From: Nitrospirales bacterium
Lineage (GTDB): Bacteria > Nitrospirota > Nitrospiria > Nitrospirales > UBA8639
Direction: 5' to 3'
DNA: 64,000 nt
Assembly (NCBI GenBank): GCA_029261355.1
Contig: JAJDBM010000024.1
Coordinates: forward strand, 124,001-188,000
Shown here in pieces: positions 1 to 64,000 of this stretch. The notes beneath the pieces are model-generated. The model was not told the DNA's origin and made no database searches. It worked only from the letters and a program-made list of their open reading frames with translations. The stretch's first letter is position 1, and each line of letters starts with the position of its first letter. The translations under genes and the position numbers were made by a program.

Positions 1-270
1 AAGAGCAATTGGCTTATTTGCCTCAAAAGCCTCTTGAATGACAACCAATCCCGACATTCCATCATCAACGCATTTCACGTCATACCTTGGAATTTTTGAG
101 GCCGAAAGGGTATCACCGAAGAGAACAGCATTCGTTGCTGAGAGATCCGAAGGAACTCCCTCGTCAGGCATTCTTAATATATGTCGAAAATCTGAATGGA
201 TATCCCGATTGTCATCCACAACCAAAATACGTCGATTCAGTTCTTCGTCAGTATGCATTAGCTCCGACAT
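1..270 (-). CDS. Extended receiver-domain response regulator (partial)
   Basis: Only the first 90 codons are present; the gene runs off the window edge. The start ATG is followed by RRILVVDDNRDIHSDF, the acidic pocket of a receiver domain (Asp19-Asp20). The stretch up to the edge aligns by eye with the N-termini of the 4512-5123 and 1560-3092 products, including the long region between the DD pair and the phosphoacceptor strand. The edge falls a few residues before the expected phosphoacceptor Asp. Whether an output or kinase domain follows cannot be seen. It lies just downstream of, and on the same strand as, another response regulator, so co-transcription is likely. The receiver assignment is secure; the overall architecture is unknown. 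Confidence 0.8.
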   Translation of the reverse strand, partial: MSELMHTDEELNRRILVVDDNRDIHSDFRHILRMPDEGVPSDLSATNAVLFGDTLSASKIPRYDVKCVDDGMSGLVVIQEAFEANKPIAL

Positions 271-318
271 AGGCTCCCATACCATATCTAGTAAAGTTAT
301 CCCCCTCAATAACGGCCT

Positions 319-804
319 CTACTGCAACGAACTCTGATGACCTAACGTTGAGCGTGGAACGGAATTCACTTTCCCTCGATATCGCGTTAATCCCTTCATG
401 AATTCGAGATAGCCATCTAAGCTATTGGGTTTGGTAATAAACGAATGAGCTCCAAGGTTATAGGCGCTATCAATATGTTTAGCCACTCGCGACGTGGTCA
501 GAACCAACACAGGAATATCTTGTAAATTGGGATCCGCTTTAATTTCTACTAACGCAGTACAGCCATCTTTTTTTGGCATGTTCAAGTCTAGTAATATGAC
601 TCCAGGACGAGGGGCCACAGCCGCATCGGCATAGGAGCCATCATGAGTCAGATAGTTCATCAACTCTTCACCGTCATGTACAAATCGTAGCTCCTGACCA
701 AACCGACATTCATCCCAAGCCGCCTGTGCGACCAAACAATCATCGGTGCTGTCATCAGCCATTAACACGACAAATGGAACCGTTTGCATGCAGGTATTCA
801 TCAT
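319..804 (-). CDS. Rcp1-like single-domain response regulator
   Basis: A 161-residue stand-alone receiver. It has the acidic pair in LMADDSTDDC, the phosphoacceptor in VILLDLNMPKKDG, the Thr/Ser of LTTSRV and the Lys of FITKP. The long helix-loop after the DD pair (ELRFVHDGEELMNYL) is typical of Rcp1-type regulators, which receive phosphate from phytochrome-like or PAS kinases and have no DNA-binding domain. The ATG at 804 has an AGGAGGG ribosome-binding site five bases upstream. It is very similar in layout to the 5330-5806 product, so the two are probably paralogues serving the same kinase set. No output domain is present, so it presumably acts by protein contact or phosphate shuttling. Confidence 0.9.
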   Translation of the reverse strand: MMNTCMQTVPFVVLMADDSTDDCLVAQAAWDECRFGQELRFVHDGEELMNYLTHDGSYADAAVAPRPGVILLDLNMPKKDGCTALVEIKADPNLQDIPVLVLTTSRVAKHIDSAYNLGAHSFITKPNSLDGYLEFMKGLTRYRGKVNSVPRSTLGHQSSLQ

Positions 805-1208
805 CTCGCCCTCCTTTATATCTCATTAGGACCCTATGAACCTCATAGCCTCATACACTTCGAATCGCATCATCTATCAACACGCCGTCCTCAAGAATGT
901 CACTCTCCCCCATTCCTTTGAGAATGACCATCCGAATTCTATTCCCTCTCACAACGTTCGAGTGTTCCCACACACAATACGACCACTCGGCCCAGCTTGA
1001 ATGCGAAGAGGTCTTAATGGAAATAATGGGATAAACATGTCAATGGAGTAGAATTTTTGAGAAATCGGTACGCCTACATTGTTCCCAGTCAAAGAGACCA
1101 CATGAATAAGGAACCGTCTTAAAGCGATAGACTGATAAATGAAAAAATCAGGAGGACGGAAAGGTCAAGGCTGAGCAGGTAGGAAACGCGAGAAGCAGAC
1201 GTGAGTCC
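805..1208. other. Gene-free interval downstream of the riboswitch
   Basis: About 400 bases separate the terminator-like hairpin from the start of the response regulator at 804. I see no convincing reading frame on either strand. A minus-strand frame of roughly 70 codons is open between about 950 and 1175 but has no start with a ribosome-binding site and no recognisable motif. It may be decayed coding sequence. The only clear signal is the Shine-Dalgarno of the 804 gene. Confidence 0.5.
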
Positions 1209-1240
1209 AAGAAACACAAACGCCCATCCAAAGATGGGCG
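1209..1240 (-). terminator. Terminator-like hairpin behind the c-di-GMP riboswitch
   Basis: On the minus strand CGCCCATC, a four-base loop and GATGGGCG form a perfect 8-bp GC-rich stem. It is followed by the T-rich tail TTTGTGTTTCTT. It begins about 26 bases after the 3' strand of the riboswitch P1 helix, where the expression platform of a transcriptional riboswitch is expected. No T-run follows on the plus strand, so it is directional. Confidence 0.7.
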
Positions 1241-1266
1241 CAAATCAGACTCAACGCTTCATTTGC

Positions 1267-1366
1267 CAGTGTGGCGGCCAGGCGAACCCCGGGAATAGAA
1301 CTTCCCCAATTCAGGTCCCTAGGCTTTGCGTCCTACCCTCTCAGATAGTTTGCCCTTTGCACCCTG
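1267..1366 (-). promoter_or_regulatory. Cyclic-di-GMP-I (GEMM-I) riboswitch
   Basis: Read on the minus strand, the element has the invariant blocks of the GEMM-I class in order and spacing. They are GCAAAGGGCAAA (around 1359-1349), a P2 stem CTATCT/GGGTAG (1348-1343 with 1338-1333) closed by a GAGA tetraloop (GNRA type), then GACGCAAAGCC (1332-1322). P3 follows with an AGG/CCT base, ACC/GGT pairing and a GGGAA/TTCCC tip. P1 is CAGGGTG (1366-1360) pairing with CACACTG (1273-1267), with one mismatch. The distances from P1 to the core on both sides equal those I recall for the Vibrio cholerae Vc2 aptamer. A possible -10 (TATGAT, 1394-1389) precedes it. A terminator hairpin follows. The nearest downstream gene on this strand is over 400 bases away. 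Confidence 0.85.
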
Positions 1367-1559
1367 TTGTGTCTTTTATCGGCGTCGTATCATATTTCTT
1401 GAGGAAAATACTCCCTAGAATTTCCTTCCCCCAATTATCATAAAACCCTTTGCAATAAGGGGAAATAGGCTGGTCCCAATGTGTGATGCCCCTCATTCCG
1501 ATGAAGAGCTTGTACTGACACGCGACCCAGGCCCAAACCAAACCATTGTATATTGGCCA

Positions 1560-3092
1560 CTACCTGACAATGGGGAATATCGTCTCGGACAAAGCGGTCA
1601 CTGAGTATGTTTCCTCGTCCCAAGAATCATCAAGGGGACACCCCATTGGAAGTGTGACAAGAAAGATAGATCCTTTACCAATTTCACTCTGTACCGTAAT
1701 ATGGCCTCCACACCGTTCGACAATTTTTTTACATACGGCTAACCCAATACCTGTCCCCTCGAACTCATCTCGCCGATGCAATCGTTTAAACATTCCAAAA
1801 ATTCGATCAGCATATTGAGGGTCCATCCCGATTCCTTCATCTTCAATACAGATCTGACACAATTGCTCAGCATGCGTTCCATCTTTATGACGACGTTCCT
1901 TCATTAAACATGCAGACACTCGAACAACGGGAGGCTCGCCAGGTTTATGAAACTTCAAGGCATTGCCAATCAAGTTTTGTAACAATTGCCTTATATGTGT
2001 CGGTGCTGACTCAATCACAGGTAGTTCACCAACCTCTATTCTGGCATAACCTTCCTCGATACGGACGGCAAAATCACTGAGAATATCGTCGACAACTTCT
2101 CGAAGGGCAACCGACTCTGGGGCTCGATCAGGAGTGTCCAATCTGGAATAAATAAGAAGATCTTGAATGAGGCGTTGCATACGACCAGACGCCTTCTGAA
2201 TCCGATCTAAGAAATCGATCCCAGCATCAGAAATGTTTTCACCACATTTAACTCGTAATAAATCACTAAACACTTGAATGGTGTGCAGAGGCTCTTGAAG
2301 GTCATGGGCGGCCACAGAAGCAAATTGGTCTAATTCGTGATTCGAGCGAACGAGTTCTTCAGTTTTATGCCGTAGGGCTAACTCTGCTCGTTCTCGTTCA
2401 TGCACTTCAATCAACGCTTGATCACGCGCCTCACTTAACTCCTGGTTTCGTTGTTCCAAATCTCGTACCGTCTGAGCAAGTTGTGATTCAACTGATTGCC
2501 GACGGAGCACATCATGTGCTAATTGAGCATTCGCCTCACGCAAATCCGCCGTTCGTTGATCCACATATAGTTCTAATGTATTGAGGCGCAGTCTGGCGTG
2601 GCTCTCCCAATGCCATTTATGCATTAACGAGTTCGCTAACTGCTGGACCTCAATGGGATCAAATGGTTTTCGAAGAATCAAAAGTTGATCCCGATGTCCT
2701 AAGCGAGGGATCACCTCACTCCATTCGTGATCCGAAAATGCCGTACAGATCACGGCTTGAATATCAGGATCAATCGCCCACATTCGCTCAATCGTTTCGA
2801 CCCCATCCCAGCCAGGTGGCATACACATATCCACAAAAACCACCGCATACGGCGCTTGCTGCTTGATCGCTTGATCCACCAACTCACAACCAACCGAACC
2901 TTGCTCAGCAAAATCGACAAGAAATGGCTCTTGATGACCCATACCCAATCGATCCGAAAATAATGTTGAACGCGCAACATAAGCCGCAGTCATGTCGATC
3001 GAACAAGATAGCACCTTCCTGTAATCTTCAATGACAGCTGGAGTGTCATCAATGACTAAGATGCGACGATTGAGAAGTGGAATGTCGATCAT
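1560..3092 (-). CDS. Receiver-histidine kinase (extended REC, HisKA, HATPase)
   Basis: The 510-residue protein starts with an extended receiver: DD at 15-16, phosphoacceptor Asp88 in FVDMCMPPGWDG, Lys in ILRKPFD. A coiled coil of roughly residues 165-250 follows. The dimerisation/phosphoacceptor helix is AAHDLQEPLHTI (His near 262), and the ATPase domain has NLIGNALKF (about 375), DEGIGMD (about 420) and GTGIGLAV (about 447). A receiver placed before the kinase domain makes it a phosphate-controlled kinase rather than a membrane sensor; there are no transmembrane segments. Its ATG overlaps the stop of the 3089-4384 gene as ATGA, so the two are translationally coupled. The HDLQEP H-box is of the phytochrome-associated type and matches that of the 5793-7076 kinase. 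Input signal and targets are unknown. Confidence 0.9.
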   Translation of the reverse strand: MIDIPLLNRRILVIDDTPAVIEDYRKVLSCSIDMTAAYVARSTLFSDRLGMGHQEPFLVDFAEQGSVGCELVDQAIKQQAPYAVVFVDMCMPPGWDGVETIERMWAIDPDIQAVICTAFSDHEWSEVIPRLGHRDQLLILRKPFDPIEVQQLANSLMHKWHWESHARLRLNTLELYVDQRTADLREANAQLAHDVLRRQSVESQLAQTVRDLEQRNQELSEARDQALIEVHERERAELALRHKTEELVRSNHELDQFASVAAHDLQEPLHTIQVFSDLLRVKCGENISDAGIDFLDRIQKASGRMQRLIQDLLIYSRLDTPDRAPESVALREVVDDILSDFAVRIEEGYARIEVGELPVIESAPTHIRQLLQNLIGNALKFHKPGEPPVVRVSACLMKERRHKDGTHAEQLCQICIEDEGIGMDPQYADRIFGMFKRLHRRDEFEGTGIGLAVCKKIVERCGGHITVQSEIGKGSIFLVTLPMGCPLDDSWDEETYSVTALSETIFPIVR

Positions 3093-4384
3093 ACAAAGAC
3101 CCCCTCTCGTCGGCTAGGCAAATCTAAGGTAAAAGTTGTTCCTGTCTCCTCACTCGCAACAGTCAAAGACCCATCCATCGATTTCGCAGACACGGCTGCA
3201 CTATGAAGGCCAAATCCATGTCCCTTCTTTTTCGTGGTAAATCCTTGTGAAAATATGCGTGAGAGGTGTTCGGGCGCAATCCCAGGTCCTGAATCGCTAA
3301 TTGTGATCTTGACCCAGGTATTCTTGTCTTCTGCTTCATCAAACGATAAACCTAGAGTCAAAACGAGTGAATTCGAAACATAAGTTTTCATCGCGTCAAT
3401 AGCATTTCGTATCAGATTGATCAATATTTGCAAGACTTGATGTCTATCCATCTGGAGTGGCGGAAACTCCTGATACTGGCGAATAACATGAATCCGTTCA
3501 TAGTCTTCCGGTAAAAAAGTTAACGTCACCGCTTGTTCGACTAATTCCACAACCATCGTCCGCTCAACCATTCCTCCAGACCTGGCCAGACCCTGCTGAG
3601 CCGTGATGATTTGCTTAATGTGTTCAATATTGTGAGTCAAATGGTCAACTTCATTGAGAAGCATGGTTCGTTCAATGATTAATTGTTTCCCAAGATCAGT
3701 TAAATACTGCGGAATTAATTTCCCCTTTGGGTCTTGGGTCAAAAATTTCCCTACATCATCACCATGCTCTTCAAGCATGAATGCTGTACGCGTGACATTT
3801 TCTAGAGATAGTTGTCGAATGGTTGCGCCCACGACACCTGCAGAAATATTGATGCTATTGAGGACATTCCCAACATTATGCAGGACACTTGAGGCGACAT
3901 CGGCCATACCGACTCGTCGTGATGTCTGAACGAGTTGCGCCGTGACGTCGTCTCGTTCCTGACGAAGCCGTTTTCGTTCCAGTGCATAGCGAAGCGTTCT
4001 ATCCAAGCTGCCGCCGGAGAGCGTAGGTTTGAGGACATAATCTGATGCACCCAAACGAATGGCCTGAAGATCAACTTCACGATCTTCCTGACCAGTCAAC
4101 AGAATAATAACCGGATCACACCTCAATGGATGACTAAGCTTCAAAAGGTCAAGTGCGGTATGTGTTCCTAATTGATAATCAAACAGATAGAGATCATGGG
4201 ATTCTGAGGCAATGACATTGCTCCCCGCTTCAAACGTCTCTGCCCATTGCAACGCAAAGCAAGTACCAGGAATTTCACCAAAGGCATGACGAAGAAGATC
4301 AAAGTCTTTCTCGTCATCTTCAACAATCAAGACTCGAATGACCTGTTCGGTAAGCGTTCGCTCATTCCCTGTCGCCAATGCCAT
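3089..4384 (-). CDS. Receiver-histidine kinase with HNVGN-type H-box
   Basis: The protein has 431 residues. An N-terminal receiver (VLIVEDDEKDFDLL; acceptor Asp in LYLFDYQLG; Lys in YVLKPT) is followed by a short coiled coil. The H-box is unusual: SVLHNVGNVLNSI, His near residue 168. The ATPase domain has NLIRNAIDAM, DSGPGIAPEHL and GHGFGLHSAAV. The HNVGN box marks a recognised but little-studied group of soluble kinases in which His is followed by Asn-Val-Gly-Asn instead of the usual Glu-Xaa-Arg-Xaa-Pro. No transmembrane segment is seen. It overlaps the next kinase by four bases, so both receiver-kinases are made from one message, downstream of the 4512-5123 receiver. Confidence 0.88.
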   Translation of the reverse strand: MALATGNERTLTEQVIRVLIVEDDEKDFDLLRHAFGEIPGTCFALQWAETFEAGSNVIASESHDLYLFDYQLGTHTALDLLKLSHPLRCDPVIILLTGQEDREVDLQAIRLGASDYVLKPTLSGGSLDRTLRYALERKRLRQERDDVTAQLVQTSRRVGMADVASSVLHNVGNVLNSINISAGVVGATIRQLSLENVTRTAFMLEEHGDDVGKFLTQDPKGKLIPQYLTDLGKQLIIERTMLLNEVDHLTHNIEHIKQIITAQQGLARSGGMVERTMVVELVEQAVTLTFLPEDYERIHVIRQYQEFPPLQMDRHQVLQILINLIRNAIDAMKTYVSNSLVLTLGLSFDEAEDKNTWVKITISDSGPGIAPEHLSRIFSQGFTTKKKGHGFGLHSAAVSAKSMDGSLTVASEETGTTFTLDLPSRREGVFV

Positions 4385-4511
4385 AAATGCTCGACCCTTC
4401 TATACTCCAGAGCAAACCATTGAACCGTCTCCAGACAACAACGCATATGCCAACTTGTCAAAAACGATGTGACAGGGGGAGATGAACGGAAATCGCCTGA
4501 ATATCCAAAGC

Positions 4512-5123
4512 TTAATCAGTGGGGGCCTGAGAAGAAATTATCGCTAATTGTATTTGCTCGGATTCACGTTGTAATTCCTCAGCTCGTTCGTCGGCTAATT
4601 GCGCCATACGATCGAACTGCCCTTTCGCCTGATGAGCCTGCCCCCATCGGTTGCTCAATGAATTAGCCAACTGCCACACTTCGATGTTATCAAAAGGCTT
4701 TCGAAGAATAAGGAGTTTGTCGTTCTGCTTCAATCGTTCCAAGACTTGATCCCAGGCATGATCGGAAAAGGCGGTACAAATCACGATCTGGAGATTTTCA
4801 TCTACCGACCATAGATGTTCAATCGTTTCAACGCCATCCCACCCAGGCGGCATGCGCATATCCACAAAAGCAACAGCATAAGGCCGACCCCTTTCGAGAG
4901 CCTTTTGAACCATGCGATATCCTTCCTGGCCTTGATCTGCGCAATCAACCTCAAACTTCTTCACCATTTGTGCCTCAGGCATATCATCAAACAATCCGCC
5001 TCTTGCCTCATGAAGCAACGTCGCATCAAATCCCTGACATAAGATCTTTTTAAAATCTTCGTGGATTGCCACATTGTCATCAATGATAAGAATTCGTCGG
5101 TTAGGCTCTGTACTATCCATCAT
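4512..5123 (-). CDS. Extended receiver response regulator
   Basis: A 203-residue single-domain regulator. DD is at residues 15-16 and the phosphoacceptor is Asp88 in FVDMRMPPGWDG, giving 72 residues between them where a CheY domain has about 44. The extra 28 or so residues lie after the first helix (LHEARGGLFDDMPEAQ). The conserved Thr (CTAFSD) and Lys (LRKPFD) follow, and the tail is a short helix. It is closely related to the N-terminal receiver of the 1560-3092 kinase. A GGAGG ribosome-binding site lies upstream of the tandem ATGATG start. It sits between the PAS kinase/Rcp1 pair and the receiver-kinases, consistent with a relay of several receivers. Confidence 0.88.
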   Translation of the reverse strand: MMDSTEPNRRILIIDDNVAIHEDFKKILCQGFDATLLHEARGGLFDDMPEAQMVKKFEVDCADQGQEGYRMVQKALERGRPYAVAFVDMRMPPGWDGVETIEHLWSVDENLQIVICTAFSDHAWDQVLERLKQNDKLLILRKPFDNIEVWQLANSLSNRWGQAHQAKGQFDRMAQLADERAEELQRESEQIQLAIISSQAPTD

Positions 5124-5329
5124 TCATTCGCCTCCGTATATATATCCCTGGGAATCACACTCACTGATTATCGATCTCCGATACGAGAGAGACCTCATTA
5201 CTAGGATCGGAAAGCCTAGAGCAATTCTTAAGAATAAATGAATTGGCACCAAATTGTTCAAATGTTTGATACAAATAGGAGAGTCAGGACCATAACCGAA
5301 CAGCGGGCTAGAGAAACTTCGTTAGGCGA

Positions 5330-5806
5330 TCAACTCTGTGGAGGTAACGTGGTAAGAGACAGCCAATAATCATTAACCATTTTCATGGTGGCAACAAGGT
5401 CATCAAATGTCAGAGGCTTGGTGATATACCCATTCACCCCGAGATCATAGGCCGGCACTACATCCTCATGCTGATCTGAAGTACTAAAAATGACAATGGG
5501 AATTCGTTTCAAGACAGGATCAACCTTCATGGTCTTCACGACCTCTCGTCCATCAACCTTTGGCATGTTGAGGTCAAGGAGGATAAGACTGGGAACAGGC
5601 GCAGAGCCTGATTCCTGGTAAGGCTCTCGATGGTAAACATAATTGAGCAATTCCTCACCGTTCATCACAAAACGCAAATCATGCGGACTGTCAATTTCCT
5701 TCCAGGCTTCTTCGACCATCAGACGATCGTCGGCATCATCCTCAGCCATTAACACGATTAACGTTTTCGATTGCATCTTCATGGTAAGTGCGCTACTCCA
5801 CCTCAC
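5330..5806 (-). CDS. Rcp1-like single-domain response regulator
   Basis: The receiver-only protein (158 residues) has LMAEDDADDRLMV, acceptor Asp in LILLDLNMPKVDG, FSTSDQ and ITKPLTF. The start is a GTG with GGAG six bases upstream. Its first 14 bases overlap the end of the PAS-kinase gene, so translation is probably coupled and this is the likely cognate partner of that kinase. The long YHREPYQESGSAPVPS loop before the acceptor strand is shared with the 319-804 protein and is characteristic of Rcp1-type regulators. There is no DNA-binding domain. Confidence 0.9.
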   Translation of the reverse strand: MRWSSALTMKMQSKTLIVLMAEDDADDRLMVEEAWKEIDSPHDLRFVMNGEELLNYVYHREPYQESGSAPVPSLILLDLNMPKVDGREVVKTMKVDPVLKRIPIVIFSTSDQHEDVVPAYDLGVNGYITKPLTFDDLVATMKMVNDYWLSLTTLPPQS

Positions 5807-7076
5807 TCATCTCTCCTTTGTTGTCGTGAGTTGGTGCATTCAGGCTCAGTCTACTTTCCGGCAATATCACCATCATTTTCGTTCCCAGACCAAGGTGACT
5901 GGTTGCCGAGATCACACCATCGTGACGTTCAACAATCTTCTTACAAATAGCTAAACCAACTCCAGTCCCTTCATACTCATCTTTTCCATGGAGACGCTTA
6001 AACATACCAAAAATTTGCACGGCATATTGCTCCTCAAAACCAACCCCATTATCCTCTACGACAATCTGCCATTGCCTCTCACCGTGATTATATCGGTTTC
6101 CAGTTTCCACTGTCTGTGCAGAAAGAGTGACCCTTGGAGGCTCATCCTTCTTCGCATACTTTAAGGCATTTCCAATGAGGTTTTGGAACAACTGTCGCAT
6201 CTGGAAAGGTTCAGCCTCAATAGTCGGCAATTCAGCGATCGTGACTTGCCCATGAGAAGCTTCTATTCTTCCTTCTAGATCAGTCGCAACTTCCTGGGCA
6301 ATTTGATTGAGATTGACCAATTCAAAAGGCTGAGCCTTTATGGAGACCTGCGAATAGCTCAGGAGGTCAGTGATCAATCGCTGCATGCGCCGAGAGGCGT
6401 TCTGCATACGTTCCAGGTAATCTCGCCCTGCCTCATCTAGCTGGTCGCCATTTTTTAATTTTAACCGATCCCCAAACGTGATCACTTTTCGCAACGGCTC
6501 TTGTAGGTCATGCGAGGCAATAGCCGCAAATTGGACAAGCTCCTGATTCGATCGCTCAAGCTCTTGAGATTGATCAAGTAAAGTGGCCTCTATTCGTTGA
6601 CGTTCCTCAACCTCTTGCAAGGCCAGATCACGAGCTTCTCGATATTCTCGAATACGTAGGGAGAGAGCCGTCACATCCTGAATCACTATCAGCACACAAA
6701 TTCCATTGATTCCCGAAATACGAACGCCTTTCGCGGTCGTGGACTGAACTTGCATGTGTCCATTTGGAAGTTCACACGGAAGCAAATGGGGATGAAGTTG
6801 GGAAGAAAAAATCGTTGGAGGTCCTCCATCGACGATATTCCGAAGACGTCTCGTCACATGATGAATTTGAGAACCTGAAAAGTGCGTCTCCGCTAATGTT
6901 CCAAGTACCACATCACTTGTAAGTCCAGACCAGTCTTGTAACGACCGATTCCAATACAATACCTTGAGCTCCGGCGTAAGAACACAGGCCCCTACAGGAA
7001 CATGATCCAGTAGACTACATTCAGTGAATGCCGGTTCCGACTCTTCTTGAATATTAACTGGTAGGGATGAGTGCAT
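5793..7076 (-). CDS. PAS-domain histidine kinase
   Basis: A soluble kinase of 427 residues. It has a PAS domain at about 20-130 (VGACVLTPELKVLYWNRSL), a coiled-coil linker at about 135-185, an H-box ASHDLQEPLRKV (His near 189), and an ATPase domain with NLIGNALKY, EDNGVGFEE and GTGVGLAI (about 371). The start ATG has GGAGG six bases upstream and lies inside the end of the cheC-like gene, so the genes overlap. The HDLQEP box is that of the kinase family usually paired with Rcp1-type regulators, and such a regulator is encoded immediately downstream. The PAS ligand is unknown; I see no obvious cofactor-binding Cys/His signature. Confidence 0.9.
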   Translation of the reverse strand: MHSSLPVNIQEESEPAFTECSLLDHVPVGACVLTPELKVLYWNRSLQDWSGLTSDVVLGTLAETHFSGSQIHHVTRRLRNIVDGGPPTIFSSQLHPHLLPCELPNGHMQVQSTTAKGVRISGINGICVLIVIQDVTALSLRIREYREARDLALQEVEERQRIEATLLDQSQELERSNQELVQFAAIASHDLQEPLRKVITFGDRLKLKNGDQLDEAGRDYLERMQNASRRMQRLITDLLSYSQVSIKAQPFELVNLNQIAQEVATDLEGRIEASHGQVTIAELPTIEAEPFQMRQLFQNLIGNALKYAKKDEPPRVTLSAQTVETGNRYNHGERQWQIVVEDNGVGFEEQYAVQIFGMFKRLHGKDEYEGTGVGLAICKKIVERHDGVISATSHLGLGTKMMVILPESRLSLNAPTHDNKGEMSEVE

Positions 7077-7647
7077 TCATTGCCTCCAGTAACATGCCAA
7101 ATGAACCGACTTCGAACAAAATATATACCCGACCCTCGAGGTCCATATCCTTTGTTCGAAAACCAGTTTCAGCTAATACACAAATTTTTGAGTCATCTCC
7201 AACTTGCATTTTGAGTAATTCTTCTGGACTACATTCTTGAAAAGATGGAACATTATATTCAATGTGTTCATTTAAGGTATTCGCAATAGCTCCCATGACT
7301 CCGTTCAAGACAATATTGCCAATTTCTGTCAACGTTCCTGTTCGAAGCTCGTCGAGATCCAGTCCCTGGCACTCTTCTCCCGTTAAGGCCATCACCAGCG
7401 TTGAGGCACTTTCCGGAGGAAAGACTAAGGCAGCCATTCCACCGAAGCGTCCCTTGAATCCTTGACATACCGTCGCGCATGAACTGGTCCCTAAGGAATC
7501 CAAATGATGGGGATCGATAATTTCAATATGAGGGACTGACAATTCGAGTGGAGTATGTAGCATTTCATTCATCACTCCAGCCGCCTTCCCGACACCAATG
7601 TTGATTAATTCTTTTAAAATATCTAATTGAAGGGGTGTTAATTCCAT
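7054..7647 (-). CDS. CheC-like CheY-P phosphatase
   Basis: A 197-residue CheC-family protein with the two pseudo-symmetric Glu-Xaa-Xaa-Asn active-site helices: KELINIGVGKAAGVMN near the start and LTEIGNIVLNGVMGAIAN near residue 105. In this family these Glu/Asn pairs dephosphorylate CheY-P. The spacing and the Gly-rich motif after each match CheC rather than CheX, which has one site. It sits between a CheY-like gene (10-base overlap upstream) and a PAS kinase (23-base overlap downstream). Its substrate is therefore probably the adjacent CheY-like protein. No CheA, CheW or MCP gene is in the window, so the module may not control flagella. Confidence 0.88.
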   Translation of the reverse strand: MELTPLQLDILKELINIGVGKAAGVMNEMLHTPLELSVPHIEIIDPHHLDSLGTSSCATVCQGFKGRFGGMAALVFPPESASTLVMALTGEECQGLDLDELRTGTLTEIGNIVLNGVMGAIANTLNEHIEYNVPSFQECSPEELLKMQVGDDSKICVLAETGFRTKDMDLEGRVYILFEVGSFGMLLEAMNALIPTS

Positions 7648-8021
7648 GAAGGGGCCTTTACCGTATCAGCAAGAGCTTGGTGGATCCCAGCTAGCACGGA
7701 TTCGGGCTTCAGTGGTTTATTAAAGAATGCTGTCGCGCCTAATTCTAGACATCGTGTACGGGTGCTTTCTTGCACATCTGCCGTATTAACGATAATTGGA
7801 ATCATGATTCCTTCCGCTCGGACGGCTGCGATAAGATCCTGCCCTTCCATTTCAGGCATATTCAAATCGGTCACTAGGCAATCCGGCTGTTCCGATTTCA
7901 CCTTTTCCAATCCATCTCGGCCATTGACAGCAAGACTCACTTCATGACCCCCATTCTTCACCATGGCACTTAACGTCATGCGCATAAACACAGAATCATC
8001 AACAACAAGAATATTCGCCAT
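7638..8021 (-). CDS. CheY-like response regulator
   Basis: A compact 127-residue receiver: ILVVDDSVFMRMTL, acceptor Asp in CLVTDLNMPEMEG, Thr in VNTADVQ, Lys in FFNKPLKPE. The length and the DDSxxMR motif are those of chemotaxis-type CheY proteins. The ATG has GGAGCGAG seven bases upstream. It appears to be the first gene of the minus-strand signalling chain that runs to about 1.5 kb, since the next 500 bases upstream are gene-free and should hold the promoter. It overlaps the CheC-like gene by ten bases, which strongly suggests a kinase-regulator-phosphatase circuit. Confidence 0.9.
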   Translation of the reverse strand: MANILVVDDSVFMRMTLSAMVKNGGHEVSLAVNGRDGLEKVKSEQPDCLVTDLNMPEMEGQDLIAAVRAEGIMIPIIVNTADVQESTRTRCLELGATAFFNKPLKPESVLAGIHQALADTVKAPSWN

Positions 8022-8554
8022 ACTGTGACTCGCTCCCCATCAAGTGGCTCGACCTGGTGATCCAGAAGTATGTTTGACTATTTCGGTCAATCGACGCTCA
8101 GCTTAAAGGGTATTTTTCAATCGAAAAATAGTGCTGTCACTATTCATGCATATTCTTCCAACTTGATAGTTCATCGCGAATGTGAAGGAAAACAAACCTG
8201 AGGAAAATCGACGAAAAAACTTTAATCAATGATTGCAACTTACTCTATCTAGTTTCACACTTCCTGTACCCTGACTTAAACACATATAACCTCTCCAGTT
8301 TAGAGAAACGCAGGAAGTTCTTTCATTTCCTGAAACATGAGAGTCGCACCCTCCACATTAATGCTTATTGTGCTATATCAAATTTAGTTGTTCTACATTG
8401 TGATGGCTTCACCATCACTTATCTCTCATGCGAATTGCTTTCCTGACCAGTAGCAAAATCATTGGCGGTTCGTGGCAAGAAAATTTAAAGATGTGACGAC
8501 AAACATAGGCAAGGGTGCCTAATGCTGGGACAGACGAACAAAAAGGAACGTTAC
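8022..8554. other. Intergenic region between divergent genes
   Basis: About 530 bases between the CheY-like gene (minus) and a small plus-strand gene. The sequence is AT-rich with a short imperfect dyad near 8114-8129 (TTTTTCAATCGAAAAA). It must contain the promoter of the cheY-cheC chain, but I cannot assign a confident -35/-10 pair. A minus-strand frame in this area (8415-8669) overlaps the small gene and has no supporting signal. Confidence 0.4.
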
Positions 8555-8731
8555 ATGGATGGTCGGACGCGTAGAGGTTATGCTCGGTTATTGAGGGACC
8601 TTCAACATTTAGAGAGATCGGAGCAATTCCTGACTGCACGAGAGCGTGCCAATGCATCCATTGATGCATTGGAGGATCTCATTCATAGATTGGGTAAATT
8701 AGGAAACAACACGGAAGGTCCAGAACCCTAG
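8555..8731 (+). CDS. Small hypothetical helical protein
   Basis: A 58-residue protein if it starts at the ATG at 8555, which has AAGGA seven bases upstream; an in-frame ATG at 8522 has a poorer site. The sequence is Arg/Glu/Leu-rich and probably one long helix (ARLLRDLQHLERSEQFLTAR). There is no signal peptide and no family I recognise. The ribosome-binding site and amphipathic pattern support it, but the length makes coding status uncertain. Confidence 0.45.
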   Translation: MDGRTRRGYARLLRDLQHLERSEQFLTARERANASIDALEDLIHRLGKLGNNTEGPEP

Positions 8732-8769
8732 TCGCTAGCCAATAGCCCAACATAAAGGAATACTGGTTC

Positions 8770-9519
8770 TTAATGTGAGGAAATACTCGATACGAGAGGA
8801 CTGAATTGCCTGGATTCTCTTGCTCGACATTCTTTGTTTTGGAATTGCCAAACCCTAGTAAGATATGAGAGCTCCTGAGGTTGGCCTAACAATCCATCAC
8901 AACCACCAACCCTATCGACCTTGATGACTTTTTCGGTATTCATCGCCTCGACTGTTGGAGTATGCAGGAGTAAGCCCATTCGCATGCACCAGAAAGAAAT
9001 CGAGGGTGTGGAGACTCTAGAATTCACTCGTTCAACAAGGTGGAGAGCCACCCAACCGTGGATGGACTCACGTTGCACCACAGGATGAGTGACTGAATAG
9101 AAATGTCCCCATTGATCCCGATAATGAATATGCAACTGAATCGAATCCTTTTTTTCTTGAAGCAATGGTGATCCTGCCTTGGCTTTCACCCAGACCTCAT
9201 GTTCCAGATCACCTGAGTTCATCACAGGAATAACTGGAAGAGGATCAAGCCCTTCTCCTCCATGAACCGTCACACGAATATCAACAGCAGGGGAACCTCC
9301 TGCATTTCGAATGAAAATGGTTAAGGTATCCTCGCCATTCGAATACACCGTGGCACTTCGGGAAATGTGAAGATCTGGCTGTATCGCACGAAATTTCCTT
9401 CGAGTGTTTTCGAGAATTTTCGAAAGTTGTAGATACACTATTGAGAAGACAATAAGCCCGATCCCTCCCCACAGGAAAAGATCTGAAAAATCTGGGGTAA
9501 CAAAAATTTGTATATCCAT
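8770..9519 (-). CDS. Membrane-anchored hypothetical protein
   Basis: A 249-residue protein with one N-terminal transmembrane segment (LFLWGGIGLIVFSIVYLQL, about residues 14-35). A charged region and a beta-rich domain at about 50-165 follow (TIFIRNAGGSPAVDIRVTVH). The phrase IRNAGGSPAVDIRV, with asparagine and glycine between hydrophobic strands, resembles immunoglobulin-like or CARDB-type beta sandwiches found in surface proteins. The C-terminal 80 residues are less regular. The topology is probably N-in with the domain outside, but this is uncertain. It is not linked to an operon. Function unknown. Confidence 0.6.
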   Translation of the reverse strand: MDIQIFVTPDFSDLFLWGGIGLIVFSIVYLQLSKILENTRRKFRAIQPDLHISRSATVYSNGEDTLTIFIRNAGGSPAVDIRVTVHGGEGLDPLPVIPVMNSGDLEHEVWVKAKAGSPLLQEKKDSIQLHIHYRDQWGHFYSVTHPVVQRESIHGWVALHLVERVNSRVSTPSISFWCMRMGLLLHTPTVEAMNTEKVIKVDRVGGCDGLLGQPQELSYLTRVWQFQNKECRARESRQFSPLVSSISSH

Positions 9520-9563
9520 ATGACTCTGTCCTTACATATTTTATACGTGCAATACAAAGGAGC

Positions 9564-9992
9564 GTGTTGAAGGGCATCTCCTTCTTCAACGGTCTGCTCG
9601 AAACGATTTCTGTAGTCAGCAAAGATTTGAGCAAGAATAACGCCAAACTCAACCTCAATGCAGAAACAACAGAACTTAGTCAAAACTCGCACAGACCTAC
9701 AATGGCTGAGCCAATCCCATCAGATGAAAAACAACAAAATATGAACCGGGATCCATTTCATGACAAAAATTCTGACTATTGCCAACGAGAGAAAAATCAG
9801 AAACAACGCTTAACCCAAAAAGATTCTCCAACATGGAAGGAAAAGGCCATCAAAGAACAAAACTGGATTGTAGAAGATGCTTACAATCATGCACTCCATG
9901 AACACTTTGGCCTCCAAACTATGTTTAATCCCAAATACAGCAACACCATTCAACTAAAGGTCGGCCGAACCATTGCCTCACTCACTTTCTAA
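9564..9992 (+). CDS. Possible hydrophilic hypothetical protein
   Basis: An open frame of up to 142 codons. The first possible start is a GTG directly after AAAGGAG (spacing too short); the TTG one codon later is four bases from AGGAG, and an ATG occurs at 9702. The product is Asn/Gln/Lys-rich and low-complexity in the middle, then ends in a more regular segment (NWIVEDAYNHALHEHFGLQT). No signal peptide or known domain is seen. It could be a real lineage-specific gene or a chance frame. Confidence 0.35.
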   Translation: MLKGISFFNGLLETISVVSKDLSKNNAKLNLNAETTELSQNSHRPTMAEPIPSDEKQQNMNRDPFHDKNSDYCQREKNQKQRLTQKDSPTWKEKAIKEQNWIVEDAYNHALHEHFGLQTMFNPKYSNTIQLKVGRTIASLTF

Positions 9993-10341
9993 GCAATATT
10001 GCTATCGACAAGAAATGTAGTGTTGAAAGAAACTGAAAAGTGGACGTTCATTCACGGATCTATCTCATCATTGACCTTGCCTTAAACAGAAAACCCTATC
10101 TGTCGAGCCGTCCATTTTTTTCACCACACGACTCAACACACTCCCAATGAATCAGATCATTCACTCATCACACATCATTGAATCTTGCGTATTGGCTGTA
10201 GCCGAAAACATTATCGATATAAATAGCTGGTTCAAGCATATGTTTGGGCTCAAAAGATTCAGCGCCACAATCGCACCGAACTAAAAAGCCTGCTACAATT
10301 GCCTGAAGGTTCCAGATTAAAACATTACTCACAGAGAGCCT
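9993..10341. other. Intergenic, upstream of the phospholipid-repair gene
   Basis: About 350 bases with no convincing frame on either strand. It should hold the promoter of the LplT-Aas fusion gene. I see no clear dyad, riboswitch motif or terminator. Confidence 0.4.
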
Positions 10342-13300
10342 ATGCTTAATATGCCTTCATCATCCGATCACCCACTACGCGGTTTACTCATCACACAGTT
10401 TTGTGGCGCGTTCAATGACAATGCATGGAAACTCATGGTGGCACTCTTAGCCATTAAGCAAGTCTCAGCTGAGCTAGGTGGAGCAGGACCAGAGTTCGAA
10501 TCTGCTGCTCAAGCCCAAACGACTATCACGTTCGTGGTCTTTACACTCCCAATGATGTTGATCTCAATCATCGCCGGAGTCTTCTCTGATCGATTTAGTA
10601 AACGAAGTGTCATTATATCCATGAAGTGGGTTGAGGTAGCCCTGATGTCGCTTGGTACCTTCGCGCTGTTTCATAATCCATCAGGGGGAATGTTACCGCT
10701 CATTGTACTCATGGGAATGGGGGCCCAAAGCGCATTGTACAGTCCTGCCAAATATGGAATCCTTCCAGAGATTCTTCCTCATGAACAGCTTACGGCAGGA
10801 AATGGCTCAATCGAATTATGGACATTCATGGCTATCATTTTAGGAACAGCAGCCGGCGGTGTACTCCTTGGACTCACAGGAGCAAATCCATGGCACGCTG
10901 GGTTGGTTCTCACGGCATTAACATTTGTCGGCCTAGCAGCCTGCTATACCATTCCACATGTGCCCCCTGCACGCACTGAAGGAGGGATTAAAGAAACCGT
11001 GTCGTCTGCCTGGGAATCGGTGAAGACGGATAAAGTTCTCCGCTTCGGCATACTCGGCGCGATCATGTTTTGGACCATCGCAAGTCTCGTTGGACAAGAC
11101 ATCATTATTTACGGAAAATCTGTCTTAGGTCTATCGGACTCGAAGACTGGACTGCCTCTGGCAGCCTTTGGCGTAGGAATCGGAATCGGCGCTGTTCTCG
11201 CAGGAAAATTATCGGGTGCGAAAGTCGAATACGGTCTGATTCCGCTCGGTGCAGTTGGACTCAGTATCTGTTTAATTATGCTGGGATTCACAACACCTCT
11301 ACTTTTCGGCACGCTACTCTGGATGTGTTTTCTGGGAGTCGCCAGCGGTTTCGTCGTCGTTCCCATCAATGCACTCATCCAATGGCGCGCGCCTGAAGAT
11401 CGACGAGGGGCCGTAATCGCGCTATCCAATACAGCCGTCTTTAGTGGTGTCTTAGTGGGATCGTTAAGTGCCGGACTATTCTCTGCGATTGGGTTAAGTG
11501 CAAGCGGCATTCTAGTCGTCGCGGGAGGATTCACGTTGGGTGCCACCAGCTGGGGCCTCACTCTCTTACCCAATTCCTTCCTTCGAGTCGTCTTAAGCCT
11601 CTTCACCAATACCTTTTACCGACTCACGATCTTGAACCGTGATCACATCCCTGAAATAGGCGGCGCGTTACTTGTGGCGAATCATGTGTCTTTTGTTGAT
11701 GGATTACTCATCTTAGCCTCCACGGACCGCCCCGTTCGATTCATTGTCGATAAATATTATTACGAGCATCTGCTATTTCGTGGACTGGCTCGAGTCATGG
11801 ATGCGATTCCCATTTCATCGACTGGCACACCAAGGGAAATCCTCACGGCCCTTCGCGAAGCCGGTCGCCATTTGGATGATGGAGATCTCGTCTGCATCTT
11901 TCCCGAAGGACAAATCACACGAACCGGTGGATTATTACCATTTCGTCAAGGCTTTGAACGGATCGTCAAAGGCCGTGAGATTCCAATTATTCCCGTTCAT
12001 CTTGATCGCGTATGGGGAAGTATTTTTAGTTTCATTGGAGGGAAGTTTCTGACAAAACTTCCAGAACGTATTCCTTATCCTGTCACCGTATCTTATGGAG
12101 CCCCACTGCCATCCACCACATCAGCACATGAAGTGCGGATGATCATTCAAGAAATGGGAGAAGCCGCGTGGCATCAACGAAAAGAAAGTTGCCGCCCATT
12201 ACATCATTCTTTTGTGTGGTCAATGCGCCGACATCCTTTTCGATTTGCCTTTGGCGACCTGATACGCCCCAAAGTTTCATGCCTCGAATCGCTTACCGGA
12301 GCCATTGCGTTAGCACGAGCCCTTCGTCCTCAATGGGAGGGACAACACACCGTTGGCATCTTATTGCCTTCCAGTGTCGCCGGAGCTCTGCTCAATGTCG
12401 CGGCCACGCTATCTGGGCGAACGACCGTCAACTTGAACTTCACCGCAGGGCAAAGTGGAATGGAATCCGCAGCCAAACAGGCTAGCCTACAAACAATTGT
12501 CACCAGCCGCAGGTTCGTCGAAAAAGCCAAATTAGAAATCCCTCAAACCATCTCAATCATTTGGCTTGAAGACATTGGCAAAACCATAGGCTCAACTGAC
12601 AAATTGGTGGCCATGTTTCTGGCACTCTTTGCACCAATGACCTTTCTGGAAAGGCGTTGTGGTGCTGTATGTCGCCCTTCCATGGATGATCTCGCAACAA
12701 TTATCTTTAGTAGTGGGAGTACAGGTGAGCCTAAAGGGGTCATGCTGAGTCATTTTAATATTGATTCCAATGTCGAAGCCATTGCTCAGTCCTTACATAT
12801 CGACGCAAATGATCGCCTCTTGGGTATCCTGCCGTTCTTTCATTCGTTTGGGTATTTGGCCACATTGTGGTTTCCTGCCATCCATGGAGCTGGCGTGGTG
12901 TATCACGCTTCACCATTGGATGCCGGACCTATTGGAGAACTGGTCCATAAAAATCGTATCTCGATCTTACTCACCACGCCGACGTTCCTCCAACTCTATC
13001 TACGACGTTGTACGCCAGAGCAATTTGGCTCCCTACGCATTGTTCTCACAGGCGCAGAAAAGTTATCGGCCCGGTTACTCCAAGCCTTTGAGGAACGATT
13101 TGGCATCAGACCGATTGAAGGCTATGGGGTCACTGAATGTTCTCCAGTCATCGCCGTCAACTGCCCAGACTTTCGAGCTGCCGGCTTCTTTCAACCAGCT
13201 TCACGTCCCGGAACCGTCGGGCAACCGCTACCCGGCGTCTCCATTCGAATCGTCGATCCCGACTCATTTGAAACATTGCCCGCAGATACACCCGGCATGC

Positions 13301-13776
13301 TTCTCGTCAAAGGCCCCAATGTCATGAAAGGATATTTAGGCCGTGAAGACCTGACAGAAAAAGCGATACATGACGGCTGGTACATTACGGGTGACATCGC
13401 CAAGATCAACGAAGACGGCTTTATTGCGATTACCGATCGTCTTTCTCGGTTTTCGAAGATCGGAGGAGAAATGGTGCCGCATGGTAAAGTAGAAGAAGCC
13501 CTGCATGAAGCAGCTAAGGCTGAGACGCAAGTCTTAGCCGTGACCTCAGTTCCGGATGAAAAGAAAGGTGAGCAACTTGCGGTCCTTCATACTCTTGAGG
13601 AAAAAGCCATTCCTGAACTGCTCGAAAAGGTCTCTGCCAGTGGCCTACCAAACCTTTTTATTCCTCGTAAAGATCACTTTGTAAAAGTAGAGTCGCTTCC
13701 CATGTTAGGCACAGGCAAGCTAGACCTTCGCGCCCTAAAACAAATTGCTAAAGATAATCTTCGAACAACACACTAA
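10342..13776 (+). CDS. LplT-PlsC-Aas trifunctional lysophospholipid repair protein
   Basis: The 1,144-residue protein joins three activities. Residues about 1-415 are an MFS permease like LplT, the lysophospholipid flippase (FNDNAWKLMVALLAI at the start, about 12 membrane segments). Residues about 425-620 are a PlsC-type acyltransferase with the HX4D motif NHVSFVDG (about 446) and FPEGQITRTG (about 519). Residues about 640-1140 are an AMP-forming acyl-ACP synthetase with IIFSSGSTGEPKG (about 786), GYGVTECSP (about 927) and a C-terminal TGKL. In Escherichia coli, LplT is a separate protein and Aas carries the other two domains; together they import lysophosphatidylethanolamine and re-acylate it using acyl-ACP. 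The same roles are inferred here. No gene symbol is assigned because both lplT and aas functions are covered. The following lipoprotein gene overlaps its 3' end. Confidence 0.93.
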   Translation: MLNMPSSSDHPLRGLLITQFCGAFNDNAWKLMVALLAIKQVSAELGGAGPEFESAAQAQTTITFVVFTLPMMLISIIAGVFSDRFSKRSVIISMKWVEVALMSLGTFALFHNPSGGMLPLIVLMGMGAQSALYSPAKYGILPEILPHEQLTAGNGSIELWTFMAIILGTAAGGVLLGLTGANPWHAGLVLTALTFVGLAACYTIPHVPPARTEGGIKETVSSAWESVKTDKVLRFGILGAIMFWTIASLVGQDIIIYGKSVLGLSDSKTGLPLAAFGVGIGIGAVLAGKLSGAKVEYGLIPLGAVGLSICLIMLGFTTPLLFGTLLWMCFLGVASGFVVVPINALIQWRAPEDRRGAVIALSNTAVFSGVLVGSLSAGLFSAIGLSASGILVVAGGFTLGATSWGLTLLPNSFLRVVLSLFTNTFYRLTILNRDHIPEIGGALLVANHVSFVDGLLILASTDRPVRFIVDKYYYEHLLFRGLARVMDAIPISSTGTPREILTALREAGRHLDDGDLVCIFPEGQITRTGGLLPFRQGFERIVKGREIPIIPVHLDRVWGSIFSFIGGKFLTKLPERIPYPVTVSYGAPLPSTTSAHEVRMIIQEMGEAAWHQRKESCRPLHHSFVWSMRRHPFRFAFGDLIRPKVSCLESLTGAIALARALRPQWEGQHTVGILLPSSVAGALLNVAATLSGRTTVNLNFTAGQSGMESAAKQASLQTIVTSRRFVEKAKLEIPQTISIIWLEDIGKTIGSTDKLVAMFLALFAPMTFLERRCGAVCRPSMDDLATIIFSSGSTGEPKGVMLSHFNIDSNVEAIAQSLHIDANDRLLGILPFFHSFGYLATLWFPAIHGAGVVYHASPLDAGPIGELVHKNRISILLTTPTFLQLYLRRCTPEQFGSLRIVLTGAEKLSARLLQAFEERFGIRPIEGYGVTECSPVIAVNCPDFRAAGFFQPASRPGTVGQPLPGVSIRIVDPDSFETLPADTPGMLLVKGPNVMKGYLGREDLTEKAIHDGWYITGDIAKINEDGFIAITDRLSRFSKIGGEMVPHGKVEEALHEAAKAETQVLAVTSVPDEKKGEQLAVLHTLEEKAIPELLEKVSASGLPNLFIPRKDHFVKVESLPMLGTGKLDLRALKQIAKDNLRTTH

Positions 13777-14230
13777 CCCTATTTCGCTCTTGCTACGCTC
13801 TTACAATAAATGTATCCCCCTATTGATTCTTCCATTACTCCTCACAAGTTGCTTTACCGTACTCCCAACGCAAGAAGATGAAACAGATTGCGAGCTTTGG
13901 ACCAGAGAATGGGAACTCAATCTTTCAGGTTCTGACCTTTCCGTTATTCAAAGTCCCATCCATTGTTCGAATCCAGAATGTGTATTGGCTATATCCTTGA
14001 GCCTTGTGGCTATCCCCATCACATCTTTTATTGTATCTGGCAGCATTGTCGTAGTGGGGAATACTGTGCATTGGATCGAAGAACAAGGCACATGTGAAGA
14101 AAGCATGACTCAGGAAGCGATTAGCTCACTCATTGAAACAACAGAGTCAACGGGTGGGATGATGATTCAGACTGGGAAAGAACTTATTCACTGGCTCGAA
14201 ACTCACATGGGAAAAGACTCTGAAGAATAA
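13745..14230 (+). CDS. Putative lipoprotein of unknown function
   Basis: A 161-residue frame overlapping the end of the fusion gene by 32 bases. A lipobox LLLTSC places the lipidated Cys at residue 36 from the first ATG. That makes the signal peptide rather long, so translation may begin at the TTG at 13790, giving LLRSYNKC before the hydrophobic core. A second hydrophobic segment (CVLAISLSLVAIPITSFIVSGSIVVVG) around residues 79-105 suggests membrane association of the mature protein as well. The C-terminal 50 residues look helical. It has no recognised family. It sits directly upstream of the YjdF-like gene with a one-base gap, so the two are probably co-expressed. Confidence 0.65.
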   Translation: MLKIIFEQHTNPISLLLRSYNKCIPLLILPLLLTSCFTVLPTQEDETDCELWTREWELNLSGSDLSVIQSPIHCSNPECVLAISLSLVAIPITSFIVSGSIVVVGNTVHWIEEQGTCEESMTQEAISSLIETTESTGGMMIQTGKELIHWLETHMGKDSEE

Positions 14231-14231
14231 T

Positions 14232-14879
14232 TTGCCTTCTATTCAAACAGAAAAACTGGGCCTTCTCATTATTGTCATAACAGCCCTGGTCTGGTCAGGA
14301 ATTACGCCCAATGATCGTTTTACCTGGTTTCTAGAAGTACTTCCTGTCTTAGTAGGAGTTCCTCTCTTTATCAGCACCTTCCGATTTTTCCAATTGACGA
14401 CACTGACATACTGGCTCCTTGCTTTTCATGCCATGATCCTCTGCGTTGGAGGACATTACACATATGCTGAAGTTCCAGTAGGTTTTTGGGCACAAGATAT
14501 TTTTGGATTTGAGCGAAATCATTATGATCGCATTGGACATTTTGCGCAGGGATTTGTCCCAGCCATCTTAGCGAGAGAAATCTTACTGCGTCGATCGCCT
14601 CTCACTCCAGGAAAATGGGTTTTCTTTCTTGTGACTAGTATTTGTCTGGCATTCAGCGCACTCTACGAAATCTTTGAGTGGGGTACAGCGGCATTCACAG
14701 GCGAGGCAGCGACGGCGTTTCTCGGCACTCAAGGTGATGAGTGGGATACACAGTGGGATATGTTCATGGCTTTGATAGGTACCATGACAAGTCAATTGCT
14801 ATTGGCACATATTCACAGTCGACAACTTTCTAATATACTCATTCTGTCCACCAATACTATAGGCAGGAAGTCTTTTTAA
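14232..14879 (+). CDS. YjdF/DUF2238-like inner-membrane protein
   Basis: A 215-residue protein with about six membrane segments. The motifs GGHYTYAEVPVG, NHYDRIGHFAQGF and ALYEIFEWGTA match the DUF2238 (YjdF) family, whose His and Asp/Glu residues in these blocks are conserved; the biochemical role is unknown. The conserved C-terminal stretch QGDEWDTQWDMFMALIG is also present, so the domain is complete. The frame starts at a TTG one base after the lipoprotein stop, which implies coupling. No ribosome-binding site is obvious. Confidence 0.85.
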   Translation: MPSIQTEKLGLLIIVITALVWSGITPNDRFTWFLEVLPVLVGVPLFISTFRFFQLTTLTYWLLAFHAMILCVGGHYTYAEVPVGFWAQDIFGFERNHYDRIGHFAQGFVPAILAREILLRRSPLTPGKWVFFLVTSICLAFSALYEIFEWGTAAFTGEAATAFLGTQGDEWDTQWDMFMALIGTMTSQLLLAHIHSRQLSNILILSTNTIGRKSF

Positions 14880-14954
14880 CATGATGACAGGCCTCGGACC
14901 ATTATCATAGGTACAAGACCTGCCATTTCGAAAAAGTTCATCAGGTAGCTGACA

Positions 14955-17900
14955 TTATTCAATCTGAATGGTCACAGTTCCGACATTCGAAACCGCACCA
15001 CTCGCATCTTGAATCGTATAAGTAAACGTATCGACTCCAGTGTGGTTGTAGGTGATCTTCCCATCGGGATGAACGGTCACGGTACCTTGAGTTGGTCCAT
15101 TAAGAATCGTGACCGTACCTGGATCGAGACCATCGTCTTCATCCTGATCATTGGCGATCACATCGATCACGACACTCGTACCACCTTGGGTGTTAGCTGT
15201 ATCATCACCTACTACAGGAAGATAATTTTCCGTTGACCCAGTTACGGTTACCGAAGTTATCGCACCATCAATAGCGCCTTGATTATCTGAGACCGTCAAC
15301 TCGACCACATAGGTTCCTGGATCATCAAATGTATGCGTCACTTGTTCTCCACTTCCAGTATTCCCATCTCCAAAAGTCCACGTATAGGACACAATGCTCC
15401 CATCGGTATCTGTTGAGTTCGCTCCACTTAAGGAAAGACTGAACGGCGCTTCCCCTGAGACGTTATTTGGAGAGATCTGCGCATCAGGCAATTGATTGAC
15501 CGCACCGCCAATCGGAAAGACCAATCCTTGAATACCCAGAGCAGCAGCTCGAACCCGAGCGGATGAACAGGTTGCTTCACCATCTATGGCTAAACAAGGA
15601 GCAACGACGCCAGCAATGGCAATACCATGCCGATCCATACATTCTTGATTAGAGATATTGCGATCAGGACAACCCACTAATCGACCATTAAAATCTGGGT
15701 CTGGTGGAATCTGGTAAATCGGAGCTTGCTCTTCAAAATACACCTCAAAATTATTGCCGGGAACTCCATTGAAGTCGTACACAAAGGTATGGGCAGTCCG
15801 ACCAACTAAATTGGTATGGCGACTAAGGGAATATCGCATGTGAATGGAAGTAGGTTGTGAAGGTTGCCCGGAGATGGCGGAAATATCGAGCACCTCGGTC
15901 CTGACATTCCGAATGATGGTTTCCATGTTGTCAATATTTGGCAACCCTTCTTGAATATTGACATAGTTTTTTAAGAAGCTATTTTCGAGAACTGTGATGT
16001 TTGGCTCGTTCGTACCATCTTCAGGCTTTAACGGTAGTCGAATGCCAACATTAAAGCCTTGCATATCAATATTTCGAAAAATGGTTTGTCCGTTTTCATA
16101 CGAATTGTTGGAAAAATGAAATCCACGATTAAAACGGATGCTCCCACCTTGGCTTTGAGCAGAAATCGCTGGATCATTCCTGACAATAAAACCATCAAGG
16201 GTGTTCCGACTTTCGTGAAAGAACTCAGCTGCACTATGATTCACGTGCCAAATGCGATAGTCCTTAAAGAGACTGACATCTGTATAACGTCCCACACTAC
16301 AACAACCACGTGACCACGTTGCCCAGAGTCCTTGCCCCGTCGCTCCATAGGCTTCATTTCGTGCGGATTCTAGAACTGGAAGCGCAACGTGGATAGTCGA
16401 ATCGGTGACCATGTTCGCACCTCGAAAATTTGGAATAGGTTGGTTTGGCGTCAAATAGTAGCCATTGTAGTTATACGCAAAATCAGGAGAATTCGCGACG
16501 ACATTATCACGAATATAGTTGTTCATCCCGCTAAACCAAAATCCGTCACGCGTCGTGCCAAAAAGTTGGCGACTACTAAACACGCCACCTCGTTTCGCAC
16601 TTTCTAGCACTTGCTCTTCATCTCCTGCTTTCGTATGGACCACAAAGTTTCGCTCAAAGACGTTAAAACTTTCGTTGCCATCTTCAGTCGTTATCGCAGA
16701 ACCTTGTCCATCATAGGCAATATTGTCTTGGATCAATCCATAATGCGTATCATGAACGGCGAGCCCCCACTTAAGCATGCCCTCGATAACATTTCCAACT
16801 AGATAATATTGATACCCCGTATTCGATAAGTTGACAGGCCCCATCACTCGGTGCATGTGCAGGGAATACCGACCAATTTGATTCAAGCCGATAGAGGTTG
16901 GTGTCCCATTTCCATCAACCGTCGTATTATTGAGTGACTCATTTGTGGTTCTTCCAAGGTTTTCAAAACTCGCATAGCGAATATCGACTGCCGCGCGACG
17001 AAGAAACAGTGTATGTCCTCGCGTCACACAGCTTGAAGGGTTATTAACATTTTCCGCACCCATGCAATAGGCGGCCTTGGAGGTTTCAGGCAGACGCGTC
17101 GACCTGATGATCACATTCCTGGTCAGATTGCCAACATGCGGCAACATTCCTTGTTCAATTGCACCAACATCACCATCCGCATCTCGTGGGCCCCAATGAT
17201 CAAACTGTAATGGAGCATTCAAAGTGGCCGTTGAGCCAGAGATTGTCAGAATAGTTGGCTCTTCAGCCTGCGAGAAATACTTTTGTTTCTTTCGAAAAGG
17301 AATTTGACGCGTATCTGGAATAATCAGTCGATCTCCCGATTTCCATCCAATCGGCCCCGACTCGAGTTGTAGCGTCGTTTGACCAACGTGAGCCTCGCTC
17401 GAAAAGCGCAAGAAAGAACGCTCCATAGGAGCACCATGCACATTCATTGTCCCAAACACATTGAGGCCATTGCCGTATTGACTTGGATCGCTTCCATTCA
17501 CATCAAGCGGCACATCTCGAATGATCAATTCTGCAGTGTGATTCGCCGATATGGGATGTCCCGTGCTTCCGAGAGTTAGCGTTCCATTCGGTAACACCTG
17601 CACGTTCGTCACACGTAAACGGGTATCTTGATTCGTGGACCATTCCAACTCACCAAGTTCAGCAACTTCAATACACTCAATCTCGGCCTCACTGTGCACG
17701 TTATAAGTCACCTGAATATTCTGCGGAATAGAGACACGCGCATCTGAACCCGGAATCTGATTGGTTGACCAAGTATTCGGATCAGACCACGAACCATTCG
17801 TTTGAGCTACAACCGTGGGATTGCCACAAAATCGAGGGATGGTGTCATGCGGAGTCATAATATGTGTTGCGGTGACCGTTGGTTGGTCCGAAGTCTGAGC

Positions 17901-18005
17901 AAAACCAGGGGAACAAACAAGCACGAGAAGACTCATCAATCCTAGGCAACATGAGTTGCAAAAATCTCTCCTACGTGGACCCCTTTGTGTCAACATGTTC
18001 AACAT
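14955..18005 (-). CDS. Secreted G8 / beta-helix / PKD-repeat protein
   Basis: I place the start at the ATG at 18005, which has a GGGAGGG site just upstream; the open frame extends 33 codons further without one. The N-terminus is then a clear signal peptide (RRRDFCNSCCLGLMSLLVLVCSPGFAQ is the core, cleaved after FAQ). A G8 domain follows (GSWSDPNTWS, SIPQNIQVTY, ELEWSTNQ). A long right-handed parallel beta-helix with many Asn-rich turns covers roughly residues 250-780. After it come a PKD domain (YTWTFGDGNTGSG) and a cadherin-like Ig domain (TYTIQDASGAVSNVG). G8 plus beta-helix is the layout of the animal CEMIP/TMEM2 hyaluronan-degrading proteins, so a polysaccharide-binding or -degrading role outside the cell is plausible but inferred. 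There is no PEP-CTERM or LPXTG tail. Confidence 0.85.
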   Translation of the reverse strand: MLNMLTQRGPRRRDFCNSCCLGLMSLLVLVCSPGFAQTSDQPTVTATHIMTPHDTIPRFCGNPTVVAQTNGSWSDPNTWSTNQIPGSDARVSIPQNIQVTYNVHSEAEIECIEVAELGELEWSTNQDTRLRVTNVQVLPNGTLTLGSTGHPISANHTAELIIRDVPLDVNGSDPSQYGNGLNVFGTMNVHGAPMERSFLRFSSEAHVGQTTLQLESGPIGWKSGDRLIIPDTRQIPFRKKQKYFSQAEEPTILTISGSTATLNAPLQFDHWGPRDADGDVGAIEQGMLPHVGNLTRNVIIRSTRLPETSKAAYCMGAENVNNPSSCVTRGHTLFLRRAAVDIRYASFENLGRTTNESLNNTTVDGNGTPTSIGLNQIGRYSLHMHRVMGPVNLSNTGYQYYLVGNVIEGMLKWGLAVHDTHYGLIQDNIAYDGQGSAITTEDGNESFNVFERNFVVHTKAGDEEQVLESAKRGGVFSSRQLFGTTRDGFWFSGMNNYIRDNVVANSPDFAYNYNGYYLTPNQPIPNFRGANMVTDSTIHVALPVLESARNEAYGATGQGLWATWSRGCCSVGRYTDVSLFKDYRIWHVNHSAAEFFHESRNTLDGFIVRNDPAISAQSQGGSIRFNRGFHFSNNSYENGQTIFRNIDMQGFNVGIRLPLKPEDGTNEPNITVLENSFLKNYVNIQEGLPNIDNMETIIRNVRTEVLDISAISGQPSQPTSIHMRYSLSRHTNLVGRTAHTFVYDFNGVPGNNFEVYFEEQAPIYQIPPDPDFNGRLVGCPDRNISNQECMDRHGIAIAGVVAPCLAIDGEATCSSARVRAAALGIQGLVFPIGGAVNQLPDAQISPNNVSGEAPFSLSLSGANSTDTDGSIVSYTWTFGDGNTGSGEQVTHTFDDPGTYVVELTVSDNQGAIDGAITSVTVTGSTENYLPVVGDDTANTQGGTSVVIDVIANDQDEDDGLDPGTVTILNGPTQGTVTVHPDGKITYNHTGVDTFTYTIQDASGAVSNVGTVTIQIE

Positions 18006-18407
18006 AGACCCTCCCACTGCAAATTGATTGATAAAACCTCGAGAGAAACCTCCGATCAACCAGTTCCTCATCGGTTGAATCCCCAAAACATTGCTCAACT
18101 GCATATCTGGAACAAATGGGTAAGAACAAAAAAATCTGCAAGGATCATGCTCTGCCTACTTAGCTAATGAGACAAGACCAAAACAACAAATCAAAGAAGA
18201 GGAATGGAAGAAATTGAGATAAGATAGGTAAAACACGTCCTTACCAGGCAGTGGAGGGGATGGAGGACAAGACCTACAGCACTTTTACTTAAAGAGCAAT
18301 ATTCTGAGACTTTATACGATGATTAGGATGAATGAAATCCCAGTGAAATTTGACAAGATTCCTGACCATTTGTCAGGTCAGGAGCAAACCCAAGTTGAAA
18401 AACGATT
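18006..18407. other. Intergenic region upstream of the G8 protein gene
   Basis: Around 400 bases. It includes the 99 bases of open frame upstream of the chosen start, which I regard as leader. The rest is AT-rich and should contain the minus-strand promoter. Short plus-strand frames here lack ribosome-binding sites. No riboswitch or terminator is seen. Confidence 0.4.
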
Positions 18408-18725
18408 CTATACTCTGGAACGCTCTACACCACACTTCCAACACGTTGTGAATTCTCCGGTGTGCTGTTCGCCACATCCGACACAAGTCCATTCAGAAAT
18501 ATTTTCACATGAAGCATCGCTCCAATGCTCTAAAATTTCTTGTGCCCGTGGATAATCATCATTGTTGATAACCCAGAGCTCGGGAAAGACTTCTGCAAAA
18601 GGAACTTCTCCAGCGAGAGAAGATCCTTGTTGATTCTTGACGGTACAGGGAATGTCTTCCTGCTCAAGGATTTCCTTTCGCGTTTCGACTTCGATCAGAT
18701 TATTCGAAACATAGATTTTAAGCAC
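18408..18725 (-). CDS. DUF2007 protein with C-terminal zinc ribbon
   Basis: I choose the GTG at 18725 because GGAGG lies seven bases upstream and the resulting N-terminus (MLKIYVSNNLIEVETRKEIL) is the usual opening of DUF2007 domains. Upstream ATG codons give an extra 22 residues with no support. The DUF2007 fold is GlnB-like and is annotated as putative signal transducing; here it spans about residues 1-70, with GSSLAGEVPFAEVFPELWV typical of the family. The last 25 residues carry WTCVGCGEQHTGEFTTCWKC, a four-Cys zinc ribbon of the RanBP2-like type. No target is known. Confidence 0.85.
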   Translation of the reverse strand: MLKIYVSNNLIEVETRKEILEQEDIPCTVKNQQGSSLAGEVPFAEVFPELWVINNDDYPRAQEILEHWSDASCENISEWTCVGCGEQHTGEFTTCWKCGVERSRV

Positions 18726-18941
18726 TGCTAATCCTCCATCAGAACACAGGTCCATTTGGAAGCTTAATGGATCGCATAGAGATTCTAACATGAAAAAGCA
18801 TGACGACCATGATCACTGAGACGTGCTCATGAAAAATTCAGTCTCCAGATAAGAAATAATCATCAGGAAATAGACGAAGCAAGAGGTCTGCGTTTCATCC
18901 AATTCAGTAGTGGATTTGCATCTCTCTCAATGTATAGCCGT

Positions 18942-19592
18942 CTATGGAAAGAAAAAGGAGAACCCCCCACTAAATAGCCACGCATTTAAACCGACATTTC
19001 GCTCACCAGTATTAGCGTTAGATATATGGTGATAACGAATGCTCGAGGTCAGAGCAAACTGTTCAGTGACAAAATATTGGAGACCAGGCCCAGTCTCTAA
19101 CACAAAATTAAATTCTTGACTTTGCTCCGGAATCCTTGGGGCAAGATCGGTCCATAGCATACCTGCACCAATATCCCAAAAAGGCATCCAACGGCCAAAA
19201 GACAAGAAATTGTACTTCAGTACAAGGGAACCTCCAAACGCAGACGCGCTGAAAGGCTTCGAGTAATGTGCCCCGAGGGGTTCTGCCAGCAGTTCGATAT
19301 TGCCTGTCGCCCATCCCGCATCAAAGGCATCGGTCAACACCACCCCAATTTGCGGAAGGACAAATATGGCTCGTTGATTTGAAGACGGCTTCGTCCCATC
19401 TAAACTATTTTCTTTCCAATACCCCGCCAACACCCCAAGTTCGATCGCCCCCTTCTTGACCGTATCCCGGGCTTCAAACTCAGCATGTGCTGTGGATGAA
19501 AATACCGGCAGAACGCATAGCATACTCAAGAAAAATACCGACAACCAATACCATCCGGTTAATCGAAAGAAACAGGTTATTTTTTCCATCAT
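18942..19592 (-). CDS. PagL-like lipid A deacylase / acyloxyacyl hydrolase family
   Basis: About 216 residues from the ATG at 19592. An upstream GTG is less likely because the AGGA site lies inside that extension. A signal peptide ends near AHAEF and the rest is an antiparallel beta-barrel pattern ending in Phe (GGFSFFFP), as expected of an outer-membrane protein. The motif YHHISNANTGERNVGLN near the C-terminus contains the His-Xaa-Ser pair and the downstream Glu of the PagL catalytic triad. PagL removes the 3-O acyl chain of lipid A. The family also contains members of unproven activity, so the enzymatic role is probable rather than certain. Confidence 0.82.
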   Translation of the reverse strand: MMEKITCFFRLTGWYWLSVFFLSMLCVLPVFSSTAHAEFEARDTVKKGAIELGVLAGYWKENSLDGTKPSSNQRAIFVLPQIGVVLTDAFDAGWATGNIELLAEPLGAHYSKPFSASAFGGSLVLKYNFLSFGRWMPFWDIGAGMLWTDLAPRIPEQSQEFNFVLETGPGLQYFVTEQFALTSSIRYHHISNANTGERNVGLNAWLFSGGFSFFFP

Positions 19593-19829
19593 TATCAAAT
19601 AGTCCTTTGTCACAATGATATGAGCTATAGTAAAACGGATGGCTCATCTTACCTGTCACCTCAAACACGATCAACGCTCAAACATCGAAGAACAAAAACA
19701 GAGTGACTGAAACTTCATAGAACACATGAATGATTTTCTCCTCCACATTCAGTAGAATAACATTCCTTAGTTTAAGAGGACCTCACAGCATTCCAATCAC
19801 CGCCATTTATTCCACAAATAGAGAATGAG

Positions 19830-19961
19830 ATGAATCAAATACAAACAGCCATCAACCGTGTGCGTACCGCAATGGGGAAGTTCGACCAACTCATTCACCG
19901 AGCCCACAAACTCAGCACTGGAATCACATCTCTTACTCCACCAATTCAGAAGTCTCCCTAA
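19830..19961 (+). CDS. Possible 43-residue small protein
   Basis: In the 470-base gap between the PagL-like gene and the BON/pilus gene there is a short plus-strand frame from an ATG preceded by a weak purine stretch (GAGAATGAG). It encodes a basic peptide (MNQIQTAINRVRTAMGKF at the start) with a helical pattern. There is no homology I can name. The remainder of the gap shows nothing recognisable. Confidence 0.25.
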   Translation: MNQIQTAINRVRTAMGKFDQLIHRAHKLSTGITSLTPPIQKSP

Positions 19962-20064
19962 CTCGAATCGTTCACCTCGCGTCTCTTATGCTCTCCTGAG
20001 CATACAAGAAGGGTTCGAGGAATGAGACTCGACTGAGACATCACCGCGATGCCTCCAGTCCTCA

Positions 20065-20640
20065 TTATTCATGTATAAACTTAAGAAAATTGAGGACTTT
20101 TTGTGGTGCATACGCACCTGCAACTGCTCCAATCTTATCTTTGATGTCAGTGCTTGCCACCTGCCCGGTCAGCACAAGATGATCATGAGCCGTGGTAATC
20201 ACCACCTCCTTTTCATCAGGAAATAACGTCGATAGATTTTGTCGTAACGCCTCAACAGGAAAATGAACAATCAGTTCCAATACAAAAGAAATCTGCTTCT
20301 CTTTCCCCCAGAGTGTCAACGTGGTGTATCCAAGAGATTTTCCGGTCAAATAGACCTGTGTGGAACTCAAGGCCAATTGATCAACCACATCAGGATTAGC
20401 CACGGACACACGTGAGAACGGACGAGGAAATGCCAGAACAATGGCATGCCCCAATGGAATACGCTTGGTCAGGACCTTCGAGGATTTGATGTCAGACTGA
20501 CCTTCTGCAACAACTGGCACTGATTTCTCAGAAATAGGCTTGATCGGCATATTCTCAACCAACTCCTCACCGAGAGCTGATGACGAAAACCCTACAAAAA
20601 ACAGTACAAGAACCAGTAACAAAAGAGAGAGACTCTTCAT
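20065..20640 (-). CDS. Secretin N-terminal/BON protein (CpaC-like, no secretin)
   Basis: A 191-residue secreted protein with a signal peptide (SLLLLVLVLFFVGFSSSALG). At about residues 60-125 it has the pilus-assembly N-terminal domain seen at the start of CpaC/RcpA secretins (IPLGHAIVLAFPRPFSRVSV, VYLTGKSLGYTTLTLW). At about 130-190 it has a BON-like domain (VVITTAHDHLVLTGQVAS). In CpaC these precede a large secretin barrel, which is absent here. AAGGAG lies five bases before the ATG. It may be a periplasmic adaptor or a domain reused elsewhere. No Tad pilus gene is nearby. Confidence 0.85.
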   Translation of the reverse strand: MKSLSLLLLVLVLFFVGFSSSALGEELVENMPIKPISEKSVPVVAEGQSDIKSSKVLTKRIPLGHAIVLAFPRPFSRVSVANPDVVDQLALSSTQVYLTGKSLGYTTLTLWGKEKQISFVLELIVHFPVEALRQNLSTLFPDEKEVVITTAHDHLVLTGQVASTDIKDKIGAVAGAYAPQKVLNFLKFIHE

Positions 20641-20801
20641 GATGACTCCTTCCTCATGTAGAAGATAAAAAGTATGTGCCCCGTCATGAATATCGAATGC
20701 TGTGGGAATGAATGGATTGAGACAAGCCTATTCAGAGACGGAACGGCTCAAGCACACAAACAAGATACACGAGATATCTGAGCAAACAAAATACGTCATC
20801 A

Positions 20802-21800
20802 TTATCTCACTACCTCCCAAACCGAATCTACATAGTTTTTGTTAGCATCAAAAAGATGCTTCACCACTCTGCACCCAGCCTGGGTTGCCAACGATTCAAT
20901 TTCAGCTAATGTGTATTTGTAGGAATGCTCTGTTTGCATGGCTTCCCACGCGCCGAAAGAAACCTCTTTCGCTAATGCCTGAATCGTGACGACTTGCTCT
21001 CGGGTACTGTAGATCATGCTCTCGACGGCATGAGTTCTCGGATTATACTGACCTTGCTGAACATAGTGTTCTTTTTTAAAATTTGCTCCTAACTTTCGAT
21101 TCAGCACATCAAGAAGATGAAGATTGAATCGCTCGAACACGCCAGTTGCATCGTTGTAGGCCGCATACAGCACCTTGGGGGACTTCATCAGATCAAACCC
21201 GATCATGACATAGTCCCCAACATTCAAGGATTCTCGTATTTTTTGAACAAAATCCTTGGCCGCAGCTAACTCCATATTTCCAATAGTCGAACCCAGAAAG
21301 AGCACGATGTTCCGTACGGATTCCTGCTGGCTCATACCACGAAGTCCATCAAAATAATCAGCCGCGAGTCCCGTCACAGACATAGTGCCATGGGAAAACT
21401 GAGACTCCAGATTCGCGACGAGAGTCTTAATGGCACCCTCAGAAATATCAATGGGGACATATTCAAAAGTCAGCTGGCGTTGGATCCAAGGCTCAAGTAG
21501 CACTTGTGTTTTCCCTCCATCTCCAGCACCGAGCTCAATAACCCGAAACTCCGACCCGGCCAAAAGATCCGTGATCGTCTGCTGATGCGCTTGAAAGATC
21601 TCAATCTCACAATGTGCAGGATGATACCCTGGTAATTGAGTAATTTCAGTAAAGATTTCACTACCTTGGTCATCAAAGATCAACCACGACGGCAACCGTT
21701 TCGGTTGTGTGGAAAGACCTTCAAGCACGGCATGAGCAAACTGCTCATCTGACGAAGATGCGGCAACTCCAGAACGCAAATTGTGAAAGGTAAATGACAT
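20802..21800 (-). CDS. EgtD-like amino-acid N-methyltransferase
   Basis: A 332-residue SAM-dependent methyltransferase of the EgtD (histidine N-alpha trimethylation) family. The SAM loop is ELGAGDGGKT (89-98) and FLGSTIGN holds Asn175, equivalent to the histidine-binding Asn of EgtD. Glu291 and Ser293 (TEHSYKY) match the imidazole-contacting Glu and Ser. Two other substrate-site positions differ from mycobacterial EgtD as I recall it: Tyr39 is Phe42 (LIFDDQG) and Tyr56 is His60 (GYHPAH). The usual YYPTR motif becomes YHPAH. No EgtB gene is next to it. Instead a diiron oxidase-like gene is divergently placed, 383 bases away. It could be a genuine EgtD or methylate a different amino acid. Confidence 0.85.
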   Translation of the reverse strand: MSFTFHNLRSGVAASSSDEQFAHAVLEGLSTQPKRLPSWLIFDDQGSEIFTEITQLPGYHPAHCEIEIFQAHQQTITDLLAGSEFRVIELGAGDGGKTQVLLEPWIQRQLTFEYVPIDISEGAIKTLVANLESQFSHGTMSVTGLAADYFDGLRGMSQQESVRNIVLFLGSTIGNMELAAAKDFVQKIRESLNVGDYVMIGFDLMKSPKVLYAAYNDATGVFERFNLHLLDVLNRKLGANFKKEHYVQQGQYNPRTHAVESMIYSTREQVVTIQALAKEVSFGAWEAMQTEHSYKYTLAEIESLATQAGCRVVKHLFDANKNYVDSVWEVVR

Positions 21801-22183
21801 AATATTCCTTTATTCCATATCTTCTATGCAGGAAATGTTAAATAATGAGGGTTTTCAACAGCCAACAAACCCAGGTCCACATCGAACTTCAAAGGTTGGG
21901 TCGGTTCAAAAACGTGTCGCCTCCAAAGTCAGCAGATGGTGACTCTCGTTGATCAAACACGTTCAACCCTACACGATGTGAAATATAAGGCGACCCAGTA
22001 AGGGCACAGCAATTAGGCACAATCGTCCTTAGTCCATACGCCATAGAATGACCAGGCGTTGTTGGCCTCCGACGACTTTGTTCAACTGACCCAGACAACA
22101 GAGTTTGCTCACTCTAAAGTGAGCTTGTTAGACTCCTATGTAACATCCTTTGTAGAGCCTTTTCATGTGTTCATACTTTCCTC
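21801..22183. other. Intergenic region between divergent genes, with a hairpin
   Basis: The region separates the EgtD-like gene from the haem-oxygenase-like gene and should carry both promoters. At 22107-22124 GCTCACT, a four-base CTAA loop and AGTGAGC form a perfect 7-bp inverted repeat about 60 bases before the plus-strand start. It could be an operator shared by the two genes or a transcribed hairpin; no T-run follows on either strand. Confidence 0.5.
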
Positions 22184-23245
22184 ATGAATATTTCTTCATT
22201 TCAGCCCCTGACTAACGTCGATTATCGAGAAGCCCAAGAAGCCTTCACGCATCTCCTTCAGCAAGATGACCTTGACCTCTATGTCTCGGAGCATCCAGCT
22301 TGTCTTGAGCCATTCCAGCATGTCTGTCGCCTAGCGATATCCGAGGCGTTTGACAATATTGCACCGTGTCATGAGGCACATCTGTTCCTCCATCGAACTC
22401 TCTATCGTATCAACCGATTAAAGTTATTTTGGTATGACAATCTCGAAAATTACGCCAACGAACAGTCAGCCTTCCTCTTTGCTCTACGAACTGAGATTGA
22501 TACCGTCTGGCAGAAATGGGAAGCTCCGAACCTCAACATATCTGAGTTCAAACAACTCGACGTCGAGGCCGCGCTCCGAGAGCGCACGTCTGAAGATCTT
22601 GATCCTGAGCCATCCCAAACAAGCCTCTTCTTTCGCAACAAGATGTCCCTAACAGGGTACCGCCACATGTTAGCAATCACGTCGCTCGATGGATTGGTGG
22701 AAGCGAGCCAATTATCTCGAATGATTGGCGGAGTCGGGAACGAAGTGCAAGCCATGCTCACGAAAATTCTGATTGAAGAGTACGGAGGCGGGAAGCTCGC
22801 GAGAAAACATTCAACATTCTTTGCAGCTATGCTCAAGGGTTTTGGTATGGAAACGACTCCAGAAGCCTACTTTGATATCGTGCCATGGGAAGTATTGGCT
22901 AACATTAACCACAGCTTCAACATGTGCGAACGGAAACGGAACTTTTTACGGTATATTGGCAGCCTTCTCTATTTCGAAATTTCCGTCCCTGCCGCCTTCC
23001 AAAACTATAAACTCGCCGGGGAACGTCTTGGGTTAAGCGAACAGGCCATCGGCTACTGGGATGTGCACATTAAAGAAGACCTCCGACATGGCCAGTGGAT
23101 GCTCAACGAAGTCGCCCTCCCACTCATAAGCCGCTATCCCGACTCAGCATGGGAAATCGTCTGGGGCTACGATCAGCAACGATTCCTCAGCACCCGCACC
23201 AGCCACGCTCTCGCCGCCTCGGTTCAACACGTACAACAGAGCTGA
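22184..23245 (+). CDS. Haem-oxygenase-like diiron oxidase family protein
   Basis: A 353-residue all-helical protein of the Haem_oxygenas_2 ('iron-containing redox enzyme') family. Candidate metal ligands lie in the expected helices: EEYGGGKLARKH in the middle, LLYFEISVP, and IKEDLRHGQWM near the C-terminus, whose ED..H spacing is typical of the family. Members such as UndA, BesC, SznF and FlcD use an O2-reactive diiron centre for oxidative cleavage or hydroxylation in natural-product pathways. The substrate cannot be read from sequence. It is divergent from the EgtD-like methyltransferase, so a two-step conversion of a methylated amino acid is a reasonable hypothesis only. Confidence 0.8.
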   Translation: MNISSFQPLTNVDYREAQEAFTHLLQQDDLDLYVSEHPACLEPFQHVCRLAISEAFDNIAPCHEAHLFLHRTLYRINRLKLFWYDNLENYANEQSAFLFALRTEIDTVWQKWEAPNLNISEFKQLDVEAALRERTSEDLDPEPSQTSLFFRNKMSLTGYRHMLAITSLDGLVEASQLSRMIGGVGNEVQAMLTKILIEEYGGGKLARKHSTFFAAMLKGFGMETTPEAYFDIVPWEVLANINHSFNMCERKRNFLRYIGSLLYFEISVPAAFQNYKLAGERLGLSEQAIGYWDVHIKEDLRHGQWMLNEVALPLISRYPDSAWEIVWGYDQQRFLSTRTSHALAASVQHVQQS

Positions 23246-23751
23246 ATATGAAACCTTCCATGACTTGAGCCAATGCCTTCTTGTGAGGTGTATACTTCGT
23301 TAACATCGAATCACCACTGACGGTTGGACTACTCCAAATCACGGTACAACCATCCACTCATTGCTTAATTCGTACAACTACCCTCTCCCATAAACTGCCT
23401 CATCACCCCCAGACTCCATCCTTCTTCCATTCCACAATCCCAAGAAGATCTCTTTACTGCTCTTCATACTTCAATACGCCCTCACCATGATGAGAGGACC
23501 TCTTCTTTCTCTTATTCATTCCCTTCACTTCTCCCCCCAAAATACTCTTTTGATACACCCACCGAAACAAGTGATCACAACGTAGACAGATTGCAACAGA
23601 GCATAATCTTCAATGTTTATATTTTTCAACAGCTTATATCTCCGCCAACATGGCACTACTCTTGCTGTTTATATACTGACACCAATTTAGCCTATCATTC
23701 ACCATTGGTATCGTCGCGATACGTTTTTAGTTACAATCTGGCTATCTGGTT
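23246..23751. other. Intergenic region
   Basis: About 500 AT-rich bases with no frame that has both a start site and coding character. It contains pyrimidine-rich stretches (23390-23540) and ends at the conserved leader of the PEP-CTERM gene. No tRNA, terminator with a T-run or repeat was recognised. Confidence 0.4.
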
Positions 23752-23827
23752 CGAATTTTTGTGAGAAGGGAATTCATAACCAGGACCCATCGTTTTATTC
23801 ATTTGTCATCATGGAGGTGCGCCATGA
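23752..23827 (+). promoter_or_regulatory. Shared PEP-CTERM leader, copy 1
   Basis: The 24-base block at 23752-23775 (contains TTTTTGTGAGAAGGG, flanked by GAATT and AATTC) and the 18-base block CATGGAGGTGCGCCATGA at 23810-23827 occur again, identical, before the next PEP-CTERM gene with nearly the same spacing. The second block holds the GGAGGTG ribosome-binding site and the start ATG. The element is thus a duplicated 5' leader, perhaps including a promoter or RNA control element. Confidence 0.75.
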
Positions 23828-24540
23828 AATGGTTGCTCATACCTTTCCTTTTCGTCCTCTCCTTCCCACCCCTTGCCTGGAGTGGAAGTTTTCTCCTTGA
23901 AACAGCATCTATTAATCCAGCGGGTCCCCTATTTGGTGGCCTCGTGGCCGGAACGACTCCCTTCAACCAAACACAATTTATTGGTGCGCGATTCTCCCTC
24001 ACAGAAACCACTCAATTACACCAAATTGGTGGCCATATTGTTGGAAGCCACCGCACCAAGTTCGCGGGGCAAGCTGCAGCACAGCAAGAATCAGGGTTCC
24101 TCGCCATCTTTCCTCTGATCAATGCCCGCTCATTTCCAACTGTTGACGCAAATATGTTCGAATCGCAGGCAATTTTTTCTGCACTTCTTTCCCCTAGCGG
24201 TCCTCGTACGGATCATCTTGTGCCACTTTCATTGTTCCTCCCAGAAGGAGATTATGCGGTAATTTTTGGCGGCGGCTCGGGACGTGAACGAGATTGGTTT
24301 GGTTCCGAGGGAGATGTCTTTTTTGGAAGTGACTTCCTAGAGCCTTCAGCCTCAATCATCACTGGACACAACTTTCGCTCTAGCTCAACCATCTCATGGA
24401 ATGAAAGCTCATCGTCAACATATGGACCACGAATTCTTATCGCAGGAACGCCTGTGCCTGAGCCCTCAACCTTCCTTCTTTTCGCGAGTGGAATCATTGG
24501 GCTATTCGCTTACAAACAACAAAGATCACAGACGACCTAA
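23824..24540 (+). CDS. PEP-CTERM sorting-domain protein 1
   Basis: Starts at the ATG at 23824, placed behind GGAGGTGCGCC; a longer frame from a GTG runs through the leader. The 238-residue product has a signal peptide (LLIPFLFVLSFPPLAWSGS) and a beta-rich body with a Gly/Ser-rich stretch. The C-terminus is a classic exosortase signal: VPEPSTFLLFASGIIGLFAY followed by basic residues (KQQRSQ). It is expected to be exported, cleaved at the PEP motif by exosortase (EpsH/XrtA type) and released or attached at the cell surface. The body has no family I recognise. No exosortase gene lies in the window. Confidence 0.85.
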   Translation: MKWLLIPFLFVLSFPPLAWSGSFLLETASINPAGPLFGGLVAGTTPFNQTQFIGARFSLTETTQLHQIGGHIVGSHRTKFAGQAAAQQESGFLAIFPLINARSFPTVDANMFESQAIFSALLSPSGPRTDHLVPLSLFLPEGDYAVIFGGGSGRERDWFGSEGDVFFGSDFLEPSASIITGHNFRSSSTISWNESSSSTYGPRILIAGTPVPEPSTFLLFASGIIGLFAYKQQRSQTT

Positions 24541-24633
24541 GGCTACCTGTCAATGAGGTCGTTGGCTTCCACAGGGTTAAACTAAGGAGATGATGGACAT
24601 GAACTAAACGTCTACAGGCTCACGGTATAGACA

Positions 24634-24724
24634 CGAATTTTTGTGAGAAGGGAATTCGTCTCAAACACCAAAATTTCATTCATTTTTTTCATGGAGGTGC
24701 GCCATGATACGTGTTCTATGGTGA
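24634..24724 (+). promoter_or_regulatory. Shared PEP-CTERM leader, copy 2, with a six-codon frame
   Basis: This repeats the leader of the previous gene: the 24-base block at 24634-24657 and the RBS/ATG block at 24690-24707 are identical. Here the ATG at 24704 opens only six codons (MIRVLW) before TGA at 24722. The functional start of the following gene is 86 bases further on. The short frame may be a leader peptide, or the leader was copied in front of an unrelated reading frame. Confidence 0.7.
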
Positions 24725-24789
24725 GTCATATACGCATCAAGAGACTAAATGAGTTCAACCTAATTTATGCTCGGAAAAAGGGACAGAAC

Positions 24790-25512
24790 ATGAAAAGATT
24801 CTTACAAGAAATTTTACTCTGTTGTATCCTCATGAGTGTGGGGCTACAAACTTGGACACTCTCGAATGACGTATATGCAAGCCCGTTTGAATTTATCGGT
24901 ACAGGAGAACTACTAAGGGTCTCCCCTGAATTTAGGAATTTAGGAAATATTGGTGACCCCGTTACAATAAGGATAGTAGCGGACCCATTTTTTACTGGAG
25001 CCATCATTTCATCAGACCCAACTGCGGTTAGAGCCTTTTACAGGAACGGGATCAGCCATATGACCCTTACAACAGGTACACTCTCAAACCCAATATATAA
25101 AGGGGAGTATACGCGTTCAAATCTAACCATTACCCATGGGACGCGCTTTGGTATCGATGGATTTTCCATAAATGGTAGCGTTCCATCTCCCAACAATCCA
25201 CCGCTCGGGGGAGTCAATTTCTTCACGCCTGGTATCCAGTCCTTTGCCCCTTCTGGCCCTTTAGGTGATGTTTCGTTTGGGGAAACAACTATTTTTGACC
25301 TTGCGTCATCACCGTCGGCAAGAACCCTTGGCACCATCGGCTTCAGCACCATCGGATCTCCTTCAGCTTTTTTTAATCTGACAAGTTTTTCGAATGATCC
25401 GGCCAACACACCAATTCCTGAACCTTCTACAGGGCTCCTTTGGGGAGCTGGACTTTTTGGTTTGGCCTACTTGAGATATAAAGGAAAGAAAAGAGATCAA
25501 ACCTGTTTGTAG
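24790..25512 (+). CDS. PEP-CTERM sorting-domain protein 2
   Basis: I place the start at the ATG at 24790 (upstream GGGACAGAAC), which gives a good signal peptide: MKRFLQEILLCCILMSVG, then hydrophobic residues, cleaved near YAS. The open frame extends upstream through the duplicated leader from a GTG, but that portion has no coding character. The 240-residue product ends with IPEPSTGLLWGAGLFGLAYL and basic residues (RYKGKKR), an exosortase recognition tail. The body is beta-rich with repeated Thr/Phe/Gly and has no recognised family. It is only weakly similar by eye to the preceding PEP-CTERM protein outside the tail. Confidence 0.8.
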   Translation: MKRFLQEILLCCILMSVGLQTWTLSNDVYASPFEFIGTGELLRVSPEFRNLGNIGDPVTIRIVADPFFTGAIISSDPTAVRAFYRNGISHMTLTTGTLSNPIYKGEYTRSNLTITHGTRFGIDGFSINGSVPSPNNPPLGGVNFFTPGIQSFAPSGPLGDVSFGETTIFDLASSPSARTLGTIGFSTIGSPSAFFNLTSFSNDPANTPIPEPSTGLLWGAGLFGLAYLRYKGKKRDQTCL

Positions 25513-25540
25513 AATACCTTCTTGTGTCACCAATTCTGAC

Positions 25541-25590
25541 TTGAAGGCCCAGGCTGGGCTCCGCTCAACGGAACCCACTGGGCCTTTCAA
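25541..25590 (+). terminator. Long hairpin downstream of the PEP-CTERM gene
   Basis: TTGAAGGCCCAG pairs with CTGGGCCTTTCAA (one bulged T). The stem continues inward through TGGG/CCCA and TCCG/CGGA to a five-base loop (CTCAA). It starts about 28 bases after the stop codon. No T-run follows, so it may act as an mRNA 3'-end stabiliser or bidirectional terminator rather than a simple intrinsic terminator. Confidence 0.55.
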
Positions 25591-25681
25591 GCCTCTACAG
25601 GAAGGTTGCCTCAGATAAAAGAGGAATATCCGTACTCAATTGCCCCGAACCGTCCACATGGATCTTCTTTGATCACAGAAG

Positions 25682-25975
25682 CTATTTCATTCTAACTCCC
25701 TCCAGTTCAAACTCTGCCCAGACGGCACCATGATCAGATGCAGCATTTGTCCAATGAGTGACCGCGCTGAATTCCTTCTCCACCGAAATCTGGCCATTCG
25801 GTTCGTTTCTTCAAATTATACAACCCGAAACGTTCGACACTTGCACGTGACAAAGCCATTTCGAGTGGATTTGAGACCAGAATATAATCTATCTGACTGA
25901 TCGGGACTTGGGCTTCAACGTGACCAAGTTGTGAGAACGGGGGAATCAGGATTGGGATGTGTGGGTTCCCAAGAA
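25682..25975 (-). pseudogene. Decayed endonuclease/exonuclease/phosphatase-family fragment
   Basis: No intact frame exists, but minus-strand translation gives two adjoining pieces of an EEP-fold C-terminus: VPISQIDYILVSNPLEMALS in one frame, then FSAVTHWTNAASDHGAVWAE in the next, ending at a stop at 25682. The SDH motif (Ser-Asp-His) is the hallmark of the family's active site, and IDYIL precedes it as expected. A frameshift near 25785 separates the pieces and the N-terminal domain is missing. It is a relic. Confidence 0.7.
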
Positions 25976-26006
25976 CTTAAGAAAGGTATGACAAGATGGG
26001 TCGGTA

Positions 26007-26477
26007 TTATTGAACGTTCAATTGTTCAACAAGATCCTTGAGCGCTTTGATCTCATCTTGAAGTGAAGCAATTCGAAACAACAGTTCTCGTTGGCTCACT
26101 CTTGGTCCCTCAGATGTACATTGCTGAGCCACCCACTCAATTTTTTTGTGGTAATCCGTCAGGGCGGTATGAAGTCTGGCCTCCGCCTCTAATTGGTCTT
26201 TCACCTGAAGCGGCACATGAGATTGAGCCTGAGCACATCGTTGAGCACGTCCTGCAGAAAAAATGGCACCGGGTCTACATTCAATAAGTTGCGAGTAGGC
26301 AAGCCCTGTTTCGCTTTGTGCTAGCTGTACGGCTCGTTGACGCTCATCAACCACCTGCTTCGCTTTCCATTCATTTTCTTTCACAGCCTCACATACAGGG
26401 TTGATAGATCTAGCCGTAGCGAAACTCCCACCAACACTATAAAGAATGACAACAACAATGAGTATGCTCAACTTCAT
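26007..26477 (-). CDS. Periplasmic coiled-coil hypothetical protein
   Basis: A 156-residue protein with an N-terminal signal peptide (LSILIVVVILYSVGGSFATA). Most of the mature part is helical with four Cys residues (about 29, 67, 81 and 119), possibly two disulphides. The C-terminal 25 residues (ELLFRIASLQDEIKALKDLVEQL) form a leucine-heptad coiled coil. The ATG is preceded by an AGGGG site. No domain family is recognised. It lies alone between the decayed EEP gene and the tRNA. Confidence 0.6.
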   Translation of the reverse strand: MKLSILIVVVILYSVGGSFATARSINPVCEAVKENEWKAKQVVDERQRAVQLAQSETGLAYSQLIECRPGAIFSAGRAQRCAQAQSHVPLQVKDQLEAEARLHTALTDYHKKIEWVAQQCTSEGPRVSQRELLFRIASLQDEIKALKDLVEQLNVQ

Positions 26478-26606
26478 GACATCAACCCCTGAATTGGGTT
26501 CCTCAGATAAATGACATAACTCAAAAATACATGATATGGATGATCTTTGCCCTCAGGCTAGAAAGGTCTTGAGGAATGAGGAAATTGGAAATCTGTATGA
26601 AGTATT

Positions 26607-26684
26607 TGGGGTGAGTGACGGGATTCGAACCCGCGGCCTCCGGCTCCACAAACCAGCGCTCTAACCAACTGAGCTACACCCACC
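26607..26684 (-). tRNA. tRNA-His (GTG)
   Basis: The cloverleaf is complete. The acceptor stem is GTGGGTG/CACTCAC with the extra 5' G (-1) opposite C73 that marks histidine tRNAs. The D-arm is GCTCAGTTGGTTAGAGC, the anticodon stem CTGGT/GCCGG with loop TTGTGGA (anticodon GTG), and the T-arm GCGGGTTCGAATCCCGT. The CCA end is encoded. Confidence 0.97.
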
Positions 26685-26936
26685 ACGTACTGTTTCAAAT
26701 AGTCTAATTTTTGGAAGAGGACGCGTATCATATCAAAAGGGATTGAGGCTCGCAAGGAGCATTTGAATGAAAAACATCATGTCACCCTGGACAATGAGCG
26801 GGATGACAGCTCATCGACCTCTCACGCGATTAAGCCATGATCAATCATCGTCAGGAAATGATCTTCATGTATTGACCGTTCTAAATCAGCTATGGTAAAA
26901 ATGAGACTATCGTGTATTACCAATTTGGGGGAACTC

Positions 26937-27200
26937 ATGGCTTTACGGCATAAATCAGCAATTAAACGGGCACGGCAGTCTGTGAAACGAAATCAACGCA
27001 ATCGCTCCATTCTCAGTCATGTCAAAACAACTGTAAAACGACTGAAGACTGCGGTGGATCAAAAAGATGCCGAACTGAGCCAATCGAGTCTTCGTGAAGC
27101 CACTTCTGTTCTCCACAAAGCGGTGACCAAAGGGACCCTTCACCGAAATACCGCATCTCGTCTCGTTTCCCGCCTTGCTAATCGAGTGAATAAGGGTTAA
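26937..27200 (+). CDS. rpsT: 30S ribosomal protein S20
   Basis: The 87-residue protein starts at the ATG at 26937 (MALRHKSAIKRARQSVKRNQ), preceded by a GGGGGA site; a 15-codon upstream extension is not used. It is very basic and helical, with the family landmarks NRSILSHVKTTVKRL and a C-terminus rich in Lys/Arg (SRLANRVNKG). S20 binds 16S rRNA at an early step of 30S assembly. It converges on holA with only 18 bases between the stops. Upstream is tRNA-His on the other strand. Confidence 0.97.
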   Translation: MALRHKSAIKRARQSVKRNQRNRSILSHVKTTVKRLKTAVDQKDAELSQSSLREATSVLHKAVTKGTLHRNTASRLVSRLANRVNKG

Positions 27201-27218
27201 CCCCCACTCACTTGGTCC

Positions 27219-28328
27219 TTAGCGTCTCTGTGAAATAGGTGATTGTCCTGTCTGTGTAGAACCAACTGCATGGACCGGCCTCCTGCCTTTTTTCCCCTCG
27301 CGACTTAATGAAATAACCAATCCATCAAGAATTCGCTTTGGAGAGGACGATGCACTCCCCTTCAATGCAGAATCTGCACGAGAAAACCATTCCCAGGCAA
27401 GCCGTAATTGTGGTTCAGTCCATTGCTGTACTTGGCGAATAAACCCAGTGGCCAGAAACGGTGGGATACCGACTTGTTTCGCAACGTGAGACTGGGCCAT
27501 ACCTTGCTTCAGGAGATCCTTGGCTTTCCAAATCCTCCGCACCTGCCAGATCAACGCCCCCAATATTCGTAATGGGGCTTCACCGACTTCAAGGTTTTTC
27601 GCTACAATATGTAACGCTCGCCCACTGTCTCCCGCCCCCATGGCTTCAGAAAGGTCAAATACGGAGGCACCAGGCTCCATTCCTCGAATGGCCTCGACAT
27701 CCTGAATCGTCCCGCTTTCTCCTACAGGAAGATAGGCTGAAAGTTTTTCTATTTCTGTACTCGTGAGATACAACCCGTCAGCAGCTAATTCTTTCAACAG
27801 GTGTAGAGCATTTTCTTCTAGTTTGACCCCTGCTTGAGACGCTTGCTGTGTCACCCACCCCATACGTTGATTTTCATACAGTGGAGCACAATCAACAAGG
27901 ACCGCTTTTTTCTTTATTTGTTGAACCCATTTCAACCGCCCATCCAATTTAGTCGCCACGATGACAAGCGTGGTCGTATCAGTAGGGTTTTGAAAATACG
28001 GGATTAAGGATTCACCTTCACGCGCGGGCAACTTTTCAGCCCACGATATAATGACGAGCCGTCGTGCAACAAAAAATGACATTTCCTGAACGATAGTCAA
28101 GACCTCAAGCGCATCCGTCTCATCTCCATACAACATGTCGTAATTAAAAAACTGTTCAGTTGTTTCAGTAGACGCGGATGCTTCTTCAGTGCCGTTCAAC
28201 TGTGTTTTGGCGCATGCTCGTATTGTGGCCACGGCACTATCTCGAATATACGCCTCTTCACCAACGATCACATACAACGGGGCTAACCCGTCTCGTTGAA
28301 TGGCACCTTTGAGTTCATGCGGTTTCAT
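27219..28328 (-). CDS. holA: DNA polymerase III delta subunit
   Basis: A 369-residue protein of normal HolA length. The ATG at 28328 is supported by GAGGGA eight bases upstream; the frame extends two codons to a TTG. The N-terminus LAPLYVIVGEEAYIRDSAV is the usual degenerate AAA+ start. It is followed by family features such as MSFFVARRLVIISW, a lid region and a C-terminal collar helix domain (LRILGALIWQVRRIWKAKDL). HolA opens the beta clamp for the clamp loader. It follows lptE on the same strand, part of the commonly seen leuS-lptE-holA order. Confidence 0.93.
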   Translation of the reverse strand: MKPHELKGAIQRDGLAPLYVIVGEEAYIRDSAVATIRACAKTQLNGTEEASASTETTEQFFNYDMLYGDETDALEVLTIVQEMSFFVARRLVIISWAEKLPAREGESLIPYFQNPTDTTTLVIVATKLDGRLKWVQQIKKKAVLVDCAPLYENQRMGWVTQQASQAGVKLEENALHLLKELAADGLYLTSTEIEKLSAYLPVGESGTIQDVEAIRGMEPGASVFDLSEAMGAGDSGRALHIVAKNLEVGEAPLRILGALIWQVRRIWKAKDLLKQGMAQSHVAKQVGIPPFLATGFIRQVQQWTEPQLRLAWEWFSRADSALKGSASSSPKRILDGLVISLSREGKKGRRPVHAVGSTQTGQSPISQRR

Positions 28329-28374
28329 AGGCAATTTCCCTCGTCTGACTCACCATGAGTCTCGATCACCAGCG

Positions 28375-29073
28375 CTATTTCCTAGATGGTAAGGAAGAAG
28401 GTTGAAGCTCTCGTGGCAAGGAATTTTTATCCATGGCAGGTTTAGAGAGAGGGGTAGATGCAGGCTTCCTGGGTTCAGGGGTTAACACTCCTTGCTCACG
28501 GGCAAAGAGCAATCGATCGGCCAAGTCCTCAGCAACAAATTGCCCAGCTTGTTCCAGGGCACGATCCTGCAGGACGCGGTTAAATTGGATGCCCCCCGTG
28601 CTCCCACCAGTGTTCGATGAACTCCCAACAAAAAATTCCGCTGAACCCGTAGCAGATTGCTGCCAGACAATTTCCCCAGTTCGTCGATGTGTGACCTCAA
28701 CCTTCACGCTCACCGTCACTCGACTCTCTTGTGTTTGGTTTTGAGAAAATGTGAGAGATGGTAATGATACCGATTCAATGGCACCCTTCATCACATAGTC
28801 AGCATCTTGAATGTTTTCCACCAAGGTTGCTCCGCTCGTGACGACAAGCTCATCCTTCAAATACTCGGTATACTTGTATTCCAGGTTTGACTCAAAGGTC
28901 CGATTTTCTAAAATCGGAACGACCATGATCACCGGTGGACCATCATAATCAATCGATTGAGCGCCTCCAAGAGTCGGCCCCCGACCCTCAACACTAAACC
29001 GATACCCACAGCCAGTCAGACTAAGACATATAATGAGAAGAAGGGGGATGATGAAACGCAGTTGACTGTTCAT
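28375..29073 (-). CDS. lptE: LPS-assembly lipoprotein LptE
   Basis: From the ATG at 29073 the product is 232 residues. Signal peptide and lipobox are LLLIICLSLTGCGYRFS, with the lipidated Cys in the canonical CGYRF context of LptE. The central domain shows the family alternation (VVPILENRTFESNLEYKYTEYLKDEL and SVKVEVTHRRTGEIVWQQ). The last 40 residues are Pro/Ser/Lys-rich and probably disordered, a common lineage-specific tail. LptE plugs the LptD barrel in the outer membrane for LPS export. It lies between leuS and holA on the same strand. Confidence 0.93.
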   Translation of the reverse strand: MNSQLRFIIPLLLIICLSLTGCGYRFSVEGRGPTLGGAQSIDYDGPPVIMVVPILENRTFESNLEYKYTEYLKDELVVTSGATLVENIQDADYVMKGAIESVSLPSLTFSQNQTQESRVTVSVKVEVTHRRTGEIVWQQSATGSAEFFVGSSSNTGGSTGGIQFNRVLQDRALEQAGQFVAEDLADRLLFAREQGVLTPEPRKPASTPLSKPAMDKNSLPRELQPSSLPSRK

Positions 29074-29195
29074 GGTTAACAAAGATAGTTAGGGAAGGGT
29101 CTTTCCATGTCCAACACTTATTTTGAAATAGTCATTCATCTCAGATGATTGCTACTTTACCGAACCCCTCAAGCTGAGCATCAGATTGCAAGTAC

Positions 29196-29381
29196 GCTAG
29201 CCCACGGTAGTTGAACATCCACAAATTTAGTGGCACAAGAACTTGCGTTCGCAATCACTCCCCTATCTGTACACCTTATTACAGGTGGGCTAGCCCACGA
29301 TAGTTGAATATCCACAAATTTGGTGGCACAACGACTTACGTTCGCAATCACTTCCCTACTAGCCGATCTTATTATAGGGAC
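29196..29381. repeat. 93-bp tandem repeat, two copies, with palindromic junction
   Basis: Two copies of a 93-bp unit (29196-29288 and 29289-29381) lie head to tail in the lptE-leuS gap. They share GCTAGCCCACG, CCACAAATTT, GTGGCACAA and GTTCGCAATCACT, with scattered substitutions. The junction GTGGGCTAGCCCAC (29285-29298) is a 14-bp perfect palindrome. GCTAG recurs at 29382 where leuS ends. Since 93 is a multiple of three, a minus-strand frame through both copies encodes two 31-residue repeats, but it has no start signal. Confidence 0.8.
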
Positions 29382-29382
29382 G

Positions 29383-32022
29383 CTAGACAACAAAGTTCAC
29401 CAATTTTTTCTCGACATAAATGACCTTGCGCGGGGACTGCTGTTGCAGGGACTCCTGAATTTTCTGATCCTGCTCCGCTTGTGCCAAGATTTGCTCTTTT
29501 GTCCAGTTGGCAGGCACCTGTATTTTACTCCGTAGCTTTCCATTCACCTGAAGCGGAATCGTCATTTCCGTTGCCGCGAGTAATGCCGGATCATAGTCAG
29601 GCCATGGTTGAAACGCGATACTCGGGGCATGGCCCAAGGCTTCCCATAATTCTTCTGCTACATGAGGGGCCATTGGCGCCAGTAATCGAACAAAGACTTC
29701 CGCAGACACACGCGGCAAGGGCCCATCTTTCGTGATATCTCTGACAAAGACCATCAGTTTTGAAATAGCCGTATTGATTCCCATATTCTCGAGATCATTG
29801 GTCACACCTTGAATCGTGCATGCCGTCAAACGAGCTTGCTCCAATGTCCCAGGCCCGTCAACAAGTGGAGCCGGCGAATCCGGATGATCAGGATCAGTCA
29901 TAATCAATCGATAGGCCCGTTGAAGAAATCGATACATGCCTGGAATAGAGTCAGCTGACCAAGGCGCTCCCTTGTCCAGTGGTCCCATAAACATTTCATA
30001 CAACCGCATCGAATCAGTCCCATACTCCTGAATCACATCATCAGGATTCACCACATTCCCACGGCTTTTTGACATCTTTTCTGTGACTTCTTCCAGAACA
30101 ACGTCAAACGTTGGATGCGTCGGCTGTCCCTGCTCATTCCATCGAACATCCTTAGCAGTCACCCATCGAGCTTTCATTTCTTCACGGCTATCCTTGTGGA
30201 CAACGGCTTCTCCACCTATCTGAACTTCTGATGATGCACAAATTCGTGGGGTCATAGAGGCATCATCGGAAAGGTTATTATCGTAATACCGATAGCTATA
30301 GCCTAAGATCATGCCGGGGTTGAGCAACTTTTGAAAAGGTTCTTTTGTATGAACCACCCCTAAATCAAATAAGACCTTGTGCCAAAAACGAGAATACAGC
30401 AGATGCAAGACCGCATGCTCAGCACCCCCCACATACAAATCAACCGGCATCCAATACCGTTCAGCCTCGGAAGAAATGGCAGCCTGATCATTTCTAGGAT
30501 CACAAAACCGTAAATAGTACCAACAGCTACCAGCCCATTGAGGCATGGTATTGGCATCACGGATGGCACGTTGCTTTGTTTCTGGATCAATGACTTCTTT
30601 CCACTCACGCGCGCGCGCCAATGGCGGCTCAAACTCCCCACTTGGTCGAAAGTCATCGAGCTCTGGGAGTAAAACGGGCAGATCAGATTCTGGAAGGACT
30701 TTGGTTGTCCCATCTTCCATATGAATGACCGGGAATGGTTCTCCCCAATACCGTTGCCGACTAAAGAGCCAATCACGTAATTTATAATTAACCGTTTTAG
30801 AGCCTTTATGATTCGCTTCCAGCCATTCAATCATCTTGGTCTTGGCTTGCAAGGTTGGCAACCCGTTCAAGAAATCAGAATTGACATTAATACCCTCTCC
30901 TGTAAACACATCACCAGATGCCTGAGAACCAGAAACCACCTCCACGATTGGTAAACTAAACGTCTTGGCAAACTCATAATCTCTCGCATCATGAGCCGGA
31001 ACAGCCATAATGGCCCCAGTCCCATATGTTGCCAACACATAGTCGGCAATCCAAATGGGAATCTTGTTTCCAGTTACAGGGTGCAAGGCATACCCCCCGG
31101 TAAATACGCCTGTCTTCTTGCCCATATCAGCCGTCCGTGAACGATCACTTTTCCGTGACACGGCTTCAACATAGGCCTCTACCGCAGATCGTTGTTCAGA
31201 CGTCGTCAGGCTATTGACGAGGGGATGTTCTGGTGCCAACACCATATACGTGGAACCGAAGAGAGTATCTGGACGGGTGGTGAAAACTTCAATCCGTTCT
31301 TCAGCATCGTCACAAATTTGGAAAAATATTTGAGCACCTTCAGAACGGCCCACCCACTCTCGCTGCATTTTTTTAATGGGTTCTGGCCAATCAAGGTCAT
31401 CAAGATCTTCAACCAGTCGATCGGCATAGGCCGTAATCCGCAACATCCACTGACGCAGTGGCAAGCGAATAATTGGATGGCCTCCTCGCTCGCTTTTTCC
31501 ATCTTGCACTTCTTCATTGGCTAACACAGTACCTAACGCAGGACACCAGTTGACGGGCACTTCAGCCAAATACGCGAGGCCCTTTTCATAGAGCTGCCGA
31601 AAAATCCATTGTGTCCACCGCACATAGTGAGGGTCGGTCGTATCAATCTCACGGGACCAATCATAATCCATCCCCAAAGATTGAAATTGACGCTTAAAAT
31701 TTTGAATATTCTTTTGTGTTGTCTCGCGCGGATGCGTGCCAGTTTCAATCGCATATTGCTCAGCAGGAAGCCCAAACGCATCCCAACCCATAGGGTGCAA
31801 TACATTAAACCCACGCATTCGCTTGTAACGCGAAATCACATCCGTCGCAATGTACCCTTTGGGGTGCCCGACATGAAGCCCCGCACCTGATGGATAGGGA
31901 AACATATCGAGGATATAGAATTTCGGCTTACGATGATCAATATCGGTGGAGAAAGTCTGGTGGTCTTTCCAATATTTCTGCCATTTCGCTTCAATTTCGT
32001 GAGGATTATAGGGTGATGGCAT
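29383..32022 (-). CDS. leuS: Leucyl-tRNA synthetase
   Basis: A full-length (879-residue) class I synthetase. The HIGH motif is HVGH at 50-53 within [17 protein letters not shown], and KMSKS is in [12 protein letters not shown] near residue 652. The CP1 editing domain includes [19 protein letters not shown] and [16 protein letters not shown], where the Thr-rich motif and Asp are required for hydrolysing mischarged tRNA. The anticodon-binding and C-terminal domains are intact ([13 protein letters not shown]). AGGA lies four bases from the ATG. It is the first gene of the leuS-lptE-holA run, with the 93-bp repeats directly after its stop. Confidence 0.98.
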
Positions 32023-32293
32023 GGGATCCTATTCTGATAAAAGGTCTATTCAGGAAAAGAGATAGATTATGGCGAATCAAACGTATTCGAGCTTTCGCAT
32101 CACGTTAACACACTCACGACAATTGGAGATGATTCAACTCAAACGGCTCTGTAGATCGCAAGAAATCTAGCACACCCAGGGAAGGCCGACAAGCCAAAGA
32201 TGCACTTTCCCGACGATCGAGTGGACAAGCTAGACAGACCCGAGAAATACAGGGATTAGATACCTCAGATATTGAGGGAAGGAGGGCAGGAAT

Positions 32294-32530
32294 CTAGGAT
32301 TTTGGGGAAAGAACAGCAACCGGAGGTTGAGCATCATTCACAGTTTCTTTGGAAACAGCTCCAACAAGCTCACCTTGACATTCTTGAGCTTCTCGATGCT
32401 TCAAAATGGTGGAGTCCACAACTTCCCCACACATCAGACATCGCCAACTTGAGGCCCATACGTCTCCACTTTCTTCCATATCAAGTAGATAATCTGTCAC
32501 CATCGTTCCCTGGCATCGTGTACAGTTCAT
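32294..32530 (-). CDS. Small zinc-ribbon protein
   Basis: A 78-residue product from the ATG at 32530, six bases after GGAG; the frame continues four codons up to a TTG. The N-terminal half carries two Cys-X2-Cys pairs (CTRCQG and CLMCGE) spaced 28 residues apart around an acidic stretch. This is a zinc ribbon resembling those of small 'YgiT/CPxCG'-type or transcription-associated proteins. The remainder is hydrophilic. Function unknown. It reads toward leuS on the same strand but lies 271 bases before it. Confidence 0.7.
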   Translation of the reverse strand: MNCTRCQGTMVTDYLLDMEESGDVWASSWRCLMCGEVVDSTILKHREAQECQGELVGAVSKETVNDAQPPVAVLSPKS

Positions 32531-32951
32531 AACCTTCTCCAAATTGATTTAACCTTGGCCTATCCTTCGGTCATTCTGGAAGAGAGCTTAAGCACTCCAG
32601 ATTCAAATTACACAGTTTCAACCATGAGGATTTGCTCATTTCCAAACGCTTACAATGTATTTATCGACGTTCTTGACTACATTCTCTAGACTTACCTGCT
32701 CCACTATTTCACCACGACACCTCATCATTGCGACAAAGAAGCTACGCCCTCCCCATATGAGCGTCATTCATTGTGAGAGAATCAAGAAGCACCAGGGTAG
32801 GAACCAAAATAATGAATAGGATTCCTGATGCTTCGAACTCAATTAAATCTAGGAATGCAGAAAAGACGGGAGAGTCCTTGTAATGTTACTGGCCGATGGT
32901 AAGATACTCTTGACTTAATAATTTCTACTGCGAATACGAAAGCTCGTTAGA
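32531..32951. other. Intergenic region
   Basis: About 420 bases between the divergent zinc-ribbon and lipoprotein genes. It is AT-rich in places and must hold both promoters. I see no structured RNA motif, long repeat or frame with coding character. Confidence 0.4.
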
Positions 32952-33188
32952 ATGGAACTACACCGTTTTTCACTATTGATTATTGTTTCCTATTTCATCA
33001 GTCATAGCCTGGGATGTGCCGTGAGTGGAAACACCGTATATTGGGCTAAGTCAGGTGCGACTCGAACGGAGCTAGAACGTGATAAGGAAGAATGCCAAAA
33101 TCTGCAACGATCAGTCGGAGTCGATGATTGGAATATTCATAAATGCCTTGAAGTCAAAGGCTGGACGCAGATCGATGGCCGTCCCTAA
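32952..33188 (+). CDS. Small lipoprotein
   Basis: A 78-residue protein with a signal sequence (FSLLIIVSYFISHSLGC); the lipobox SLGC puts the lipidated Cys at residue 22. The mature part is short with two more Cys (ECQNL, HKCLEV) that could form a disulphide. The ending GWTQIDGRP and the pattern of a Tyr-Trp after the lipobox (TVYWAKSGAT) resemble small outer-membrane lipoproteins with a 'DxxxC...C...KGW' layout seen widely in Gram-negatives. Function unknown. Confidence 0.7.
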   Translation: MELHRFSLLIIVSYFISHSLGCAVSGNTVYWAKSGATRTELERDKEECQNLQRSVGVDDWNIHKCLEVKGWTQIDGRP

Positions 33189-33314
33189 GAGCTGAGAAAT
33201 CCCCTTCTCCTACCATAAAAAAGTCACATCCCATTACGCGACAGAACCTTGCCATTGCGTCAATACTCTGCAGAGTAGACCATACGGGGAATCAAGAATC
33301 GCTTACAATCATCC

Positions 33315-33416
33315 GTGAAAAATGGAAGTATTATTCATACGGGTAACCAGGCAACGCTGATTACATTGGCAGGGATATTTGCACTAGCCATAGCCCCTTA
33401 TCTGCTGAGGGGTTAA
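33315..33416 (+). CDS. Possible 33-residue membrane peptide
   Basis: A short frame from a GTG encodes a hydrophilic N-terminus ([11 protein letters not shown]) and one transmembrane segment ([21 protein letters not shown]). It ends four bases inside the nhaB gene on the opposite strand. There is no ribosome-binding site, but the clean hydrophobic pattern with a basic end is what a small membrane protein would show. Coding status is uncertain. Confidence 0.3.
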
Positions 33417-34993
33417 TGACTGGTAGGACTTGAAACGTTCGAAGAATGATGACTGATGAGGTCGTTGGCATAAAGAGAGGCCGTCGCGGAATCGAGGAAA
33501 TAGTACACACAGATATAACCCACGATACTCATCCCTATGGTGTAGGGAAGAGCCATCCATACCATGCGCCCATACGAGAGTCGAACTAACGGGGCAATCC
33601 CAGAAGTGAGTAAAAAGAGAAAGGCCGCTTGGCCATTAGGCGTCGCCACGCTTGGAATGTTGGTCCCGGTGTTAATAGCCACAGCTAACAGGTCAAACTG
33701 ATCTCGAGTAATCACACCATTCGAGAGAGCCCGCATGACTTCATTGACATACACCGTTGCAACAAAGACATTGTCGCTAATTGCTGAGAGTAACCCATTG
33801 GCGACATAAAACATGGCAATTTGCTGTGAACCCTCAAGGCTCAATCCGTATTGGATAATGCCTCCAAACAAATTCTGCTCTTGAATGACGGCAACAATGG
33901 CAAAAAAGACCACCAGTAGAGCAGTAAATGGGAGCGCTTCTCGAAATGCCTCCCCTAAATGATGCTCTTCAATAATGCCATTGAACGCAGTAATGATCAC
34001 GATAACTGACAAGCCGATGATACCAACTTCGGCTAAATGGAACGCCAAGGCGATCACTAACCACACGCCAGCAATGCCTTGCACAACCAGGCGAGCGGTT
34101 TCCACTTTTTTACGTTTTCGAGTTTGCTCCTCATCAAAACTCCATAGAATATCTCGAACCTGGTCAGGGAGTTGATACCCATATTCAAACCATCGGAGCT
34201 TTTCCAACAAGACCGATATCGTCAGCCCAACCACTAAGACCGGCATGGTCACCGGAGACATACGTATGAAAAATTCCGCAAATTGCCAGGAAGCTTTATC
34301 ACCGATCAGGAGATTTTGCGGCTCACCCACCAGGGTGCAAACTCCACCTAAGGCCGTTCCCACGGCACCATGCATGAGAAGATTTCGAAGAAACCCTCGA
34401 AATTCTTCGAGATTTTCTCTATTCGCATCGTAAACCACCTCGTCTGTTGTCGCGTCATGGTCATCGTCATATTTTTTCCCAGAGGCAACCTTATGGTAGA
34501 TGCTATAAAACCCCGTTGACACGGCAATAATAACCGCAGTGACAGTCAACGCATCAAGAAAGGCTGAAAGGAAAGCCGCAGCAAAACAAAATAGAAATGA
34601 AAGAAATGCCTTAGACCGCACACCTAACAGTATTTTTGTGAACGTGAATAAGAGCAATTCCTTCATAAAGTAAATCCCCGCAACCATGAAAATCAGAAGG
34701 AGGATCACTTGAAAATTATTCACCGCTTCATGATAGACAGTTTGAGGACTTGCCATACCAATAGCGACCGCTTCAATCGCTAACAACCCACCAGGTTGAA
34801 GTGGGTAACTTTTCAACGCCATCGCCAATGTGAAAATAAACTCAATAATGAGAATCCACCCTGTGACAAATGGCCCTAGCGCCATAAAAAGAATTGGATT
34901 GGCGAGTAAAAAGGCAAGCATCACATATTTGTACCAATTTGGAGCATGCCCCAAGAAATTTCGTGTAAATGCAGCTGAAAAAGTGTCGCTCAT
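33413..34993 (-). CDS. nhaB: Na+/H+ antiporter NhaB
   Basis: A 526-residue polytopic membrane protein of NhaB type. Characteristic blocks are [22 protein letters not shown] at the N-terminus (quoted in part), [40 protein letters not shown], and [16 protein letters not shown] with [18 protein letters not shown] near the C-terminus. Buried Asp residues lie in the FLDAL and SDNVF helices, as in the family. NhaB exchanges cytoplasmic Na+ for external protons. Its presence fits a saline or marine habitat but does not prove one. It is monocistronic with gaps on both sides. Confidence 0.95.
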
Positions 34994-35435
34994 ATGTTTA
35001 TCTCAATATAGATGTTGTACGCACAAAAATTGTTAAAAACAACATAACTCGATAGAAAGAGAATAGCGATCTTAATATTATGAAGTCATTGAAAACGTGC
35101 GGGTGAGTACTATAGCAAGACTTAATAACATATAGATAACTACTTGCCGTCGGTCAACGTGAACAATACTCTGAACAACATGGCACGTGGCACAATTCCA
35201 GCCACCATTCCTTTTATCGGAACTTCCATGAAAAATCTTCACATTATCGACATTAAGGTGACAAAAAAAATGATACAGGATCGGATCCTATAGACAGCCC
35301 CTTACATTGCCACTCGTCTCATTGATGTGTACTGGCTTAAAAAGCAAGGAGAATAATGGAGGAAGAAAAATGACGAGACAGGTTTCACCTGAACAATTGA
35401 CCCAACAAGAATGAGTATTTGCATCTTCCTGATTG
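34994..35435. other. Intergenic region with a 14-codon remnant frame
   Basis: About 440 bases upstream of nhaB. Near 35370 an excellent ribosome-binding site (GGAGGAAG) stands before an ATG on the plus strand, yet the frame is only 14 codons (MTRQVSPEQLTQQE). This looks like the stub of a deleted gene or a leader peptide. The rest shows no recognisable element. Confidence 0.35.
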
Positions 35436-36011
35436 CTACTCAAGCGGCACTTGGATGACCAGCCCACCCATCACATCATTCAATTTGAAATCCCGTTTCG
35501 GACCTTTTGGGTGGGTATTGTGACATGACACACAGGCACGACTGACAGCCCGATCTGGATAAATTGCTTGAAAATAGGGTTTTCCATTCAGCATTACCGT
35601 ATCCTCGACAACATCCCCATATTCAACGACCTGCCTGAGTGCTTGCTCTTGACCTTCTGAGGATGCCAGATTCCGAGGGTTCAGGGGCCAGGGGCTGATA
35701 AGTCGATAGCGAAACGGCACATCACGGACATGAAGTCCGCGTGACGCCTCGCGCAGAAACTGCACTGGGAGAGGGAGAGCTTTCTCTTCGCGCCACTTTT
35801 CAGACGCTGTCACAATAAGCATGGCTTCCATACGTTCAACAACATGCTGAGCGTAAAACGTGCGGTCGGCTTCTATCACAGCATGAAGATAATCACCAAC
35901 AGTTCGCGCTGGAATACCTTCACGAATTGGTTGGGTAGAGCCAAGCCACCACCCAATTCCGAAGGACAGGAGGCCAACCAAGCTCAACCATATCCATATT
36001 TTACCCATCAT
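35436..36011 (-). CDS. DUF3365 (Tll0287-like) haem-binding sensor protein
   Basis: A 191-residue protein anchored by one N-terminal membrane segment (IWIWLSLVGLLSFGIGWWLG). The periplasmic domain matches DUF3365/Tll0287-like: FYAQHVVERMEAML, PFRYRLISPWPLNPRN, and the c-type haem site CVSCHNTHP (CXXCH) followed by FKLNDVMGGLVIQVPL. Family members are single-haem proteins thought to be redox sensors or components of two-component systems. Here it is free-standing, on the strand opposite to a CHASE3 kinase about 650 bases away. A functional link is possible but not shown. Confidence 0.9.
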   Translation of the reverse strand: MMGKIWIWLSLVGLLSFGIGWWLGSTQPIREGIPARTVGDYLHAVIEADRTFYAQHVVERMEAMLIVTASEKWREEKALPLPVQFLREASRGLHVRDVPFRYRLISPWPLNPRNLASSEGQEQALRQVVEYGDVVEDTVMLNGKPYFQAIYPDRAVSRACVSCHNTHPKGPKRDFKLNDVMGGLVIQVPLE

Positions 36012-36656
36012 GTCTTTTCTAAATTTCTTGAAATTAATTTGAACGGACTGTAAAGAAATTTCGGTGGATAGACAAGGTTTGCTGGTAAAAGAATACTACA
36101 TGACCCTCACCGTTTAAGATATATGTCGACACCGCATACATTTCCCCTCTAAGTTTCTATCCTATCTTGATCCCTACTGTACGACAATTTCGTGTCTCGA
36201 TAAATTTTGTACACGAATTCAAATGGTAGCCATCGATAGAGAATATGAAACTAACGATGCACAGATTCAGGTTCAAAATATCATCAGTAAACGAATCCTC
36301 TTCGTTCGGCCATATTTCGTAAGAAATTTAACGTTGTGAATATGCATGTAAATGCTCCTGATGACCAAAAAGAGTTTCTGACTATGCCCTGCCCCTATCA
36401 ATCCGAGCCAATCCCACGCAGTCGATAGTGCTGTCCTACGAGACCATTTCTGATCATTTCCAAGATAGTCGTCAGGTAACTTCATTCATAACCAATCCCT
36501 TCACTTTCACTTGTTTCACTCTTATAATATGTGCGAATGCGCTCTATATGTTCAGTAAATGTGAATCGATTGTAAAGACAGTGAAAATGTGCATTCTGTC
36601 ATGAAAAACAATAGAAAATATTTCACAAGGTAAGTACGTTCCCTCAAAATTGACCC
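36012..36656. other. Intergenic region
   Basis: About 645 bases between the DUF3365 gene and the divergent sensor kinase. A 70-codon minus-strand frame at 36273-36485 starts after GGGA but has no recognisable features, and I do not count it. The last 100 bases are AT-rich and probably contain the kinase promoter. Confidence 0.4.
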
Positions 36657-38582
36657 GTGCCACAATTTAAGCTCTTTACAAATCTTGCGATTGAACGAAA
36701 ACTCCTCCTAGTTTCGGCAGTGCCTATTATTGCCTTGCTCATGTTAAGCATCGTGACCTACAAAAGTGTCGAAACATTTTCGAATGACGAAGATCAACTC
36801 AATCATGTGTATCACGTACAAAGTGCATCTGCTGAATATATGCGATTGGTTGTTGACTTAGAAACGGGGTTTCGCGGGTTTGTGTTAACCAAGCAACCCC
36901 AGTTTCTTCAGCCCTATAAAGCGGCGAAATCCCGCGTCCTGTCGGTTGGCCGTTCCCTCTTACAAATGGTCAAAAATAACCGAGAACAATACCTCTTGGT
37001 TGAAAAAGTACAGACTTTCGTTCAACAACTGCTGACTGATAAGGATCGGCTCATTGACCGGGTCAAAGATGGCCATCATCAAGAAGCCTTTGATTACATC
37101 GCGACTGAAAAAGGACGCTCCCTCATGCTTGGCATTCGAGAGGATATGGCCAGATTCGATAATCGAGAAGTCGAATTATTAAGTCTAGCCTTGACCAGTA
37201 GCTCTCAAGACCGAGCCAGACTCCTTGGTGTCATCGTCGGGGGAGGGGCCTTGGCACTTGTCCTTATGATTCTCCCGATTCAACTCATCGCCCGGTCAAT
37301 CACCGGACCGCTCACGGCACTCGCAAAATCTGTGAGCAGCGCATCAGCAGGGACAGTGCCATCCGTAACAGTGCTGCATCGACATGATGAAATTGGCGAC
37401 CTCACTCGAGTGATTCATGACATGAGCCTTCAGATTCAGGCCCACATTGATCAAATTAAGCAATCAGAACATGAACTTCGTGGACTGAATCATACGTTGA
37501 CGGCTTCTGAAACAAAGTACCGAAGCATCGTGGATTATGCCCCTATTGGTATTTTCAGAACCCACGGATCCCGCGTTATATTTTCAAATCGCCAAAACTG
37601 GATCATCGCAGGACGAGACCCTGAGCAGAATACTGAACCAGAGGCAATTTGGGAGGCGGTCCACCCTGAGGATCGAGAGATTACCTTTCAAGCCTTTTGC
37701 CATGCTACCCAAGAATGTATTGCCTTTGAACGGGTCTTTCGATTTCTACATCCCGATGGAACAATCAGGAATGTCCTCAGTCGAGCCATCCCAATTAATG
37801 CACAGGAGTCGCAGCAAGTCACCTATCAGGGGTTTAATGTGGATATCACCGCACTCGAGCAAATGCGTGTGCAGCTCAGCCGTTCTGAACGGTTAGCCAC
37901 CCTAGGTCAGGTGGCCGCAGGCATCGCCCATGAAATTCGAAACCCTTTAGTTGGCATTGGTTCGACCACGTCGTTATTAATGGAAGACTTTTTAGAAGAA
38001 GACGTACGTAAAGCAGACCTAGTCACCATTTTGAACGAAACAAAACGTCTGGATCGAATAGTGAATCAAATCGTTGAATATGCACGTCCACGAGACCCAC
38101 TGCCTGCGGACTGCTCCCTCAACGAAGTCGTGCAAGAAACCATGCATCTGTTGCGAGAACCACTTGACAGTAAAAACATTGACTGGAATATTACTTTTGC
38201 CAATGACCTGCCTCGAATAAAAGCCGACCGAGACCAACTTAAACAGGTGCTCCTCAATGTGATCCAAAATGCCATAGACGCTCTTGACCATTCCGGACAC
38301 TTACGTATTGCAGGTACAGATAATATTCGAAACCACCAGCACGGCATACAACTAGAGATTCAAGACAAGGGTATAGGGGTTGATCCACAATATCTTTCGA
38401 GAGTATTTGAACCATTTTTCACCTCTGGAAAACGACAAGGCACAGGACTAGGATTAGCCATTTGTCGAAACATCATTGAAGGGCATGGGGGGGAAATTCT
38501 GATGACCAGCCAATTGGGAATAGGAACAGTCGTCTCCATTTGGCTTCCCATTTCACATCAACAACAATTTTCAAGAGTGTAA
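36657..38582 (+). CDS. CHASE3-HAMP-PAS histidine kinase
   Basis: A 641-residue membrane kinase starting at GTG. A first membrane segment (LLLVSAVPIIALLMLSIVTY) is followed by a CHASE3 periplasmic domain (DLETGFRGFVLTKQPQFLQPY). A second membrane segment (LLGVIVGGGALALVLMIL) and HAMP come next. A PAS domain lies at about 285-405, then the H-box GIAHEIRNPLVGI (His near 424), then an ATPase domain with NVIQNAIDAL, DKGIGVDP and GTGLGLAI. The NtrB-like H-box and the adjacent sigma-54 activator, three bases downstream, define a two-component system of the NtrBC/AtoSC type. The CHASE3 ligand is unknown. Confidence 0.92.
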   Translation: MPQFKLFTNLAIERKLLLVSAVPIIALLMLSIVTYKSVETFSNDEDQLNHVYHVQSASAEYMRLVVDLETGFRGFVLTKQPQFLQPYKAAKSRVLSVGRSLLQMVKNNREQYLLVEKVQTFVQQLLTDKDRLIDRVKDGHHQEAFDYIATEKGRSLMLGIREDMARFDNREVELLSLALTSSSQDRARLLGVIVGGGALALVLMILPIQLIARSITGPLTALAKSVSSASAGTVPSVTVLHRHDEIGDLTRVIHDMSLQIQAHIDQIKQSEHELRGLNHTLTASETKYRSIVDYAPIGIFRTHGSRVIFSNRQNWIIAGRDPEQNTEPEAIWEAVHPEDREITFQAFCHATQECIAFERVFRFLHPDGTIRNVLSRAIPINAQESQQVTYQGFNVDITALEQMRVQLSRSERLATLGQVAAGIAHEIRNPLVGIGSTTSLLMEDFLEEDVRKADLVTILNETKRLDRIVNQIVEYARPRDPLPADCSLNEVVQETMHLLREPLDSKNIDWNITFANDLPRIKADRDQLKQVLLNVIQNAIDALDHSGHLRIAGTDNIRNHQHGIQLEIQDKGIGVDPQYLSRVFEPFFTSGKRQGTGLGLAICRNIIEGHGGEILMTSQLGIGTVVSIWLPISHQQQFSRV

Positions 38583-38585
38583 CCC

Positions 38586-39977
38586 ATGCGTACGAATATT
38601 TTTGTCACCGATGACGATCAAGCTGTACGGTCGGCCATTACCAGACGTCTCCAACGACGAAATCATCATGTACGAGCCTTTGATTCAGGAGAAGCACTGA
38701 TCGCCACGTTAGATCATGACACACCAGACATTATCCTATTAGATTTTAAGATGTCTGGAATGACCGGGATTGAGACCCTCAAACATGTGCGAACCAAAGC
38801 ACCAGAAGCACTCGTCGTCCTCTTAACAGCCTATGGAACAGTCGAAAATGCTGTCGAAGCGATGAAAATTGGCGCCTATGATTTTTTAATAAAGAGCGTT
38901 GACCTATCAGGAATTGATCCCGTCGTGAGCCGAGCCATAGAACTTCTTACCTTACGGCGACGGATGGACTTTGAGACTCAAGATACAAAAGGACGTTTTG
39001 CCTTAAATAATCTCATTACCCAAAGTCCGCGCATGAAGGAGCTAGTCGCTCAAATCCAAGAAATGACCCACAATCAGAAAACCACGGTCTTACTGCAGGG
39101 AGAAACTGGAACCGGTAAAGAGTTTATCGCCAGAGTCTTACACCACAATGGTCCAAGAAAAGATGCCCCCTTCGTAGGCGTGAACTGTACGGCAATTCCA
39201 CAAGAATTATTTGAAAGTGAACTCTTTGGGTACGAACGCGGGGCATTTACTGGCGCACATCAACGACGATTGGGACTCTGCGAACAGGCCGATGGCGGCA
39301 CCTTATTTCTTGATGAAATTGGCGATATGAATATTGGCATGCAAGCCAAACTACTCCGCGTGCTGCAAGAGCGATCCATCAAGCGATTAGGCGGGCGAGA
39401 TGATATTAATGTCGACTTTCGTCTTATTGCCGCCACCAATCAAGACTTACGTTCTCAAGTAGCACAAGGTTATTTTCGGGAAGATCTCTTTTTTCGTCTT
39501 AATGTCGTCTCCCTAGAGTTACCCCCCCTGCGCCACCGGGTGGAAGATATCATTCCCTTAGGGTTTCGAGCATTAGGCCATCACGCGAAAGACATGGGAA
39601 AAGAAATTAGCGATATCGACTCTCAAGCCCGAGCCCTCTTAGAACAGTATGACTACCCCGGTAACATACGAGAACTCGAAAACATTATTGAACGCGCCGT
39701 GATCTTTGCCAAAGAAAAAACTCTCACGGTCGGCAATCTACCAAAAGAACTCCACGAAACACCTGATCGGACGACCACCACCCAGACTACCGATGCGAAG
39801 CAAGTGGTGCGAATTGAGATGACCATCGGCACCCATACCTTAGCCGATATTGAAGGTTCCATTATTGAAGAAATCATGCGCCTGGCTGACGCCAATAAAA
39901 GTTTGGCAGCCAAACATCTCGGCATCACCCGCTTCGCCCTCGATCGCCGATTAAAAAAATCTCAAGACTCGGTCTAA
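38586..39977 (+). CDS. Sigma-54-dependent NtrC-family response regulator
   Basis: A 463-residue activator. The receiver has FVTDDDQAV and Asp53 in IILLDFKMSGMTG. The AAA+ domain (about 145-375) has Walker A GETGTGKE, the sigma-54-contacting GAFTGA loop (FGYERGAFTGAHQ), Walker B GGTLFLDEIGD and an arginine finger region (FREDLFFRLNVV). A Fis-type helix-turn-helix ends the protein (NKSLAAKHLGITRFALDRRL). All residues needed for sigma-54 activation are present. Coupling with the preceding kinase gives it its phosphate. Targets would need a -24/-12 promoter; I found none obvious in this window. Confidence 0.95.
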   Translation: MRTNIFVTDDDQAVRSAITRRLQRRNHHVRAFDSGEALIATLDHDTPDIILLDFKMSGMTGIETLKHVRTKAPEALVVLLTAYGTVENAVEAMKIGAYDFLIKSVDLSGIDPVVSRAIELLTLRRRMDFETQDTKGRFALNNLITQSPRMKELVAQIQEMTHNQKTTVLLQGETGTGKEFIARVLHHNGPRKDAPFVGVNCTAIPQELFESELFGYERGAFTGAHQRRLGLCEQADGGTLFLDEIGDMNIGMQAKLLRVLQERSIKRLGGRDDINVDFRLIAATNQDLRSQVAQGYFREDLFFRLNVVSLELPPLRHRVEDIIPLGFRALGHHAKDMGKEISDIDSQARALLEQYDYPGNIRELENIIERAVIFAKEKTLTVGNLPKELHETPDRTTTTQTTDAKQVVRIEMTIGTHTLADIEGSIIEEIMRLADANKSLAAKHLGITRFALDRRLKKSQDSV

Positions 39978-41017
39978 TATATCCCTTCGTAAAGCCCTAC
40001 ATTCTCTGGACTCCCTTTAAAACTGATAGAAATCTGAGGCCCTCTGCCGGTCGACGACAGAGATGGCCCTGAATAAGTTTCCACGGTCTTCAGTGAATAA
40101 ATAGACCTCGTTGAATCATCGTTTAGTCATTCATGTGAGCTTATCATGAGTCGGCAAATCTAACTGGCCCATCAGTCTATATCTAAAGTCAAAGTGGCAC
40201 TCGCAGCCCAAGGGGGGGCGAAAGCACCACCGTTTAATTGGCGCAGAAACTTGACGATCATCTGAACCAGATTGCTTAATGGAAACCCAGCAATTGGAAC
40301 AATCCCCCGACGCCTTCCATGAGAAATAGCGCGAAGTGACCTCGGCCATAGATGTGAAAACACGACATGCGAAAATTGGTCAGCTATAGCAGGAAAATGA
40401 CTTTTTAGAAATCGCGCTCGGCAGACCTCACGGCTGAACTCTCAACCATGATTGCCTGGAACCATGCATGACTCATCTCATAGACAGCAAAGGCACTCCG
40501 ATTGTCTATAGGCTGGATCTATGACAAACCAACTCCCATCAGCAAGCATGAACAGGAGTTGATGCATCGTCGGGGGTCGGGGCATCTGGCCCATACATTT
40601 GCTGGATTTCGGATGTTGAGAGACCTGTTCATTTCTCAAATGATTTTTCTATGTATCCTAAATCCCCTCACATTCTCACGTTTTTCAGTCAAAATTGTTA
40701 TATAGACTTACTGACCATATACCCGAGCATCCTAATAACGTTGGCAATCAGATACCAGAGGTCCACGTCTGTTGGTTGCGAGGAATCTCCACATCCTCAT
40801 TAATTAAAAAAATTGAGTCCGTGAGAATACAAAGCGCTCTCGATTCTTACAGGCTTGTTGTCGATGTTAGGGCACAAACTTACAGCGTAGAGGGTTGAGA
40901 CTCAACCTCTTGTCTATTGTGCATCCAAACATGTCCTTGAAAGCAGCGTCCATGGTAGACTGCTTTGAGCAGATATGAAGAAGAACTCGTTTTCAGATTT
41001 CAAAATCTTGTGCCGAC
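39978..41017. other. Gene-poor kilobase with hairpins
   Basis: No convincing gene in just over 1 kb. A structured hairpin near 40033-40067 (GGCC, TCTG, CG repeated as CG, CAGA, GGCC) follows the activator gene and may be its terminator. A run of seven G occurs near 40211. At 40889-40910 AGAGGGTTGAG pairs with CTCAACCTCT over an almost perfect dyad, with TGTCTATTGT behind it, another terminator candidate. Short frames on both strands look like chance or decayed sequence. Confidence 0.45.
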
Positions 41018-41419
41018 ATGACCACGTCAAACTCTCATACAAACATCTATCAGCTTTCCGGTCTTGATGAGCGCGAACGTGGGTTTACGCGACAAGTAGA
41101 ATGTATTCATCAAGGAAACGAATATCATGTGGTATTTCGATATGAACGCGTCAAGGTTGAAGGTCGTTCCCCAATTAACGAATCCGTAGCCCTTCAATCT
41201 TTAGTCAAGACCCTTCATGCAACAGGGTATAGCCAACTACGATCACAATTTATTTTCCAAAGAGACAAGTACCTGGGGAGTCAAGAACTCTGGGTCGATT
41301 ACCCCGACCCAGACCGTATTGAGGAGAAGAAACCAGTGACGCTTATTTCACGTCTGCGGCAATGGCTGGATATCAGAAAACAAGGCAAGCATCGTGACAA
41401 TTCCCACCGGCAATGTTAA
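41018..41419 (+). CDS. Hypothetical cytoplasmic protein
   Basis: A 133-residue hydrophilic protein without signal peptide or membrane segment. The central part alternates beta and helix (YHVVFRYERVKVEG, ALQSLVKTLHATGYSQLRSQ, SQELWVDYPDP), which looks like a small globular domain. The C-terminal 30 residues are basic (RLRQWLDIRKQGKHRDNSHR). I recognise no family. Start is the ATG following GTGCCGAC; no strong ribosome-binding site. It is isolated from its neighbours. Confidence 0.55.
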   Translation: MTTSNSHTNIYQLSGLDERERGFTRQVECIHQGNEYHVVFRYERVKVEGRSPINESVALQSLVKTLHATGYSQLRSQFIFQRDKYLGSQELWVDYPDPDRIEEKKPVTLISRLRQWLDIRKQGKHRDNSHRQC

Positions 41420-41588
41420 CCAACAATTGAGACCAAATATCTATCCCAAACGCTGATACCCAACGCATGGCCAGGAAAGCCAAGTCTTGCCTGGCCGCCT
41501 GACTTCTCCTGAATACCAACAAGCCTGCAATGGCATTTTGGTAAATGAGTTCTGTTGGATGATAACGAAAACAGACTCCCTATCTAGG

Positions 41589-42923
41589 TCAGCTTGACGC
41601 CAGTTGCGTCTCCATCGCGGCTTGTGCATTGCTAGATTCAGGATTGGAGGGGTAGTAGGAGATAATACGACGAGGATTCAAATATTCGCGAACTTCTTGG
41701 GCCAAATCACGTGGACGAATGGCCTCCTTGATCCCGATGTCCTCTTCTCGCGCGAGGTCGAGAATCATCGCTTCTTCTTTAGGAATATCCGGGGAATACA
41801 CCATCACAATAGGACGAAGACGGGCTTCCATATTCACGCTGGTCACCAACCCCATTGCCCCATTTGTCAATGCCACTAACGATCCAGGAGGGTAAACCCC
41901 AAGTTGGCGAATTAATGTCACAACCGCATCATTCCACAAACTCGCCCGTTCTTTGGTATAGAGTAGAGAAAGTGCCTCGGATGGCGTGAGAGACCTCAGA
42001 GGATCTGGGTGGTTACACATCTCATCGTACGCATCCGCAACCATGACTATTTTAGCATACTGGGTAATCCCGCCTTCTTTAAGACCAGAGGGATATCCAG
42101 TACCATTCAGCCGTTCATGATGCTGCAAAACAATATCTAAGCATTCATGAGGAAATGCGGGATAAGAGGCTAAAGTATCCTTCCCATACCGCGGGTGTTT
42201 TTTTAATATGGCTTTCGTTTCAGCTGAAGTCGATGTGGTTTTTTTGAGTAGCATTTCACCAGAGTATTTTAGTTCACCAATATCATGGAGCATAGCCCCC
42301 ATCGCGAGCTTTTCAATTTCATGCCGCTTGAGACCGAGATCCCGGGCAATCAAAATTGAAAGTGTACACACGTTCAGCGAATGGAGAAGAAATTCATCTC
42401 CAGAATCATTGGAGCCCATTAAATTCATGAGTGCGCGAGAAGAATCGTTGTCGACCAAAATGTCATTCAGTGACCCGATCATTTTTTTGGCCGTGATCAG
42501 ACCACGAGGCGAACCAGAACTGAGGTCCTGCAACATCACTTTCCCCTCGCGCAGCACATCCTTGTATTCCGCCTCAACCTTCCGCAACTGTTCCTGATAA
42601 TTCCGATAATCTTGTTGCAATTCGAACTTGTGTTGAACAAGTTCCTCTTGTTCCGCCGCCGCTGCATCTAAATCCCCTGGGGCACCCTCTTCGCTCTCCG
42701 ACAAACCATCTCCTCCGTCTCCTTCTCCCTCAGCTCCTTCAGGATCTGATTTCTCGGGATCGTAGAGAATCTTGACTCTTTTCAGTCCACGTAGAGTTTC
42801 CAATTCCTTTGGGAATCTGACTTTGAACGTATTCGTCGGAAATGGATGACTAAACCAAGATCCTTCGAGCTTGAGATACAACCCAATCCGTAACTCTTTC
42901 GCTGTAATTTCCTCAAAAGCCAT
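41589..42923 (-). CDS. HD-GYP cyclic-di-GMP phosphodiesterase with DUF3391
   Basis: I choose the ATG at 42923 (GGGAG ten bases upstream) over a TTG three codons earlier. The N-terminal DUF3391 domain is EITAKELRIGLYLKLEGSWFS. An acidic linker (EGEGDGGDGLSESEEG) and a coiled coil follow. The HD-GYP domain has the HD pair in MLHDIGELKYSGEML, HH in LQHHERLNGTGYPSG (GYP intact) and KIVMVADAYDEM. The metal-binding residues needed to hydrolyse c-di-GMP appear complete. The usual second Lys-rich motif is kept (KHPRYGKDTL). It is expected to be an active phosphodiesterase. The pentapeptide-repeat gene lies 67 bases upstream on the same strand. Confidence 0.92.
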   Translation of the reverse strand: MAFEEITAKELRIGLYLKLEGSWFSHPFPTNTFKVRFPKELETLRGLKRVKILYDPEKSDPEGAEGEGDGGDGLSESEEGAPGDLDAAAAEQEELVQHKFELQQDYRNYQEQLRKVEAEYKDVLREGKVMLQDLSSGSPRGLITAKKMIGSLNDILVDNDSSRALMNLMGSNDSGDEFLLHSLNVCTLSILIARDLGLKRHEIEKLAMGAMLHDIGELKYSGEMLLKKTTSTSAETKAILKKHPRYGKDTLASYPAFPHECLDIVLQHHERLNGTGYPSGLKEGGITQYAKIVMVADAYDEMCNHPDPLRSLTPSEALSLLYTKERASLWNDAVVTLIRQLGVYPPGSLVALTNGAMGLVTSVNMEARLRPIVMVYSPDIPKEEAMILDLAREEDIGIKEAIRPRDLAQEVREYLNPRRIISYYPSNPESSNAQAAMETQLASS

Positions 42924-42990
42924 TACGCGCAAACTCCCGGCATCATTCTATAACGAACATTCGACATATCATTCTGTAATGCACGTTTCA

Positions 42991-43533
42991 CTATCGACCA
43001 TTAAGGATCGCAGTCTTTTCAAGGCGATAGAGTCCCACGCACTGCTCTAAATTTGCCCCATCAATAGTTGCATTCTGCAAATTACAACCGCTTAAATCCG
43101 CTCGCTGAAATTGGGCTTTGGTTAAATTCGCATTCTGAAAATCAGCATCTCGCACATCTGCATCCTGAAAGTTAGTTTCTTCACAGTCCGCATTCTTGAA
43201 ATCTGACATGAGTAAAAGCGAATGCGATAAATCTGCTTGGACTAACGAGGCTTCTTTCAAGACGGCACCAATAAAATGTGCACCTTCGAATATACCTCCA
43301 GCTAGGTTTGCTCTCTCTAAGTTCGCTCCAAAGAAATAGGAATAAGAAAAATTGGCACCATGCAGATCTGCACCTTGTAGATGAGCTCCGGTAAGATTCA
43401 CATTTCGAAACTCACGCCCATGAAGATCCGCACCATTCAAGTCTGGATGAATCTCTGGATGCTCATCCCTCCAGGAATTCCAGATAGTGATTCCTTCTTC
43501 AAGAAGACAATGTAGGTGTTGGGCATTGGCCAT
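42991..43533 (-). CDS. Pentapeptide-repeat protein
   Basis: The 180-residue protein is dominated by A(D/N)LXX repeats (GADLHGREFRNVNLTGAHLQ at its start, SLVQADLSHSLL later), about 25 units forming a quadrilateral beta-helix. The N-terminal 30 residues (LHCLLEEGITIWNSWRDEHP) are a common cap in such proteins. Roles in the family range from DNA mimicry to scaffolding; none can be assigned. AGGAGGA lies six bases before the ATG. It could be in one transcript with the HD-GYP gene downstream. Confidence 0.92.
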   Translation of the reverse strand: MANAQHLHCLLEEGITIWNSWRDEHPEIHPDLNGADLHGREFRNVNLTGAHLQGADLHGANFSYSYFFGANLERANLAGGIFEGAHFIGAVLKEASLVQADLSHSLLLMSDFKNADCEETNFQDADVRDADFQNANLTKAQFQRADLSGCNLQNATIDGANLEQCVGLYRLEKTAILNGR

Positions 43534-43725
43534 AGCACATCCTCCTTAGAGGCAGAGAGTCTTCGCCGTCCCCCCTTCCCATGCGGGTTAGAGAAAACAA
43601 CTCATTAGGTTTCGTGAATATTGTGAACACACTCCAGCAATTACTTATTTATCCCAGAATCAAGTGAATGCTTCTCACCGTCACTTCGGTTCGTTGATAC
43701 AAAAAGTTGAATATGCTGAGTGTAT

Positions 43726-43739
43726 GGGGGGGGGGGGGG
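43726..43739 (+). repeat. Fourteen-base G homopolymer
   Basis: An uninterrupted run of 14 G lies in the 226-base gap between the STAS gene and the pentapeptide-repeat gene, 20 bases beyond the STAS stop codon. Tracts this long are hypermutable by slippage. It is outside any coding frame, so an effect would be through spacing or transcript end rather than frameshift. Confidence 0.9.
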
Positions 43740-43759
43740 AGTCCACCGCTGCCAAACAC

Positions 43760-44119
43760 CTACCTAACGCCAGAACTACCTACAGATACCCTTGAAGAAA
43801 CGGCTTCATCGACAGAAGAATAAATTTTAATAATATTCTGAAGATTGGCTAAGGCGAAAATTTTCTGAACATAATCTTGTGCCTGAGCGATTACCACACG
43901 AATATTAACGGCCGCCATGTTCTTATAGGCTACCGTAATCAGACCCAATGCGGCGCTATCAATAAATGACACATCCTTCATATTAAGCACAATCAAAGAA
44001 GATCCAGATTCCTTGGCCTTTTCAATCCCACATTGAAATTCATGGCGCGCATTAAAATCTAATCGTCCCGACAGCGTCATAATTACAGCATCCTGTAATT
44101 TTGTTTGGGTAATCACCAT
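43760..44119 (-). CDS. STAS-domain anti-sigma factor antagonist
   Basis: A 119-residue single STAS domain. The phosphorylatable Ser lies in VSFIDSAALGLITVAYK, as in SpoIIAA/RsbV. The N-terminal DAVIMTLSGRLDFNARHEF is typical, and the last 15 residues are a Ser-rich tail. Proteins of this type bind an anti-sigma kinase when unphosphorylated. No anti-sigma factor kinase or PP2C phosphatase gene is adjacent, so the partner is elsewhere. AAGGA stands before the ATG. Confidence 0.92.
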   Translation of the reverse strand: MVITQTKLQDAVIMTLSGRLDFNARHEFQCGIEKAKESGSSLIVLNMKDVSFIDSAALGLITVAYKNMAAVNIRVVIAQAQDYVQKIFALANLQNIIKIYSSVDEAVSSRVSVGSSGVR

Positions 44120-44436
44120 AATTATGAGTTCCTTCCTACCTATATCTTCGTTTGTTTAAATACTAAACAATTGCCTGGTTAGTAGATAAATCAGTTTGTT
44201 GCTTAACCACATCTGAACAATGAGTACCTTTGGGCTTTCACTCTTACAGGCTTTCCTTATTAGCCTCGTATCATCAGTTGACAAGTCACGAGATGAACCT
44301 GCCCACAAAGATTCGAAAGCTATAACCCCTCCGGCTTAACCAAAGACAAACAGCAAGAACCCTACTTGATGTGCAGAACCCAAGAACTCAATTATTATGG
44401 ATCTTATCGGCCTGATGAATAGGAATCTTAAGAATC
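44120..44436. other. Intergenic region
   Basis: About 320 bases between the STAS gene and the response regulator upstream on the same strand. The STAS promoter is probably here. No frame, repeat or hairpin stands out. Confidence 0.4.
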
Positions 44437-45180
44437 TTATACGGAGGAGGTATCTTTCAGTAATTCTTCAAGTTTTTGACGCAGCATGGCCAATTCCTTT
44501 GATTTAAACGCATTCTTCGTGTGATACAGGACTTGGATTGTCTCATACAGTCCCTCTCGAAGCTGATAATATGGTATTGACAAATTTTGAGAGTCTGAGC
44601 CACCGTGCTTGACTAACTCTGAGAGGTCTTGCATCTGCTGCCGCAAATCCTGCATCTTCGAATCGGCCTCCAACGATCCTTCGATAACCGTTTCCATATC
44701 CGTATGATGGTCCGTATCATGGAATGTACAGAACATCTTTTCCAGTTCAATAAATTGCGTGGTTCGCTTCTCAGATTCTTCTCTCGCCTTCCGAATAGTC
44801 CTCAACACCTGATTCTGCCGTATCCCGCGTTTTACTGCTTCTAATAAAGTCGGAAATGACACGGGCTTAATGATATACTCCAACACTTTCAACCTTACGG
44901 ACTCGACAGCTGTTGGAATAGAGGGATAACCCGTCACAACGATGACGGGTAACACCATTGAATGTTGTTGTATCTGATCAACCATCTCAAGAATCTGCAT
45001 GCCGGGCATATGCAAATCAGTAATCAAGAGGTCAAAGTCATTCCCGCCCAAGAGGGGAGTGATCTCGTCTGCCATGTTGACCCGAGAACAGACATACCCT
45101 TCTTCTTCAAGTAATAGACCTGTAGCTTCCAAAAATATTTCCTCATCATCGGCAAGTAAAATTTTCCCCTTAGCGACCAT
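44437..45180 (-). CDS. Response regulator with helical C-terminal region
   Basis: A 247-residue protein. The receiver domain (ILLADDEEIFLEATGLLLEE, acceptor Asp in LLITDLHMPGM, Thr in VVTGYPS, Lys in YIIKPVS) is of the NtrC/FixJ lineage. From about residue 120 there is a coiled coil (RTIRKAREESEKRTTQFIEL) and a helical tail ending in FKSKELAMLRQKLEELL. The tail has no DNA-binding motif I recognise and may be a protein-interaction or dimerisation region. AGGAGG stands before the ATG. No partner kinase is adjacent. Confidence 0.85.
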   Translation of the reverse strand: MVAKGKILLADDEEIFLEATGLLLEEEGYVCSRVNMADEITPLLGGNDFDLLITDLHMPGMQILEMVDQIQQHSMVLPVIVVTGYPSIPTAVESVRLKVLEYIIKPVSFPTLLEAVKRGIRQNQVLRTIRKAREESEKRTTQFIELEKMFCTFHDTDHHTDMETVIEGSLEADSKMQDLRQQMQDLSELVKHGGSDSQNLSIPYYQLREGLYETIQVLYHTKNAFKSKELAMLRQKLEELLKDTSSV

Positions 45181-45715
45181 CGACTACACCTCCTCTAAGT
45201 CCCATGAACACACATGTTATTGAGAGCAAGCATACGGCCTACGTGCATCCCCCAATATTGCCGTTCCAGATACCGTGGACTTCCAACGAAGCCTCCAAAC
45301 GTCCATCTCTCTCTAAATAATACTACCTTTTCCTTGCAAGAGTTTCTTGACCGGGGATATCTAACAGACAAAACCACATCATTCGTCTTCAGAGCACAAC
45401 TCCATGTTCCTGAGACATGACAGTCGTTCCAAAACATTCCTACAGATGTCAAAAAAATTCAGACCCTCATCAAGAAAAATAAGGTCCTCCTCGACACCCC
45501 TAACTACTAAATAGTGGGTAAAATAATGTATGACAAATGAAACAATATCGCTATTAGTTTTTTTTACTGTAATTCTGAGTAGTCATTCAATGTAATGCTA
45601 TCGTATAGCAGGAAGGACACTTTAGACGCTCTATGCCAACATATACACCTGAACGTAGGATCGGGATTGAGGCAGGAAGATCAAAGATTAGATAATGGTA
45701 GATATAACATGCCTT
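45181..45715. other. Intergenic region
   Basis: About 535 bases between two minus-strand regulators. Short frames on both strands (for example 45195-45452) have no ribosome-binding site or family character. The part near 45450-45600 is AT-rich and may include the promoter of the regulator at 45180. No other element identified. Confidence 0.4.
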
Positions 45716-46810
45716 TTAGGCATTGTATACTGGGATAGGCTCACTCACCCGCACATCGATATACGTACGATGCACTTCGAGCATCAAGGGAAGCATGTCT
45801 TCAAAGAGTTGTACTAACTGAGGATCAAGGTGACCGCCAGCTAATCCACGAATATGTTCCGTCGCTTTCTCAATTGCCCAGGCTTCTTTATAAGGCCGTT
45901 GGGATGTTAAGGCATCAAAAATATCACAAACCGCACAGATTCTCCCGGGTAATGGGATATCCTCCCCTGAGAGTTTATTGGGATACCCTGAGCCATCCCA
46001 TTTTTCATGATGTGTAAGCGCGATGATTTCGGCCATTTGCAACAGTGCGGACTCACTACCTGACAATAATTCGGCCCCAATCACCGTGTGCCGACGCATC
46101 GTGAGCCACTCTTCATCCGTTAATTTATCCGGCTTCAAGAGAATTTCATCGGGAATACCAATCTTGCCAATATCGTGCATGGGCATGGCCTGTTGAATCA
46201 ATCGACATTCATCCTCGTCCATTCCCGCGGCTTGCGCCAAAATCGCCGCATAGTGACTCATACGAACAATATGGGCTCCGGTATCATTGTCCCGATACTC
46301 AGCCGCCCGGCCTAAGCGATGAATAACTTCTCGTTGCGTATCTTCCAATGCTTTGGTTCTGGTCGACACCGTCTCTTCTAACATTTCCATTTGCTGTACA
46401 TTTTCTTTATGAAGTAGCCCGGTCTCCAGCAAATTACGAATCCGCATGAGCACTTCGACTTTATCAAATGGCTTATTCAGAAAGTCCTTTGCACCGGATT
46501 CGAGTGCACGCAATCGAGTGCCACGATCTTCTTCGGACGTCAGCACAAGAATAGGTAGAAACGGTCGCTTATTCACGACTTTTAACTGCCCCATGACCTG
46601 AAACCCATCAACCTCAGGCATGCGTATATCTAAACAAATTAAATCCGGATTGATCTCTCGGTATAACTTCACCACTTCTGTGGAATCCGTTGTACTATGA
46701 ATATTGGTATATCCAGAAGCCTGCAGGATATTCTCCAACAGCATGATATTTGTCATTTGATCATCGACAATCAAGATGGCTGCTTTTTGACATTGAAGTT
46801 GAGAAATCAT
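45716..46810 (-). CDS. RpfG-like response regulator with HD-GYP output
   Basis: The 364-residue protein joins a receiver (ILIVDDQMTNIMLLENIL; acceptor Asp61 in LICLDIRMPEVDG; Lys in FLNKPFDKVEV) to an HD-GYP domain. The HD-GYP part begins with VIHRLGRAAEYRDNDTGAHI, then MPMHDIGKIGIPDEILLKP, HHEKWDGSGYPNKL and ICAVCDIFDALTSQRPYK. All motifs of an active c-di-GMP phosphodiesterase, including GYP, are intact. In Xanthomonas RpfG this layout couples phosphorylation to c-di-GMP breakdown. The upstream gap of 272 bases leads to the hybrid kinase (47083-50088), a candidate phosphate donor. Confidence 0.95.
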   Translation of the reverse strand: MISQLQCQKAAILIVDDQMTNIMLLENILQASGYTNIHSTTDSTEVVKLYREINPDLICLDIRMPEVDGFQVMGQLKVVNKRPFLPILVLTSEEDRGTRLRALESGAKDFLNKPFDKVEVLMRIRNLLETGLLHKENVQQMEMLEETVSTRTKALEDTQREVIHRLGRAAEYRDNDTGAHIVRMSHYAAILAQAAGMDEDECRLIQQAMPMHDIGKIGIPDEILLKPDKLTDEEWLTMRRHTVIGAELLSGSESALLQMAEIIALTHHEKWDGSGYPNKLSGEDIPLPGRICAVCDIFDALTSQRPYKEAWAIEKATEHIRGLAGGHLDPQLVQLFEDMLPLMLEVHRTYIDVRVSEPIPVYNA

Positions 46811-47082
46811 TTCACGACTCTTTTAGGCAGTGGTTTTAATATTGGATGTGAACAAACCGAATGAAATCTATCTCCCCTCCGAATGAAGAGAGTTAATTAC
46901 TCTGTATTTCGGTCAATTATCTGTGAACTTTACTCATTTCCTCAATTTCCATCTTCCATCCGCGATCCAGAGGTCCAACATATTCCTAAAACTTGAATAA
47001 ATTGACACGAATCAGAAACTCGAGCCTAATCATTTCAAGTAAGCTCAAGCCTCGCGACGGTCAAGGAACTATAAAAATCTCT

Positions 47083-50000
47083 TTATACATCCGTTGATTG
47101 CGTCGAACCATTCTGCAAAAAAACATCGATCGCCTGCAATTCTGTCTGGAGTCCTATAACATTGCCTTTGGCTACCTCTAGCGAATCAGATGCACAGTAG
47201 TGTTCAAGATTCTTAGCTATGTCCGCAAGACGATGTGCCCCAATATTCTGGCAGATACCTTTCAACCCATGAGCGGCCTTGGAAAGGGCCGCTGGATCAT
47301 CTTGTTCTACTGCCAGCTCAACTTGAGTCACACAGATGGTGGCGTCTTCGACAAATTGCTGGAGCATCCGGGCAAGAAAGTCTTCACCTCCTAAATGACG
47401 CAACTCAGCCAACACCGCCTCATCAATGAGGGCAGAAGATAATGGACGCAGTGTATTACTCCCATCGTGTCGCTCATGTTCACGATCAGTCAAATAGCTT
47501 AACTTCATCTCATTTTCGTTTTCCGATTCCTGCGTCACCCTTTCACTTTCGTCTAGATTCTCGATTTCTTCAGGACATTCTTGTGGCATCCAACGGACTA
47601 ATGTCTCAGCTAATTGCTTAACCTGAATGGGCTTCGCCACATAATCATCCATTCCAGAAGATAAACATTTATCTCGATCACCCTGCATGGCATTGGCTGT
47701 CATCGCAATAATGGGTAGATGAACAACCGGCTGCTGCTGTTCGCCACTCCAATGATGATACTCCCCTTGCCTCTCGCGTGCACGTATAGCACGAGTAGCA
47801 TCATAGCCATCCATCTCCGGCATTTGACAATCCATTAAAACAAGGTCATAGGGCTGTCTGATCACAGCCTCTATCGCTTCCAATCCATTGGCCACGACAT
47901 CCGCTCGATAGCCCAATTGTTTCAGCATCAGCACAGCGAGTTCCTGATTCACGCGATGATCATCAACCACCAAAATTTTTCCATTTTTATTCGGTTCATT
48001 TTCCTTGTGACTTTTCCGAGTCAATAGCGGGAACGCCTCAATACCTTCGAATGATTTACCCATGAGTATGGTCAATCGAGCAAACAGCTGGTCCTTACGA
48101 ATGGGTTTGTTGATAGATGCCTCAAAATCAGCATTCTGAGCCCTCACGTCATCACCCCGTTGTCCGATAGAAGTCATTAACATAAGTTTTATGTTAGCAT
48201 GCTGTGGATCACTCTTGATGATTCGAGCAAACGCAACGCCATCCATACCTGGCATCTGTCCATCAATCAAACACATATCAAATGGATTTCCACTTGTCAG
48301 GGAGTCCTGAAGAACGGCCAACCCTTCAGCCGGAGTCGAAGCGGTAACACATTCAATACCCCATTCCGCTGCAAATTTGCTGAGAAGATAACGAGAGGTC
48401 CCATTGTCATCAACACAGCAAAGCCGCAATCCTTCCAGGAGTTTCCGGGAAACCACTTTCGTAGGTAAGGATTGCTTCCCTAGACGAAGAGTAAACCAAA
48501 AAATACTCCCTTCACCAACCCGACTCGTGACTCCAATCTCGCCCTCCATAAGCTGAACCAATTGCTTACAAATAGCCAGCCCTAAGCCTGTGCCTCCATA
48601 TTTTCGTGTCGTAGAACTATCCGCCTGGCTAAACGATTCAAATAGTTTATTCTGTGCGTCAGAGGTAATCCCAACCCCAGTGTCGGAGACATGGACACGA
48701 ATCGCAATATGGTCATCGGCCTCATCTTCACGAAGAATCTGGACCCCCACTTCTCCTGACTCGGTAAACTTGAGAGCGTTGCCAACTAAATTGAGTAGAA
48801 TTTGACGAATTCGTCCAGGGTCCCCTCGCACATCGGTGGGGACATCATCGAATATCAACCCCGTCAACTCGATACCTTTGCTTGCCGCGCGTTCTGCCAC
48901 TAACTCTAAACTTTCTTCGAGTGCCGTTCGTAAATTAAAATCGATGAATTCAAGTTCCAGTTTGCCAGCTTCAATTTTAGAAAAGTCCAGAATATCGTTT
49001 ATGATCGTTAACAACGCATCAGAGGAATTTCTAACCGTTTCCGCATAGTACCGTTGGTCTTGCGTGAGGTCTGTATCCAACAACAGTCCAGTCATTCCAA
49101 TCACCCCATTCATGGGCGTCCGAATTTCATGACTCATGGTCGCAAGAAATTCAGCTTTAGCACGTGCCCCTTCCAATGCCTCATCACGAGAAATGGCCAA
49201 CTGTGAATTTTTACCTTCAAGGTCGAGAGCCGTTTCCCGTAAGCGAATTTCAATATGCTCTCGCTCTTCATTTTCAATTCGAAGTAGCTCATTGGTTCGT
49301 GACAATTCTCCCGTCCTATTGGCAACCAACTCTTCTAGGCGTTCCTGATGAAGCGCCAACTGACGATCACGTTCTTGAATATGACACAACATGCCATTAA
49401 ATCCATCAATGAGCGTCCCGATTTCATCATCAGCATGCTTGTGAACTCTCAGAGAATAGTCTTGTTGCTCTGAAATTTGACGAGAGACAGTCGTTAGCGC
49501 CAAGAGTGGGTCAGAAATCGTCCGTTGAATCCTCGTCGACAAAAGAAAAGAAACTAATCCTGAAACGAGGAATACGAGTAATGTAATTCCCATAATTTCC
49601 TGCAACCGGGCGCCAAGAACACTCAGATGTAATTGCAGATAAATCGTCCCAAGTCGTTCTCCATCAAGCACAATGTCTCGAATTATCGATACGGACGAGA
49701 GCGTATACTTACTACTTTGCACTCCAGCTTTATGAAGAGTGAAATTCGCATCGACCGACAGACCTTGTTGCGCAAAAATACTCCCATTCCTATCAAAGAT
49801 TATTGCCCGTGTGATATCAGGGTGAAAGCGTAATCCCTCCAAAATTTCTTCTGCCGATTTCTTATCTTGAAAGGCCAATGCAGCCGTACTATTGGCACCC
49901 ACAACATTCGCATGTATAGCCAATTCGCGGAGAGAGGTCTGGCGTAGAAGATACAAGTCATTCAGGATCAAGATTCCATATGACGACAGGAGAGCAATGC

Positions 50001-50088
50001 TCGTCGTCGCCAATATGACGAAGAGCAGCTTCCCTTTAAGAGACGCGCCGTGAAAATAATGACGTATCATGTGAAATGGACCATTCAT
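47083..50088 (-). CDS. Hybrid kinase: CHASE8-HAMP-HisKA-REC-REC-HPt
   Basis: A 1,001-residue BarA-like sensor. Two membrane segments ([36 protein letters not shown]) enclose a CHASE8-type periplasmic domain ([20 protein letters not shown]). HAMP follows. The H-box is [16 protein letters not shown] (His near 320) and the ATPase has [15 protein letters not shown] and GTGLGLAI. Two receivers come next ([22 protein letters not shown] with VVDDHRVNQ). A C-terminal HPt domain has its phospho-His in [14 protein letters not shown]. Its start overlaps the yfiR-like stop as ATGA, so signal partner and sensor are co-translated. The full relay is intact; the final regulator is not adjacent unless it is the RpfG-like protein. 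Confidence 0.95.
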
Positions 50089-50648
50089 TCTGACCTGAAA
50101 ATTTTGGCAAGGCGAAGCAACTTTGAGCTTAAATGAATTTTTTTCCGATCAAGCGCATCCGGATTGACCGCAAACCGAATTTTCTTATCTGCATGATAAA
50201 ATTGGATCATTCCGCCATATTCAAGAAAATCTTCTGTCTCTCCCACGAGCAGCGCTTGCGTCTGTTTCAGTAATTGTTGAACATTTTTTTTCGTCATATC
50301 CACGTTTCGATTCACAAACAACACATGGCAGTCTTTCATCTCAATGGTCGACGTATGGTTGCGAACAAGAAATCGACGGGCTTTAACAGATTTCCCTTCA
50401 AACGTCTTTTCCAATAATCCACCAAACGAGTTTTCTCCATAATTACAGATATGGATCCGTGTATTTTCTTGAGAAAACACCTGACCTGGCCATTCTGCAA
50501 ATTGCACAAAATGATACAAAAATGCCGCTTTTAGTTTATATTCGGTGCGAGACTCGGCGAAGGAATCACTAGAGGATATGCCAACACTCAAGGACAAAAA
50601 GCCAAGGAGTAGACACAGAAACCTGAACAATGATGAAAGAGTTAACAA
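50085..50648 (-). CDS. YfiR/DUF4154 periplasmic protein
   Basis: A 187-residue secreted protein of the YfiR family. The first possible start is a TTG; the signal peptide [20 protein letters not shown] ends near FAES. The mature domain starts with [20 protein letters not shown] and includes [31 protein letters not shown] and [20 protein letters not shown], all characteristic. In Pseudomonas YfiR represses the diguanylate cyclase YfiN. Here it is fused in operon with a CHASE8 hybrid kinase instead, so it may gate the kinase's periplasmic domain. That role is inferred from the CHASE8 domain common to YfiN. Confidence 0.92.
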
Positions 50649-50749
50649 TGCTACGATTCCAAGTGGGGGAAGGTATCCATCAAGATACCTATCTCACAGT
50701 ACTGAATATTCCAGGTTCTAAAAAGAATCATTCTCAAGATAAAATTCTC

Positions 50750-52798
50750 TCAAAAATTCCATGTAATTTTCCCATACATGCTACGTTGAACTTCTGTGGC
50801 TTGCGTTTGTAGGAAGCTTGAGGCCATTTCTGGATGATGTTTATCGAGAAGATTTTGTCCAACGAGAGAGATTTCCACATCCTTCCAGGGCTTCCATCCG
50901 ACTCTCAGGTCAAGCTCCCAGTAACTTGGAATAGATTGACTCGGAAGTGCATCGACATACCGCACCCACGAATCTAGCTCAACGTTGAATGGTAAGCTGA
51001 CGAGGGATCGAATTGATGCTTGATGATGTGGATTACCCTGTTCATCTACATCAGGCAATCCTAATGCCCCGGCTTCGGTCTCAACGTCTATATTTAAATA
51101 GGTATATGCCCCTCGAATTTGCCACGATTCAAACACTTGGACATTGGCCGCAACTTCCACTCCATGTGTGCGGGCTTCCTTATTATTCACAAATTGGAAG
51201 GTGGGAAGTGGGGTGACTGCCACACGTTTCGTGCCGAGAAGATTGTCGTACAAATTATAAAACGCGGTGACATCAAAGGTTGCTTCAGGGATCGGCGCCA
51301 GACGATATCCAACCTCAAGCGCCACCAAACTTTCAGGACCAAGTCGTTGATTGCCTCTGATACGAACAGGCACTGTCAATGCCGGTGGGTTCGGTGGGAG
51401 AACAACCGCTCCATTATCCGCGGCTCGAGATGGCACTCTCACGGCTCGTGACGCCGCAAGCCACCACGTATGTTCAGAGACCGGCTGCCATAGGACCCGA
51501 CCACTGGGTTGGACTTCAAACCCAGTGTAGTCATTGCGCGAAAGCTTGCTGCCTAGTGTGATTTTGACCGTATCCGCCAATAAACTTATTTCATCTTGAA
51601 TAAAACCATTAAATAAGTGAAAGGTTTCCTCCTGAGGTGACGGGGAGACTGTGAAAGTTGTGCGATATTCATCCATCCAATAGCGATATCCCAAGCCCCA
51701 CACGAAGTCCTGGTCAAAAGGCAGAGCAAAACGATGCTGAAAGTCAAAGTCAAATGTATCAATCGTGGTCTTAATGGCCGTCTCTTCTCGTTGAGAATAA
51801 TCATAAAAAAACTTCAATGCCAGGTCAGAGTCCTGTGAAACCTTATGAGCCCACTGCATAAGGATATGCCCCCCTGTCATCTTAATATCTTCGTCCACTG
51901 CCCGAGAAAAAGAAGGTGCGACGAGTGTGGGAAGTGTCACGCGTTGACCGACATTTCCATCATAGATAGCTCCCTCTGCCATGAAGGTATTCTGATGATC
52001 GATATCCCAATCAGTTCGAAAACCGCCTCGAAGCATTCGCCAGTCATCATGCGCCCCCGATTGATTGAAGTACGTATCTCGATTCAAGGCTTTCGCAAAT
52101 AATCGATAATGAAGATCCTGGCCAAATCCCCCACCATACCTCACTCCACCAATGGCCTCCTCAGTTCCACCTAACGTAGAGATGAGTCCTCCATGAGTAT
52201 CTTTGGCGTTTTTCGTAATAATGTTGATTACCCCATTCACGGCATTGACACCCCACAAAGTACCGCCAGGTCCACGAATGACCTCAATTCTCTCGATATC
52301 TTCAAGTATGGTATCTTCAGCTTCCCAAATTGTTCCGGCAAAAAATGAGTTATACAGATTGCGCCCATCAATTAACACAAGCATTTTGTTACTAAAGCGA
52401 CTATTAAACCCTCTGGCGGAGACAGCCCATTTGTTGCTATCGAGCCGTGCGACTTGAAGGCCCGGCACCATACGCAAGGCCTCGGGGATACTCGTGACAC
52501 CAGACCGTCGAATATCCTCTTGAGTAATCACAAAAATAGCGGCCGCAGCTCCGGAAAGTTTCTGCTTTTTCTTGGATACTGAAGTCACTTCGAGATCCAT
52601 CAGCTCCTCTAAACTCAGTTGAGTAAGATCATTTGAAGAATTGGATTCCGTTGCTCCCAAGGCTATGCAAGGAAATATTGACGAACTTCCAATGGAAAGA
52701 AGCATGACCCATCCTAGAATAACCTTGGTCCAGGAAACACGAGATAACACAACCCCTCTTGCGTATTGCCCTTTTTTATTCAATCGACTTTTCGACAT
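50750..52798 (-). CDS. TonB-dependent receptor 2
   Basis: A 682-residue outer-membrane receptor: signal peptide (VILGWVMLLSIGSSSIF), a short stretch LTQLSLEELMDLEVTSVSKK, the plug domain (AIFVITQEDIRRSGVTSIPE; IERIEVIRGPGGTLWGVNAV) and a 22-stranded barrel ending in Phe (SMYGKITWNF). It belongs to the subfamily with the LSLEELMDLEVTS opening that usually accompanies YfiR-kinase operons. Its start overlaps the stop of the preceding receptor gene by one base (TAATG), and the two are clear paralogues. The transported ligand is unknown; siderophore, vitamin or polysaccharide transport are all possible. Confidence 0.93.
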   Translation of the reverse strand: MSKSRLNKKGQYARGVVLSRVSWTKVILGWVMLLSIGSSSIFPCIALGATESNSSNDLTQLSLEELMDLEVTSVSKKKQKLSGAAAAIFVITQEDIRRSGVTSIPEALRMVPGLQVARLDSNKWAVSARGFNSRFSNKMLVLIDGRNLYNSFFAGTIWEAEDTILEDIERIEVIRGPGGTLWGVNAVNGVINIITKNAKDTHGGLISTLGGTEEAIGGVRYGGGFGQDLHYRLFAKALNRDTYFNQSGAHDDWRMLRGGFRTDWDIDHQNTFMAEGAIYDGNVGQRVTLPTLVAPSFSRAVDEDIKMTGGHILMQWAHKVSQDSDLALKFFYDYSQREETAIKTTIDTFDFDFQHRFALPFDQDFVWGLGYRYWMDEYRTTFTVSPSPQEETFHLFNGFIQDEISLLADTVKITLGSKLSRNDYTGFEVQPSGRVLWQPVSEHTWWLAASRAVRVPSRAADNGAVVLPPNPPALTVPVRIRGNQRLGPESLVALEVGYRLAPIPEATFDVTAFYNLYDNLLGTKRVAVTPLPTFQFVNNKEARTHGVEVAANVQVFESWQIRGAYTYLNIDVETEAGALGLPDVDEQGNPHHQASIRSLVSLPFNVELDSWVRYVDALPSQSIPSYWELDLRVGWKPWKDVEISLVGQNLLDKHHPEMASSFLQTQATEVQRSMYGKITWNF

Positions 52799-54882
52799 TA
52801 AAATTTTCCTGTCATTTTCAGATATCCACTTCTCGGAACTTCGCTGGCGGTCGCTCCTCCGATTGACCCACCACCGACCCCAGATCCACCAGCAAATTCT
52901 GGATGTTGACTATCAAATAAATTTTGACCAACTAGACTAATTTCTATTTCATCTGTTGGCTTCCACCCCAAGCGTGCATCCACACGGGTATAACTTTGGA
53001 TCCCCAAGTTTGGAAGTTGAGAAACAAAGTACACACCGGAATCAAACTCCAAGTTGTGAGGGAGATCGTACGTGGAACGAATCTTGAACTGATGCTTTGG
53101 ATCATTCCCTGTCGCATTCGAGGCCGTGGCATTCAAACTCGAAGCATCAGATCGTAAACGTAGCCTTTGCCAAGTATAGTTCCCCGTTAAACTCCAATCT
53201 TGAGTCACATTCCATTTGCTGACAATCTCGACACCGTAGGAATTCCCATTCATTCGATTCTGAAATTGATTCGGAATAACAAGATGTGTGGGAGATGGTG
53301 TCGCTTCTAACAATGGTGTTTGGGATTCCGTCGTCAAGAGATGACGATAGACATTGTAGAATGTTGCTATATCGATCGAAACAGTTGAGAGCGGAACACT
53401 CCGATATCCCAGCTCATACGCAAGGACTTCCTCTGGTTTGAAATTATCATTATTCATGAGCGAGACGACCGTGGGGAATGGAATGCCTGAAGTAGCCGCC
53501 ACATTCGTTCGCCCATCTCGTTCGATACGAGATGGGAGGCGAACGGCACGAGAAACAGCTCCCCACAATGTATGCTGTGAATGAAGATTCCATATCACAC
53601 GACCATTGGGTTGATACTCCAAGCCACTATAGGAATTTGATGAAACTTTCGTTCCAGCAATGATCCGTAATTTTTCTGGAATAAGGGTAATGGTATCTTG
53701 AATAAATCCATTAAAAATTTGTAAGGCAAAACGTTTAGGGTCTAAGGCAATCGTAAAGGTATTACCGATGACATCTTGAGAATAACGATATCCAATTCCC
53801 CATTGCATGTCATGACTACTTCCGACAGAAAAATTATGATGGATGTCGAAATCAATCGTATCTCGATCAATGTCAATCGTCACTTCTCGGCGTTGAGTTC
53901 GATCGTAGTACACTTGAATTGTCAGTTCTGACAACGACGAAAACATGTGAGTCCATCGAGTGAGAATATTTCCACCTCGAACTTTTGCGGTATTGAATAC
54001 ACTCGATGATGTCGCAGGGACAAGCGTTGTTGTCGAGATTTGTTGATCCGAACGCCCATCATAGATGTCCCCTTGAATCGTCACAGTATTGTCTAGAGAC
54101 GGTGTCCAATCACTCCGAAAGCCAAATCGACCTTGACTCCATTCATCAACTGCTGACCGCCCTGTTGATAATGAAAAATTATCACGATTGAAATATTTTC
54201 CGTACATACGAAAAGCGAAATCATCACCAACTTTCCCTCCGTATCGGACTGCGCCAAACCCCTGTTCAAGATTACCTCCTCCAGCCACAACCATCATTCC
54301 TTGAGTTTCATGAGCCGTCTTCGTAATTATGTTAATAATGCCATTGACTGCATTGGCACCCCAAATCGTTCCTCCTGGACCACGAATCACTTCAATTCTG
54401 TCAACATCTTCTAACAACACATCCTGAACATCCCAATATACCCCAGCGAATAAGGGCGTATAGACACTTCGCCCATCGATAAGAATGAGTAGCTTATTTG
54501 CATATTGCCCGTTAAACCCTCGAGAAGAGATTGCCCACTTATTAGCAGTAAGCCGAGCGACCTCAAGACCTGGAACCAAACGAAGAGCCTCAGGAATACT
54601 CGTCATGCCAGATCGCCGAAGATCTTCTTGAGTCAAAACAAAAATCGCTGAGGGGACTGAAGACAATTTTTGCCGCTTCTTCGATGCAGAGGTTATCTCT
54701 ACATCCATTAATTCCTCTAAACTCAATTGAGTGAAATCCTCAGCTTGATTCGTTGACTCCTCGGTCACCTCCTGTGCATCGACAAAGTCGATACATGACA
54801 AACTCACACATCCCCACATGAGAATGATAAAAAGTATATATATATTTCGAATCATTAAATCGTGACTAGCAAGCGAACCCAT
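52798..54882 (-). CDS. TonB-dependent receptor 1
   Basis: I place the start at the ATG at 54882, eight bases after GAGG; the open frame extends 16 codons to a TTG. The 694-residue product has a signal peptide (NIYILFIILMWGCVSLSCI) followed by FTQLSLEELMDVEITSASKK. The plug domain has AIFVLTQEDLRRSGMTSIPE and EVIRGPGGTIWGANAVNGII, and a barrel ends in Phe (GYLKMTGKF). It shares the N-terminal 130 residues of the plug nearly word for word with the downstream receptor, showing tandem duplication. The barrels differ more, so ligands may differ. It is the first gene of the receptor-receptor-YfiR-kinase operon. Confidence 0.93.
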   Translation of the reverse strand: MGSLASHDLMIRNIYILFIILMWGCVSLSCIDFVDAQEVTEESTNQAEDFTQLSLEELMDVEITSASKKRQKLSSVPSAIFVLTQEDLRRSGMTSIPEALRLVPGLEVARLTANKWAISSRGFNGQYANKLLILIDGRSVYTPLFAGVYWDVQDVLLEDVDRIEVIRGPGGTIWGANAVNGIINIITKTAHETQGMMVVAGGGNLEQGFGAVRYGGKVGDDFAFRMYGKYFNRDNFSLSTGRSAVDEWSQGRFGFRSDWTPSLDNTVTIQGDIYDGRSDQQISTTTLVPATSSSVFNTAKVRGGNILTRWTHMFSSLSELTIQVYYDRTQRREVTIDIDRDTIDFDIHHNFSVGSSHDMQWGIGYRYSQDVIGNTFTIALDPKRFALQIFNGFIQDTITLIPEKLRIIAGTKVSSNSYSGLEYQPNGRVIWNLHSQHTLWGAVSRAVRLPSRIERDGRTNVAATSGIPFPTVVSLMNNDNFKPEEVLAYELGYRSVPLSTVSIDIATFYNVYRHLLTTESQTPLLEATPSPTHLVIPNQFQNRMNGNSYGVEIVSKWNVTQDWSLTGNYTWQRLRLRSDASSLNATASNATGNDPKHQFKIRSTYDLPHNLEFDSGVYFVSQLPNLGIQSYTRVDARLGWKPTDEIEISLVGQNLFDSQHPEFAGGSGVGGGSIGGATASEVPRSGYLKMTGKF

Positions 54883-55262
54883 TCTTTCTTCCTCATACTC
54901 CATTCTTAAAACCAAAATATCCTTTAACAAGAATGAGACTCCGAATGGGGACGAACCCGTCTCAACTCTGCCGGATACTTCCCTTCACAAGTGAAAAGAG
55001 TTCTTTCTCTGGTATCGGATATTCACAAGTGATTCTGAATATCGATATGATGACGAAAAATGAGGGTGTGTGGAATACCAAGGTATGGGAATAGGGCGCA
55101 AAACAGGAACAATAAAATACGAACCGTCAGGTCTCTTATGACATATACGTTTTCAAAATTGCTTTAGTATGTATTAACTCTGCCTCAAGACTAGCTTAGG
55201 TTGTGTTTTCTTCCATCCATTGACTTTACCTGGAATAATTGTGCTGCATAGATCGCCATAGT
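54883..55262. other. Intergenic region upstream of the receptor operon
   Basis: About 380 bases that should include the operon promoter. No frame, riboswitch motif or terminator with T-run is recognisable. The HPt relic begins at its far end. Confidence 0.4.
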
Positions 55263-55480
55263 CTATATTCGCTTCACCCCCAGATTGCACAAATCGCCTT
55301 TAACCCATATAGCCGCATCAGCAACCCGTACTCCCCTTTGATCTATGGCATATAGCACCGCTATCAATACAAACGATTACATCTGGTACAAACGGTTCAA
55401 TCTTCTTCAAAAGTTCATGAGCGCCTAAGGATCTGAGCTCATCCATGACTGTCGGATTAACTTCAGAAATTCCAGAAAAA
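55263..55480 (-). pseudogene. Decayed HPt-domain relic (downstream of MHYT kinase)
   Basis: Minus-strand translation gives VNPTVMDELRSLGAHELLKK and then FVPDVIVCIDSG in one frame. A second frame gives VADAAIWVKGDLCNLGVKRI before a stop. These match the HPt domain of the adjacent hybrid kinase ([41 protein letters not shown]) piece by piece. A frameshift lies between the pieces, and the phospho-His position is no longer His (AIW where the kinases have GHG or AHG). It is a non-functional duplicate remnant. Confidence 0.75.
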
Positions 55481-55584
55481 GCTTGCCCCCTCACTCCAGC
55501 TTAATCGTTCGTCGTGGTCTTGGTGCTCACCAAAGTTTCTATCTCGATCACCACATGATGATTTCATTCTGACTCATAAGCCCA

Positions 55585-58500
55585 TTAATCAATATGAGAA
55601 TTGGGCTGTTGAAAATAGTCTCGAACAGTTGCCAATTCTCTTTTCGCATTGATAAGTATTCCCTCAGATCCTTCTAACAGATTATTGCGCCCTAACTGCT
55701 CCGCTCGTAAGGCAAGCTCTTGTAAACGTTTCACACCAAGATTCGCGCAAATTCCCTTGAGACCATGTCCAGCTTCTGCAAGCTTCTTAGGATCCTGACT
55801 CTCAACAGCTTCCGCGACTTGATCGACGCACACCGTTGCATCAAGCACAAATTGGTCGACCATTTTCGCAATTAAGGTTCTCCCTCCAAGTTCCAAAAGC
55901 TCGTTCATCACGGCGTCCTCAACCACAGGGAGATCGGCTAACCCTTCAGCCATCACATTGCCTTCATCCTGTGTCTGTCGTTGCTCGGCGTTCGCTTCAC
56001 ATTGATTAGCGATTACGTCCTGTTGTGTCTGTTCCATTCCACATTCCCCTTCTTTGGTTTCACTACCAACATCCGTGGATGCTTGTTCTTTCGGTAACCA
56101 GGCATTCAAGGCTTGGGCGAGCAGATCAAACTTAATTGGCTTCGCCAGATAATCATCCATCCCGACCTCCAGGCATTTCTCACGATCCCCCTGCATCGCA
56201 TTGGCAGTCATCGCAATAATCGGGATCCGAAACCTGCCAAGTAATTCATTGTTCAAATCTCTGATCTTGTCGGAAGACTCATGCTTCACGGGCGACGCTT
56301 CACGACTACGAATTTTCTTCGTTGCCTGGTAGCCATCCAAGTCCGGCATTTGGCAGTCCATCAGCACCAGGTCATACGGTTGCCGCATGACGGCTTCGAA
56401 AGCTTCCTGGCCATTGGATACCACATCTGCCCGATACCCTAACCGCTCAACCATATGGACAGCTAACTGTTGGTTCACTCGATGATCATCGGCTATGAGA
56501 ATGCGAACACTGCCTCTCCGTGCAGCTTCCAAGAGCGTATGTCTCGTGATTAATGAAGGATCAAGATGATCGGAATTCTGTGGCACCTGTCCCATGACTG
56601 TGGCGAGACACGACTCAAGTTGCGCTTTTCGAATTGGTTTGGTGAGGTAAGCTGAAAAACCTGCCTGACGCGCCACTTCAGCATCCCCTCGCTGCCCTAA
56701 TGATGTAAGAAGAATCAACCCAACCGACTCAATCCCAGGATCGGAATTGATCGCTCGCGCCAAGGTCATCCCATCCATCTCAGGCATCTGCATATCCAAG
56801 ATGGCGATATCATAAGGCCGTCGCTCTTGAACAGCCTTCCGTAAGGTCGCCAACCCTTTCAAAGGAGTATCCACCGTCGTCCCCTCTAATCCCCAATCCA
56901 CAAAGTACTGAGCCACAAGCTGGCGATTCGTCAGATGATCATCCACATAACAGACCCGGAGATGCTGAAGGCTCTTCTGTTTCACCGCGACAACAGAAAA
57001 ATGATTGGCTTGCTTGATCAATCGAACCGTAAACCAAAACGTACTACCATTTCCGTTAATACTCTCCACACCGATCGTCCCACTCATACGTTCAACGAGT
57101 TGCTTACAAATAGCAAGCCCCAACCCCGTTCCTCCAAATTTCCTTGTGGTGGAACCGTCGGCTTGAGTGAAAGGGGTAAAGAGTTTTGCTTGATCCTCAA
57201 CCGATATGCCTATTCCCGTGTCGATAATCTCTACACGAAGGAGTGCTGACTCGTCAGTTTCTTCTACACATTGAATGTGCACTGTCACTTCACCATGTGA
57301 AGTAAATTTAATGGCATTGCCTATCAAATTCATGAAAACTTGACGCAGACGGCCAGGATCGCCACGCAGATCCGTGGGCACCTGAGCAGAAACCAGTCCA
57401 ACAAGTTCCAACCCTTTTTTCCCCGCACGCTCTCCCAAAAGTTCGAGAGTGTCTTCCAATGCTGTACGTAGATCAAAATCAATGATTTCAAGGTCCAGCT
57501 TCCCTGCTTCGATTTTTGAGAAATCAAGAAGGTCGTTAATAATCGTGAGCAAGGCCTCACCGGAACTCCGCACAGTTTCGGCAAACTGTTGTTGCTCCAG
57601 GGTCAGCGCCGTTTCCAACAACAAACCAGTCATACCAATCACCCCATTCATCGGTGTACGAATCTCGTGACTCATCATAGCCAAAAACTCACTCTTGACT
57701 TTAGCCGCAGCCAAGGCTTCGTCTCGAGCAATTTCGAGTTCGTGGTTTTGTTGTTCCAAGGCTTGTGCAGTTCTGGTAATTTGAATTTCAGCTTTTTTCC
57801 GTTCTGCAAATTGACCAATGTGATGTCCGATATTTTCCATCATCGCCAGTAAGTCAGAATCGAGAACCAACCGTTTTGTCGTAAAAAACTCCATGACCCC
57901 ATGAATCTCCCCGTGCATCCTGATTGGAAAGGCAATGCCGGTGTGGAGGTGTTCTTGTTGAGCAAAGGGCGCACGTGGGAAGTTTGGATCATGGGCAACA
58001 TCTTCAATCCAGATAGATGATCCATCCTTCCAAACTCTCCCTGGAAGACCAAAGCCTAAAGGAAAAATTGCCTTGAACGTTTCTTCGATAAATCTTGGGA
58101 ATGCATCTGGGGTCGCCTCAAACTGCGCTACACACTGGATTTCTGGAGCCGCCACCTGTGGTTTCCAAAATGCACCAACTTGCCAATGAAGATTAGTGCA
58201 AATTGCTTGAAGAAGAGGAGTGGCCGCTTCATCCAAAGTTGGCATTTCTGCGAGCACTCGAGTGACCTCATGTTCCGTGGCCACACGATGTTCAATAACT
58301 TTCCTCTCAGTAATATCGACGACGGACGCCAACACAAAAGCTCCCTCTTCCGTCACAATCGGATTGAGACCTAATTCCACCGGAAACTCCGAGCCATCTT
58401 GACGCAACCCAAACAGATCTCGGCCGCTGCCCATACTGCGCGGCTCGGGATTCGCAAAAAACCCAATGCGATAGCTGGGGTGCTGCGAACGAAAGCGTTC

Positions 58501-59475
58501 TGGAATAAGGGATTCAATCGAACGTCCCAAGAGCTCATCCTGCGTATATCCAAATTGTTCGCAGGTCATAGTATTCGCGAGCACTATGGCTCCGGCTTCA
58601 TTGATCATCACCATACCACTGGGTGCGGCCTCAACCACCAACCGAAATTTATTTGAAGCCTCTACAGCCTGGTCACGGTTCAGAGCTAATTCTTCATTTT
58701 TTTGAACTAATTCCTCTGCTTGATCCGCATATTTTCGATCGACAAGCGATGTAAGCAGCGTGATTCCTAAAACCATGAAGGTCCCAATAGCGATCGCCGA
58801 TCCGCCGACTATTGAAATATCTATGACGTACGCGGTATCAATAACTTGGGTAGACACTTCCCTAAATTTCGCACCAGCCATGGCCGTATAATGAAGCCCT
58901 GTGACAGCACACCCCATCAGACTTGCGCTGCCAATTCGCCCCCACTCCCAGAATGTCTTTTGTTGCTCTCGAAATCGAAAAGCGAACCGCAGCGAGATCA
59001 ACGCAACAGTGACCGCAATAACGACCGACAACATTACATACATCAGGTCATGCTGAAGGACGGCGTTGACTCTCATCGCAAATATACCAATGTAATGCAT
59101 CGCCCCGATTCCACTTCCCATCAACAGACTTCCGAGAATCCAATCTTTTGAGGTCATCACACCACGACCAACAATGAACAACGCAACTCCTGAGGCCATG
59201 ACCGCTGCAATGTGCGAGAGAGCGACTGTTGGGATATGATACAAAACAGCAATTGGCAGTTTGTAGGCGAGCATTCCAATAAAGTGCATGGACCAAATGC
59301 CGGTACCCATGGCTACCGCTCCCCCCATCAACCACCATATTCTAGAGAAACCCTCCGTCGATGAAACTCGTCCCGCCAGGTCAAGAGCGGTATACGCGCC
59401 CACGATAGCAATAACCACAGAAAGGCATACGAGACTGACATCATACGTCCCTATTATGAGTTCAGAGTTAGACAT
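55585..59475 (-). CDS. MHYT-PAS-GAF hybrid kinase with REC-REC-HPt
   Basis: A 1,296-residue membrane kinase. Residues about 10-225 are an MHYT sensor of seven membrane segments with the repeated Met-His-Tyr-like blocks [21 protein letters not shown] and GLHYTAMAG, proposed to bind copper and sense O2, CO or NO. A PAS domain ([20 protein letters not shown]) and a GAF domain (about 400-570) follow. The H-box is [16 protein letters not shown] (His near 603) with an intact ATPase domain. Two receivers ([23 protein letters not shown]) and a C-terminal HPt ([14 protein letters not shown], His near 1233) complete the relay. It is paralogous to the 60228-62903 kinase from the PAS onward. Confidence 0.95.
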
Positions 59476-59549
59476 GAGCGCCTGACTTATCGAACCCTCT
59501 CACATTAAAAGGCCTGACAGACTTGCTGAAGTGGTCCTGAAGATCTGTA

Positions 59550-59750
59550 ATTTTCCTGCAATCTCTCATGCAGACGCACTTCGCCCCTTCTTGTTCCAAG
59601 TATCGACACAACTCACCCAACGGCTCTGCCCCCATATTACGAAACATGACTTTGAGCGCATGAGCCATTTCTGCTATACGACCTTGATCCTAATGGTCGA
59701 TCGCGACTTGAAAGGTTGTGACACATAACGTCGCATCTTCAACAAATTAA
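59550..59750 (-). pseudogene. Decayed HPt-domain relic (between the hybrid kinases)
   Basis: Minus-strand translation reads FVEDATLCVTTFQVAIDH, a stop, DQGRIAEMAHALKVMFRNMG and then GELCRYLEQEG in the same frame. This parallels the HPt of the 47083-50088 kinase ([41 protein letters not shown]). The phospho-His is retained (MAHALK), but the in-frame stop, a stop just before FVED and a missing upstream part make it a relic. It sits downstream of the PAS hybrid kinase that itself lacks an HPt domain, so it may be that gene's former C-terminus. Confidence 0.75.
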
Positions 59751-59868
59751 GTTTTCGTTTTATTAGCGCATCAAGAAATCGTCGGAATCTTCCCTTCCAA
59801 AGTGACACTTTTTGGGAAGGCGTCCCGTGCGATAAAAAACGATTACGCAATGGATCGAGATCTTTCAT

Positions 59869-60227
59869 AAAAATTCTTAAAATACTCTCGTCCCCTCTTT
59901 CGTTATCCCAGAGTCAATACAAGAGGAGAACACTTGCTCTCATTTGAGCGCACACCATACTGTCCTGTTCTTGTCGGTTAGGAAAAGCTGATTCTAAATA
60001 ATGAAAAAAAGGCAATCAGAAGAAATATTGAATTGGAGCAAAAGGATTTCGACGGGTTAGATGGCAACAAGTTGATATGATTCAAACAGTTACCTCAAAA
60101 AATGTCTAAAGAAAACGACAATCACATAAACGAAATATGGAAAATCAGAAGTCTGACGTCCTAGTTGCCAAACAAGAAAACCAGATCTTCCGAGGTCTCT
60201 ATTTTTGCTCTGTTTGGATCATAATTC
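59869..60227. other. Intergenic region
   Basis: About 360 bases between the PAS hybrid kinase stop and the HPt relic region. The sequence is AT-rich with no coding frame. I cannot tell whether it contains a terminator or the promoter for the MHYT kinase gene. Confidence 0.4.
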
Positions 60228-62903
60228 TCAAGCTTCTTCTGGCAGCCATTTTTGCAGCATTTTCTCTAAAAGATGTGACTTAACTGGCTTCGCAAGATAA
60301 TCGTCCATTCCGACTTCAAGACATTTTGCCATATCTCCCTGCATCGCGTTGGCAGTCATCGCAATGATCGGCACTCGAAGAGTCTCGCGAATCTCGTCGT
60401 TCATCTCTCGTATCTCATCGGACAAATCGCGCTTCACCTTTTCTGCCTCTTGCCGTCGAATTTCCTTCGTTGCCTCATACCCATCCATTTCTGGCATTTG
60501 ACAATCCATGAAGATCAAAGAATATGGCACTCGCGCTATGGCGTCTATCACTTCATATCCATTGCCCACAACATCAGCTCGATAACCAAGCCGTTCAAGC
60601 ATTAACACAGCAAGCTGTTGATTCACTCTGTGATCATCAGCCACCAACACTCTCCTGCGTGCCTGACCTTGCACATCACCAAGACTATGACGAGTCACGA
60701 ACAGAGGGGATGCCTGCGGCTTTTCGCCTACTGAGAGATTATTCATGACGGCCAATAGACATTCATGAAGTTGAGCCTTTCGAACGGGCTTTGTCAGACA
60801 ACCGCTAAACCCTGCCTCACGGGCCATAACCGCATCGCCTCGACGTGCGAGTGACGTTAATAGCACCAGCCGAACGGAGGCCAAACGAGGATCAGCTTTA
60901 ATAATTCGAGCTAAGGTCAAACCATCCATCCCCGGCATTTCCATATCAAGGATGGCCAGCTCCACTGGCTTCCCGTGACTCACGCCTTGCTGCAACAGGG
61001 ACAGCGCTTCTGCAGGCGTTGAAGCCATAAGGGGTTCCATGCTCCAAGCCTTGGCATATTGAGATAACAGTTCCAGATTCGTAGCATGATCATCCACACA
61101 ACACAGACGCAGCCCCTGCAAGCTATTCGAAGAGATTATTTCTTGTTGAATATTGGGCAATTGTTTCTCAAGTCGAATGGTACACCAGAACGTACTCCCT
61201 TGCTGGGGGACACTGTCTACTCCGATTTCTCCGTGCATCAATTCTATAAGCTGTCGAGAAATCGCTAGACCCAATCCTGTGCCACCATATCGACGAGTCG
61301 TTGAGCTATCAGCCTGCCGAAAAGGTTCAAAGAGATGGTCCTGGACATCTACTGGAATCCCTATTCCAGTATCGATTACCTCCAAGCGAAGATGGACATC
61401 GTCAGACGACTCGTCCAAGAGATGAATCTTCACGATGACCTCACCTTTTTCGGTAAACTTAATCGCGTTGCTCGCGAGATTGAGAAGAACTTGACGCAAT
61501 CGACCTGGGTCTCCACGTAACGCCGTCGGCACATTCCCTGCAACTAACCCCACCAGATCAAGGTTCTTTTCATTCGCCTTCTCAGCCAATAACTCTAGAG
61601 CTTCTTCCATTGCGATCCGTAAATCAAAATCGATGATTTCAAATTCAAGTTTCCCTGCTTCGATTTTCGAGAAATCGAGAATGTCATTAATAATGGTCAA
61701 CAGCGCCTCACTAGAACTTTGCACCGTCTCAGCAAATTGTCGCTGCTGAGGAGCAAGCTCGGTCTCCAGCAATAATCCAGTCATTCCAATGACCCCATTC
61801 ATCGGCGTCCGAATTTCATGACTCATCGTTGCAAGAAATTCGGCTTTGACTGTTGCTGCAGCAAGAGCCTCATCTCTGGCCAATAACAGCTCCTGATTAT
61901 TTCGTTCTAAATCTTTAGTCACTGCAGCCATCCTGGCTTCCGCTTCTCGTCGCTCCGAAATGTCGGTGATCGAGGCAAGGACATACGTCCCTTCATCAGT
62001 AATCAACGGATTCAGCCCAATTTCTATCGGAAATTCAGTGGCGTTCTTTCGAAGACCTGCCAAATTTCCGCCAGACCACATCGCTCGAGATTTCGGGTCC
62101 ATGAAAAACCCGGCTCGATAAATCTGATGATGCCGACGAAATCGTTTAGGAATGAGGATTTCCACTGCCTGGCCTAGTAATTCCTCTCGGGAATATCCAA
62201 AAAATGTTTCAATCAGTTGATTAACGAGAACAATTGTCCCCTTGCAATCAGTCATCAGCATGCCACTGGGAGCAGACTCAACAACAAGTTGAAATTGTTG
62301 ATTCGCTCTTTTCCGTTCAGTAATATCACGAATAAATCCATAAAATAACGAGAGACCTTCCCTGTAGACGGTAATAAGAGCAATCTCAATGGGGAAGGTA
62401 TGTCCGTGTCTATGAAGAGCCGACAGTTCAAATCGTTTATTCAGCATATGGGCTTCGCCCGTTTGGAAGAATCGATTTATCCCTTCATTATGCGCGGCTC
62501 GATATTTCTCAGGAATAATGACCTCGGATAACATCCGCCCGAGAACTTCCTCGTCAGTCCAGCCAAACGTCTGTGATGCTTGGGGGTTCCATTCAATAAT
62601 TTTCCCGTCCTGACTCATGCCCACAATGGCGTCAAGCGCCGAATCAATGATCGTACGCGTTTGGGCTTGCTCGCCTTTTATTCGAATTTCACTCGTTGCT
62701 TTGGTTTCCTGAAGAACTTTCTGCATTTCCTGAGAAGAGATTGTCAAGGACTGCTCGAGCAGAACCCGCTCTTGCTCAAATTCCAAATACCCCTGACTCA
62801 CTCTAACGAGGAATTCTTCCCAGGCTTCTGGACTCGGAGGGTTAGGCTGATCAGCCAGACCAAGTCGCTTCAATTGTCGCTGAAGAAGTTTATGCATCGA
62901 CAC
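60228..62903 (-). CDS. PAS-PAS hybrid kinase with two receivers, no HPt
   Basis: An 891-residue soluble hybrid kinase starting at GTG, or possibly at the ATG two codons later. An N-terminal helix of about 90 residues (SPEAWEEFLVRVSQGYLEFE) precedes two PAS domains (ALDAIVGMSQDGKIIEWNPQ; APSGMLMTDCKGTIVLVNQL). The H-box is [16 protein letters not shown] (His near 359), the ATPase domain is intact, and the receivers carry LAILDMEMPGMDG (about 649) and [13 protein letters not shown] (about 794). Unlike its two relatives here it ends right after the second receiver (LQKWLPEEA), so phosphotransfer needs an HPt in trans. It begins one base after the FIST gene stop, so they are co-translated. Confidence 0.94.
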   Translation of the reverse strand: MSMHKLLQRQLKRLGLADQPNPPSPEAWEEFLVRVSQGYLEFEQERVLLEQSLTISSQEMQKVLQETKATSEIRIKGEQAQTRTIIDSALDAIVGMSQDGKIIEWNPQASQTFGWTDEEVLGRMLSEVIIPEKYRAAHNEGINRFFQTGEAHMLNKRFELSALHRHGHTFPIEIALITVYREGLSLFYGFIRDITERKRANQQFQLVVESAPSGMLMTDCKGTIVLVNQLIETFFGYSREELLGQAVEILIPKRFRRHHQIYRAGFFMDPKSRAMWSGGNLAGLRKNATEFPIEIGLNPLITDEGTYVLASITDISERREAEARMAAVTKDLERNNQELLLARDEALAAATVKAEFLATMSHEIRTPMNGVIGMTGLLLETELAPQQRQFAETVQSSSEALLTIINDILDFSKIEAGKLEFEIIDFDLRIAMEEALELLAEKANEKNLDLVGLVAGNVPTALRGDPGRLRQVLLNLASNAIKFTEKGEVIVKIHLLDESSDDVHLRLEVIDTGIGIPVDVQDHLFEPFRQADSSTTRRYGGTGLGLAISRQLIELMHGEIGVDSVPQQGSTFWCTIRLEKQLPNIQQEIISSNSLQGLRLCCVDDHATNLELLSQYAKAWSMEPLMASTPAEALSLLQQGVSHGKPVELAILDMEMPGMDGLTLARIIKADPRLASVRLVLLTSLARRGDAVMAREAGFSGCLTKPVRKAQLHECLLAVMNNLSVGEKPQASPLFVTRHSLGDVQGQARRRVLVADDHRVNQQLAVLMLERLGYRADVVGNGYEVIDAIARVPYSLIFMDCQMPEMDGYEATKEIRRQEAEKVKRDLSDEIREMNDEIRETLRVPIIAMTANAMQGDMAKCLEVGMDDYLAKPVKSHLLEKMLQKWLPEEA

Positions 62904-62904
62904 A

Positions 62905-64000
62905 TTATTTTTCTGAGATTGTGGTAAGTGTCATGGTTTGATTATGGAGCTCACAGCGGCCAGTCGTGTACGGTGATAATTCCCCATAGGAATAAAATCC
63001 TATTTGCGTAGTTCCTTGTGGAAGAACATCCAATGTCGCTTCAATTTCTTCTTCGGTACGCTCTCCCAATACCATGCGACGTCCCACACAACTAATGGCA
63101 ATCGCCAATATGGCCCCTGACTCATGGCTCTCTCCGTTCGTGAGGGTCGCGGCCTGTGAAGCCCCTTCAACAAGGCGATCAAAATTGGCACGCATTAATT
63201 GAGCCATCGCATGTTGTGGAATATCACCAGCAAACGTCATGGATTGTTGCTCTTCATCAATCGCCAATATCGTACGAACGAGCGTATGTTCTGGTGACTC
63301 ATCCGTTCGAATAGCTAACGGGAAAAATAGGCATGAAGCCGGGAGTTCGGCAGCACGATCCCCAAGGTATTGCTTATATAGTTCCAGGGCAGGCTTCCCA
63401 TCCAATTCAAACAGAACATTTCTCTCAGATCGAGTCACGCGTCGCTCCAGCCCCAGCATATCCCAACCGCCTTTTGACCCATGTCCAATCTGAACAGCAT
63501 CACCATACAGGCCAACAGCCGTCACATATCCACTTTTTGGCTGCCCATCCTGAATCACCCATGTTCGTTGAAAACGACTCCCATCACCAGCTAACCCTCC
63601 AGTCACGACGACATTATTCGACACCACAGCATTCAATCCTTGAGCGAGTTCACTGCCATTGACCATGAGTCCATCAGACAAGACAAATATTCCACGCAAA
63701 TCAGGGCTCGAGAGTTTCCGGCCCAACATCTCTCCTGCTTCATACGAACCTGTAGAATCTCGAATCTCAGTGGAAACCAACTGCACCATCGTTCGTTCAA
63801 ACTCTACAACCGTCACAGTCACTGTTTCATCATAGATTTCTGGGCCCATGATCTCTCCATACGTCGAACATCCGACTACGGCGACACCTGGATAATCTTT
63901 ACAGACATGCTGAATAATTTCTGATGCAGCATCCATTTTCGAGTCACCAAACATGATGACAAGGGCTTTTGATGGATCTTGAATAGGATGAGGAGGTATC
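62905..64000 (-). CDS. FIST-domain sensor protein (partial)
   Basis: The gene runs past the window edge. Codons continue in frame upstream of the ATG at 63954 (PSKALVIMFGDSKMD), and ALVIMFGDS is where the FIST domain's first strand should be, so the true start is outside. The visible part holds FIST-N (VVGCSTYGEIMG; GIFVLSDGLMVNGSELAQGL; TGGLAGDGSRFQRT) and FIST-C (CVGRRMVLGERTEEEIE; IGFYSYGELSP). FIST is a soluble sensory domain thought to bind small ligands such as amino acids. Its location immediately before a kinase with no periplasmic domain suggests it supplies that kinase's input. Confidence 0.93.
   Translation of the reverse strand, partial: IPPHPIQDPSKALVIMFGDSKMDAASEIIQHVCKDYPGVAVVGCSTYGEIMGPEIYDETVTVTVVEFERTMVQLVSTEIRDSTGSYEAGEMLGRKLSSPDLRGIFVLSDGLMVNGSELAQGLNAVVSNNVVVTGGLAGDGSRFQRTWVIQDGQPKSGYVTAVGLYGDAVQIGHGSKGGWDMLGLERRVTRSERNVLFELDGKPALELYKQYLGDRAAELPASCLFFPLAIRTDESPEHTLVRTILAIDEEQQSMTFAGDIPQHAMAQLMRANFDRLVEGASQAATLTNGESHESGAILAIAISCVGRRMVLGERTEEEIEATLDVLPQGTTQIGFYSYGELSPYTTGRCELHNQTMTLTTISEK

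Follow-up and report, generated by a model that had tools for sequence, protein, structure and literature searches.

What does a riboswitch control when no gene stands close behind it? In the Nitrospirales bacterium considered here, a c-di-GMP-I riboswitch with its own terminator lies on the minus strand of a 64,000-nucleotide stretch of DNA (hereafter the window; GenBank assembly GCA_029261355.1, contig JAJDBM010000024.1, positions 124,001 to 188,000), and the original prediction had pointed out that no gene occurs within 400 bases of it. Indeed, the nearest gene start on the same strand is at position 804, 465 nt downstream of the aptamer. Two explanations had been offered, namely a long leader through which the riboswitch controls a distant pair of response regulators, or an orphan whose gene has decayed. 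The elements of the locus, observed and predicted, are listed below in the direction of transcription.

1560-3092, minus strand: receiver-HisKA-HATPase histidine kinase gene, an upstream synteny marker kept in the genus (from synteny and domains)
1376-1402, minus strand: putative sigma28/FliA-type promoter, TCAAG-AAATATGATACGACG-CCGATAA (-35, -10), from a pattern match; kept in 10 of 10 loci of its class and also found before flagellin
1270-1364, minus strand: c-di-GMP-I (GEMM-I) aptamer, full length (Rfam RF01051, 51.4 bits)
1353-1364, minus strand: candidate antiterminator strand GGGUGCAAAGGG in P1/J1-2, which pairs with the terminator 5' arm (mean pairing 0.64, truncated transcript)
1267-1273, minus strand: 3' strand of P1, CACACUG, whose partner is 1366-1360; seen in the sequence and kept in 5 of 5 genus members
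1236-1244, minus strand: 5' arm region of the terminator, UUUGCGCCC, computed to pair with the antiterminator strand
1220-1241, minus strand: intrinsic terminator hairpin of 9 bp (6 G-C) with the T-rich tail TTGTGTTT (hairpin -15.4 kcal/mol)
805-1219, minus strand: long unconserved leader, with a Shine-Dalgarno sequence, AAAGGAGGGCG, at 817-807 (sequence scan and comparison)
319-804, minus strand: receiver-only response regulator of 161 aa, the probable regulated gene (PF00072, 50 bits; synteny)
1-309, minus strand, running off the window: next gene of the probable operon, a 664 aa PAS/HATPase histidine kinase with an N-terminal receiver-like part (from sequence)

The riboswitch itself is real. 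Rfam cmscan of the whole window against all families returned a full-length RF01051 match at 1364-1270 on the minus strand, spanning model positions 1-87, with a score of 51.4 bits (E 3.9e-7) against a gathering score of 35. The GEMM-I features that had been recognized from the letters were also located: the core, GGACGCAAAG, occupies 1333-1324, the P2 loop is GAGA, and P1 is formed by CAGGGUG (1366-1360) and CACACUG (1273-1267) with one G.A mismatch. The GC hairpin with a T-rich tail corresponds to a nine-pair terminator stem at 1241-1220, which reads GCGCCCATC-TTTG-GATGGGCGT followed by TTGTGTTT. Six c-di-GMP-I riboswitches are present in the source genome (4.63 Mb, 74 contigs), and the window element is a member of an ordinary riboswitch class in a rather interesting setting. 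The two HD-GYP proteins noted in the window are likewise present, as HD-GYP-type domains (PF13487) near 41952-42371 and 45815-46294, and a CheC/CheX-type phosphatase and a CheY-like protein are encoded at 7054-8021 (minus strand) within the same-strand signalling cluster.

Correct in its riboswitch call, the original prediction did not recognize the sigma28-type promoter, the pairing that could act as antiterminator, or the possible genome-wide circuit, all of which are described below. The promoter box, TCAAG-N15-CCGATAA, lies directly upstream of P1; it was first noticed by eye and tested afterwards. It is close to the FliA consensus reported for Bdellovibrio, TTAAG-N16-CCGATA (PMC3627812). 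Its -35 and -10 elements stand at the right spacing and are conserved, the box being found in 10 of the 10 loci of the window's riboswitch class (five of which, being members of one genus, are not independent) and in none of the 20 sigma-gene-class loci. The flagellin gene of the source genome carries a matching box 151 nt before its start codon, and a strict pattern, TMAAGTTT-N10..12-CCGATAA, has just two matches in the entire genome of 4.63 Mb, each directly upstream of a c-di-GMP-I riboswitch. A loose sigma28 pattern produced 45 matches genome-wide versus 30 in a reversed control and was rejected as a diagnostic by itself, riboswitch proximity and conservation being needed in addition.

Of 120 riboswitches in the relatives, 43 have a box within 100 nt by a strict regular expression, which had no match on the reverse strand and 14 matches in 220 kb of downstream sequence. 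Another 15 matches, 100-300 nt upstream of riboswitches, may belong to tandem or longer leaders. In a separate set of 115 GTDB loci, 68 have T[ACT]AAG spaced 15 or 16 from the -10 box, and no other single spacing is seen more than twice; these loci were chosen for a CCGATA before the c-di-GMP-I core, so that the figure shows that the two boxes pair and does not give the frequency of the box. In the GTDB loci (L129-L246), sigma28-type promoters were seen to precede c-di-GMP-I riboswitches in Rubrobacter, Desulfobacterales, Armatimonadota, Atribacteria, Thiobacillus, Nitrospira and others. In the window, we infer that the promoter at 1402-1376 is read by a sigma28-family factor.

The gene that such a transcript would reach is suggested by comparison with relatives. 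The order of kinase gene, riboswitch, gap and receiver-only regulator is found in all five genus genomes (the window and four others); in the four others, the receiver gene lies 402-588 nt behind the aptamer and its protein is ~82% identical. A related receiver gene also stands behind a c-di-GMP-I riboswitch at five loci in three other genera, at a distance of 175-220 nt in four of these and of ~120 nt in G018. Between the window copy and the other genus members, the aptamer is 79-87% identical and the receiver gene 68-71%, as against 28-39% for the gap, which is close to unalignable (25-39% over all pairs with the window copy or that of G001). Because the gene order is kept in the genus, because versions with a short gap exist elsewhere, and because aptamer and gene are far more similar than the gap, it appears that the riboswitch-receiver pair has been kept and that the leader is longer in the window's genus. 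As for the downstream pair of response regulators originally named, the first is indeed a receiver-only regulator (319-804), and the second is in fact the PAS/HATPase histidine kinase with an N-terminal receiver-like part.

The gap was scanned for a sigma70-type promoter on both strands and for a sigma28 box on the gene strand, with no match in either case, and a second promoter within it was discarded as a candidate. Small open reading frames in the gap were likewise set aside as a conserved product, for they are present in each genome but are unlike one another, except in the near-identical G002 and G004. Given its length and its lack of conservation, the gap may still hide a separate promoter for the regulator, one that escaped these scans.

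The long leader is favored over an orphan because the receiver gene is syntenic, because no promoter was found in the gap, and because there is a precedent: the Cd1 riboswitch of the Clostridioides difficile flgB operon resides in a 496-nt 5'UTR (PMC7438776). With this precedent, the long leader at least is not the oddity that both original explanations had been taken to be. We consider it probable that the element is a transcriptional c-di-GMP-I riboswitch with the layout of Cd1, an OFF switch, heading the long 5' leader of the receiver gene. The CheC/CheX-type phosphatase and CheY-like protein encoded nearby are in keeping with it.

A stand-alone, sigma28-driven aptamer RNA is an unlikely alternative, in which the ~150 nt product would serve as a c-di-GMP sink or a trans regulator and the receiver gene would have its own promoter. 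The terminator directly behind the aptamer and the 465-nt gap devoid of conserved sequence are in keeping with it, as is merRNA of Bdellovibrio bacteriovorus, a massively expressed c-di-GMP riboswitch RNA without a nearby gene, from a species whose FliA regulon is large (PMC3627812). However, merRNA is 445 nt long, has no conserved downstream ORF and bears no FliA promoter mark in the table of that paper, whereas the window locus is syntenic with the receiver gene in 5 of 5 genus members, riboswitches of the same class occur 0.1-0.2 kb before related receiver genes elsewhere, and the gap yielded neither a sigma70 box on either strand nor a sigma28 box on the gene strand.

If the riboswitch does govern the receiver gene from a long leader, the direction in which it switches is suggested by the terminator. 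This lies at 1241-1220, clear of the aptamer and P1, which end at 1267. When pairing was computed on a transcript cut inside the terminator loop, the terminator arm paired with P1/J1-2 with a mean value of 0.64; when the complete RNA was folded, the terminator hairpin formed. Across the 13 loci that carry a terminator, substantial pairing of arm and aptamer was computed for the truncated transcripts of 12, the window included; the exception is the riboswitch copy before the sigma gene of the source genome. In the window, as in G002 and G004, the arm pairs with P1/J1-2; in other classes, its partner is mostly the P2 3' strand and core. In duplex energies, the pairing with the P2 3' strand and core exceeds nearly all of 500 arm shuffles in 9 of the 13 loci. 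As a universal antiterminator, this latter pairing was rejected: although it performs well in the majority of the other classes, it does not outdo shuffles in the window copy, and P1/J1-2 is superior there. Swapping arms and aptamers between loci gave a weak indication of specificity (p = 0.03) among sequences that are related.

In known systems, Cd1 is an OFF switch in which an antiterminator destroys the aptamer, and pilM is an ON switch in which the terminator overlaps the aptamer (PMC9262584). Because the window terminator is clear of the aptamer as in Cd1, and its arm is predicted to pair with the aptamer, OFF is the likelier direction. The opposite direction, in which c-di-GMP would block termination and high levels of it would turn the regulator on, seems rather improbable: some GEMM-I riboswitches are ON switches, as is the cGAMP sensor pilM of Geobacter (GEMM-Ib; PMC9262584), which shares the aptamer fold, but the pilM terminator uses the aptamer's own strand, while in the window terminator and aptamer are separate and the arm competes with the aptamer. 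The specificity position of pilM also differs. The window locus resembles Cd1 in its c-di-GMP-I aptamer, separate downstream terminator, predicted aptamer-dismantling antiterminator, long leader and motility context, and differs in its sigma28-type promoter (that of flgB is SigA), in its target, a receiver-only response regulator, and in the strands of the antiterminator.

That the riboswitch has lost its gene and is drifting, the second of the original explanations, is very doubtful. Its score is the lowest of the genome's six (51.4 bits), and the copy in G003 (L039, G003:C5:117704-117798) has lost the terminator U-tract, carries aptamer substitutions, scores 45.9 bits and may be losing function. 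Against decay of the window copy stand the identities given above, with the aptamer better conserved than the regulator gene and both far above the gap, and the promoter box, which is kept in all genus members. The changes in the G003 copy, together with the different hairpin of the G001 copy, also count against the long-leader OFF switch. At L054, L064, L101 and L107, c-di-GMP-I riboswitches come in same-strand pairs with a spacing of ~3 kb; a long ORF follows each member, and the repeated units look like local duplications.

With regard to the ligand, the position before GC-AAA, which we mapped ourselves as the specificity position, is a G in the window copy, and this G presumably favors c-di-GMP. 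With core and specificity G present, the aptamer is presumed to bind c-di-GMP. In some relatives, A or C replaces this G (L091, at G016:C32:206704, of the same class; L049 and L067 in G004; and other loci), and ligand preference may thus vary within one riboswitch class. Such relatives speak for a 3',3'-cGAMP sensor of the GEMM-Ib type, a reading that its G makes most improbable for the window copy itself.

Aptamer, terminator, promoter motif, conserved gene order and the potential for pairing are results of computation; from them we infer how ligand binding, switching direction, read-through to the receiver gene and the acting sigma would fit together in the long-leader OFF switch. A sigma28-family RNA polymerase would start near 1369, just before P1. 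At high c-di-GMP, the aptamer would fold and bind its ligand, leaving the terminator 5' arm free to form the hairpin at 1241-1220, and transcription would stop after ~150 nt. At low c-di-GMP, the arm, UUUGCGCCC, would pair with the aptamer 5' strand, GGGUGCAAAGGG, no terminator would form, and transcription would continue for ~400 nt into the receiver-only regulator (804-319) and the kinase behind it. Production of the regulator would thereby require both an active flagellar sigma programme and a low level of c-di-GMP.

The source genome offers further riboswitch targets, named by inspection of the sequences rather than by family search: an operon of a response regulator and a kinase, a putative secreted repeat protein, and a small protein encoded ahead of a zwf-like gene. 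At another locus (L123, G000:C5:114471-114550, minus strand), a sigma28-type box and a c-di-GMP-I riboswitch head a 552-nt leader before a tandem Flp-pilin-like gene array, so named on the same basis. Of two FliA/WhiG-type genes above the family cut-off, one, a sigma paralogue, stands directly behind a c-di-GMP-I riboswitch (L126:2127-3008, minus strand, equal to G000:C61:192126-193007; 198.8 bits versus a cut-off of 189.6). In 22 family genomes, its orthologues are set apart as a group by their scores, and a riboswitch precedes the gene in 21 of the 22 (the case of G035 rests on a contig break; G008 is without one). Riboswitch and paralogue co-occur in 22 of 23 riboswitch-bearing family genomes versus 0 of 14 without (Fisher p = 2e-9), a statistic confounded by phylogeny because most of the 14 riboswitch-free genomes are from one genus. 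It is conceivable, and we propose it tentatively, that in the window's Nitrospirales family this riboswitch-controlled paralogue transcribes the sigma28-type promoters of further c-di-GMP-I riboswitches, that of the window included. As a necessary reader of boxed promoters in general the paralogue is unlikely, because the box is also present at Nitrospira loci from another family, whose sampled genomes contain no match at paralogue-level scores.

Viewed in isolation, the window element adds another long-leader example to the known c-di-GMP-I riboswitches; its broader context carries more weight. In the open-access literature searched, with most subscription papers outside its scope, we found no prior statement of a link between sigma28 boxes and these riboswitches, or of a riboswitch-controlled sigma28 paralogue. 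In Streptomyces, c-di-GMP reaches WhiG via the anti-sigma factor RsiG; a riboswitch-controlled sigma28 paralogue would put a sigma factor under direct c-di-GMP control by RNA. Sigma28-type promoters before c-di-GMP-I riboswitches in many phyla would join motility transcription and c-di-GMP sensing, often in one transcript, and the layered circuit, if true, would mean that the same c-di-GMP signal is read twice in series, as a feed-forward gate.

Follow-up and report, generated by a model that had tools for sequence, protein, structure and literature searches.

A conserved divergent gene pair of Nitrospirales, encoding an EgtD-derived methyltransferase and a haem-oxygenase-like diiron enzyme, that probably makes a small molecule

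EgtD (TIGR03438), the histidine methyltransferase of the ergothioneine route with structures from M. smegmatis and M. tuberculosis, contacts histidine through Tyr56, Asn166, Tyr206 and Ser284, while its Thr213 holds an imidazole-bound water and Tyr39 of the M. tuberculosis enzyme provides a van der Waals contact only (PMC8593015). In anaerobes, a metallopterin ergothioneine synthase combines a molybdopterin-oxidoreductase part with a cysteine desulfurase (PMC9516567). Of more than 10,000 predicted haem-oxygenase-like diiron oxidases/oxygenases (HDOs), about a dozen have been functionally validated, and SznF of the streptozotocin pathway is the HDO in which the 3H/4C (3-His/4-carboxylate) ligand set was recognised (PMC13108848). 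SznF is teamed with SznE, an arginine methyltransferase, and its substrate is a methylated amino acid (PMC11705231). The teaming of a methyltransferase with an HDO is already known, and what is new in the locus described here is the use of the EgtD scaffold.

The window, by which we mean the whole 64,000-nucleotide stretch that was analysed (C24:124001-188000 of a 4.63-Mb genome), carries a gene for a 332-aa SAM methyltransferase (20802-21800, minus strand) and a gene for a 353-aa HDO (22184-23245, plus strand), divergently arranged with a 383-bp gap between them; open-reading-frame and domain searches recovered both genes exactly where the initial annotation had placed them. The methyltransferase belongs to PF10017 (Methyltransf_33; 302.7 bits, gathering cut-off 23) and the HDO to PF14518 (101.6 bits, cut-off 28.9). 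The flanking genes look unrelated to the pair, with pilus N-terminal/BON, PagL-like and DUF2007 genes on one side and a PEP-CTERM gene on the other, and no egtB was found among the window neighbours of the methyltransferase, in agreement with the initial annotation. A search of the open full-text literature (paywalled papers and supplements being outside its scope) found no published description of this pair. The methyltransferase shares with EgtD its fold, SAM site, Tyr56, Asn166, Tyr206, Glu282 and Ser284 and is 31% identical to the M. smegmatis enzyme, but its partner is an HDO and not a sulfurising enzyme. The likeness to SznE/SznF lies in the combination of a putative amino-acid methyltransferase with an HDO carrying all seven SznF-type ligands, whereas SznE methylates the guanidine of arginine, and the window HDO lacks the cupin domain and is only about 20% identical to SznF. 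We propose, with moderate confidence, that the pair is a self-contained cassette whose two enzymes make an oxygenated N-methylated amino acid through alpha-N-methylation and HDO oxygenation; that the pair makes a small molecule of some kind is probable.

Conservation of the gene pair

The methyltransferase and HDO genes are a real conserved unit. Across 59 related genomes (the source genome of the window included), the HDO was present in 17 and the pair-type methyltransferase in 16, all of them within the 17, and the methyltransferase was absent from each of the 42 genomes without the HDO (Fisher P = 1.5e-13, a statistic that ignores relatedness). HDO identity in the other genomes of this set was 67-82% over the matched part. 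In the only HDO-bearing genome without the pair methyltransferase (G034, an assembly of 84% completeness), the HDO is truncated by the start of its contig, and in another genome (G022) contig ends cut both genes. Three further genomes of the family (G418, G419 and G423) and two contigs (L024 and L028) likewise have the two genes next to each other, so that divergent adjacency was directly visible in 20 of the 22 HDO-bearing genomes or contigs of the clade, G022 and G034 being broken by contig ends. The initial annotation had suggested counting this co-occurrence and had named a neighbourhood not conserved in related genomes as evidence against a joint pathway; both the counts and the adjacency computed here favour the pair.

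The distribution is patchy, and G001, a genome of the same genus as the window, has neither gene. The flanks of the pair fall into about six context types, and the only families recurring throughout are the HDO (18 of 19 sequences) and the methyltransferase (17 of 19); at the pair loci compared, no product-related gene or transporter was found conserved beside the pair. Both genes are under purifying selection (dN about 0.13-0.18, dS > 1.3, window versus four relatives), and the pairwise protein distances of the HDO and the methyltransferase correlate (Spearman 0.69). Strict co-inheritance is less certain: the two trees have just 5 of 12 splits in common, and support for the conflicting ones reaches 0.999. 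Since some of these conflicts have support above 0.9, the genes may have been exchanged between lineages, or the trees may be in error. The partial methyltransferase of G022 (143 aa) was left out of the pocket alignment as well as the selection and tree analyses. The idea that window-type HDOs are widespread was rejected after a scan of genome contigs with exact peptide patterns, which missed a more distant family and returned 12 loci, 11 titled Nitrospirota or Nitrospirales and one on a short Ignavibacteria MAG contig.

Ligand set and relatives of the diiron enzyme

Alignment with SznF placed E189, E215, H225, E281, H311, D315 and H318 of that enzyme at E173, E199, H209, E265, H295, D299 and H302 of the window HDO; we take SznF E189 to be a metal ligand like the others. 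After partial sequences shorter than 300 aa had been dropped, all seven residues were invariant in 21 sequences, in which the E-H-E-H-(D/E)-H motif is present and the seventh carboxylate, E265 at the position of SznF E281, is likewise invariant. The complete seven-ligand set thus predicts a 3H/4C diiron site. Six of the seven SznF ligands are metal-binding and essential (PMC11705231).

A profile of 16 HDO orthologues, searched against solved proteins, matched RohS (5.7e-14), SznF (8.3e-12) and HrmI (3.5e-5), all of them N-oxygenases; no other solved relative was recovered in this way. RohS, the 2-aminoimidazole N-oxygenase of azomycin biosynthesis, is the best of these matches and shares a YFE..VP motif around the seventh ligand, although it is without most of the N-terminal domain (its fold match begins at model residue 64-66) and is just 18-21% identical to the window HDO. 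By fold, the predicted HDO model (pLDDT 79) resembled HrmI most closely (Z 24.6, 326 aligned residues, 3.6 Å), followed by SznF (Z 20.8) and RohS (Z 19.6). HrmI, the lysine N6-oxygenase of hormaomycin biosynthesis, is the best whole-length fold match at 17% identity, but its ligand set is 3H/3C (PMC13108848) whereas the window HDO has the seventh carboxylate. Judged by the computed ligand set and relatives, the HDO is probably of the N-oxygenase type, adding oxygen to nitrogen. The family to which the initial annotation had assigned the divergently encoded partner is confirmed, and its nearest solved relatives are all N-oxygenases.

It is possible, if rather doubtful, that the HDO acts instead as a C-H or C-C oxidase in the manner of BesC, AetD or FlcD. 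HDO chemistry is diverse (PMC13108848), and FlcD, a carbon-excising mononuclear-iron HDO (3bjd), also aligns with the N-terminal part of the window HDO, its fold match reaching Z 18.9-19.6 over about 300 residues; as this equals the value of RohS (Z 19.6), the fold does not fix the reaction of the HDO, and the fold list may leave room for a CADD/UndA or other HDO type. The sequence-profile search, however, returned N-oxygenases alone, and E265 aligns both with SznF E281 and with the YFE motif of RohS. In FlcD, moreover, the last two ligands are replaced by Val and Arg (PMC11363339), and this mononuclear arrangement was not found in the window HDO, where D299 and H302 are present and invariant.

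Substrate pocket and origin of the methyltransferase

The pair methyltransferase is not the ergothioneine EgtD of its genome. A second PF10017 gene, located 114 kb from the pair (C24:29556-30542), reaches 335.7 bits against TIGR03438 and thus lies above the curated equivalog cut-off of 290.9, below which the window methyltransferase (274.6 bits) and all seven orthologues tested (260-274 bits; 7 of the 19 other full-length ones) remain. Upstream of the second gene and on the same strand are ABC transporter genes (an ATPase and an OpuAC-permease fusion), beyond which a divergent gene encodes a 410-aa FGE-sulfatase protein that matches the OvoA-N, SenA and EgtB models, in each case below the cut-off. 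Among the 17 HDO-bearing genomes, a canonical-type EgtD is present in 15 and a full-length EgtB-like protein was found by a wider search in 11, a count that leaves out generic sulfatase-modifying-factor hits and one fragment (G026); an EgtB-like gene lay within the examined stretch at 13 of 21 EgtD loci (L033 and L080-L099). Neither EgtB, EanB nor a metallopterin synthase was found beside the window pair, and no such family is conserved at pair loci. The pair as an ergothioneine locus was therefore rejected in view of the separate egtD near an EgtB-like gene 114 kb away. The initial annotation had held that normal EgtD activity with a separate egtB in the genome and no effect of the diiron protein would speak against a new pathway. 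Of this, half applies: the genome does have an EgtB-like gene elsewhere, but that gene is associated with another egtD.

To compare the pockets, M. smegmatis EgtD served as the reference, with numbering from the 4uy5 chain index, which we take to be native and which fits Tyr39, Tyr56, Asn166, Tyr206 and Glu282. The methyltransferase model (AlphaFold, pLDDT 83) superimposes on EgtD 4uy7 with a TM of 0.87-0.89. Tyr56, Asn166, Tyr206, Glu282 and Ser284 were kept in all 20 pair methyltransferases, and Asn175, Glu291 and Ser293 of the window protein, listed as retained in the initial annotation, indeed correspond to Asn166, Glu282 and Ser284. Its further argument, that Phe42 and His60 replace two EgtD tyrosines, is correct for Tyr39 (Phe in 15 and Tyr in 5 of the 20) and Tyr57 (His in 20/20), but the carboxylate-binding Tyr56 is conserved as Tyr59 in the window, and with this residue unchanged, and Tyr39 offering a van der Waals contact only, the argument has little force. 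The proposed change of the amino-acid site accordingly does not extend to the backbone site, which is largely intact, and is more clearly seen in the replacement of Thr213 by Phe (Phe222 in the window; 20/20), a position held by Thr (27) or Ser (3) in all 30 other EgtD-type proteins of the relatives, which represent the remaining loci and not a random sample. Lys36 is replaced by Trp and residue 283 by His, each in 20/20. Aligned in this way, the alpha-amino-acid site is retained and the side-chain site altered, so that the substrate is most likely either a histidine derivative or a different amino acid. Seven of the 30 other PF10017 proteins group apart from the M. smegmatis EgtD clade, in a second clade that has Cys at position 284.

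A phylum-wide search of 395 genomes yielded three intermediate proteins (285-323 bits; G304, G194 and G206), which pass the EgtD equivalog cut-off (311-330 bits) and keep Thr213, Tyr39 and Tyr57, unlike the pair methyltransferase. In G304 and G194 the gene adjoins one for a 1,126-1,133-aa protein that joins a molybdopterin-oxidoreductase part to a C-terminal cysteine desulfurase and is built like the metallopterin ergothioneine synthase (PMC9516567); two of the three members of this sister group are flanked in this way. The three proteins form a clade of 23 with the pair methyltransferases (support 1.0; pair clade alone 0.915). Taken together, the passed cut-off, the metallopterin-type neighbours and the joint clade make it most likely that the pair methyltransferase descends from a histidine methyltransferase of the anaerobic-ergothioneine type. 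Met252, replaced by Ser in 19 of 20 pair methyltransferases, is likewise Ser in 3/3 sister proteins, including the EgtDs beside metallopterin ergothioneine synthase-like genes; this exchange is hence not diagnostic and was rejected as a mark of a new substrate.

The main rival explanation, which we regard as doubtful, is that the methyltransferase still makes hercynine (trimethylhistidine), with the HDO as a new hercynine-oxidising partner besides EgtB, EanB and the metallopterin synthase. The retained Glu282, which presumably takes part in imidazole binding in EgtD, would suit histidine as well. Consistent with a hercynine product, the polar histidine contacts Tyr56, Asn166, Tyr206 and Ser284 (PMC8593015) are all kept together with Glu282, the sister clade consists of EgtDs of Nitrospirota from outside the order, two of three adjoining a metallopterin-desulfurase fusion that resembles the ergothioneine synthase of Caldithrix, and an imidazole is the substrate of RohS, the closest HDO in the profile search. 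It is countered by the Thr213 to Phe replacement in every pair methyltransferase and by the equivalog cut-off, failed in 8 of 8 cases tested; in addition, with a canonical-type EgtD in nearly all HDO-bearing relatives, hercynine from the pair would be redundant.

Proposed pathway and the intergenic spacer

In the cassette that we favour, the methyltransferase would be a neofunctionalised EgtD whose fold and alpha-amino and carboxylate contacts are kept while the side-chain pocket is remodelled; like EgtD, it would hold an amino acid through the carboxylate and amine groups and methylate the alpha-amine. The HDO would bind two irons in an SznF-type 3-His/4-carboxylate site, activate O2 and most likely oxygenate this same molecule at a side-chain nitrogen, either ahead of the methylation step or following it, in analogy to SznF acting on the methylarginine made by SznE. 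We infer alpha-N-methylation, N-oxygenation and a shared substrate for the two enzymes; once the amine is fully methylated, only the side chain is left for N-oxygenation, and if the HDO acted first, the methyltransferase would cap an oxidised amino acid. More specifically, and tentatively, the EgtD paralogue may make a non-histidine amino-acid betaine to which the 3H/4C diiron N-oxygenase adds an N-O group, in which case the pair would represent a new two-gene class of Nitrospirales pathway whose product, an oxidised amino-acid betaine, is encoded by just two genes. A well-supported PF10017 clade seems to have abandoned its part in ergothioneine synthesis and become tied to an O2-activating diiron enzyme, which cautions against automatic EgtD annotation, and a two-gene unit with a defined partner offers an easy system for finding a new HDO reaction.

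An HDO that acts on a substrate of its own, first or independently, and was joined only later in Nitrospirales by the methyltransferase as a tailoring enzyme appears unlikely. HDO orthologues (49-55% identity) do occur in five of eight genomes of another family of the same class, none of the eight having a PF10017 protein, so that the HDO does not always need the pair methyltransferase, a point that weighs against a strict two-step pathway. Two of these five HDO genes (L113 and L114) are directly followed by a gene for an unrelated Methyltransf_25 protein, a third has a Nudix gene in that place, and the remaining two have neither; the link between an HDO and a methyltransferase thus recurs with a different methyltransferase, yet the HDO also occurs without any. 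Against late recruitment, the pair-type methyltransferase was never seen without the HDO in the 59 relatives. Plasmids carry only distant relatives of the HDO (38 records, all below 60% identity to the window protein), and in 8 of the 18 records examined, actinobacterial HDO genes sit with genes for a HemK-like methyltransferase and a CDGSH protein. In one of these 18 (L120), a PF10017 protein without Glu282 adjoins the HemK-like/CDGSH/HDO module; a plasmid search found no close relative of it beyond itself (best other 38%). Finally, a second EgtD of the usual ergothioneine kind with an unrelated oxidase as its neighbour would account for the PF10017 membership and overall EgtD similarity but is very improbable, being contradicted by the separate egtD and EgtB-like genes, the failed equivalog cut-off and the exclusive co-occurrence with the HDO in about six flank contexts.

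The spacer measures 111-127 bp in 16 relatives versus 383 bp in the window, because a repeat of about 265 bp (21819-22090, limits approximate) sits between the methyltransferase start and a conserved block. This insertion, absent in the 16 relatives, belongs to an interspersed repeat family with copies in four other places of the genome (contigs C74, C10, C38 and C14; 72-78% identity, matching parts of 21831-22048). Alignment of 17 intergenic regions, restricted to loci with both gene starts, identified the promoter-like block 5' of the HDO gene (22104-22134, plus strand; TTGmTC, 17-18 nt, TAGAAT-like). Most relatives' spacers carry TTTGMTC, 11-12 nt and GCTTGCTAGAATG, with the motif ending 48-64 bp before the HDO ATG, and 2 of the 17 spacers fall outside the loose motif pattern. 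By its sequence, the motif resembles the -35 and -10 elements of a promoter for the HDO gene; the second hexamer is weaker in the window copy, and a promoter consensus scan of the window did not list the block. The hairpin that the initial annotation had placed between two promoters is present as a perfect 7-bp palindrome (22107-22113/22118-22124) inside the promoter-like block, with a DNA fold of -7 kcal/mol (z -2.7, equalled by 3 of 200 shuffles), but the palindrome is imperfect in the relatives, for which reason a conserved operator was rejected. A terminator was rejected as well, and the terminator-like hits at 22057-22076 fall within the insertion. The strict block pattern gave 11 hits in the 59 genomes, and since only one of them lies outside the pair, a wider regulon was discarded; the other 10 are all located between the two genes.

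Intergenic repeat and a match labelled outside Nitrospirota

Between the start of the EgtD-like methyltransferase gene (PF10017) and the conserved promoter block (22104-22134) 5' of the haem-oxygenase-like diiron oxidase (HDO) gene, we observed an inserted repeat of ~265 bp (approximately window 21819-22090), copies of which, at 72-78% identity, were detected on contigs C74, C10, C38 and C14 of the same genome. This repeat may have altered control of the methyltransferase in the window strain. In the genome-contig scan, the only HDO match labelled outside Nitrospirota was located on L024, a contig of 3.1 kb from a MAG labelled Ignavibacteria. This contig is probably misbinned; its methyltransferase was placed inside the Nitrospirales proteins in the tree.

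Other partners of HDO genes

At two loci from another family of the same class, the HDO orthologue was directly followed by a Methyltransf_25 protein (L113:6940-8812 and L114:7436-9304), and both genomes were without PF10017. Among plasmid HDO records, a module comprising HDO, a CDGSH iron-sulfur protein and a HemK-like methyltransferase recurred in 8 of the 18 examined (L120, L123, L124, L125, L127, L129, L130 and L131), these eight being from Streptomycetaceae plasmids. On the plasmid of Streptomyces sp. NBC_01237 (L120:5776-8827), a distant HDO and the other two module members adjoined a PF10017 protein carrying Gly instead of Glu282 and Ser instead of Thr213 (M. smegmatis EgtD numbering), possibly an independent pairing of HDO with an EgtD-like protein. 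A small Rieske protein followed HDO in records L117, L119, L122 and L128, hosted by Azospirillum, Gloeothece, Pantoea and Methylobacterium, with an ATP-grasp gene at three of these four loci and an L11-type methyltransferase at two.

EgtD-type proteins and EgtB in relatives

Two genomes of family f4 (G038 and G044) possessed a canonical-type EgtD in addition to the pair, and our search of HDO-bearing genomes for a full-length EgtB-like protein found none in either. At two loci in Nitrospirota outside the order, EgtD adjoined a molybdopterin-cysteine desulfurase fusion resembling metallopterin ergothioneine synthase (L160:4894-9327 and L161:4730-9122). Seven PF10017 proteins of relatives (L050, L051, L052, L055, L056, L059 and L062) formed a clade separate from M. 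smegmatis EgtD, and these are apparently the same seven, out of 30 canonical-type proteins, that carry Cys at position 284. Where loci of this clade were taken with wider flanks (L095, L096 and L098), an EgtB-like gene was found nearby in all three.
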